From Hyphococcus sp. (GTDB lineage: Bacteria; Pseudomonadota; Alphaproteobacteria; Caulobacterales; Parvularculaceae): a stretch of 32,019 bases of DNA. A program made the translations under genes and the position numbers. The stretch spans positions 1 to 32,019 of the forward strand of contig JAJFGD010000262.1 in the NCBI GenBank assembly GCA_021776315.1, read 5' to 3'. Below are positions 1 through 32,019 of this stretch, piece after piece. Position 1 is the first letter of the stretch, and each line of letters begins with the position of its first letter. The notes under the pieces were generated by a model. It saw only the letters and a list, made by a program, of their open reading frames with translations, made no database searches and was not told where the DNA came from.

Positions 1-429
1 CAGCGAATCGCCAAGACTGGAACATACTGGGTGTGCCATCGATACATGGGCAACAAAGCCAGTACCGAAAAATGATTTTACGCGCTGGGTCGTACGATCA
101 ATAAACTGATCAACCAGAACAAAAGTACCTGGCGATAGCTCCTCGCGAAATGAACCGCAGGCAGAAAGGGAAATGACATCCGTGACACCAACACGTTTTA
201 GTGCGTCAATATTTGCCCGATAATTGATCTCGCTTGGTGACAGCCGGTGCCCAACACCATGGCGTGCTAGAAAAACAATATCGACGCCATGTAATCGCCC
301 ACGGACCAACTCGTCTGATGGCGCACCCCACGGGGTATCGACCGCAATGCGCTCGACACCTTCCAATGCTGCCATCTGATAAATCCCAGATCCACCAATG
401 ATGCCGAGAACTCGTTTTGCATCATTCAT
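1..429 (-). CDS. mtnP: S-methyl-5'-thioadenosine phosphorylase, N-terminal part (runs off the left edge)
   Basis: This enzyme phosphorolyses methylthioadenosine to adenine and methylthioribose-1-phosphate in the cytosol (methionine and purine salvage). About 143 codons are visible and the C-terminal half lies outside the window. The ATG at 429 gives MNDAKRVLGIIGGSGIY, the usual N-terminal glycine-rich phosphate loop of the MTAP/PNP family. Further motifs are FLARHGVGHRLSPSEINYRA, with the family's conserved His and NYRAN element, and SLSACGSF followed by ELSPGTFVLVDQFIDRT. A second ATG pair just inside is in another frame. It lies 18 bp downstream of the cytochrome c1 stop on the same strand, so it may be co-transcribed with the bc1 operon. 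Family assignment is strong. Strict MTA rather than inosine specificity is inferred from overall similarity. Confidence 0.9.
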   Translation of the reverse strand, partial: MNDAKRVLGIIGGSGIYQMAALEGVERIAVDTPWGAPSDELVRGRLHGVDIVFLARHGVGHRLSPSEINYRANIDALKRVGVTDVISLSACGSFREELSPGTFVLVDQFIDRTTQRVKSFFGTGFVAHVSMAHPVCSSLGDSL

Positions 430-447
430 TTGCTGGAATCCACTCGG

Positions 448-1368
448 TTATTTTTTTAGGTTCGACCAATTTTTGCGGTTGGACCAATAAAGCAGAAACG
501 CCAGGATCACGAGATAGACAAGCGTCATAATACCTAGAGATTTGCGCGCTTCCATTTTTGGCTCTGCAGCCCACATCAAAAATTCAGACACATCTTTCGA
601 ATATTGCTCAACCGTTTGAGGTGACCCGTCAGCGTATTCAATCATGCCGTCCTGAAGTGGAGGTGCCATCGCCAATACACCGCCAAGTGGAACTTCAATG
701 CCCTCGCGCGCGTGACCCTCTTCATCGATATATTCTGGTTTCAGCGCCTGAGACATATCGCCGTGAAAATACGGATTGTAATATTGCCCCGGAGCAACAT
801 CGACTGTCGACGGCGTATCGCGATAACCAACGAGCAATGAGTAAATATAGTCAGGGCCACCGTGGCGCGCTTTTGCCATTAATGAGAGGTCTGGTGGCAA
901 TGCATTATTGTTGGCCAGACGTGCGATCGCATCATTCGCAAATGGATTTGGAAACGGATCTGAAGGAACAGCTGGACGTTGGAACATGTCGCCCGTGTCG
1001 TCAGGGCCATCCGTAATTTGAAACTTGTAGTTCGCCGCAATTGCTTTCACCACGGGATTGTCGTTCGGGTTGGAACAATCAACACCTTCCGCCACGCCAG
1101 CAGGACAGCTCGCCAAATAGAACGGGCCTCCTTTTTGGCCGAGATTGCGGAATGACAGCATTTCTAGTCCGTGACAGCTCGAACAGACCGTTTCGTAAAC
1201 CTGAAATCCACGCTGCAGAGCGTCCTTATCAAAGGTCCCGAATGGGCCAGCGAAATGCCAATGTTGGTGTTCAAGCTTTTCTGCCTTACCGCCAGCCGCA
1301 TTTGCAGAGCTGATGGCCGCCAAGCCAACGATGGTAGAGATCAGTAGGGTGCGTAAAATCATGGTCAT
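448..1368 (-). CDS. petC: Ubiquinol-cytochrome c reductase, cytochrome c1 subunit
   Basis: This is the haem c subunit of the cytochrome bc1 complex (complex III). It takes electrons from the Rieske centre and passes them to a soluble or membrane-bound cytochrome c on the periplasmic side. The 306-residue product has a Sec signal peptide (about 1-24, ending SANA), the haem attachment motif CSSCH at 62-66, an RPA...SD segment in the middle, a MAPPL motif carrying the probable axial Met, and one C-terminal membrane helix at about 280-295 followed by a basic tail. It is last of the three bc1 genes, 15 bp after petB. Two in-frame ATGs (1368 and 1362) are possible starts. Cytochrome b and c1 are separate genes here, unlike the fused fbcH of some rhizobia. 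Confidence 0.96.
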   Translation of the reverse strand: MTMILRTLLISTIVGLAAISSANAAGGKAEKLEHQHWHFAGPFGTFDKDALQRGFQVYETVCSSCHGLEMLSFRNLGQKGGPFYLASCPAGVAEGVDCSNPNDNPVVKAIAANYKFQITDGPDDTGDMFQRPAVPSDPFPNPFANDAIARLANNNALPPDLSLMAKARHGGPDYIYSLLVGYRDTPSTVDVAPGQYYNPYFHGDMSQALKPEYIDEEGHAREGIEVPLGGVLAMAPPLQDGMIEYADGSPQTVEQYSKDVSEFLMWAAEPKMEARKSLGIMTLVYLVILAFLLYWSNRKNWSNLKK

Positions 1369-1383
1369 GCTCTTTTCTGGTCC

Positions 1384-2670
1384 CTATTCCGCCGGTGCCG
1401 GTTGCGATCCCGAAGGTGCGCTGGATCCGGTTTTTTTCAAGACGGATTCTGAGATTGATCGCGGCAATGGTTTCGGCGTTTCCATAATCCCAAGTAACGG
1501 CAGAATGATCAGGAAGAAGCCAAAATAATAGGCCGTGAATATTTGTGCAAACATCACATAAGTACCCTCGGCAGGTTTGCCGCCGAGATACCCAAGCGCG
1601 ATGCAGGATATGACGAATAGGAAAAACCACATCCGTGCAACCGGCCGATAGCGCATGGAACGCACTTTCGATGTGTCGAGCCATGGCAATACAAACAAAA
1701 TCAAGATCGACCCAAACATGGCGATCACGCCGCCAAGTTTTGACGATATCGGTCCGATGTCGAAAGTGATCGCACGCAAGATCGCGTAGAACGGCAAGTA
1801 GTACCATTCTGGAACGATTGACGCTGGTGTCGAAAGTGGGTTCGCCTCAATGTAGTTATCAGCGTGTCCCAATGCATTCGGGTTGAAGAAAACGAATGCT
1901 GCAAACAGGATCAAGAAGACAACAATCGCGAAACCATCCTTCACCGTATAATACGGGTGGAATGGGACGGTGTCCTTCTTAACGTCCTTAATCTCAATGC
2001 CTGATGGGTTGTTGTTACCGCTCGTATGGAATCCCCAAATGTGCAGCATCACCACGCCGAAGATTGCAAATGGCAAGAGGTAATGCAGAGAGAAAAAGCG
2101 GTTCAATGTTGGATTATCAACTGAGAAGCCACCCCATAAAAGCGTACGAATATCTTCGCCGACCAACGGGATCGCTGAGAACAAGTTGGTGATAACGGTC
2201 GCACCCCAATAAGACATTTGGCCCCAAGGTAGGACGTATCCCATAAAGGCTGTCGCCATCATCAATAGGTAAATCACAACACCAAGCATCCAAACAACTT
2301 CGCGCGGCGCTTTGTATGAACCATAATAGATCCCGCGGAACATGTGGATGTAAACCGCAATAAAGAACATGGATGCGCCATTGGCGTGCACATAACGCAT
2401 CAACCAACCGTAATTCACGTCGCGCATAATATGTTCGACACTTGCAAACGCCATGTCAGTATGCGGCGTGTAATGCATCGCCAAAATGACACCAGTCAAA
2501 ATCTGCACAACGAGGCAGACGGTCAAAATCCCGCCAAAGGTCCACCAATAATTCAGGTTATTTGGTGTCGGAAAATCCATGAAATCCGCGCCCATGCGAA
2601 CGATGGGGAGACGTTTGTCCAGCCATTTCTCAAAGCCGGTACTGGGATTATAAGTAGAAGGATGGCTCAT
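1384..2670 (-). CDS. petB: Ubiquinol-cytochrome c reductase, cytochrome b subunit
   Basis: This is the integral membrane subunit of the bc1 complex. It holds haems bL and bH and the Qo and Qi quinone sites, and runs the proton-motive Q cycle. The 428-residue protein shows the bis-histidine pairs 14 residues apart: H95/H109 in helix B and H196/H210 in helix D. The Qo-site PEWY motif is at 287-290, and there are about eight hydrophobic segments. The length matches full-size alphaproteobacterial cytochrome b, with a short Ser/Pro/Ala-rich tail. It lies between petA (14 bp upstream) and petC (15 bp downstream), which fits a single petABC transcript. Confidence 0.97.
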
Positions 2671-2684
2671 CGCGATTGTTTCCC

Positions 2685-3281
2685 CTATCCGATTTTGACG
2701 ACGCTATCGGTAGTAAATTGATAAGGCGGCACCAATAGGTTTTCAGGTGCTGGGCCTTTGCGGATGCGACCGGCTAGGTCGTAATGTGATCCATGGCATG
2801 GGCAGAACCAGCCGTTGAACTCACCGCGGTTTTCCCCCGACGTTGTTCCGAGCGGGATACAGCCGAGATGGGTGCACACACCCACAAGAATGAGCCACTG
2901 CGGTCGGGCCTCTCCATTCTCGCCGGTTACAATATTTTCATCGGTAGCAGGCTCTGATCCGTTGAGATTGTCATTTCGAGCAATCGGGTCTTTCAGCGCA
3001 CTTACAGACGTTGCACTCGCCTCTTCAATTTCTTCCGCTGTCCGGTGGCGGATGAATACAGGTTTGCCCTGCCACATCACTTTAATAGCCTGCCCCTCAG
3101 ATACCGCTGACAAATCGACATCTTTCGTCGATAGAGCCAAAACGGAGGCGTCCGGGTTCATTTGGCTCACCAAAGGCCACACCACTGCACCGGCACCTAC
3201 GGCAGCCGTAGCAGCCCCAAAAATATGAATGAAGTCGCGACGCGTGTGTTCGCTGTCTTCGTTAAGATCGGCGGTCGACAT
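2685..3281 (-). CDS. petA: Ubiquinol-cytochrome c reductase, Rieske iron-sulfur subunit
   Basis: This is the [2Fe-2S] Rieske protein of the bc1 complex, which takes the first electron from ubiquinol at the Qo site. The 198-residue protein has a Tat-like N terminus (TRRDF at 13-17) leading into one uncleaved membrane helix (about 18-40). Two cluster-binding boxes follow: CTHLGC at 136-141 and CPCHGS at 160-165. Together they supply the two Cys and two His ligands plus the structural disulfide. An Asn/Glu-rich insert (about 98-127) before the first box is typical of alphaproteobacterial Rieske proteins. The ATG at 3281 follows an AAGGTGAG ribosome site. It is the first gene of the minus-strand bc1 operon. 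Confidence 0.97.
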
Positions 3282-3336
3282 GAAAGCTCACCTTCTTGAG
3301 TTTGCGCGAGTTTTAAGCGCACCTTATGGACGAAGT

Positions 3337-3390
3337 CTAGGCTGCGTGGAGCTGCGGCCTAGCGTCGCGAGGCGAAGCTGGTTCAGCTCC
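3337..3390 (+). promoter_or_regulatory. Two interleaved inverted repeats in the petA/trmL divergent intergenic region
   Basis: The 129-bp gap between petA and trmL must hold promoters for both strands. It contains CTAGGC (3337-3342) paired with GCCTAG (3357-3362), and GGAGCTG (3348-3354) paired with CAGCTCC (3384-3390). The left arm of the second pair lies inside the loop of the first, so the two hairpins could be mutually exclusive in an RNA or could mark operator sites. No clear -35/-10 pair was recognised. The function is inference only. Confidence 0.3.
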
Positions 3391-3410
3391 GAAACTGATA
3401 GGAAAATCCA

Positions 3411-3857
3411 ATGCGTCTAGCGCTTTACCAGCCAGATATTCCCCAGAATGTTGGGGCCGCGATTCGGGCTGCCGCCTGCTTTGGGGCCGAGCTCGACATT
3501 ATCGCCCCTTGTGGCTTCCCGCTTGATTCGCGCAAAATCGGTCGCGTGGCGATGGATTACGGCAATTTGGCCCCTCCAACTATCCATGACGGATGGGTGC
3601 CATTTGTGGCGGCGGCAAAGCCCTCCCGGCTGATTTTACTGACCACGAAGGCCTCTGAGACCATCTGGGACTATGCGTTCGAAAAGGACGATATCGTTCT
3701 TATGGGCCGGGAAAGCGCGGGTGCACCCGACCAGGTTCATTCCGCAGTCGATGCGCGACTTCGCATCCCATTGGCACCAGAAGCGCGCTCCCTCAATATC
3801 ACGGTGGCTGCGGCGGTGGCCTTAGCAGAGGCACGGCGACAGATTGGCTGGGACTAA
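3411..3857 (+). CDS. trmL: tRNA (cytidine(34)-2'-O)-methyltransferase, SPOUT family
   Basis: TrmL methylates the 2'-O of the wobble base (C34 or cmnm5U34) of the two tRNA-Leu isoacceptors, using S-adenosylmethionine. The 148-residue length is right for this minimal SPOUT protein. Visible motifs are PQNVGAAIRAAACFG near the N terminus (about 11-25), GRESAG at 99-104 and RSLNITVAAAVALAEA at the C terminus, which together form the trefoil-knot SAM site. The ATG at 3411 has AGGAAAA upstream. The stop is 3 bp before hemF, so the two are almost certainly co-transcribed. The pairing reflects conserved alphaproteobacterial gene order rather than an obvious functional link. Confidence 0.92.
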   Translation: MRLALYQPDIPQNVGAAIRAAACFGAELDIIAPCGFPLDSRKIGRVAMDYGNLAPPTIHDGWVPFVAAAKPSRLILLTTKASETIWDYAFEKDDIVLMGRESAGAPDQVHSAVDARLRIPLAPEARSLNITVAAAVALAEARRQIGWD

Positions 3858-3860
3858 AAC

Positions 3861-4736
3861 ATGACCGATATAGAAGACCACAAACAAACTGCGAAAAGCT
3901 GGTTCGAATCTCTACGCGATCAGATTTGCAAGGCCTTCGAAGACCTCGAAGACGCCGCTGGCGACCTCTATTCGGATATGCCTGCGGGTCGTTTCGAGAA
4001 AACACCATGGCAAAAAGGCGACGGGAGCGAAGACCAGGGCGGCGGCATTATGGGTATGTTGCATGGCCGTGTGTTTGAAAAAGCTGGCATTCATACCTCA
4101 ACAGTTTTTGGCGAGTTTTCTGAAGAGTTTCGCAAACAAATTCCCGGCGCAGAGGACGATCCTCGATTTTGGGCATCTGGAATATCGCTCATAGCTCACA
4201 CGCGAAATCCGCATGCGCCCGCCGCGCATATGAATACGCGCATGATCGTAACAACGAAAAACTGGTTTGGCGGCGGTGGTGATCTAAATCCTATGCACCC
4301 GAATTATCGTTCCGAAACCCATGAAGACACCCTCGCCTTCCACGCTGCAATGAAATCAGCCTGCGACCCTCATGACGCCGAGTATTTTCCTAAATTCAAA
4401 AAGTGGTGTGACGACTATTTTTGGCTGAAGCATCGGAATGAACCACGTGGTGTTGGCGGTATTTTTTATGATCGTCTGAACACTGGCGACTGGGAAAGGG
4501 ATTTTGCTTTTACTCAAGACGTTGGGCGTGCTTTCCTAAAATCATATCCTGCCTTAGTGGAAAAACGCATGGATCAGCCATGGACTGATGATGACCGTGA
4601 AAAACAACTTATTCAGCGCGGACGCTACGCGGAATACAACCTTTTATATGATCGCGGCACGACTTTTGGCCTGAAAACCGGCGGTAATGTCAATTCAATC
4701 TTGTCATCATTGCCGCCCGAAGCGAAGTGGCCGTAA
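3861..4736 (+). CDS. hemF: Oxygen-dependent coproporphyrinogen III oxidase
   Basis: HemF carries out the O2-dependent oxidative decarboxylation of coproporphyrinogen III to protoporphyrinogen IX in haem synthesis. The 291-residue protein carries the family hallmarks: [12 protein letters not shown] (116-127), FGGGGDLNP (136-144) and, near the C terminus, GRYAEYN followed by [14 protein letters not shown]. Length and motif order match E. coli HemF. It follows trmL by 3 bp. Its position opposite the bc1 operon fits supply of haem for the b and c1 cytochromes, although the divergent arrangement alone does not show co-regulation. Confidence 0.96.
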
Positions 4737-4743
4737 CTTTTGC

Positions 4744-5400
4744 CTATTTGATATGCGTCACAATATTTGAACGCTCATCTACCAATTCTTCCGCCGTGCG
4801 AAACACATCACGCCCAATCCACTCATCGGCGAGCTGATCACGCCATACCGGGTCCATCGGCGAATTTACAAAGTAGCGATTGAAAAAGCGTCGACTATTC
4901 GCTTCCCGTTCAAAGTCCGGCTCTTTGATTTTCTCACCTGTGAAATAATCATACGCCGTCGGTTCGTGGAACATGAAGCGTGCGTTCGCAGCGGCTTCTC
5001 GTTGATCGCCTTGCAGAAAAATCGGTACACACATGGAATAACACGCACGACGGTTGCGAACCCGGGTATCAATAATGTGGGTTCGTTTCATTTTTTCGAT
5101 CTCGCGAATTACTGCCTCTCCCTCCCGAATAGATCCTCCAGGCGAATTTAGATCGATAATGAATCGGTCGGCCTTCCCCGCCCATTCTTCAAACCCTTCG
5201 GAAAATCGCCGCGCCATCGGCACATCCACATCACTGCGCCAAGTAAAAACCACAGTGGTCCTATCATTCGGATCAGGGGCAATTTCCAATCGCCCTTCAT
5301 CGCGAAAAATAAACTGCTCGTTGCGCATGATCATAAGGGCCGTCAGCGCCAAAAGAGCCACAGTTACCATTGGCATCATTTTGAATCGTCGACGTTGCAT
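4744..5400 (-). CDS. Membrane-anchored ClpP-fold serine protease-like protein
   Basis: This 218-residue protein has one N-terminal membrane segment (about 9-25) and then a soluble domain that reads as a ClpP/crotonase fold. It has DLNSPGGS (83-90), where ClpP and SppA have NSPGG; ACYSMC (119-124), placing Ser122 at the nucleophile; RFMFHEP (141-147), placing His145 where ClpP has its RMIHQP His; and GRDVFRTAEE (196-205), placing Asp198 at the third triad position. The basic N terminus predicts a periplasmic catalytic domain. It ends 8 bp from the hemF stop, tail to tail. The specific family and substrate are unknown to me. Triad assignment is by motif order, not by structure. Confidence 0.7.
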   Translation of the reverse strand: MQRRRFKMMPMVTVALLALTALMIMRNEQFIFRDEGRLEIAPDPNDRTTVVFTWRSDVDVPMARRFSEGFEEWAGKADRFIIDLNSPGGSIREGEAVIREIEKMKRTHIIDTRVRNRRACYSMCVPIFLQGDQREAAANARFMFHEPTAYDYFTGEKIKEPDFEREANSRRFFNRYFVNSPMDPVWRDQLADEWIGRDVFRTAEELVDERSNIVTHIK

Positions 5401-5452
5401 CTCTGCACCTCACCATTGTAAATTCACGCCACTGCCGCCACGATTAGGTGCC

Positions 5453-5472
5453 CCAAGACAGCGTTATCTTGG
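5453..5472. promoter_or_regulatory. Perfect dyad in the divergent region before the nitroreductase gene
   Basis: CCAAGA (5453-5458) and TCTTGG (5467-5472) form a perfect 6-bp dyad with an 8-bp centre. It sits 31 bp upstream of the nitroreductase ATG in the 103-bp gap between two divergent genes. Size, symmetry and position suit an operator for a dimeric regulator, or a small 5'-UTR hairpin. No regulator gene is adjacent. Confidence 0.35.
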
Positions 5473-5503
5473 CGATTGTTGCGACCGCAAAGAGAATATA
5501 ACC

Positions 5504-6175
5504 ATGAATGTCAGCGATGCTATAACCAAGAGAATATCGACCCGCGCGTTTTTAGAAAAACCGGTCGAACACTCACTAATATATGGAATACTTGATACAG
5601 CCCGTTGGGCACCGTCTGGCGGCAATCTTCAACCATGGCAGGTTCATGTAGTGACGGGCACCGCCAAACAACGCCTCGTGGATACGGTTAAAAAGGCGAT
5701 TGCGGACAACCCCTTTGCTGACGAATCCGAATTCCAGATCTACCCCCCAAAACTGAGCGACCCATGGCGAACACGGCGGTTTGAGGTCGGTGAAGCCATG
5801 TATGAAACACTTGGCATCCCGCGCGACAACAAGCCAGCGCGCATTGCTCATCTTTTGCGAAATTTTGAATTTTTTGGCGCTCCTGTGGGCTTGTTCTTTT
5901 CGCTCGACCGCCAATTCGAAAAAGGGCAATGGGCGCATCTCGGTATGTTTATGCAATCGGTTGCACTGGTTGCGGCTGAAAACGGCTTAGCAACATGTAT
6001 GCAGGAGGCATGGTCAGCACGGGCAAAAACTGTTGCCAAATTTTTTGACCTTGATGACACACAACAGCTTTATTGTGGTATGGCGTTGGGCTATGCCGAT
6101 AATACTGCTGCTGTGAACTCGTTAAGATCCTCGCGTGTTTCCGTAGAGGAATTTACGACCTTTATAAACGAATAG
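5504..6175 (+). CDS. Nitroreductase family protein (FMN-dependent oxidoreductase)
   Basis: This is a cytosolic flavoenzyme of the nitroreductase superfamily, which reduces nitroaromatics, quinones or related acceptors with NAD(P)H. The natural substrate is not evident. The 223-residue product has the FMN-phosphate motif RISTRAF (10-16), the WAPSGGNLQPWQ segment (35-46) and a C-terminal GMALGYAD element before the last strand. The open frame extends far upstream, but that part is antisense to the ClpP-like gene. The ATG at 5504, with an AAGAGA site upstream and the canonical family N terminus, is the credible start. It is followed 6 bp later by an SRPBCC gene, probably in one transcript with xth. 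Confidence 0.88.
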   Translation: MNVSDAITKRISTRAFLEKPVEHSLIYGILDTARWAPSGGNLQPWQVHVVTGTAKQRLVDTVKKAIADNPFADESEFQIYPPKLSDPWRTRRFEVGEAMYETLGIPRDNKPARIAHLLRNFEFFGAPVGLFFSLDRQFEKGQWAHLGMFMQSVALVAAENGLATCMQEAWSARAKTVAKFFDLDDTQQLYCGMALGYADNTAAVNSLRSSRVSVEEFTTFINE

Positions 6176-6181
6176 GCCTTC

Positions 6182-6661
6182 ATGCCCGTCCAAATTTCAA
6201 TGTCACAATTCGTATCCGCACCGAAGGCAGAAACATTTCGTACTGCAGTTGGTATTGACGCCAGGGAGCTTATTCGCAAACACGGACCACTTCCTGCTAT
6301 TGTCAATGTTGATGGACATGACGCGCCTTGGAGTGAATTGGGTCAAATACGCATTCACACATTGTCGGACCGTTCATCAGTGCGCGAAGAACTCGTGGGC
6401 TTTGCACCTGATCAAACCTTTGCCTATCAACTGACAGATTTTTCGGGTGCACTTGCGCCCCTTGTCCGTGACGCGAAAGCGGAATGGCACTTTACAACGA
6501 CAGGTGAAAATTCGACACAAATCGACTGGACCTATATTTTCAACCCTCGTGGCCCCATCGCCGAGCCAGTGGTTTGGTTCCTTGTCAAACTTTTCTGGCC
6601 TGGATACCTCAAAAGCGCGCTAGAGCGCGTCAAAGAAAAAGCGGAAAGTTCATCTCTGTGA
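6182..6661 (+). CDS. SRPBCC (START/Bet v1-like) family protein
   Basis: This 159-residue cytosolic protein resembles polyketide-cyclase/dehydrase-type SRPBCC proteins. It has an N-terminal strand, an APKAETF helix start, SVREELVGFAPDQTFAYQLT in the central sheet, WHFTTTGENSTQIDWTYIF near the C-terminal strands and a final amphipathic helix. Members bind hydrophobic ligands or act on them. No catalytic residue can be assigned. It sits 6 bp after the nitroreductase, and its stop overlaps the GTG start of xth by 4 bp (GTGA), which suggests translational coupling. Confidence 0.75.
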   Translation: MPVQISMSQFVSAPKAETFRTAVGIDARELIRKHGPLPAIVNVDGHDAPWSELGQIRIHTLSDRSSVREELVGFAPDQTFAYQLTDFSGALAPLVRDAKAEWHFTTTGENSTQIDWTYIFNPRGPIAEPVVWFLVKLFWPGYLKSALERVKEKAESSSL

Positions 6662-7458
6662 AAATTGCTACATTTAATGTGAATTCAATCAATGCCCGCT
6701 TACCGCGAATTTTAGAATGGATTGACGAAACCAAACCTGACGTAGTCGTGTTGCAAGAGATCAAATGCATTGACGAAAAGTTTCCGACCTTGGAATTCGA
6801 AGATCGCGCATACAATGTCGAGGTACATGGCCAAAAAACATATAATGGCGTTGCGCTTTTATCGAAGCACCCCGTCGATGACGTCGTAAAGGGCTTACCC
6901 GGCGATGAAAGCGATGAACAAGCCCGATATATTGAAGCTCTGGTGATGCCAGACGGTGCGGAACCCGTACGCGTCGGTGGTCTTTATTTACCCAATGGAA
7001 ATCCGGCGCCTGGGCCAAAATATGACTATAAGCTTGGCTGGATGAAACGATTGAAAGCTCACGCTGAAATCCTGTTAGAAAACGAAGATTCTTTCGTACT
7101 AGCAGGTGACTACAATGTTATCCCCCAAGTGGAAGACGTTCACGATCCGGCAGCATGGCAAGGAGATGCCCTTTTCCGACCAGAAACCCACGCCGCTTTT
7201 CGTGAAATAGTGAACCTAGGGCTCACTGACGGATTACGGCAGGCAGACCCAACTGGTATTCGATATACGTTTTGGGATTACCAACGCGGTGCATGGGAAA
7301 AAGATAACGGTATTCGCATTGATCACTTTTTGATGTCTCCGCAAGCAACCGATCGCTTCAAAGATGCCGGCGTCGACCGAAAAGAACGGGCACCGTCAAA
7401 TCGGGACCTTAAAGAAAAACCATCAGACCACGTACCTGTTTGGATTGAATTGGAATAA
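6658..7458 (+). CDS. xth: Exodeoxyribonuclease III (AP endonuclease family 1)
   Basis: This enzyme acts in base-excision repair, as an AP endonuclease and 3'-5' exonuclease on duplex DNA. The start is GTG at 6658, overlapping the preceding stop by 4 bp. It gives 266 residues beginning KIATFNVNSIN, exactly where ExoIII proteins begin, so the longer upstream frame is not needed. Family motifs are LQEIK (metal-binding Glu34), AGDYNV (148-153), RIDHFL, and the catalytic KPSDHVPV near the C terminus (Asp257/His258). The length matches E. coli XthA (268). Confidence 0.95.
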   Translation: MKIATFNVNSINARLPRILEWIDETKPDVVVLQEIKCIDEKFPTLEFEDRAYNVEVHGQKTYNGVALLSKHPVDDVVKGLPGDESDEQARYIEALVMPDGAEPVRVGGLYLPNGNPAPGPKYDYKLGWMKRLKAHAEILLENEDSFVLAGDYNVIPQVEDVHDPAAWQGDALFRPETHAAFREIVNLGLTDGLRQADPTGIRYTFWDYQRGAWEKDNGIRIDHFLMSPQATDRFKDAGVDRKERAPSNRDLKEKPSDHVPVWIELE

Positions 7459-7478
7459 TATTAAAATTGGGGATCTAC

Positions 7479-9212
7479 ATGTTGAAAACAACTATTATCA
7501 CCACCATCGCCAGCATCAGTTTTGCGGCGGTTGCCCACGCGGATAGTACCTCACAATTCCATGCAATTCTGGATGATCATTGGGCAGAAGCGTCCAAAGA
7601 ACGCGTATTTTTTAGAACTGACCCCGATACATTCCGGATGAATGGTAAATTACCAGAGTTTTCAGAAGAAGCACGATCGCGTCGCCAACAATTCAATCAA
7701 TCAATTATTTCAAGGTTAGAAGAAATCAATGGGAATGACCTGACCGGACAAGACAAGGTTAGCTTCAAGCTATTCGCCTATGAACGGGAGACTGAGCGCG
7801 AAAGCTATGAGCAACGCGACCACCTCTTCCCGATCACGAGCCTATTTGGCTATCACACCTATTTTGCAAATGCGCCATACAACATGGCATTTTCCAACGT
7901 TGAGGATTACGAGAGATACCTTGTCAGTCTGGCCGATTTTCCGAGATACAATGAGGAAAACATTGCCTTATTACGTGAGGGCATTGAGACGGGTTTCACC
8001 CATTATTGCCAATCGATGGAAGGGTATGACGAAACGATTAGTGATCTAATTGTAGATTCACCCGAAGACAGCAGTCTCTTTGCGCCATTTAAAGAGTTTC
8101 CCGCATCGGTTTCTTCGAAAGACCAGTCGAAATTTAAAAAACAAGGCAAAGCCCTTGTCAACAGCGCAATTCTTCCTGGCGATCGCAAGCTCCATACCTT
8201 TTTCGTGGAAGAGTATTTGCCCAATTGCAGAGCCGAAGTCGGGATTACCAGTCTTGAGGGTGGCGAAGAATATTATGACTATCTCATTCGTTATTTCACA
8301 ACCACGAACATGTCGCCCCAAGAAATTCATGCATTAGGCCTGAGTGAGCAAAAGCGCATTCGTGCTGAAATGGAAGCGATCATCAAGCAGGTTGAGTTTG
8401 ACGGATCGTTTCGCGAGTTTCTTTCCTTCCTTAGAAATGACCCACAGTTTTTTGCAGAAGATGGCCAAGACCTCTTAGAAAAAACCGCGTTCATTGCTAA
8501 AAAGATGGATGGCCAAATGCCCCGTTTTTTTGGTACACTTGCGCGTAACACTTACGAAATTCGCGGCACACAAGGCCGTGGCGCCTATTATGTCGCCGGA
8601 AGCGACGATGGACGCACGCCTGGCACCTATTTCATCAGCACAGGCGATTTGAAAGCGCAGCCATTATATAATTTGGAAGCGCTTAGCCTTCATGAAGCGG
8701 TACCTGGACACCATCATCAGGCTACGATCGCCCGCGAATTAGATGTCCCTGAGTTTCGAAAAACACTTTATCACTCTGCTTATGGTGAAGGCTGGGGCCT
8801 ATACTCAGAAAGTCTTGGCAAGGAAGCCGGGTTTTACGAAGATCCGTATAGTGATTTTGGTCGTTTAACCTACGAGATGTGGCGCGCTAATCGCCTTATT
8901 GTTGATACGGGCATGCATGCGTTGGGCTGGTCACGGCAACAAGCCATCGATTTCCTTATTGAGAATACGGCTTTGTCACGTGCAGAAGTGGTGTCGGAAA
9001 TTGATCGCTATATAACGTGGCCTGCGCAGGCGCTCTCGTATAAGATTGGCGAGCTGCGTATCAAAGCTCTGCGCGCCAAGGCCGAAAACGAACTCGGCAC
9101 CAAATTTGATCTACGAGCATTTCACGACATGATCGTCGGGAATGGATCTCTAGCTATTGCCGTTCTTGAAGACGTGGCTAATGAATGGATCGACGAACAG
9201 AAAAGTAATTAG
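7479..9212 (+). CDS. Secreted DUF885 family protein, putative zinc metallopeptidase
   Basis: This is a 577-residue exported protein of the DUF885 family. The ATG at 7479 gives a clear Sec signal peptide (about 1-22, ending VAHA) with GGGG about 6 bp upstream. A TTG four codons earlier is less likely. The domain carries HEAVPGHHHQ at 405-414, an HExxPGHH motif that marks DUF885 as a probable gluzincin-like metalloenzyme, and EGWGLYSE at 437-444, whose Glu could be the third ligand. Family members are annotated as peptidases without strong biochemical support. It begins 20 bp after xth and is followed 9 bp later by a helicase. These neighbours do not suggest its substrate. Confidence 0.85.
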   Translation: MLKTTIITTIASISFAAVAHADSTSQFHAILDDHWAEASKERVFFRTDPDTFRMNGKLPEFSEEARSRRQQFNQSIISRLEEINGNDLTGQDKVSFKLFAYERETERESYEQRDHLFPITSLFGYHTYFANAPYNMAFSNVEDYERYLVSLADFPRYNEENIALLREGIETGFTHYCQSMEGYDETISDLIVDSPEDSSLFAPFKEFPASVSSKDQSKFKKQGKALVNSAILPGDRKLHTFFVEEYLPNCRAEVGITSLEGGEEYYDYLIRYFTTTNMSPQEIHALGLSEQKRIRAEMEAIIKQVEFDGSFREFLSFLRNDPQFFAEDGQDLLEKTAFIAKKMDGQMPRFFGTLARNTYEIRGTQGRGAYYVAGSDDGRTPGTYFISTGDLKAQPLYNLEALSLHEAVPGHHHQATIARELDVPEFRKTLYHSAYGEGWGLYSESLGKEAGFYEDPYSDFGRLTYEMWRANRLIVDTGMHALGWSRQQAIDFLIENTALSRAEVVSEIDRYITWPAQALSYKIGELRIKALRAKAENELGTKFDLRAFHDMIVGNGSLAIAVLEDVANEWIDEQKSN

Positions 9213-9221
9213 GTCACATTC

Positions 9222-10307
9222 ATGAAATGGTCCCCCGAGCAAGACAACGCCCTCCTTGAGGTGGAGCGCTGGCGCAAAGCTGGCGACCAACAACTCTTCC
9301 GGTTGTTCGGTTATGCTGGTGCCGGCAAAACAACACTCGCTCGCCACATTGCCGAAAATGCTGGAGGCGACGTGTCATTCGCGGCGTTTACAGGAAAAGC
9401 GGCGCATGTGATGCGACAGAAAGGGTGCACGGATGCGTCTACGATCCATGCGCTAATCTATCGCCCATCAACCGCAGAGGAAGACGGTGAACCTGCCTTC
9501 ACTCTGCGCCACGATGCGCCTGCGTCAAAAGCCGACCTCATCATTATCGATGAGTGCTCCATGGTCGACGAGGATCTTGGCCGCGACCTTCTCTCGTTTG
9601 GAAAGCCCGTTTTGGTGCTCGGTGACCCTGCACAGTTGCCACCCGTCAAAGGAGGCGGGTTCTTTACGGAAGGCGCGCCAGATTTCATGCTAACAGAAAT
9701 CCACCGTCAAGCAGCAGACAATCCGATCATCCGACTTTCAATGGCCATCCGCGAAGGCGAGGCATTCGACGAACAGTCTGACCAATGCCTACTGCTTTCT
9801 AAACACGACATCTCCACTGAGCAGATTATGGAAGCGGATCAGATTCTTGTCGGCGCCAATCGCACACGCAAGCGGTACAATGATCGATTGCGCGAACTCC
9901 ATGGCCATGACGAACAAACGCCGGAAGCTGGCGAAAAGCTCGTGTGTCTTCGCAATAATAAAAAGAAAGGTCTATTGAATGGAGGCATCTGGACCGTCGA
10001 CCGCCGCATGTCCCCACGTGGTGGGCGCGTTCGGTTTTCTGTTCGGCCGGAAGAAGGCGGAAAGGCGGTCAACGTCTCCGTGCCAAGACCGTTCTTTTTA
10101 GAGGGGCCAGAATCTGTTCCATGGACCCAGCGTAAGGGTGCGGATGAATTCGACTATGGTTACGCACTGACGGTCCACAAATCTCAAGGCAGCCAATGGG
10201 ATAACGTCGTGCTATTTGACGAAAGCTATATGTTTCGCGAGCACGCTACTCGATGGCTCTATACTGGCGTTACCCGCGCGGCTGAACGGCTGATTCTCGT
10301 TCGATAA
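9222..10307 (+). CDS. Compact RecD/Dda-like superfamily 1B DNA helicase
   Basis: This is a 361-residue ATPase with all the core SF1B motifs in order. It has Walker A GYAGAGKTT (30-38), Ia FTGKAAHVM (56-64), Walker B IIIDECSM (107-114), motif III LGDPAQLPPV (133-142), motif IV TEIHRQ (158-163), UvrD_C_2 motif V ALTVHKSQGSQWDNV and motif VI YTGVTRAAERL. It lacks the long N-terminal region of RecD2 and so resembles phage T4 Dda in layout. The role is inferred to be 5'-3' unwinding in repair or replication. Two genes upstream is exonuclease III. It is 9 bp downstream of the DUF885 gene. No phage genes are nearby. Confidence 0.88.
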   Translation: MKWSPEQDNALLEVERWRKAGDQQLFRLFGYAGAGKTTLARHIAENAGGDVSFAAFTGKAAHVMRQKGCTDASTIHALIYRPSTAEEDGEPAFTLRHDAPASKADLIIIDECSMVDEDLGRDLLSFGKPVLVLGDPAQLPPVKGGGFFTEGAPDFMLTEIHRQAADNPIIRLSMAIREGEAFDEQSDQCLLLSKHDISTEQIMEADQILVGANRTRKRYNDRLRELHGHDEQTPEAGEKLVCLRNNKKKGLLNGGIWTVDRRMSPRGGRVRFSVRPEEGGKAVNVSVPRPFFLEGPESVPWTQRKGADEFDYGYALTVHKSQGSQWDNVVLFDESYMFREHATRWLYTGVTRAAERLILVR

Positions 10308-10347
10308 AAAGCGCATTGTGCTCGATTCGAACAGGTATATCCTCCGG

Positions 10348-10365
10348 CCTTCAATTTTTGGAAGG
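10348..10365 (+). promoter_or_regulatory. Short hairpin covering the ribosome binding site of the DUF805 gene
   Basis: CCTTC (10348-10352) can pair with GAAGG (10361-10365), with an 8-nt loop of mostly A and T. The GAAGG arm is part of the GGAAGGA Shine-Dalgarno sequence of the ATG at 10373. A 5-bp stem is weak, so any translational control is speculative. The Shine-Dalgarno itself clearly selects the 10373 start. Confidence 0.3.
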
Positions 10366-10372
10366 ACACGTC

Positions 10373-10732
10373 ATGGATTTCATGCAGGCCGTCAAAACAG
10401 TTTTAAACAACTACGCAAATTTCAACGACCGATCACGGCGTTCGGAATATTGGTGGTGGGCGTTGGCCGTTTTCATCCTCAATATCATCGTTTCGTTTGT
10501 CGGCGGTGCGATTGGCATGGCCGAACTACTTAGCGGTATTGTTAGCTTAGCCTTGATCGTTCCCAATATCGCTGTCGGCATGCGCCGCTTCCATGATATT
10601 GGTAAATCTGGCTGGTGGTTGTTGCTTGTATTTATTCCATTCCTAGGCTGGATTGCGCTGATCTATTTCTTTGTGCAACCGTCTCAAGGACCTAACCAAT
10701 ATGGCGAAGGACCGCTCCAAGCAGCGGCTTAA
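10373..10732 (+). CDS. DUF805 family membrane protein
   Basis: This 119-residue inner-membrane protein of the DUF805 (YhaH/YhaI-like) family has no known biochemical function. The family signature is clear: FNDRSRRSEYWWW (17-29) before the first helix, then GMRRFHDIGKSGWWLLL preceding the third, and a hydrophilic QPSQGPNQYG tail. About three to four hydrophobic segments are visible. The start at 10373 has GGAAGGA 7 bp upstream, so the longer open frame upstream is rejected. It is the last gene of the plus-strand run and is followed by a strong inverted repeat. Confidence 0.85.
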   Translation: MDFMQAVKTVLNNYANFNDRSRRSEYWWWALAVFILNIIVSFVGGAIGMAELLSGIVSLALIVPNIAVGMRRFHDIGKSGWWLLLVFIPFLGWIALIYFFVQPSQGPNQYGEGPLQAAA

Positions 10733-10748
10733 TTTACGGCATTAACGA

Positions 10749-10787
10749 ATGGCTCCAACGCAGAGATAGTTGCTGCGTTGGAGCCAT
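10749..10787. terminator. Probable bidirectional terminator between convergent genes
   Basis: ATGGCTCCAACGCA (10749-10762) and TGCGTTGGAGCCAT (10774-10787) form a perfect 14-bp inverted repeat with an 11-nt loop. It lies in the 68-bp gap between the DUF805 stop and the stop of the minus-strand DUF3137 gene. Neither side has a long T run, so termination efficiency is uncertain. The position between convergent stops argues for this function. Confidence 0.7.
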
Positions 10788-10800
10788 AGTATTATTGAAA

Positions 10801-11769
10801 TCACCGAAATGCTGCCGCAGATACCGCACCGGATAGCGGCGCATCAACTTGTTTCAACGCGACATCGATTAGGTCAAAGATCAAATCGAATTCCTTCATG
10901 ATCATTTCAACACGTTCTGGTTGTTCAAGTGATTTGAACATGCTGCCCATGTTTAACTTGTCACCGCTTTCCAGCACCACAAACAATTTCCCATTGGAAA
11001 AGGCCGCTCGGAACTTTGCCCCATCAAAAAGGCGCTCAAGTTCTTCAAACCGTTCCAATACGAGCGGGTCCAATAGCTCTCGCGCTTCGACCTGATCTGT
11101 TGACCACGCCTCAAATGCCTTCTCAAATTTTGATGATACGAGGCCTACATTTTGAAAATCTTTCCCGGGCTTCATGAGACGGTTCATCATACCGGCGTCC
11201 CGCCTGATAATCGTCTCCCCAAGAAACTCTTTTGGATAGTCGACGACCAACAATTGTCCGTGAAATACGGTTTTTTCGCGCCGGTTTTTCCCATGCGTTA
11301 CTTTTTTCAAATTTGCTTCACATAAAACAAACCTTGCGCCATGACGTTCGCCGATAACTTCGTCTTCCCATTCTTCGCGATTATAGCGAGGAAACAATTT
11401 CATCCGGTCAAGCTCCGAAGCGAACCCAGGGCGAGACAGTTCTTGTCGATAGTTGAAGCCCAAAAAACCACACACCAGCTCTAATAGTCCTGCAGCAATC
11501 TGGTCACGCGCTTTGTTTAGAAAAAAGCTTGAAAGACCCACACCAGCAATAGCTGTAAAAACGGCTAAATGAAGGTTTGCTTCCCCAAACGGACCAAGCA
11601 AACCAAAACCCAAGGCAATCGGTGTTGCCACCGCAACCGAAATGACGCTTTTTTTGACCGCGATTTGTCGTTTTGATTCATGGTTCCGCAAAAATGGGGC
11701 GATTTGCCTATCGTAAAACGCCGCTAGGTCGCGATATTCTTCACGCCGCGATGGGGGCTTGATCGTCAT
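10801..11769 (-). CDS. DUF3137 domain-containing membrane protein
   Basis: This 322-residue protein has a cytosolic N terminus rich in Arg and Tyr (1-40), two adjacent membrane helices (about 41-60 and 66-84), and a long soluble C-terminal domain with FYDRQIAPF near the start and ELVCGFLGFNYR after the helices. That layout is typical of DUF3137. The function is unknown. The ATG at 11769 is chosen because AAGGAG lies 6 bp upstream. The ATG at 11775 abuts that site and is too close. The ABC exporter ends 96 bp upstream on the same strand. Confidence 0.8.
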   Translation of the reverse strand: MTIKPPSRREEYRDLAAFYDRQIAPFLRNHESKRQIAVKKSVISVAVATPIALGFGLLGPFGEANLHLAVFTAIAGVGLSSFFLNKARDQIAAGLLELVCGFLGFNYRQELSRPGFASELDRMKLFPRYNREEWEDEVIGERHGARFVLCEANLKKVTHGKNRREKTVFHGQLLVVDYPKEFLGETIIRRDAGMMNRLMKPGKDFQNVGLVSSKFEKAFEAWSTDQVEARELLDPLVLERFEELERLFDGAKFRAAFSNGKLFVVLESGDKLNMGSMFKSLEQPERVEMIMKEFDLIFDLIDVALKQVDAPLSGAVSAAAFR

Positions 11770-11864
11770 CGCCATCTCCTTAGAAATTGGCATCAACGAT
11801 ACAAGCAAATTGTTAACTAACTGTCTTAGTAGCTACAATTCCAATTCCATATTTGGGTCTACAA

Positions 11865-13739
11865 TCACTCTGCAACACGCGTCGGGACTGATTGCTCTGT
11901 GCTGATATTGAATTCATCATCGCCGCCCGTTTGCCGTTGCCAAAGGGCGGCATAGGTGCCGTTGCTATTGATTAGGTCGCCGTGACGACCACGCTCGACA
12001 ATCCGACCATTGTCCAAAACGAGAATCAAATCAGCGCTGGCGATTGTGGACAACCGGTGCGCCACGGCAATGGTTGTTCGCCCTCGAGATGCTTCTTTCA
12101 AAGCAGATTGTACTTCTTCTTCTGTGCCGGAATCCAACGACGACGTCGCCTCATCGAGAATTAGAATTGGCGGATTTCGAAGTATAGCCCGCGCCACACC
12201 AACCCGCTGTTTTTCACCACCCGATAACTTCAATCCACGTTCCCCAACCCGCGTTTCTAAACCGTCAGGTAGCCCGGTAATGAAATCACCGAGTTGAGCT
12301 CTTTCTGCAGCTTTCAATATTTCTTCGTCACTGGTGTCCGGTGCAGCGTAGGCCAGATTAAATCGAAGCGTATCATTAAAAAGAACCACTTCTTGCGGCA
12401 CCAACCCTAAAGCGTTGCGCAAGGATTCTTGTGTGACCTTATCGACCCGCTGACCGTCAATGAGAATTTGCCCATCTGAAGGATCATAAAACCTAAACAG
12501 CAATTTCAAAATGGTCGACTTACCCGCACCGGAAGGTCCAACAACGCCAATAAATGCACCACCTGGTGCCGAGAAAGTCACATCTTCCAAGCCACTGGCT
12601 CTGCCTTCATGGGAAAACCCCACATGTTCAAATCGTATTTCTCCGGTTTTCGGCAAAAACGGTTTTGCGTCTGGAGCATCTAGAACCTCTGAACGCCGGT
12701 CCATAAACTCAAACAATTTCTCTATGTCTACTGAACCTTGTTTGATTTCTCGCCATGCCCAGCCGAGAATGTTCAATGGTCGATATATGTTTAGCAACAT
12801 AAGAATGATGGCCGTGGCATCGCCGGCCTGCATTGTACCATTTAGAGCCCCGTAACCGGCCATAATGGCGACGGCGAGCAGCCCACCTGTCATGATCAGT
12901 TCTTGTCCCGCATTCAATACGGAAAGGGACTGCATCACCGTTACATATTGGCGGTTATAGGAGCGCGTTGCGTCGTCATATCGTGTCGCTTCGCGATTCT
13001 CCGCGGCGAATGATTTCACGGTTTCAAAATTAGCCAGCGTGTCTAACGCGATCCCTCTTAGTTTCGTGTCAGCTTCATTGAGCGTCCTCCGCTGTGCATT
13101 TCGCCATTCAGTCACGACGATCGTAAAAAGTGCATAGACACCGACGGTGATGACGGCTGCGATCGAAAACTGGACGCCATAAAGCGCCGCCAACACAACT
13201 GAAGCAAAAACCAGTTCCACAAGCGTTGGGCCGATATTAAATGCTAGGAATCGCAATAAATATTCCATGGCTCCGGCACCACGTTCAATAATCCGATAGA
13301 GCGCTCCTGATCGCCGTGTCAGATGGAATTGAAGGTGGAGATGCTGGGCATGTCCAAAGGCCTCTACCGCCACAATGCGCTGCGCATCCTGTGTCACTGC
13401 AGTAAAAAACGCGTCTCTTATCGTTGGCAAGGCATTCGATAAAAACCGAGCCCCTGCAAACAGCGCAAAAAAGCCAACGAAGGAAATCCCAGCAGCAATC
13501 GCGGCGTCGCCCACAGAGAGATCATTGGCCGTCAATTGGTTAATACCATTGCCCATAAATACAGGCGCAATCACCGAAAGGCCTTTGGCGGCCAAGGTCA
13601 AAACCACAGCCATGACAATGCGGAAGCGCCATTTTTTCATCGCTGGCCGGAACAAGACAGCAAACATGCGGGCTATAGACCGGCCAAATGGCGCGGCCTC
13701 CCCTTTTGTTTCTAGGCTATCTGCAGTTTCTGGCGGCAT
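11865..13739 (-). CDS. Atm1/ABCB7-type ABC exporter (fused permease and ATPase)
   Basis: This is a half-transporter of 624 residues with six membrane helices (about 40-335) followed by an ATPase domain. It has Walker A GPSGAGKST (401-409), Q-loop VPQEVVLF, signature LSGGEKQRVGVARA (505-518), Walker B LILDEATSSLDS (526-537) and H-loop AHRLST. The signature region and RRSGALYRIIERG (142-154) resemble mitochondrial Atm1 and bacterial NaAtm1. These export glutathione-based compounds for cytosolic Fe-S assembly or heavy-metal detoxification. The N-terminal limit is uncertain: the ATG at 13739 has a poor ribosome site, and the frame stays open 63 bp further upstream without a standard start codon. 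Confidence 0.88.
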   Translation of the reverse strand: MPPETADSLETKGEAAPFGRSIARMFAVLFRPAMKKWRFRIVMAVVLTLAAKGLSVIAPVFMGNGINQLTANDLSVGDAAIAAGISFVGFFALFAGARFLSNALPTIRDAFFTAVTQDAQRIVAVEAFGHAQHLHLQFHLTRRSGALYRIIERGAGAMEYLLRFLAFNIGPTLVELVFASVVLAALYGVQFSIAAVITVGVYALFTIVVTEWRNAQRRTLNEADTKLRGIALDTLANFETVKSFAAENREATRYDDATRSYNRQYVTVMQSLSVLNAGQELIMTGGLLAVAIMAGYGALNGTMQAGDATAIILMLLNIYRPLNILGWAWREIKQGSVDIEKLFEFMDRRSEVLDAPDAKPFLPKTGEIRFEHVGFSHEGRASGLEDVTFSAPGGAFIGVVGPSGAGKSTILKLLFRFYDPSDGQILIDGQRVDKVTQESLRNALGLVPQEVVLFNDTLRFNLAYAAPDTSDEEILKAAERAQLGDFITGLPDGLETRVGERGLKLSGGEKQRVGVARAILRNPPILILDEATSSLDSGTEEEVQSALKEASRGRTTIAVAHRLSTIASADLILVLDNGRIVERGRHGDLINSNGTYAALWQRQTGGDDEFNISTEQSVPTRVAE

Positions 13740-13832
13740 AAGTGACCAAGATGGGGATGTCTGGCCGAAATTGCCACCAAAAAAACCATTAAGGATAATC
13801 AGATTTTAACGATATTCGGGTCCAATTTGGTC

Positions 13833-14267
13833 ATGGCAGATAATTCACAAAAATCGTTCAAGAACCCATCACGACTCAACGGCAAAGTTGATGCTGAACT
13901 CGCACGGGCCGAGGAATTTGTGGCCCAGCGACTATCCGCCATTACCAAGGCCAAGCCGGTCACCTGCCCGGAAGCCACAGCGGTTCTCCGGGAACACAAG
14001 CCGCGAGCACCGCGGACGACAGTTTACCGCCTTGCCTCCCTTTTCATCAATAAAATGGACAGCGAGCGTTGCATCGTCGTGAATCTCAGTGCCGATGGGG
14101 CTCGGATCACAATGGAAGATGTGATCGACCTGCCCGAAACTGTCGTTTTACGCTTTGATCAAAGTGGTATCAGGAAAAATGCCAGGGTCGTTTGGCGCCA
14201 AGATCGCGATGCGGGGCTATGCTTTATCAAGAATGGCGATAATGACGAAAGCGAAAACGAAGACTAA
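13833..14267 (+). CDS. PilZ domain-like protein
   Basis: This 144-residue cytosolic protein starts at the ATG at 13833. Residues 61-135 look like a PilZ beta-barrel: NLSADGARI (84-92) fits the [D/N]xSxxG motif of c-di-GMP-binding PilZ domains, and VVLRF and RVVWRQDRDAGLCF match the later strands. The N-terminal arginine motif is degenerate, since RTTVYR (61-66) is RxxxxR rather than RxxxR, so ligand binding is doubtful. Residues 1-57 are basic and probably helical, and the tail is Asp/Glu-rich. It diverges from the ABC exporter and converges on the amidohydrolase 20 bp away. Confidence 0.72.
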   Translation: MADNSQKSFKNPSRLNGKVDAELARAEEFVAQRLSAITKAKPVTCPEATAVLREHKPRAPRTTVYRLASLFINKMDSERCIVVNLSADGARITMEDVIDLPETVVLRFDQSGIRKNARVVWRQDRDAGLCFIKNGDNDESENED

Positions 14268-14273
14268 TCGTTT
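14255..14273. terminator. Weak hairpin spanning the PilZ stop codon
   Basis: AAACGA (14255-14260) pairs with TCGTTT (14268-14273) around a 7-nt loop that contains the TAA stop. A second outer pairing, GACGAAA (14244-14250) with TTTCGTC (14271-14277), is an alternative. Being symmetrical and between convergent stops, it could end transcription from either side, but no T tract follows. Confidence 0.3.
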
Positions 14274-14287
14274 CGTCTGACGGCCAA

Positions 14288-15319
14288 TCAGTTATTTTCG
14301 TGATGCCGAGCGATTGTTTCATCATCAAACCTTAGAAATCTCGCAGCGTTATTATAGAAAATATCGCGTTTTTGCGATTTCGTAAGATCTGCGGAATCCA
14401 CGGCCTCTATGGATGCTTCAATTATGCCGGGCCAAATCATTTGATCCGACCCAAACATAATACGATCCCCATGACCAACTTGGACAAGCCGTTTAACAAA
14501 CGCATGAAACTCGGCTTCAGGCATCGTAACGGGTAATACGCCAATTTCGACATATAGCTGGGGATACTGGCGAAGCATCGCAATTGTTTTGGCAATATGC
14601 GGATAGCCCGCATGCATCATGTAAACACGCAGTCTCGGATGCCTAACCAAAACTTCTTCAAGTAAAAATGGGTCACCCAGAGAAATTCGGGCACCTTCGA
14701 TCATATAGGCAGATCCGGGTGGCATCCCGCCAATATGAATACCCACTGGTATGTCATTCTCCTCAGCCATGGCCCAATAAGCAGCAAATCTTGGGTCATC
14801 TGGTCCGACGCCCGAATATTGGTTTGTGACCTCTGCTAAAACCTCAAAGCCACCGTCATCAAACCGCTCTTTGAGCATTTGTGGCGTAATATTACCTTCA
14901 CGATTTATGTTGAACTGATGCCCTGCAATTATGCGGTCTGGTGCTGCCGCTTTCCACACAGCCAATGTCTCCGGCAGGCCGCTGACAACACCAATAATAT
15001 TGTGGCGCTCCATAATAACGAGTGTTTCACGCAACAAAGCGTCGTCATCTTGCGATTGCGGAACCCATGCGTCGCAATCGGGATTCATATTGCGACCCAT
15101 CCATTCTTCGGGCCAACTTTTACCCATTGCCGGATCAAAGGCGTTGATTTGCTGAGAGGCTGGAGTGCAGAATTTTTTTCCAGGTGGCCCATAGGAGGCT
15201 ACAGGTTGCGCATGAAGATGAACATCAATGATCGGCAACGGTGTTTTCGCCTGAGCAGTATTTTGCAACAATCCAAAGCTTACCGCCGCAATTGCCAAAA
15301 AGCGTAGCGTTTTTCTCAT
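14288..15319 (-). CDS. Exported amidohydrolase-2 family metal-dependent hydrolase
   Basis: This 343-residue protein of the amidohydrolase superfamily (the ACMSD/gamma-resorcylate decarboxylase-like branch) is preceded by a signal peptide (about 1-24, ending TAQA). IDVHLHAQP (31-39) supplies the HxH metal ligands, GIHIGGMPP carries the next His, MMHAGYPH follows, and FGSDQMIWPG near the C terminus carries the conserved Asp. The substrate cannot be predicted. It is 36 bp downstream of mmsB on the same strand and may be the last gene of the valine degradation run. A periplasmic location makes a direct step in acyl-CoA metabolism unlikely. Confidence 0.82.
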   Translation of the reverse strand: MRKTLRFLAIAAVSFGLLQNTAQAKTPLPIIDVHLHAQPVASYGPPGKKFCTPASQQINAFDPAMGKSWPEEWMGRNMNPDCDAWVPQSQDDDALLRETLVIMERHNIIGVVSGLPETLAVWKAAAPDRIIAGHQFNINREGNITPQMLKERFDDGGFEVLAEVTNQYSGVGPDDPRFAAYWAMAEENDIPVGIHIGGMPPGSAYMIEGARISLGDPFLLEEVLVRHPRLRVYMMHAGYPHIAKTIAMLRQYPQLYVEIGVLPVTMPEAEFHAFVKRLVQVGHGDRIMFGSDQMIWPGIIEASIEAVDSADLTKSQKRDIFYNNAARFLRFDDETIARHHENN

Positions 15320-15355
15320 AATTGTCTCCCCTTACCGATGATCAAAAAGCTAAAA

Positions 15356-16246
15356 CTAAATTTTCCCGCTAATGAGTTTCATCACCCCAGAAAAATCGAG
15401 GTCGTCTTTTCCGGCAGCTTCCATCAATGCATATAGCGCCTCTGATTGCGCACCTAATGGCGTCGCTGCCTTTGCCTTATGCGCGGCTTCTTGTGCAAGA
15501 CGCATATCTTTCAACATCATTGCAGCGGCAAATCCCGGCTGATAGTCACGATTTGACGGGGCGGTCTCGACTGGTCCCGGTGCCGGGCAATAACTCGTCA
15601 TTGACCAAGATTGTCCTGACGCTGTCGACGAAATATCAAAAAAGGTCTGCGCATCAAGACCGAGTTTTTCCGCGAGATTGAATGCCTCACAGGTCGCAAT
15701 CATCGTAATACCGAGCAAAATATAATTGGCTATCTTTGCGACCTGGCCATTGCCCGCATCACCTGCATGAAAAATATTCTTACCCATGGCGTCTAGGATC
15801 GGCTGCGCGCGCTCAAATGATGTTGCTTCGCCACCTACCATAAATGTCAGTGTGCCAGCAGTTGCCGCCGCAACACCACCGGACACGGGTGCATCAACCA
15901 TGGCAAAGTTTTTGTCTTTGGCCGCGTTCGAAACAGCCCGGGCACTATCAACATCAATCGTCGATGAATCGATAAATAGTGCCCCATCTTTGGCATTCGC
16001 AATGACACCATATTCCTCTGTATAAACCGATCGAACATGCGCCCCGGCTGGCAGCATCGTCACAACGACATCCGCATCGCTGACCGCGTGGGCCACCGAA
16101 TCCCCGCGCGTGCATCCCGCTTCTTCCGCTCGGTCAATCGCGCCAATGGAAAGATCCGTTGCCGTTACATCATGACCCGCTTTTGCAAGATTTGCCGCCA
16201 TCGGTCCGCCCATATTGCCCAAACCGATAAATCCAATTTTTGTCAT
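15356..16246 (-). CDS. mmsB: 3-hydroxyisobutyrate dehydrogenase
   Basis: MmsB oxidises 3-hydroxyisobutyrate to methylmalonate semialdehyde with NAD+ in valine degradation. It has 296 residues: a Rossmann motif GFIGLGNMGGPMA (5-17), the beta-hydroxyacid dehydrogenase signature DAPVSGG (118-124) and the catalytic Lys171 in GNGQVAKIANY. The length is standard. The gene lies 83 bp after the 3-hydroxyisobutyryl-CoA hydrolase that makes its substrate. The semialdehyde dehydrogenase that takes its product is encoded about 6.5 kb upstream on the same strand. Confidence 0.94.
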   Translation of the reverse strand: MTKIGFIGLGNMGGPMAANLAKAGHDVTATDLSIGAIDRAEEAGCTRGDSVAHAVSDADVVVTMLPAGAHVRSVYTEEYGVIANAKDGALFIDSSTIDVDSARAVSNAAKDKNFAMVDAPVSGGVAAATAGTLTFMVGGEATSFERAQPILDAMGKNIFHAGDAGNGQVAKIANYILLGITMIATCEAFNLAEKLGLDAQTFFDISSTASGQSWSMTSYCPAPGPVETAPSNRDYQPGFAAAMMLKDMRLAQEAAHKAKAATPLGAQSEALYALMEAAGKDDLDFSGVMKLISGKI

Positions 16247-16329
16247 TTTAAACTTCCGCTCTTTTATTCGTTAAAATTCGCAATTCGGTACTGAATTAAT
16301 TGTTGGGCATTTCAACAGTGCCTCTACTC

Positions 16330-17391
16330 TTAGCGATGCAACTCAAGCTCAAGCGCCCCAAGCGTTTCAAAATATGCATCAAGCGCATCAGGTCCAACCT
16401 CACTGAGCACTGCAGGTGCCCAATTTGGGGAACGATCTTTATCTATTATTTGAGCTCTGACCCCTTCGTAAAAATCATGACCCGATAGGACACGACAAAC
16501 CATCCGAAATTCCATTTTCATGGTGTCGTCAAAATCGAGCTGGTGTCCCATTTTCATTTGTTGGAATGTGAGCCTTAGCGACGTGGGTGACATGCGCGAT
16601 AAAGTCTTCAATGTCGCCGTGGCGAACTCGCCACCGTCATCCTCAAGGGCTGCAAATAATGCCTCAAGCGAATCCGGCCCCTCGAAAAAACGATTTATAT
16701 CGGCGCGTCTATCATTGATGTTTGCCTGACCTGGATCACCGGCATACACATCTAGTACCGTCTCAATATCTGCATGGGCATGATCGCCCAAAGGCGCTTT
16801 GAGCAGCGACTTTTCTAGTTCATTGTATTTGTCAGCGGCTACATAATGCGTAGCAATGCCCGACGCCATGCAATCGGCGGCTTTTGCCCGTGCGCCGGTC
16901 AACGCATAGTAAAGACCGACACCATCGTGCAAACGGGGCATAAAATGCCCGCCGCCAACATCTGGAAAAAGGCCAATACCAGTCTCCGGCATCGCAAAGA
17001 GCGTATTGTCTCCTGCAACCCGGAAATCGCCATGAACAGAAATCCCTACACCGCCGCCCATTGTTATTCCATCGATGAGTGCAATATATGGTTTTGGGTA
17101 ATGATAGATGAGTGAGTTGTTCGTGTATTCATCCCGAAAAAACTCACCGGTCCCTTCGGGGTCACTTTTGCCGTTCTCGTATAGCCACCGGATATCACCG
17201 CCGGCACAGAATGCACGATCACCAGCACCTTTGACCATTACCGCTTTCACAGTACGGTTGGCTGCCCAACTTTGAAGTTGAGCATACATGGCTTTCACCA
17301 TATCCCAATTCAATGCGTTGAGCGCTTTTTCATTGTTCAGCGTAATAACGCCCCAATCACCAGCTTGCTCAAATAGAATTTCGTTCGTCAC
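16330..17391 (-). CDS. 3-hydroxyisobutyryl-CoA hydrolase (crotonase fold)
   Basis: This enzyme hydrolyses 3-hydroxyisobutyryl-CoA to free 3-hydroxyisobutyrate and CoA, removing the toxic methacrylyl-CoA branch of valine breakdown. The 353-residue length and the C-terminal extension separate it from simple enoyl-CoA hydratases (about 260). Key motifs are FCAGGDIRWLY (61-71), MGGGVGISVHG oxyanion loop (111-121) and PETGIGLFPDVGGG (135-148), with the catalytic Glu136 and Asp144 as in human HIBCH. The start is GTG at 17391 with GAGG upstream. It follows the two-TM protein gene by 9 bp, well inside the operon. Confidence 0.92.
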   Translation of the reverse strand: MTNEILFEQAGDWGVITLNNEKALNALNWDMVKAMYAQLQSWAANRTVKAVMVKGAGDRAFCAGGDIRWLYENGKSDPEGTGEFFRDEYTNNSLIYHYPKPYIALIDGITMGGGVGISVHGDFRVAGDNTLFAMPETGIGLFPDVGGGHFMPRLHDGVGLYYALTGARAKAADCMASGIATHYVAADKYNELEKSLLKAPLGDHAHADIETVLDVYAGDPGQANINDRRADINRFFEGPDSLEALFAALEDDGGEFATATLKTLSRMSPTSLRLTFQQMKMGHQLDFDDTMKMEFRMVCRVLSGHDFYEGVRAQIIDKDRSPNWAPAVLSEVGPDALDAYFETLGALELELHR

Positions 17392-17400
17392 GACCGCCTC

Positions 17401-17691
17401 TTATTCTTCGCTGACGTCATAGTCATCATAATTTTCTTTTTTCGAACGACGCCGGATTAAATTGACGACGGCCAAAGCGATGAGCAGTAAACCAAAATAC
17501 AAATAGCTGGTCACCTGTGGAATTTCGCCGCTCATGACAAAATCAACGATCATTGCAAATGCTGATGCGTCATCACCTGTTTGTGCAGTTCGTTCAACAT
17601 CACCAGCAAGAGAGACAAGTGACGCAACATACGAATAGGCGACCAGACCGGCACCCACCAAAAATAATAAAATTGAGACTAACACCTTCAC
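17401..17691 (-). CDS. Small two-helix membrane protein of unknown function
   Basis: This 96-residue protein has two membrane helices (about 3-27 and 61-80) separated by a polar stretch of about 30 residues. The second helix is followed by RRRSKKENYDDYDVSEE, a basic-then-acidic cytosolic tail. I do not recognise a family. The start is GTG at 17691 with AAAGG upstream. The gene sits 12 bp after the acyl-CoA dehydrogenase and 9 bp before the hydrolase, so it is certainly in the same transcript. That makes a role linked to valine or branched-chain acid use possible, but nothing in the sequence shows one. Confidence 0.75.
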   Translation of the reverse strand: MKVLVSILLFLVGAGLVAYSYVASLVSLAGDVERTAQTGDDASAFAMIVDFVMSGEIPQVTSYLYFGLLLIALAVVNLIRRRSKKENYDDYDVSEE

Positions 17692-17703
17692 GGCAAGACC
17701 TTT

Positions 17704-18852
17704 CTAGGCCTGATATTCACGCATCAAATCTCTAGAGACAATAACACGCATGATCTCATTGGTGCCTTCGAGAATTTGATGCACCCGAACGTCACGCAAC
17801 ATGCGCTCAAGTGGATAATCTTTCAAATATCCGTAGCCACCGTGAATCTGGAGCGCATCGTTGACAATTTCAAAACCTTTGTCCGTGACCAAACGCTTTG
17901 CCATTGCGCAAAATCGGGTCGCATCTGCGGTCTTATTGTCAAGCTTCCACGCCGCTTGATAGAGCATGATCCTTGCCGCTTCGAGTTCGGTTGCCATATC
18001 GGCAAGTTTAAACTGCAAAGTTTGCAATTCATTCAAACGTTTGCCGAACGCACGACGATCATTTGCGTAATCTAGTGCAGCTTTTAGCGCAGCAGTTGCC
18101 GTGCCCAACGAACAAGCCGCAATATTTAGCCGACCTCCGTCAAGACCCATCATTGCAAAGGAAAAACCTTCGCCCTCTTCACCTACACGGTTTTCGACAG
18201 GAATTTTGCAATCCTCGAAATTAACAATCGCCGTCGGTTGCGAATTCCAACCCATTTTCCGCTCTTGCGCACCAAAAGAAAGACCAGGTGTTCCCTTATC
18301 TACGAGAACGGTTGAAATCCCTTTTGGACCGTCCCCACCTGTTCGCACCATAACGACATAAACATCGGAGGTACCGGCACCTGAGATAAAGGCTTTCGAT
18401 CCATTTAAAACATAATGATCGCCATGTTTGACGGCTTTCGTTTTTAGGGAGGCCGCATCTGAACCTGAGCCCGGTTCCGTCAAACAATAGCTCGCGATCA
18501 TTTCCATTGACGTCAGTTTAGGACAATATTTTTCTCGCAATGCATTCGATCCGAAACGATCAATCATCCAAGAACACATATTGTGAATTGAGATATAAGC
18601 TGCAGTTGATGTACAACCAGCCGATAGGGCTTCAAAAATCAATGCTGCATCCAGGCGACCTAGCCCAGACCCACCCACATCTTCTCGTGTGTAAATTCCG
18701 GCCAAACCAAGTTCGGCCGACTTTTTGATAACATCGACAGGAAAATGCTTGTCTTCATCCCATTTTGCGGCATTCGGTGCGAGCTCATCTGCGGAAAAAC
18801 GGCGCGCCATTTCTTGAATAGCTTCTTGTTCTTCGGTTAGCGCAAAATCCAT
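17704..18852 (-). CDS. Acyl-CoA dehydrogenase, probably isobutyryl-CoA dehydrogenase
   Basis: This FAD enzyme, by context, oxidises isobutyryl-CoA to methacrylyl-CoA and passes electrons to ETF. The 382-residue protein has the N-terminal helical domain ([15 protein letters not shown]), FAD-binding [16 protein letters not shown], central [13 protein letters not shown], and the catalytic base Glu362 in [11 protein letters not shown]. The same LEGxNE context occurs in ACAD8 (isobutyryl-CoA dehydrogenase). Substrate assignment rests on the linked hydrolase and mmsB genes. A short/branched-chain acyl-CoA dehydrogenase with another substrate is the alternative. It is 12 bp from both neighbours. Confidence 0.88.
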
Positions 18853-18864
18853 AATACGTCTTTC

Positions 18865-19311
18865 TTATAAAGCAGCTTTACGTTCACAATAGGATTTTAC
18901 CGCATCCATATCCGCTTCCACCGCCTTACTAATCATACCAAGGATCAAAGGAAGCATAAGTCGCGGCATCAATTTATACGGTCGGGCATCCATCTCTAAG
19001 ACCAATTCTGTCCCGCCATCAACGGCTGATGTGAAAAATACTGAATCCCAGATCACGCCGCCCTGATCAGCGACGAAACGCACTTTTTCATTCGCGACAT
19101 ATTCCGTGCATTCTAGTTCAGTTGAACCCTCGCTATTTTTCATGCGACGGGTCTCCCGAAAACGAGAGCCTACACCCGATTTTTGATCTGTCAGCATTTC
19201 AACCTTGACGATATCTGGGTTCTTTTCCGGGAAATTCTCAATATCTGTCAGTGCGCGAAACACAATATCAACTGGTGCATTGATTTTTCTTTTGGACGAT
19301 CGTTTCTGCAT
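18865..19311 (-). CDS. SRPBCC family protein
   Basis: This 148-residue protein has a Bet v1/START-like outline: an N-terminal strand RKINAPVDIVFRALTDIENF with the usual helix, GVGSRFRETRRM in the sheet, VRFVADQGGVIWDSVFF, TELVLEMDARPY, and a long C-terminal helix (AVEADMDAVKSYCERK). This resembles coenzyme Q-binding/polyketide-cyclase relatives. Ligand unknown. It lies 11 bp after DedA and 12 bp before the acyl-CoA dehydrogenase, so it is part of the valine operon transcript. It has no obvious relation to the other SRPBCC protein in this window beyond the fold. Confidence 0.75.
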   Translation of the reverse strand: MQKRSSKRKINAPVDIVFRALTDIENFPEKNPDIVKVEMLTDQKSGVGSRFRETRRMKNSEGSTELECTEYVANEKVRFVADQGGVIWDSVFFTSAVDGGTELVLEMDARPYKLMPRLMLPLILGMISKAVEADMDAVKSYCERKAAL

Positions 19312-19322
19312 TTTGATCCCTG

Positions 19323-20015
19323 TTATTCCGAAGTCTTTTCGTCGGACCCTTTGTCGTCACTTTCACTTTTATCATCTTCAAGTGGTGTTCCCTCAAACCC
19401 CGGCATACCTGGCATTGGGTGGTCAAATTCATCCGTCATTGGTGTCATTGGTCCTTCGTGGCGGTTAACGTGGTTTAACCAACGAAACACGATATAAGCA
19501 GCCAACAGCAAAATTGCCCCGATCGGAAGCCAGAAAATTGCGTCTTCCCCCGCGACAGCGCCAACCGAATGAAACAATGTGAAAACGACAGCGATGTACA
19601 AGGAAGCAGTGAACGCGAGTGTCAAAATATACTTTGGATAATGGGCCTTAAAAAAACCCGCAGCGATATAAGTCGGGATGCGCGTTCCCGGTACAAACCG
19701 AGCGGTCAACATGGTTTGCATAAATTCTTTTCGAATTAAGTCGCCCGCAATAGAGACACCAGGCTTTTCAGCAAATTTGTGCGCCCACTCATATCGGCGC
19801 GCTAACCGCCCCATCCAATATTTCCAGGCGTCAGAGGCCACCAGTCCGGTAAGAATGGCGGCGGCTAGAAATACGGTGGGTGCGGTCCCCGCCAATGACG
19901 CCGTCGCAGCAACGATGACCCCAAAGTCTTCCTGCAAAAATGGTGAGAGAAATAGCACTCCGAAAAGCACCCAACCGCTCATCATTGCCGTATCGGCTGC
20001 TTCGAAACCGAACAA
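19323..20015 (-). CDS. DedA/VTT-domain inner-membrane protein
   Basis: This 230-residue protein is of the DedA (SNARE-associated/VTT) family, whose members are lipid scramblases or undecaprenyl-phosphate flippases. Visible features are LQEDFGVIVAA (27-37), with the acidic residues seen early in DedA proteins, and MLTARFVPGTRIPTYIAAG, the conserved F.PG.R re-entrant motif. Several hydrophobic helices are present, plus an unusual acidic C-terminal tail (about 212-230, Asp/Glu/Ser/Lys). The start is TTG at 20015, supported by a strong GGAGG 5 bp upstream. It is the first gene of a run of tightly spaced minus-strand genes reaching the 3-hydroxyisobutyryl-CoA hydrolase, with mmsB 83 bp beyond. Confidence 0.82.
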   Translation of the reverse strand: MFGFEAADTAMMSGWVLFGVLFLSPFLQEDFGVIVAATASLAGTAPTVFLAAAILTGLVASDAWKYWMGRLARRYEWAHKFAEKPGVSIAGDLIRKEFMQTMLTARFVPGTRIPTYIAAGFFKAHYPKYILTLAFTASLYIAVVFTLFHSVGAVAGEDAIFWLPIGAILLLAAYIVFRWLNHVNRHEGPMTPMTDEFDHPMPGMPGFEGTPLEDDKSESDDKGSDEKTSE

Positions 20016-20053
20016 TTAAACCTCCAAAGTTGCCTGGCCAAGCATTAGCCTGG

Positions 20054-20917
20054 TCAACCTAATTCATCGATGCAGGTGGTCGGCATAGTGTAAATGTTCG
20101 AAACACTCAAATCTCCAGTGTTTTCCCCACTTTTTGGACGGCTCGACCAGTAAAATGCTGGGCCAATGACCCGCGCGCTATCTTCATAGCCTAACCTGTT
20201 GATTCCCGCCCCTAGAAGCTTCCCAGGCGACCAATCAGCACCCTGCATGTACGCGACATATATGTCATCACCGCCCACCCCGGTAGCGCTAATAGAGCTG
20301 TAGAGGAGCTTTTTTGGATTAGCGATAATTGCACTTGGCCAAGCATCTTCATCACTATTGACGCCCCCAGACAAAAACGAAACTTGAAAGCCATCTTGAT
20401 CGGGTTCAGCGTGGAAAATATCCCACGACCCCAGACGATTTGATGCAAAATAAAAATCCTGATCGTCGCCATGAACAACGCAGCACTCGCTATGCGCTGA
20501 ATTGACGGGTTCTGGCATCAATATGGGATCGCCAAAATTCCATTTGTGACCGTTGAAGGTGGCATCCAATTGCCAAATATTCCAACCGCCTACCTGTCCG
20601 TCATCGGTACGACGCGTAGACGTGAACAATGCAGACACACCAGATGGAGCGATAGAAAGACCTGCATCATACCCTTCACTCGAAATCGGTACATTTTCGA
20701 CAATCCAATCATCGTCTACTTTCGTTGCCTGCATTATCGTGGAAATAGAAAAATCCGGCAAAGCCCGGGTGAACAAAACACTGTTCCCATCAACCGAAAC
20801 CCAATTCAGCCCCTCATGGGCGTCGGGTGTTGATATAATAGCCGGCAGGAATTCTTCATCAGACTCATAATTGCAAACGCTATTGGCAGCCAACAGTATG
20901 AACAGCGCGCCAATCAT
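20054..20917 (-). CDS. PD40/TolB-like beta-propeller protein
   Basis: This 287-residue protein has WD40-like PD40 repeats, seen in GDDQDFYFASNRLGSWDIF and in LLYSSISATGVGGDDIYV, the TolB-type 'xxFxSxRxGxxDIY' pattern. A short hydrophobic start (1-14) ends at Cys15, but ANSVC is a poor lipobox, so export is likely and lipid attachment doubtful. The ATG shares its A with the TGA of the GFA gene (TGATG), a classic coupling arrangement. Function unknown. Such propellers usually mediate protein contacts in the cell envelope. It is followed 38 bp later by dedA. Confidence 0.72.
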   Translation of the reverse strand: MIGALFILLAANSVCNYESDEEFLPAIISTPDAHEGLNWVSVDGNSVLFTRALPDFSISTIMQATKVDDDWIVENVPISSEGYDAGLSIAPSGVSALFTSTRRTDDGQVGGWNIWQLDATFNGHKWNFGDPILMPEPVNSAHSECCVVHGDDQDFYFASNRLGSWDIFHAEPDQDGFQVSFLSGGVNSDEDAWPSAIIANPKKLLYSSISATGVGGDDIYVAYMQGADWSPGKLLGAGINRLGYEDSARVIGPAFYWSSRPKSGENTGDLSVSNIYTMPTTCIDELG

Positions 20918-21321
20918 CAGTATTGACTCTTTTGAGGCAAGGCATCTGCAATCTCATAATACTGCCCTTTATCCGCAACAAAGATATGTTCTTCGATTTT
21001 TATTTGATGCGGTTCATCAAGCGCACCCAGCGCAATCGCTATCCGAGTATTGTGCCCTTCAAGCTTTTCGCCATGCCAAAACATCGAGGCACCACATTCG
21101 CCGCAAAATCCGCGCCGAGCATACTCAGAAGCACGATACCATTTCAGCGACTTGTCATTAATAAAACGAACCGCACCCAATGGCGCATTAACACTGCCCC
21201 ACAAGAATCCGGACCATCGGCGACATTGGGAACAATGGCATGCATCGGCTGTCCTCAAATTCTCGTTCGCAAATGTAAATTTGACCCCGCCGCATAAGCA
21301 TCCGCCAGTAAGTTTTTGCAT
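20917..21321 (-). CDS. GFA family (CENP-V/GFA domain) zinc protein
   Basis: This small cytosolic zinc protein is of the glutathione-dependent formaldehyde-activating enzyme family. GGCLCGGVKF starts the domain, CHCSQCRRWSG supplies the catalytic-site Zn cysteines, and CGECGASMFW supplies the second pair. The ATG at 21321 (134 residues) is preferred because GGAGG lies 9 bp upstream. The ATG at 21330 abuts that site and would overlap the previous gene by 8 bp. Most GFA-domain proteins have no proven formaldehyde role, so the substrate is open. It is sandwiched between two PD40 propeller genes with essentially no spacing. Confidence 0.85.
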   Translation of the reverse strand: MQKLTGGCLCGGVKFTFANENLRTADACHCSQCRRWSGFLWGSVNAPLGAVRFINDKSLKWYRASEYARRGFCGECGASMFWHGEKLEGHNTRIAIALGALDEPHQIKIEEHIFVADKGQYYEIADALPQKSQY

Positions 21322-21322
21322 A

Positions 21323-22285
21323 TCAGCCATCCTCCACCGAACTTAGACAATTAAACTCCTCATCAAACGTAATTCGATAAATACCTTGGGGTTCTCGTGC
21401 CGAATTGAAATAAAGATACCGGCCATCGGGAGAGAAAAATGGATACGCATCTTTTGCAGGGTGATCCGTGATCTGCCGAATGTTTTCGCCATCGCGGTCC
21501 ATTAGAAAAAGGTCTGTTTCACCAGATGGCTGGTTTCGATCTGATGCCATGACAATCACATCACCGTCAGGCCCCCAACTTCCGTAACTTTCCTCGCTCA
21601 AGGCATCGGTCAGCTGTCTGATCGTTGCAGTTTCAACATCGATCAAGAAAATATCAAAATTGCCTTGCTGATCTGACCGGTGAAATAATATCTCTTTATC
21701 ATCAGGAGAGAACTGTCCGTGGGCCTCATATCCGTCATAGTCAGTCCATTGCGTCAGCGTTTCGTCCACTTTGTTGAAAGAATAAATGTCCGATCGACCT
21801 GTCCGAAAAGAATTGAACAAAATCGTCTCGCCGTCCGATGAATAACTCGCAAGCCAGTCCCACTCTGGGTGCGGTGAAATCACGGTGGTCTCCCCGCTGG
21901 CAATATCAAATTCAATAATGTCGGTTTTTCCGTTTTCTACATAAACTGAATTTACAAGCGTTTTTCCGTCAGGTGCGAATACGGCCCCATTGTTTAAAAT
22001 TGGAAGATCAGTTCGCTCTCCGGTCGAGAGATCGAATAGGTAAGTGCCACTACCGTCGTCACCACGATCCCACGCCACTGCCAACACGCCACCATCAGAC
22101 GATAGGCTATCATATTGATAGTGGTTGGTGCTGGGTGATACGGCTATGTGTTCTACACTACACCCGCCCGGATCATTCGACTTTTCAAAAACCAAATCTT
22201 CGACAGCCAGGTCTGACTGCTGCGCACATGCAGCAACAAACAACACTACCGTCGATAAAAAAATAGACCGTTTGATTAGGCGCAT
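21323..22285 (-). CDS. PD40/TolB-like beta-propeller lipoprotein
   Basis: This 320-residue protein has a canonical lipoprotein signal: basic MRLIKR, a hydrophobic core and lipobox VAAC with Cys20. Successive propeller blades are visible: WLASYSSDGETILFNSFRTG, GQFSPDDKEILFHRSDQQG, SWGPDGDVIVMASDRNQPSG and AYPFFSPDGRYLYFNSAREP, all of the TolB type. It is predicted to be membrane-anchored facing the periplasm. A GGGGGAAG ribosome site precedes the ATG. Its stop lies 1-2 bp from the probable GFA start. It is not TolB itself, because no Tol-Pal genes are near and the N-terminal TolB domain is absent. Confidence 0.82.
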   Translation of the reverse strand: MRLIKRSIFLSTVVLFVAACAQQSDLAVEDLVFEKSNDPGGCSVEHIAVSPSTNHYQYDSLSSDGGVLAVAWDRGDDGSGTYLFDLSTGERTDLPILNNGAVFAPDGKTLVNSVYVENGKTDIIEFDIASGETTVISPHPEWDWLASYSSDGETILFNSFRTGRSDIYSFNKVDETLTQWTDYDGYEAHGQFSPDDKEILFHRSDQQGNFDIFLIDVETATIRQLTDALSEESYGSWGPDGDVIVMASDRNQPSGETDLFLMDRDGENIRQITDHPAKDAYPFFSPDGRYLYFNSAREPQGIYRITFDEEFNCLSSVEDG

Positions 22286-22367
22286 TCTCTTCCCCCATAT
22301 CGAAATGATGAAATAAGACGGTCACGTGTATCTAATGTAACCATTGCCAACACGATGTCGACTTTGC

Positions 22368-22748
22368 TTAGGATTTTTCCTGTTTGAAAAGATGCCACGC
22401 TGCCCATAAACCAATCCAGGCTGGTAATTGGATCAACAAAAGATTGACGAGCGCCACAAGGTCCAAGGCGAACCCACGTGCCACCCACATCTGAAAATGA
22501 TACAATGCGTGTAGCACTGGCCATGCTGCAGCGACGATCAGCGCTGGTGATCTTCCGGTGCCCAAGCCCCACGCAAATCCGCCTGCACACACACCATAGA
22601 CAATGCCGACGTCGCGTAGAAAATGAGTGTTGTAAGGACCCAGCATCGTGATGCCAGGAATGGTGTCGTACCAAAGTTTTGGATCAACAAGCATCCAAAG
22701 GCCGTTCAGCCCGTAACTGATTGCGATGACGATCACTACGAACCGCAT
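22368..22748 (-). CDS. Four-helix membrane protein of unknown function
   Basis: This 126-residue, very hydrophobic protein has about four membrane helices (roughly 2-20, 46-62, 67-86, 93-119). It has WMLVDPKLWYDTIPG after the first helix and a short basic C terminus. The pattern 'G.W.L..P..WY...PG' recurs in small uncharacterised proteobacterial membrane proteins, but I cannot name the family. GGGAGAA lies 6 bp before the ATG. It starts 26 bp after the mmsA stop, so it is probably co-transcribed with mmsA. No functional inference is made. Confidence 0.72.
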   Translation of the reverse strand: MRFVVIVIAISYGLNGLWMLVDPKLWYDTIPGITMLGPYNTHFLRDVGIVYGVCAGGFAWGLGTGRSPALIVAAAWPVLHALYHFQMWVARGFALDLVALVNLLLIQLPAWIGLWAAWHLFKQEKS

Positions 22749-22774
22749 GGTAGTTCTCCCTAACCGTCAGACCG

Positions 22775-24271
22775 TCATCCCATTGTCGGGATGACGAATT
22801 CTGACCCTTGTACATCTTCGGGCCACCGTTGCGTGATGGTTTTGACTTTGGTCCAAAACTTTACACCTTCGGGCCCATGTTGGTTTGTGTCGCCAAAACC
22901 TGAACGTTTCCATCCACCAAAAGTATGATAAGCAACCGGCACAGGGATCGGCACATTAACGCCCACCATTCCAACATTAACGCGGGCTGCAAATTCACGC
23001 GCTGCAGATCCATTGCGTGTGAAAATTGCTACGCCATTGCCATATTGATGATCTGAAGGAAGCGCCACGGCTTGTTCAAAATTCTCCGCACGCGCAATTT
23101 GGAGCACCGGTCCAAAAATCTCTTCTTGATATGACTGGTGATCAGGGCGTGCTCGATCAAGCAAAGTACCACCCATGAAGAAACCATTTTCATAGCCTTG
23201 AAGCGAGAAATCGCGTCCGTCGACAACGAGTTCTTGCCCCTCGTCCACAGCCATTTGGATATAGCTAGCAACACGATCACGATGGGCCGCCGAAACCAGC
23301 GGTCCTAAATCACTATCTTCAGACATAGATGGGCCAATGCGTAGGCTTTCAACGCGTGGTTTCATCATTTCGATCAGCGTTTCTGCAGTTCCTTCACCCA
23401 CAGGCACCGCTACCGGTGTCGCCATACAGCGCTCCCCGGCGGATCCATATGCAGAACCAACCAATTGATTGACGACATTGTCCATATCTGCATCGGGCAT
23501 GATGATCATATGGTTTTTAGCGCCACCAAATGCTTGAACCCGTTTTCCGTTGGCACAACCATTTGTGTAAATATATTGCGCGATATCCGATGACCCGACA
23601 AAGCTAATTGCTTTGATGCGCGGGTCTTCAATAATCGCGTCAACAGCCTCCTTGTCGCCATTGACCACGTTAAGAACGCCCTCTGGCGCACCGGCTTCCA
23701 TCATCAGCTCTGCCAAACGCAACGGTACCGATGGGTCTTTTTCAGACGGTTTGTTGATGAACGTATTGCCACACGCAATCGCGACACCAAACATCCACAT
23801 CGGAATCATGGCCGGAAAATTAAATGGTGTAATACCGGCGACAACGCCCAGCGGTTGGCGCATGGAATAAACATCGATTCCTGGTCCGGCTGAATCTGTA
23901 TATTCACCTTTTTGAAGATGCGGGATGCCGCAAGCAAATTCGATAACTTCTAGACCACGTTGAACATCACCGCGTGCATCGGGAAGAATTTTGCCATGTT
24001 CCGACGACAGCATCTTCGCGATATTGTCCATATCCTTTTCGACAAGGTCTTTAAATTTGAACATCACCCGAGCCCGCCGCTGCGGATTGGTTGACGCCCA
24101 TTCGGGCAGCGCATTGGCGGCTGCATCAACCGCCTTGGTCAACTCCTCGCGACTCGCGAGCGCAACTTGGCTTTGAACCTCACCGGTCGTGGGGTTGAAA
24201 ACATCGTGAAGTCGACCTGATACACCAGCGACATGGTCGCCATTGATAAAATGTCCAAATTTTGTCGTCAT
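22775..24271 (-). CDS. mmsA: Methylmalonate-semialdehyde dehydrogenase (CoA-acylating)
   Basis: MmsA converts methylmalonate semialdehyde to propionyl-CoA and CO2 with NAD+ and CoA, the last step of the valine branch. The 498-residue protein has NAD-binding ITPFNFPAMIPMW (147-159), FVGSS (224-228), and nucleophile Cys282 in GSAGERCMA. AFGGAKNHMIIMPDAD replaces the usual ALDH ELGG box, so it lacks the general-base Glu, as expected for CoA-dependent members. The start is set at the ATG at 24271 because it gives the family's usual N terminus (TTKFGHFINGDHV). A TTG 10 codons upstream is less likely. Confidence 0.94.
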   Translation of the reverse strand: MTTKFGHFINGDHVAGVSGRLHDVFNPTTGEVQSQVALASREELTKAVDAAANALPEWASTNPQRRARVMFKFKDLVEKDMDNIAKMLSSEHGKILPDARGDVQRGLEVIEFACGIPHLQKGEYTDSAGPGIDVYSMRQPLGVVAGITPFNFPAMIPMWMFGVAIACGNTFINKPSEKDPSVPLRLAELMMEAGAPEGVLNVVNGDKEAVDAIIEDPRIKAISFVGSSDIAQYIYTNGCANGKRVQAFGGAKNHMIIMPDADMDNVVNQLVGSAYGSAGERCMATPVAVPVGEGTAETLIEMMKPRVESLRIGPSMSEDSDLGPLVSAAHRDRVASYIQMAVDEGQELVVDGRDFSLQGYENGFFMGGTLLDRARPDHQSYQEEIFGPVLQIARAENFEQAVALPSDHQYGNGVAIFTRNGSAAREFAARVNVGMVGVNVPIPVPVAYHTFGGWKRSGFGDTNQHGPEGVKFWTKVKTITQRWPEDVQGSEFVIPTMG

Positions 24272-24416
24272 GGTTTTTAGCGTTCCTCGCCTGATATCCA
24301 ACGCGCAATGCCCGTCTCGACGACGGCCAACGGCAGATAAATGTCAATAATGGCGGCGAACCTAGACGCCGGGTGCTCCGGGGTAAAGGCGTCGAAATCA
24401 CGCAAATGGCGTACAC

Positions 24417-24881
24417 CTAGTCTTTCGGGAGGCAGCCGGTCCCGTTTGCAGCGCCAAAAACATGGGTGACGTCGGAACCATTGGTACTCAATGGTAATAG
24501 AACACTTCGAAAAATAATCCGGCGGCGATCATAAAGGCGAAGGGCGCTTTCATAAAATACCGGCTCTCGTGACAGCGCCGCCTCATCCATTTTCGACGTT
24601 ACCATATCTAATAACGTCTCTTCGCAAAGCTTATGGCCTGAGAGGTAGATATTGGAAAACCGGCATAATTTATCGCCAAGATAGATGAAATATGGAAAAC
24701 CGTTGGACAGACGCATATCTACCGCAAAGCACAAATCCCAATCGTCGCCCAATTCCAGCAATTGAATTTCACTCCATGACGGCAATTCACCGTTCACGCA
24801 GGAACGCCAGGATTTTTCCACCCTGTGGATCAATCGCCGTTCACGGAGACGCGTCGAATTTTCTCGCAGCATAGTCTTCAT
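24417..24881 (-). CDS. PAS_5-type PAS domain protein
   Basis: This 154-residue protein is a single PAS_5-like domain, common in alphaproteobacteria. A helical RLREIRR-like start (LRERRLIHRVEKSW) is followed by LPSWSEIQLLELGDDWDLCF, YFIYLGDKLCRFSNIYLSG, and the ending FRSVLLPLSTNGSDVTHVFG, which is the characteristic 'LLPLS.dG..V..i.G' strand. There is no output domain. The ATG at 24881 has GGGGAGA about 9 bp upstream and is preferred over an earlier in-frame codon at 24998. It is upstream of mmsA by about 145 bp on the same strand, and that gap shows no clear terminator. Ligand and partner are unknown. Confidence 0.75.
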   Translation of the reverse strand: MKTMLRENSTRLRERRLIHRVEKSWRSCVNGELPSWSEIQLLELGDDWDLCFAVDMRLSNGFPYFIYLGDKLCRFSNIYLSGHKLCEETLLDMVTSKMDEAALSREPVFYESALRLYDRRRIIFRSVLLPLSTNGSDVTHVFGAANGTGCLPKD

Positions 24882-25076
24882 CGTCGTTTCTCTCCCCTTC
24901 TGGCGCCCAATGCTGCCAACTCCGGATGAAAGAGCGGTTCGTGCACCGCTAAAAACTTGACCCAAATTTAATTGGATTTGTGCCCTTAACCCTGACATCC
25001 CCCTAAATATGAGGGGTGACGGGCCCTACGACGCACCCTATAAGGGGCCGCTTAATGGTATTAGGAGGGGTTTTCC
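24882..25076. promoter_or_regulatory. Divergent intergenic region with two G/C hairpins upstream of the miniprotein gene
   Basis: This 195-bp region separates the PAS gene (minus) from the 30-codon gene (plus). CCCCT (25000-25004) pairs with AGGGG (25012-25016) around AAATATG, and GGCCC (25022-25026) can pair with GGGCC (25045-25049). Both lie directly upstream of the strong AGGAGGGG ribosome site. They may shape the leader RNA of the miniprotein gene. I did not find a convincing sigma-70 promoter on either strand. Confidence 0.35.
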
Positions 25077-25169
25077 ATGGAGCCAGGCTGGATTGGCGTT
25101 TTGTTGATTGTCGGTTTTATCGCGGTATTTGCGATTTTGAACCTGTTTGAAAAAGGCCGCATTGATTAG
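25077..25169 (+). CDS. 30-residue single-pass membrane miniprotein
   Basis: ATG at 25077 to TAG at 25169 encodes 30 residues: MEPGW, a hydrophobic stretch of about 18 residues (6-24) and the charged tail EKGRID. TTAGGAGGGG ends 6 bp upstream of the ATG, one of the best Shine-Dalgarno sequences in the window. It would be a single-helix inner-membrane protein. The polarity (acidic/Trp start, Lys/Arg after the helix) suggests N-out/C-in. The gene is isolated: 195 bp from the upstream gene and 116 bp before the antiporter. No function can be assigned. Regulation of the antiporter or of an unlinked membrane complex is only a guess. Confidence 0.68.
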   Translation: MEPGWIGVLLIVGFIAVFAILNLFEKGRID

Positions 25170-25231
25170 GTTTCCCGCTGGCAACCAAGCATGCACCCTA
25201 TCCATCAGCTTACGGGCTTACCCTTTACAAT

Positions 25232-25257
25232 AAACACCCCATATAAATAGGGCGTTT
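25232..25257 (+). terminator. Possible terminator after the miniprotein gene
   Basis: AAACACCC (25232-25239) and GGGCGTTT (25250-25257) pair with one internal mismatch around a 10-nt A/T-rich loop. The right arm runs into TTTTGG. It is 62 bp after the miniprotein stop and 28 bp before the antiporter ATG, so it would separate the two transcripts. The short T run makes this a moderate call. Confidence 0.4.
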
Positions 25258-25285
25258 TGGTTTGCCGCGTAGTTAAAGGAATTCA

Positions 25286-26251
25286 ATGACCGCCGATATT
25301 ATTTTGGTTGTCTTAGGACTCACGATCCTACTCGTCGCCGGCGATTTGCTGGTGCGCGGGGCTGTAAGCTTCGCTGCAGCACTTAAAGTCTCCCCCCTAC
25401 TTGTCAGCCTCACCATTGTGGCATTTGGTACATCCGCTCCTGAGCTGGTGGTTTCAGTACAAGCCGTCACAAGCGGCAATGATGGCATTGCGCTTGGCAA
25501 TATCATCGGATCAAACATTGCGAATATTTTGATGGTGCTGGGCCTGCCCGCCATCATTTATCCGATTACCACGCACGTTATCGGCTTGCGTCGCCATGCC
25601 GTTTTTATGTTGCTCGCGACGGCTTTGTTTGCTGGCGCAGCTTATACCACGGGTCAAATCGATACGAAGATCGGCGGCGGTCTCTTTCTCGGGATCCTAC
25701 TTTATGTTGGGTATATGTGGATCAAGGCGAGCCGGGGCGGTTCGAACAATCCAGTATTGGATGAGGTCGAAGAATATCAGGAATCGACCGCGCTCAACTT
25801 TAAGACAATTCTATTTTTGGTGGTTGGATTAATCGGTCTTCCGCTTGGTGCCCACCTGCTTGTGAATAGTGGTTCGAATTTAGCAGCGGGTCTCGGCGTT
25901 CGAGATGAATTGATTGGTTTAACCATTGTCGCGTTTGGAACGTCTTTGCCAGAATTAGCGACCGTGGTTGCTGCAGCGATCCATAAAAAATCAGATGTCG
26001 CGATTGGCGGCATTATCGGCTCAAACATATTCAACCTATTGGCCGTCGGCGGTGCTGCAGGTCTGGCCGGTACGGCAACTTTCGATTCGCAATCATTAAG
26101 CGTCGAAATCCCTGTTATGATTGCGGCATCACTGGCAATCTCACTATTTGTCCTTACCAGACGCGATATCGGCCGTGTAACCGGCGTCTTTTTCTTCGGT
26201 GCCTATGTCGGCTTTATCGTCGCGCTCGCTGGTCTTGCAGGAGGGTTTTAG
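25286..26251 (+). CDS. Calcium/sodium antiporter (CaCA family, YrbG-like)
   Basis: This 321-residue integral membrane exchanger has about ten helices. The two inverted alpha-repeats are plain: TIVAFGTSAPELVVS...GNIIGSNIANILMVLG (about 43-86) and TIVAFGTSLPELATV...GGIIGSNIFNLLAVGG (about 213-255). They carry the conserved Glu in each 'GTS.PEL' and the Asn in 'GSNI.N' that bind Ca2+ and Na+. AAAGGA precedes the ATG. The protein matches YrbG/MaX1-type bacterial Na+/Ca2+ exchangers in length. A GxxGSNI core without a K+-dependent signature leaves ion selectivity open. The SDR gene follows after 3 bp. Confidence 0.93.
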   Translation: MTADIILVVLGLTILLVAGDLLVRGAVSFAAALKVSPLLVSLTIVAFGTSAPELVVSVQAVTSGNDGIALGNIIGSNIANILMVLGLPAIIYPITTHVIGLRRHAVFMLLATALFAGAAYTTGQIDTKIGGGLFLGILLYVGYMWIKASRGGSNNPVLDEVEEYQESTALNFKTILFLVVGLIGLPLGAHLLVNSGSNLAAGLGVRDELIGLTIVAFGTSLPELATVVAAAIHKKSDVAIGGIIGSNIFNLLAVGGAAGLAGTATFDSQSLSVEIPVMIAASLAISLFVLTRRDIGRVTGVFFFGAYVGFIVALAGLAGGF

Positions 26252-26254
26252 GCC

Positions 26255-27022
26255 ATGCCCCAATCGGGTACGGCAACCGCTCTTGTGACAGGGGCAGGCA
26301 AACGAATTGGACGAGCGATGGCATTGGCCCTCGCTGATACCGGATATGATGTTGCCATTCACTATCACTCCTCAAAAAAGGAGGCCGACGAAGTCGCTTC
26401 ACTGATCGAGAAAAAAGGTCGGACGGCTATGGTCGTCAAAGCAGACCTCTCAAAAGAAGAAGACACGGCTCGCCTGATCGCCGAGACTAACGATCTGATC
26501 GGGCCACTTACGCTCTTGGTAAATTCAGCATCGACGTTTGAGCATGATGATATCGACACGATGACGTCGGAAAGCTGGAACCGACACATGACTGCAAATC
26601 TGCAGGCACCGGTAAAACTGGCCCAGGACTTTGCACGTCAAGCGCTGCCACAAGCAAATAATGTCATTGTCAACTTGGTTGACCAACGTGTACTTAAACT
26701 AACGCCTCAGTTTTTGTCCTACACGGTCTCAAAATCGACGTTGTATTCCATAACAAAAACTTTGGCACAGGCCCTCGGACCAAAAGGGATCCGAGTGAAT
26801 GCCATTGGCCCAGGGCCAACCTTAAAAAATCCACGTCAAACTGACAAAGATTGGCGCGAGCAAAATGAAGCAACGATATTGGGATATGGGGCAACGCCTG
26901 ACGACATATGTGCCGCACTTATTTACTTAACCCATGCACGTGCCGTAACCGGCCAAATGATTGCCGTTGATGGTGGTCAACATCTTGCTTGGCAAACACC
27001 AGACGTTTTGGTGGGGGAATAA
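26255..27022 (+). CDS. Pteridine reductase-like SDR (FolM/PTR1 type)
   Basis: This 255-residue short-chain dehydrogenase has an NADPH-binding TGAGKRIG (12-19). The active site departs from the usual SDR Ser-Tyr-Lys: the Ser position is Asp143 (NLVDQRV), 13 residues before Tyr156 in YTVSK with Lys160. The same D-Y-K set and spacing occur in Leishmania PTR1 and are shared by FolM. HYHSSKKEA (36-44) and VNSASTF (89-95) also parallel PTR1's HYH and NNASSF. The likely reaction is reduction of dihydropterin, dihydromonapterin or dihydrofolate. folB follows 2 bp later, so a folate/pterin role is well supported. Confidence 0.82.
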   Translation: MPQSGTATALVTGAGKRIGRAMALALADTGYDVAIHYHSSKKEADEVASLIEKKGRTAMVVKADLSKEEDTARLIAETNDLIGPLTLLVNSASTFEHDDIDTMTSESWNRHMTANLQAPVKLAQDFARQALPQANNVIVNLVDQRVLKLTPQFLSYTVSKSTLYSITKTLAQALGPKGIRVNAIGPGPTLKNPRQTDKDWREQNEATILGYGATPDDICAALIYLTHARAVTGQMIAVDGGQHLAWQTPDVLVGE

Positions 27023-27024
27023 TT

Positions 27025-27447
27025 ATGTCAAACCAAAATCCATCGCTTGAGGTCACAACCTTACCACGATCGGAAACCGCTCCACGACGAAAAGTATTTG
27101 TCCGCGGCTTAGAGCTAGATGCCTTTATTGGTGCCTATGACCACGAACAAGACGCAACACAACCGGTCATCATTGATCTTGAAGCTGATGTACTTGAACC
27201 CTCTCATCCGATTGGTGATCGACTTGAGGACGTCGTCTGTTACGATAAATTGACTCAAGGCATTCGAGCTATCATCGAAGAAGGTCATATAAAATTAGTT
27301 GAAACTTTGGCCGAGCGCGTTGCCGAATTGGCCTTATCACATAGCATGGTGCTTGGCGTTTCGGTGCGAATTACGAAGCCAAACGCTATCGCCGAAGCGA
27401 AGGCCGTTGGTGTCGAGATATTCCGCGCCAAAGCAACAGAAATTTAA
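27025..27447 (+). CDS. folB: Dihydroneopterin aldolase family protein
   Basis: FolB cleaves 7,8-dihydroneopterin (or its epimer) to 6-hydroxymethyl-7,8-dihydropterin in folate synthesis. The 140-residue protein has an N-terminal polar extension (1-22), then FVRGLELDAFIGAYDHE (25-41), DLEADV, VVCYDKL, the active-site Glu93 in KLVETLAERVAE, and the catalytic Lys118 in RITKPNAI. The ATG at 27025 is 2 bp after the SDR stop. An earlier in-frame codon lies inside the SDR gene and is rejected. It could alternatively be the FolX-type epimerase. The pairing with a FolM-like SDR makes the monapterin branch a real option. Confidence 0.87.
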   Translation: MSNQNPSLEVTTLPRSETAPRRKVFVRGLELDAFIGAYDHEQDATQPVIIDLEADVLEPSHPIGDRLEDVVCYDKLTQGIRAIIEEGHIKLVETLAERVAELALSHSMVLGVSVRITKPNAIAEAKAVGVEIFRAKATEI

Positions 27448-27926
27448 ATGGCTTCTGCAGTTGTAAAAAACTGCTGACCGGCACTTTGCGATAAAGCCCA
27501 CACAATGCCACCGATGCCAAAAAATACAAAAGCACCGCTAAAAATTGAAAAAATCACAAATGCGAACCCTGCACCACCAGGTTGCAGTACCGAGTAAGAA
27601 TGATCCAATGGGTCAACAAACACCCGCAGGTTTTCACCTGGTAAATAGTTCGTTGTGGAACGGTTCGAAAATCGAGCCAGAAACACCCGCTCGCGGGTCG
27701 ATTCATAGCTTCGCCCGTTCATCGAGTAGACATAACGTACACGCTCTGGAGACCCATCCAATTTGCTCAAGACGATTCCCTCAACCGTAGGCCAAGACGT
27801 GCTGGCCCGCGCTTTGGCATAATCCTGGACAAAAAACCCGCCCGCAAAAACACCAATAATAGCAAGCGCCCCAAATAAAATCAGGACGATTGAAATATCG
27901 GACTTACTTTTGAGCTCTTCACTCAT
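27444..27926 (-). CDS. DUF3592 domain-containing membrane protein
   Basis: This 160-residue protein has two membrane helices (about 10-32 and 118-147) flanking a DUF3592 beta domain of about 85 residues. The domain includes STSWPTVEGIVLSK, RYVYSMNGRSYES, and YLPGENLRVFVDPLDHSYSVL, the typical 'Y.pG..v.V.ydP..P..s.L' ending. The function is unknown. The gene converges with folB and their stop codons overlap in a shared TTTAAA (27444-27447). It diverges from uvrC, with 52 bp between the two starts. Confidence 0.83.
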   Translation of the reverse strand: MSEELKSKSDISIVLILFGALAIIGVFAGGFFVQDYAKARASTSWPTVEGIVLSKLDGSPERVRYVYSMNGRSYESTRERVFLARFSNRSTTNYLPGENLRVFVDPLDHSYSVLQPGGAGFAFVIFSIFSGAFVFFGIGGIVWALSQSAGQQFFTTAEAI

Positions 27927-27978
27927 TTGACCTCATGCGCTCAGGCTATTAGCTCAGAGCTACGCTAACGCCTTGATT

Positions 27979-29922
27979 ATGAATGACCGGTTAACCAAGA
28001 AACGAATGTCACCTGAAACTGAAACGAATGGGACTGAAAACAGCGGCTTACAAGGCGCTGCGTTGATTGCTGACCATGTAAAACGATTACCAGCCAAGCC
28101 TGGGGTCTATCGTATGATCGGTGAAAATTCGGGCGTTCTATATGTGGGCAAGGCAAAAAACCTTAAAAACCGGGTTTCATCTTACGCCAAACCGACGGGC
28201 CATTCTAATCGCATAATGCGAATGATCTCTGAAACTCAGGCCATGGAATTTGTCGTCACTGGAACTGAGACGGAAGCTTTGCTCCTCGAGGCCAATCTGA
28301 TCAAACAGCTAAAGCCACGATACAATGTCATTCTACGCGACGATAAATCATTTCCATTTATTCTGGTTGCTGAAGATCATGAGGCCCCACAAATTTTAAA
28401 GCATCGCGGCGCACGCAAACGTACTGGTGAATATTTTGGCCCGTTTGCCTCTGCTGGCGCTGTCAACCGAACATTGAATACACTACAAAAAGCTTTTTTG
28501 CTTCGCTCTTGTTCAGATAGTGTTTATGATGGACGCACACGACCATGCTTACTTCATCAAATCAAACGGTGCGCAGCACCCTGCGTCAACCTAATTAACA
28601 CAGAGGATTATCGTGAGCTTGTTGATGAAGCTAAAACGTTTTTAAGTGGCGATAATCAAACTGTACAAAAAACTTTATCGGTCCAAATGGAATCCGCTTC
28701 AGAGCAAATGGATTTCGAACGCGCTGCCGTTTTGCGTGACCGCATTCGTGCCCTGTCATATGTTCAAGGGGCGCAAGATATAAACCCTAGCGGCATTACC
28801 GAAGCCGATATTTTTGCGGTGCATTCGGAAAACCGACAATCTTGTGTTCAGGTATTCTTTTTTCGGGCGGGTCAAAACTGGGGTAATCATGCATTTTTCC
28901 CAAAGCATGACAAAGATGATGATCCAGATGTCATTTTGGACGCTTTTATCGCTCAGTTTTACGATTCCCGGGAAGCGCCGGCATCAATTTTGGTCTCGCA
29001 TACGCCCCCACAGCAAGATCTCTTGTCAGAGGCTTTAACCTTACGCAGCGGTCGCAAGGTCGAAATTCATCAACCGAAGCGCGGTGAAAAACTGGGTGTC
29101 GTCAAAGCCGCGACCATGAATGCCAGAGAAGCATTGTCACGTCGCATGGCGGAATCCGCAAGCCAACAAAGAAGTCTTCGACAGTTGGCTGACATTCTTG
29201 GGTTAGAAACGCCGCCCAAACGTATTGAAGTATATGACAATTCTCATATCCAAGGAACGAATGCGGTAGGGGCAATGATCGTTTCCGGACCCGAAGGATA
29301 CGTGAAAAACCAATATCGAAAATTCAATATCAAAACAGAATCCCTTACCCCTGGCGACGACTATGGCATGATGCGAGAGGTGCTAACCAGGCGTTTTGCC
29401 CGTCTCGTTAAGGAAGAAACAGCAGAACGTCCTGATCTCGTGATCATCGATGGCGGCAAGGGACAACTCAATATTGCGCTCGACGCTTTAAAGGAAGTTG
29501 GTATTAATCCTGATACCGATGGAATTATGGTGATTGGTGTCGCAAAAGGTCGGCGTGAAACTGAGACCGGAGAAAAACGTATTGACCGAACAATGGGGGC
29601 TATCGGCGAACAAGTGATATTGCCTGGACGGGAACCCTTCACTCTGTCGCCACGTGATCCCGGTCTTTTTGTCTTGCAAAAATTGCGCGACGAGGCACAC
29701 CGCTTCGCAATTGGGGCTCACCGAGCAAAACGCAAAAAAGATATCGGCACCAACCCGCTCGACGGCATTCCAGGCATTGGCGGCAAACGAAAGCGTGCGC
29801 TTCTCAATCATTTTGGGTCCGCAAAGGAAATAGCCCGCGCCAAAGCACAAGACCTCCAAGCGGTTGAAGGCATTTCAGCAGCCCTTGCAGACCGCATCTA
29901 CGATTTTTTCCACGCCAATTAG
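27979..29922 (+). CDS. uvrC: Excinuclease ABC subunit C
   Basis: UvrC makes the dual incision at damaged DNA in UvrB-DNA complexes (nucleotide excision repair). The 647-residue protein has the N-terminal GIY-YIG nuclease domain (PGVYRM...[13 protein letters not shown], about 41-66), a Cys cluster [13 protein letters not shown], the UVR domain ([14 protein letters not shown]), the RNase H-like endonuclease domain starting at [10 protein letters not shown] with [11 protein letters not shown], and tandem HhH ([18 protein letters not shown]). An ATG at 27979 is used. A TTG two codons earlier and an internal ATG are alternatives. It is complete, with about 35 extra N-terminal residues before the nuclease domain, as in other alphaproteobacteria. 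Confidence 0.96.
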
Positions 29923-29981
29923 GGTCGGCGATAGACCACTTTTAGGTTTTTCTTCCTGTTCTATTCATGTCCGTTCTATTC
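29923..29981 (+). other. Weak hairpin and a 9-bp direct repeat between uvrC and the ureohydrolase gene
   Basis: GGTC (29923-29926) pairs with GACC (29934-29937) directly after the uvrC stop, followed by T-rich sequence, which could be a weak terminator. Downstream, GTTCTATTC occurs twice (29958-29966 and 29973-29981), 15 bp apart. The second copy ends 30 bp before the TTG start of the next gene. The repeat may mark a regulator site, or chance. Confidence 0.3.
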
Positions 29982-30011
29982 TAGGGTCATTCTTTTCGAA
30001 CGGAGATTCCA

Positions 30012-30797
30012 TTGACGGTAACCCTTCTCGGATTCCCCTGGGATGCTAGCTCAAGCTATGCGCGCGGCCCAGCCCTCGCTCCTGCGATCATTAGGTCGAC
30101 ATTATTTAGTGATGCGTCGAGCCCTTTTAGCCTCTCAGGAAAAGACATTCGCGAAGTAATTAGCGATGAAGATTTTTCTGCACTACCGGCTGATCCTAAA
30201 AAGTGCCGTGAACAGATTTCGCAACGGATAGAAGACGTCTTACGTGCCAAGCGTAAGCCTCTTAGTTTGGGTGGGGATCATTCCGTCACTTATCCAATCT
30301 TGCGTGCGGTTCGAGATCATCACGGACCAGTCAATATTTTACATATTGATGCACACCCAGATATGTATGAGGAATTTGAAGGTGATCGTTACTCACACGC
30401 ATGTCCCTTCGCTCGTGCTCTTGAAGACAAATGTATCGGTAACCTTGTACAACTTGGCATTCGCAGTGCCAGCCCTGCACAGCGTGCCTTTGGCGCTCGT
30501 CATGGCGTAACAATGCTAGGTGCCGACGAAATGGACAAAATTCCCTACGACCAACTAGCTGGCCCCTTATATATCTCAATTGACTTGGATGGCCTTGATC
30601 CAGCCTTTGCACCGGGGGTTTCACATCCAGAGCCGGGTGGGCTGTCAACGCGTGAGGTACTAAGTGTGCTATCAACGCTTAAGGGTAGTCTTGTTGGTGC
30701 TGACATTGTTGAGCTAAACCCCGAGCGTGATAATAATCTGACCACGGCGATCGTTGCCGGACGCCTGGTAAAGGAACTCGCTGGGCTAATGGCTTGA
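30012..30797 (+). CDS. Ureohydrolase (arginase/agmatinase family)
   Basis: This is a binuclear-Mn hydrolase acting on a guanidino compound to release urea. All six metal ligands are present: His90 in GGDHS, Asp113/His115/Asp117 in DAHPD, and Asp191/Asp193 in SIDLDGLDP. HACPFARA (129-136) resembles the agmatinase pattern after the DAHxD box. The 261 residues are short for SpeB (about 306), mainly at the N terminus. The start is TTG at 30012 with GGAG 6 bp upstream. No in-frame ATG sits near. Agmatinase is the first guess, with arginase, guanidinobutyrase or formimidoylglutamase also possible. There are no polyamine or histidine genes next to it. Confidence 0.88.
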   Translation: MTVTLLGFPWDASSSYARGPALAPAIIRSTLFSDASSPFSLSGKDIREVISDEDFSALPADPKKCREQISQRIEDVLRAKRKPLSLGGDHSVTYPILRAVRDHHGPVNILHIDAHPDMYEEFEGDRYSHACPFARALEDKCIGNLVQLGIRSASPAQRAFGARHGVTMLGADEMDKIPYDQLAGPLYISIDLDGLDPAFAPGVSHPEPGGLSTREVLSVLSTLKGSLVGADIVELNPERDNNLTTAIVAGRLVKELAGLMA

Positions 30798-30876
30798 ACA
30801 AAAAATAGTTTGAAACGACTATGATACCTTAGAAATGGCCAATATGGCTTTTTCGTAGATGAGACGGACGGGATGG

Positions 30877-31464
30877 ATGAGCAATAATATCAAAGAACTT
30901 AGGCTGGCATTTCTGCTTCCGCCGAAACAGCTTGCGGCTCGCCTTGGCATCGAAGTTGACCTTCTTAAGCAATTGGAACGAAGCACAGAGCCACTCGCAG
31001 ATGAATGGGTCGAAGCCATGGCTCTAGCATTTGGCGTGCCCAAATCCGCAGTTTCCGATCCGACCGTTGATATCGAAGCTGTTGCCGCTGCCGCAAATGA
31101 GTCTCCCGCCCCTGAACAGCCAGTTTGCCGCATTGGGGCGCGTTTTGCCATTCAGGCGATGGTGGCCAAGCTTGGCGGAATTAACATAGCGCTAAACCTC
31201 AGTGAGGATGCACTCGCGAAAGCCGTACAAAATCTTTTGACGTATGCAGAAGAAAACAAAGGTGAGGATGACGACCCCGAAAAACGCTTTAATCGTCTTT
31301 CGCAATCTCTTCAAATAGCTGTCTTAACCATCCTTCAATCCCGCGGGGTCGAGCCTGATCGTCAGTTTGGTGAGACAATGACGACTGCTCGTCATGGAGC
31401 GCTATCGCTGCTCCAGTCGTTTTCGCAGATTGATCAGAACCGTCGCGACTCGGAAAATCGATAA
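30877..31464 (+). CDS. Helix-turn-helix domain protein of unknown role
   Basis: This 195-residue protein has an XRE-like HTH at about 4-58 (IKELRLAFLLPPKQLAARLG, then LLKQLERSTEPLADEWVEAMALAFGVP). It is followed by a Val/Ala/Glu linker and a C-terminal helical region (about 88-190) that I do not recognise. The ATG at 30877 is used. Another in-frame ATG at 30859 is possible. It lies 79 bp after the ureohydrolase on the same strand. The last 176 bp overlap a minus-strand open frame, so one of the two may be mis-called at that end. A DNA-binding regulator is the inference. Confidence 0.68.
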   Translation: MSNNIKELRLAFLLPPKQLAARLGIEVDLLKQLERSTEPLADEWVEAMALAFGVPKSAVSDPTVDIEAVAAAANESPAPEQPVCRIGARFAIQAMVAKLGGINIALNLSEDALAKAVQNLLTYAEENKGEDDDPEKRFNRLSQSLQIAVLTILQSRGVEPDRQFGETMTTARHGALSLLQSFSQIDQNRRDSENR

Positions 31465-31558
31465 CGTTGCCGCGGTCATTGCGAGATCCATCTGAAGGGA
31501 AAATGGCGAGCATTTTCCGATACAGACTCTCTGCGCGTTCCCGATCACTATTGCTCAC
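31289..31558 (-). CDS. Possible small gene antisense to the end of the HTH gene
   Basis: A GTG at 31558 with AGGGG about 6 bp upstream opens 89 codons. The product is polar: MSNSDRERAESLYRKMLAIF at the start, a NVIDFPSR element in the middle, and an amphipathic acidic end WLRQLFEEIAKDD. I recognise no family. The first 94 bp lie outside the HTH gene and the rest is antisense to it. The good ribosome site and protein-like ends argue for it. The 176-bp overlap argues against. Confidence 0.38.
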   Translation of the reverse strand: MSNSDRERAESLYRKMLAIFPSDGSRNDRGNVIDFPSRDGSDQSAKTTGAAIALHDEQSSLSHQTDDQARPRGIEGWLRQLFEEIAKDD

Positions 31559-31878
31559 TTGCGTCCCCTGACCTACCGACTTGTAATATATGGTGTTTTA
31601 AGCCCAAACCTTGTTCGATAGCAAGCCTCTATTGCTTTCTCGTGCAGGTGCTTTTTCAAACCCTTTATCCGCTAAATCATTCATTTTGGGGGCGAAATTC
31701 GAAAGCAATTTGAGGATATGGCTGCGACAATTACCATTATGTTGCGACGCACAATTGGGTGCCCGTTTTAACGATGCGTTCACCAAAAGCTCGAAATCAT
31801 ATACCTCGATTTAATCTAAGATTGTTCTGATCTCTGCTCATAGCGGCCGTGTACTGGCCGTTTAGTAGGAGTAGAGTA
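31559..31878. other. 320-bp gap without a supported gene
   Basis: Open frames of 62-67 codons exist on both strands but have no ribosome site and no protein-like character. Near its right end CGGCC and GGCCG form a 5-bp hairpin around GTGTACT, just upstream of the AGGAG site of the next gene. I see no tRNA, no clear promoter and no repeat. Confidence 0.4.
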
Positions 31879-32019
31879 ATGGCTGGTAAGGATTTGCGTA
31901 AAGAACAGGTCGAATTGCTTCGGCTTGAAAAAGACATCAAAAAAATTGCGACAAAAGTCGCGGCCCTGACGACCGCTGGCGGCGTTGCTTCACTTGGCCT
32001 CGCCCATGCTGAAGTAAAT
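31879..32019 (+). CDS. Unidentified protein, N-terminal 47 codons only
   Basis: The ATG at 31879 has AGGAG (31867-31871) 7 bp upstream and stays open to the window edge. The visible part begins MAGKDLRKEQVELLRLEKDI, a charged probable helix, then KKIATKVAALTTAGGVASLGLAHAEVN, a small-residue-rich, mildly hydrophobic stretch. That could be a membrane or glycine-zipper segment. There is too little for a family call. The frame, ribosome site and amino-acid composition support it being a real gene. Confidence 0.6.
   Translation, partial: MAGKDLRKEQVELLRLEKDIKKIATKVAALTTAGGVASLGLAHAEVN

Follow-up and report, generated by a model that had tools for sequence, protein, structure and literature searches.

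The microprotein gene lies at positions 25077-25169 on the forward strand of a 32,019-nucleotide stretch of Hyphococcus sp. DNA (contig JAJFGD010000262.1), referred to here as the window. It runs from ATG to TAG, and its 30 codons preceding the stop are translated as MEPGWIGVLLIVGFIAVFAILNLFEKGRID, a product with a single predicted transmembrane helix and a C-terminal LNxxEKGRxD motif. The ribosome binding site, read from the sequence as AGGAGGGG at 25063-25070 of the same strand, is separated from the ATG by six nucleotides, and the initial annotation had rightly singled it out as strong. The coordinates, the length of 30 codons, the site with its 6-nt spacer, the hydrophobic segment and the EKGRID end were likewise found as they had been described. 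Since an in-frame stop is located four codons 5' of the ATG, with no start codon in between, the 30 residues are the sole reading of this frame. Further upstream is a promoter-like block (25013-25044, forward strand) consisting of GGGGTGACG at 25013-25021, a 17-nt spacer and TATAAG at 25039-25044. Downstream, the neighbouring gene on the same strand (25286-26251) encodes a calcium/sodium antiporter matching PF01699 and TIGR00367 above cut-off, and it is followed further downstream by an SDR reductase gene (PF13561) and by genes that, from their sequence, we take to be folB and uvrC. On the other side, a gene of 193 residues (24417-24998, reverse strand) diverges from the microprotein gene and is conserved in the genus; the product of its window copy matched nothing in Pfam or NCBIfam at E ≤ 1. 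This divergent gene is sometimes accompanied by a second, related tandem copy of 150-165 residues with a common FPYF.YLGDNL region, as seen in loci L006 and L012, and the two L012 proteins of this type had no Pfam match.

The short reading frame is present in 26 of the 27 other genomes of the genus (E 1.4e-11 to 1.3e-4), the sole genome without it (G018) being 76% complete, and a purine-rich site is also found upstream of the microprotein in the genus loci. Using simple Nei-Gojobori counts on the 30-residue form of 25 genus sequences, in which pairs are not independent, the pooled pN/pS was 0.36 in frame versus 1.02 and 1.45 in two shifted frames, while the 73 pairs (of 300) whose pS was below 0.6 had a median dN/dS of 0.27. 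Differences at the first, second and third codon positions were 0.31, 0.17 and 0.54 in the same 25 sequences. Both checks that had been proposed from the sequence, a conserved frame in relatives and a bias towards synonymous sites, therefore came out positive, the shifted frames displaying no such bias. In addition, comparable open reading frames, defined by AGGAGG, 4-9 nt, an ATG, a length of 24-40 residues and a hydropathy of at least 2.2, occurred once in the real window and not at all when the window was simulated 60 times with a first-order Markov model; the microprotein itself reaches a Kyte-Doolittle peak of 2.82 when scanned over 19 residues. A chance open reading frame is thus ruled out by selection, conservation and the Markov simulations, and 25077-25169 is a real gene under purifying selection.

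The common form of the microprotein is 26 residues long, and most members of the window's genus add four residues (MxPGW). The family signature is a single helix with a conserved face, followed by a C-terminal LNxx[E/D/T/Q/S]xGRxD. Among 82 distinct sequences gathered without the DNA pattern described below, Asn18 and the last residue, Asp26 (26-residue numbering), are found in all 82, while Gly23 occurs in 69, Arg24 in 62 and either Glu or Asp at position 21 in 68; over their last 26 residues, all 82 sequences carry a net charge between 0 and -3. Loci retrieved with the DNA pattern were excluded from this conservation profile because the pattern demanded Ala3, Ile/Met7, Asn18, Gly23, Arg24 and Asp26, and even so, that Asn18 and Asp26 never vary in this set is in part a product of profile searching. 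Indeed, a syntenic relative at locus L135 (about 1489-1572), matched weakly at E 0.045, ends in GRFG instead of GRxD. Asp26 is therefore not strictly invariant, and some relatives escape the profile. This GRFG relative, situated at a ctaA locus, suggests that the family may extend further into the Alphaproteobacteria than the profile detects. Along the helix, conservation has a period of 100-105 degrees per residue (82 sequences; permutation p 0.0002-0.002 over four range choices), and one helix face comprises Ala3, Ile7, Phe10, Phe14 and Leu17. AlphaFold2, run on a 25-row alignment, modelled a single helix at residues 4-26 with a mean pLDDT of 93.8. From hydropathy and this helix model, the microprotein is predicted to be a single-pass membrane protein; the single-helix protein of the initial annotation is genuine and conserved, with one hydrophobic segment and one predicted helix.

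The promoter-like block is kept across the genus. The exact GGGGTGACG, a spacing of exactly 17 nt and a TATA-type hexamer were found in all 26 genus loci, counting the window, whose DNA reaches far enough upstream; locus L004 was omitted from the count as its DNA ends before the block. The hexamer is mostly TATAAG, with TATATA in one locus and TATAAC in another. The block is missing from L028, L030 and L031, the three loci that lie outside the genus, and its conservation is demonstrated for the genus only. The arrangement GTGACG-N17-TATAAG resembles what we take to be the consensus of an alphaproteobacterial-type housekeeping promoter; a generic sigma-70 scan of 24900-25400 reported no promoter and did not list the block. 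In the whole genome, the only exact copy is the one before the microprotein gene, and matches with up to two mismatches numbered five (the exact copy counted) against eight for a reversed control. A promoter regulon was thus rejected, because the exact copy is single and near-copies are no commoner than those of the reversed control. One terminator-like site was found in 24900-25400, inside the open reading frame, where 0.8 would be expected, and an Rfam search of 24000-27500 returned nothing at the microprotein gene and one sub-threshold match elsewhere. The spacer between the microprotein and exchanger genes, which could be measured in 25 of 27 genus loci (two were unparsable), spans 62-165 nt in 24 of these and 555 nt in the remaining one, with both genes on the same strand, and the 25 measured spacers contain no conserved block except the next ribosome site. 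As the exchanger gene follows shortly downstream on the same strand, across a spacer devoid of a conserved block, co-transcription of the two genes would be plausible in this genus. The gene had originally been described as isolated, which these distances show to be too strong a word.

The distribution of the microprotein was followed in samples of increasing taxonomic breadth. In a sample of 200 genomes of the order, which includes the window's own genome, profile A1 (25 rows, E ≤ 0.1) identified it in 170 genomes, and profile A3, whose 43 rows take in outgroup sequences, in 199 (E ≤ 0.05); as A3 has rows from some of the sampled genomes, the latter figure expresses the completeness of the family and not the performance of a blind search. 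The only genome of the order without a match, G176, is 94% complete and in 270 contigs. A single match was found in 188 of the 199 genomes and two matches in the other 11, and in 11 of the 199 the E-value exceeded 1e-4. A class sample of 290 genomes gave 24 matches at E < 1e-8, of which five belonged to the order and 19 to the 285 others, and the outgroup carriers at this threshold span eight alphaproteobacterial families (f7, f12, f18, f39, f42, f70, f91 and f95). Six weak matches (E 0.002-0.05) were also obtained in this sample. One, in G450, is syntenic and a real relative, whereas those in G328, G339 and G467, located within long frames, and that in G371, with an internal stop, were taken as chance; the match in G434 was viewed on one strand. 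Among 299 genomes sampled across the phylum, matches were found in 15 members of the order together with three weak others, giving no clear match outside the order. Finally, a DNA-pattern scan recovered at least 120 stretches. Among the matches listed, those in the order include Caulobacter (C. vibrioides, C. segnis), Brevundimonas, Phenylobacterium and Asticcacaulis, as well as Hyphomonadaceae, Robiginitomaculum, Euryhalocaulis and Parvularculaceae, while those outside the order include Tepidicaulis and Rhodobiaceae. The order grouping used here differs from that of NCBI, where Parvularculaceae have their own order and Tepidicaulis is placed in Hyphomicrobiales.

Searches with 25 members against Pfam and NCBIfam at E up to 10 found no family above its cut-off, the CydX/YbgT and KdpF families included. 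The strongest matches were to PsbH of photosystem II, reached by five of the 25 members in Pfam and eight of the 25 in NCBIfam, and the likeness involves a PGW ahead of the helix. PsbH occurs in oxygenic phototrophs. Membership of the PsbH family is not supported, as the best Pfam score was 19.9 bits versus a cut-off of 24.6 and none of the four 26-residue forms scanned gave a match. With 43 members, PADLOC returned no match, and PHROGs returned two families, each from one member (E 0.005 and 0.009), that were taken as chance; the single match of a PDB profile search, at E 2, was a chance resemblance to Hsp104. Among the open-licence PMC papers listed in literature searches, none describes the microprotein family, and no paper on DUF2842 turned up. 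With its frame under selection and one predicted helix, the microprotein appears to fit the conserved bacterial single-helix microproteins, which are a kind and not a family. Close known counterparts are CydX, CydY and CydZ, which PMC4325964 presents as small single-helix subunits, or candidate subunits, of cytochrome bd oxidase. Like these, the microprotein is very small, has a single helix with few conserved residues and a strong ribosome site, and is missed by annotation, yet it has no Pfam or NCBIfam match and its conserved residues differ (C-terminal LNxxExGRxD). No cydAB genes lay beside it in the loci inspected by eye. KdpF, the stabilising peptide of the Kdp potassium pump, is about 29 residues long with one helix and therefore similar in size and build; the microprotein, however, has no Pfam match, and the C-terminal motif of KdpF presumably differs from its own.

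Gene order can mislead here, as two well-known neighbours hint at two functions and the occurrence data speak against either of them being obligatory. Of 40 loci drawn from five families of the order, 22 have the exchanger gene following the microprotein gene in the same orientation; together with the same arrangement in the genus and in f70, and with the short spacers, this would be consistent with a microprotein dedicated to regulating the neighbouring Na+/Ca2+ exchanger, like the small peptides tuning muscle calcium pumps. We nevertheless consider such a role quite unlikely. Adjacency is found in 8/8 loci of f1, 8/9 of f2 and 5/6 of f5, falling to 1/7 in f4 and 0/10 in f3, where the next of the searched window genes is the SDR gene (nine loci) or a FolB-like gene (one locus), and 16 of 17 outgroup loci have no adjoining exchanger. 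Moreover, PF01699 is found in 155 of the 200 genomes of the order against 199 of 200 for the microprotein. Because G176, which lacks the microprotein, has PF01699, all 45 genomes without PF01699 carry the microprotein, a figure which assumes that both 200-genome searches drew the same sample and in which 25 of the 45 were counted and not named. The initial caution that a regulated membrane protein would not necessarily be the neighbour is borne out by these 45 genomes, although regulation of any membrane protein by the microprotein would be hypothetical. Outside the order, the recurrent neighbour is instead ctaA, encoding heme A synthase. Of 17 outgroup loci (L113-L128 and L135), 16 have it within 2 kb of the microprotein gene, and only L123 of f70 carries the exchanger gene and a uvrC-like gene instead, like the window. 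A recurrent microprotein/DUF2842/ctaA cluster can be recognised in L113-L122, L124-L128 and L135, in which the ctaA-DUF2842 part may run in the direction of the microprotein gene or against it. That the microprotein helps heme A synthase (CtaA/COX15) or the assembly of aa3 oxidase, as a bacterial analogue of small COX assembly factors like Pet117, could be proposed because ctaA is close by outside the order, in both relative orientations, because DUF2842 sits between the two genes in 14 of the 15 outgroup carriers tested, and because CtaA is present in 46 of 46 carriers tested and, as PF02628, in 198 of 200 genomes of the order. DUF2842 was found in 40 of the 46 carriers, the misses being all five f5 genomes tested and G277. 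Pet117 is a mitochondrial factor coupling heme a synthase to COX assembly, and, likened by description only, it would share with the microprotein the nature of a small membrane protein tied to COX15, as the outgroup gene order suggests. Still, we judge the heme A role unlikely, though worth keeping in mind. In Caulobacterales, the DUF2842-ctaA pair is not adjacent: 306 kb separate it from the microprotein gene in G004, 150 kb in G078 and 17 kb in G094. The f70 locus resembles that of the window instead. Two genomes of the same genus, G042 (100% complete) and G126 (98%), have no PF02628 match and carry the microprotein at E 1.1e-9, and PF01699 too, which argues against the same role as Pet117. 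The missing PF02628 in G042 (locus L060) and G126 suggests that heme A oxidases are probably absent from them. Because the microprotein is kept in genomes without each of these recurrent neighbours, none of the exchanger, ctaA and DUF2842 is required for its retention, and both exchanger regulation and heme A help were rejected as obligatory roles. Either may possibly take place in some lineages; provided that the occurrence data are right, neither can be the role shared by the whole family.

Other explanations start from the size of the gene and not from its neighbours. As a regulatory leader peptide or upstream open reading frame, it would act through translation itself, and not through its product, to control the downstream gene. 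A short frame that precedes another gene and has a strong ribosome site of its own has this appearance, and some new small Caulobacter coding sequences look like leader peptides according to PMC4117421. What is conserved, however, is the amino-acid sequence and not the codons, the microprotein stays when the downstream gene changes, and the spacer has no conserved block beyond the next ribosome site, all of which makes a leader peptide very improbable. That the gene encodes the membrane toxin of a type I toxin-antitoxin system is scarcely credible. Type I toxins have a similar size and a single hydrophobic helix, and are typically cationic. The microprotein resembles them in size and helix, but it is neutral to anionic over its last 26 residues, occurs in nearly every genome of the order and mostly as a single match, and gave neither a PADLOC match nor a match in plasmids (one Brevundimonas-type query) or phages (window query). 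Both the leader-peptide and the toxin role are poorly supported.

A protein partner is favoured because of the conserved helix face, the nearly fixed C-terminal end and the near-universal retention. The reading that we prefer, and hold to be reasonably probable, is that of a single-pass inner-membrane microprotein, expressed from its own promoter-like block and strong ribosome site, serving as an accessory subunit of a larger constitutive complex. Its N-terminus would face outwards and its C-terminus inwards, and the face of Ala3, Ile7, Phe10, Phe14 and Leu17 could pack on a transmembrane helix of this larger complex. Where the helix ends, Asn18 may dock at the cytoplasmic surface together with the short ExGRxD tail and its free carboxylate, so that the microprotein would stabilise or tune the complex, by analogy with CydX and cytochrome bd. 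The partner should then be something that nearly every member possesses. Alternatively, the conserved face could reflect self-association, and the lineage-specific neighbours, exchanger and ctaA, could reflect different roles in different lineages. More tentatively, it could be speculated that the microprotein is a core subunit, so far undescribed, of one of the major inner-membrane complexes for respiration, translocation or division, one that is near-universal in Caulobacterales and perhaps essential, a possibility to which we give somewhat less than even weight. If so, its length of just 26 residues would explain why it was overlooked in Caulobacter. A protein of 26-30 residues that is almost never lost in the order, with its Asn and C-terminal Asp nearly fixed, implies that the cells must depend on its job, and as it is present in Caulobacter and Brevundimonas, where gene deletion, tagging and pull-down are done routinely, the question of an unseen subunit is directly testable. 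As stated in PMC4117421, ribosome profiling of C. crescentus identified 94 previously unknown coding sequences, the majority under 50 residues, and the microprotein gene may be among them.
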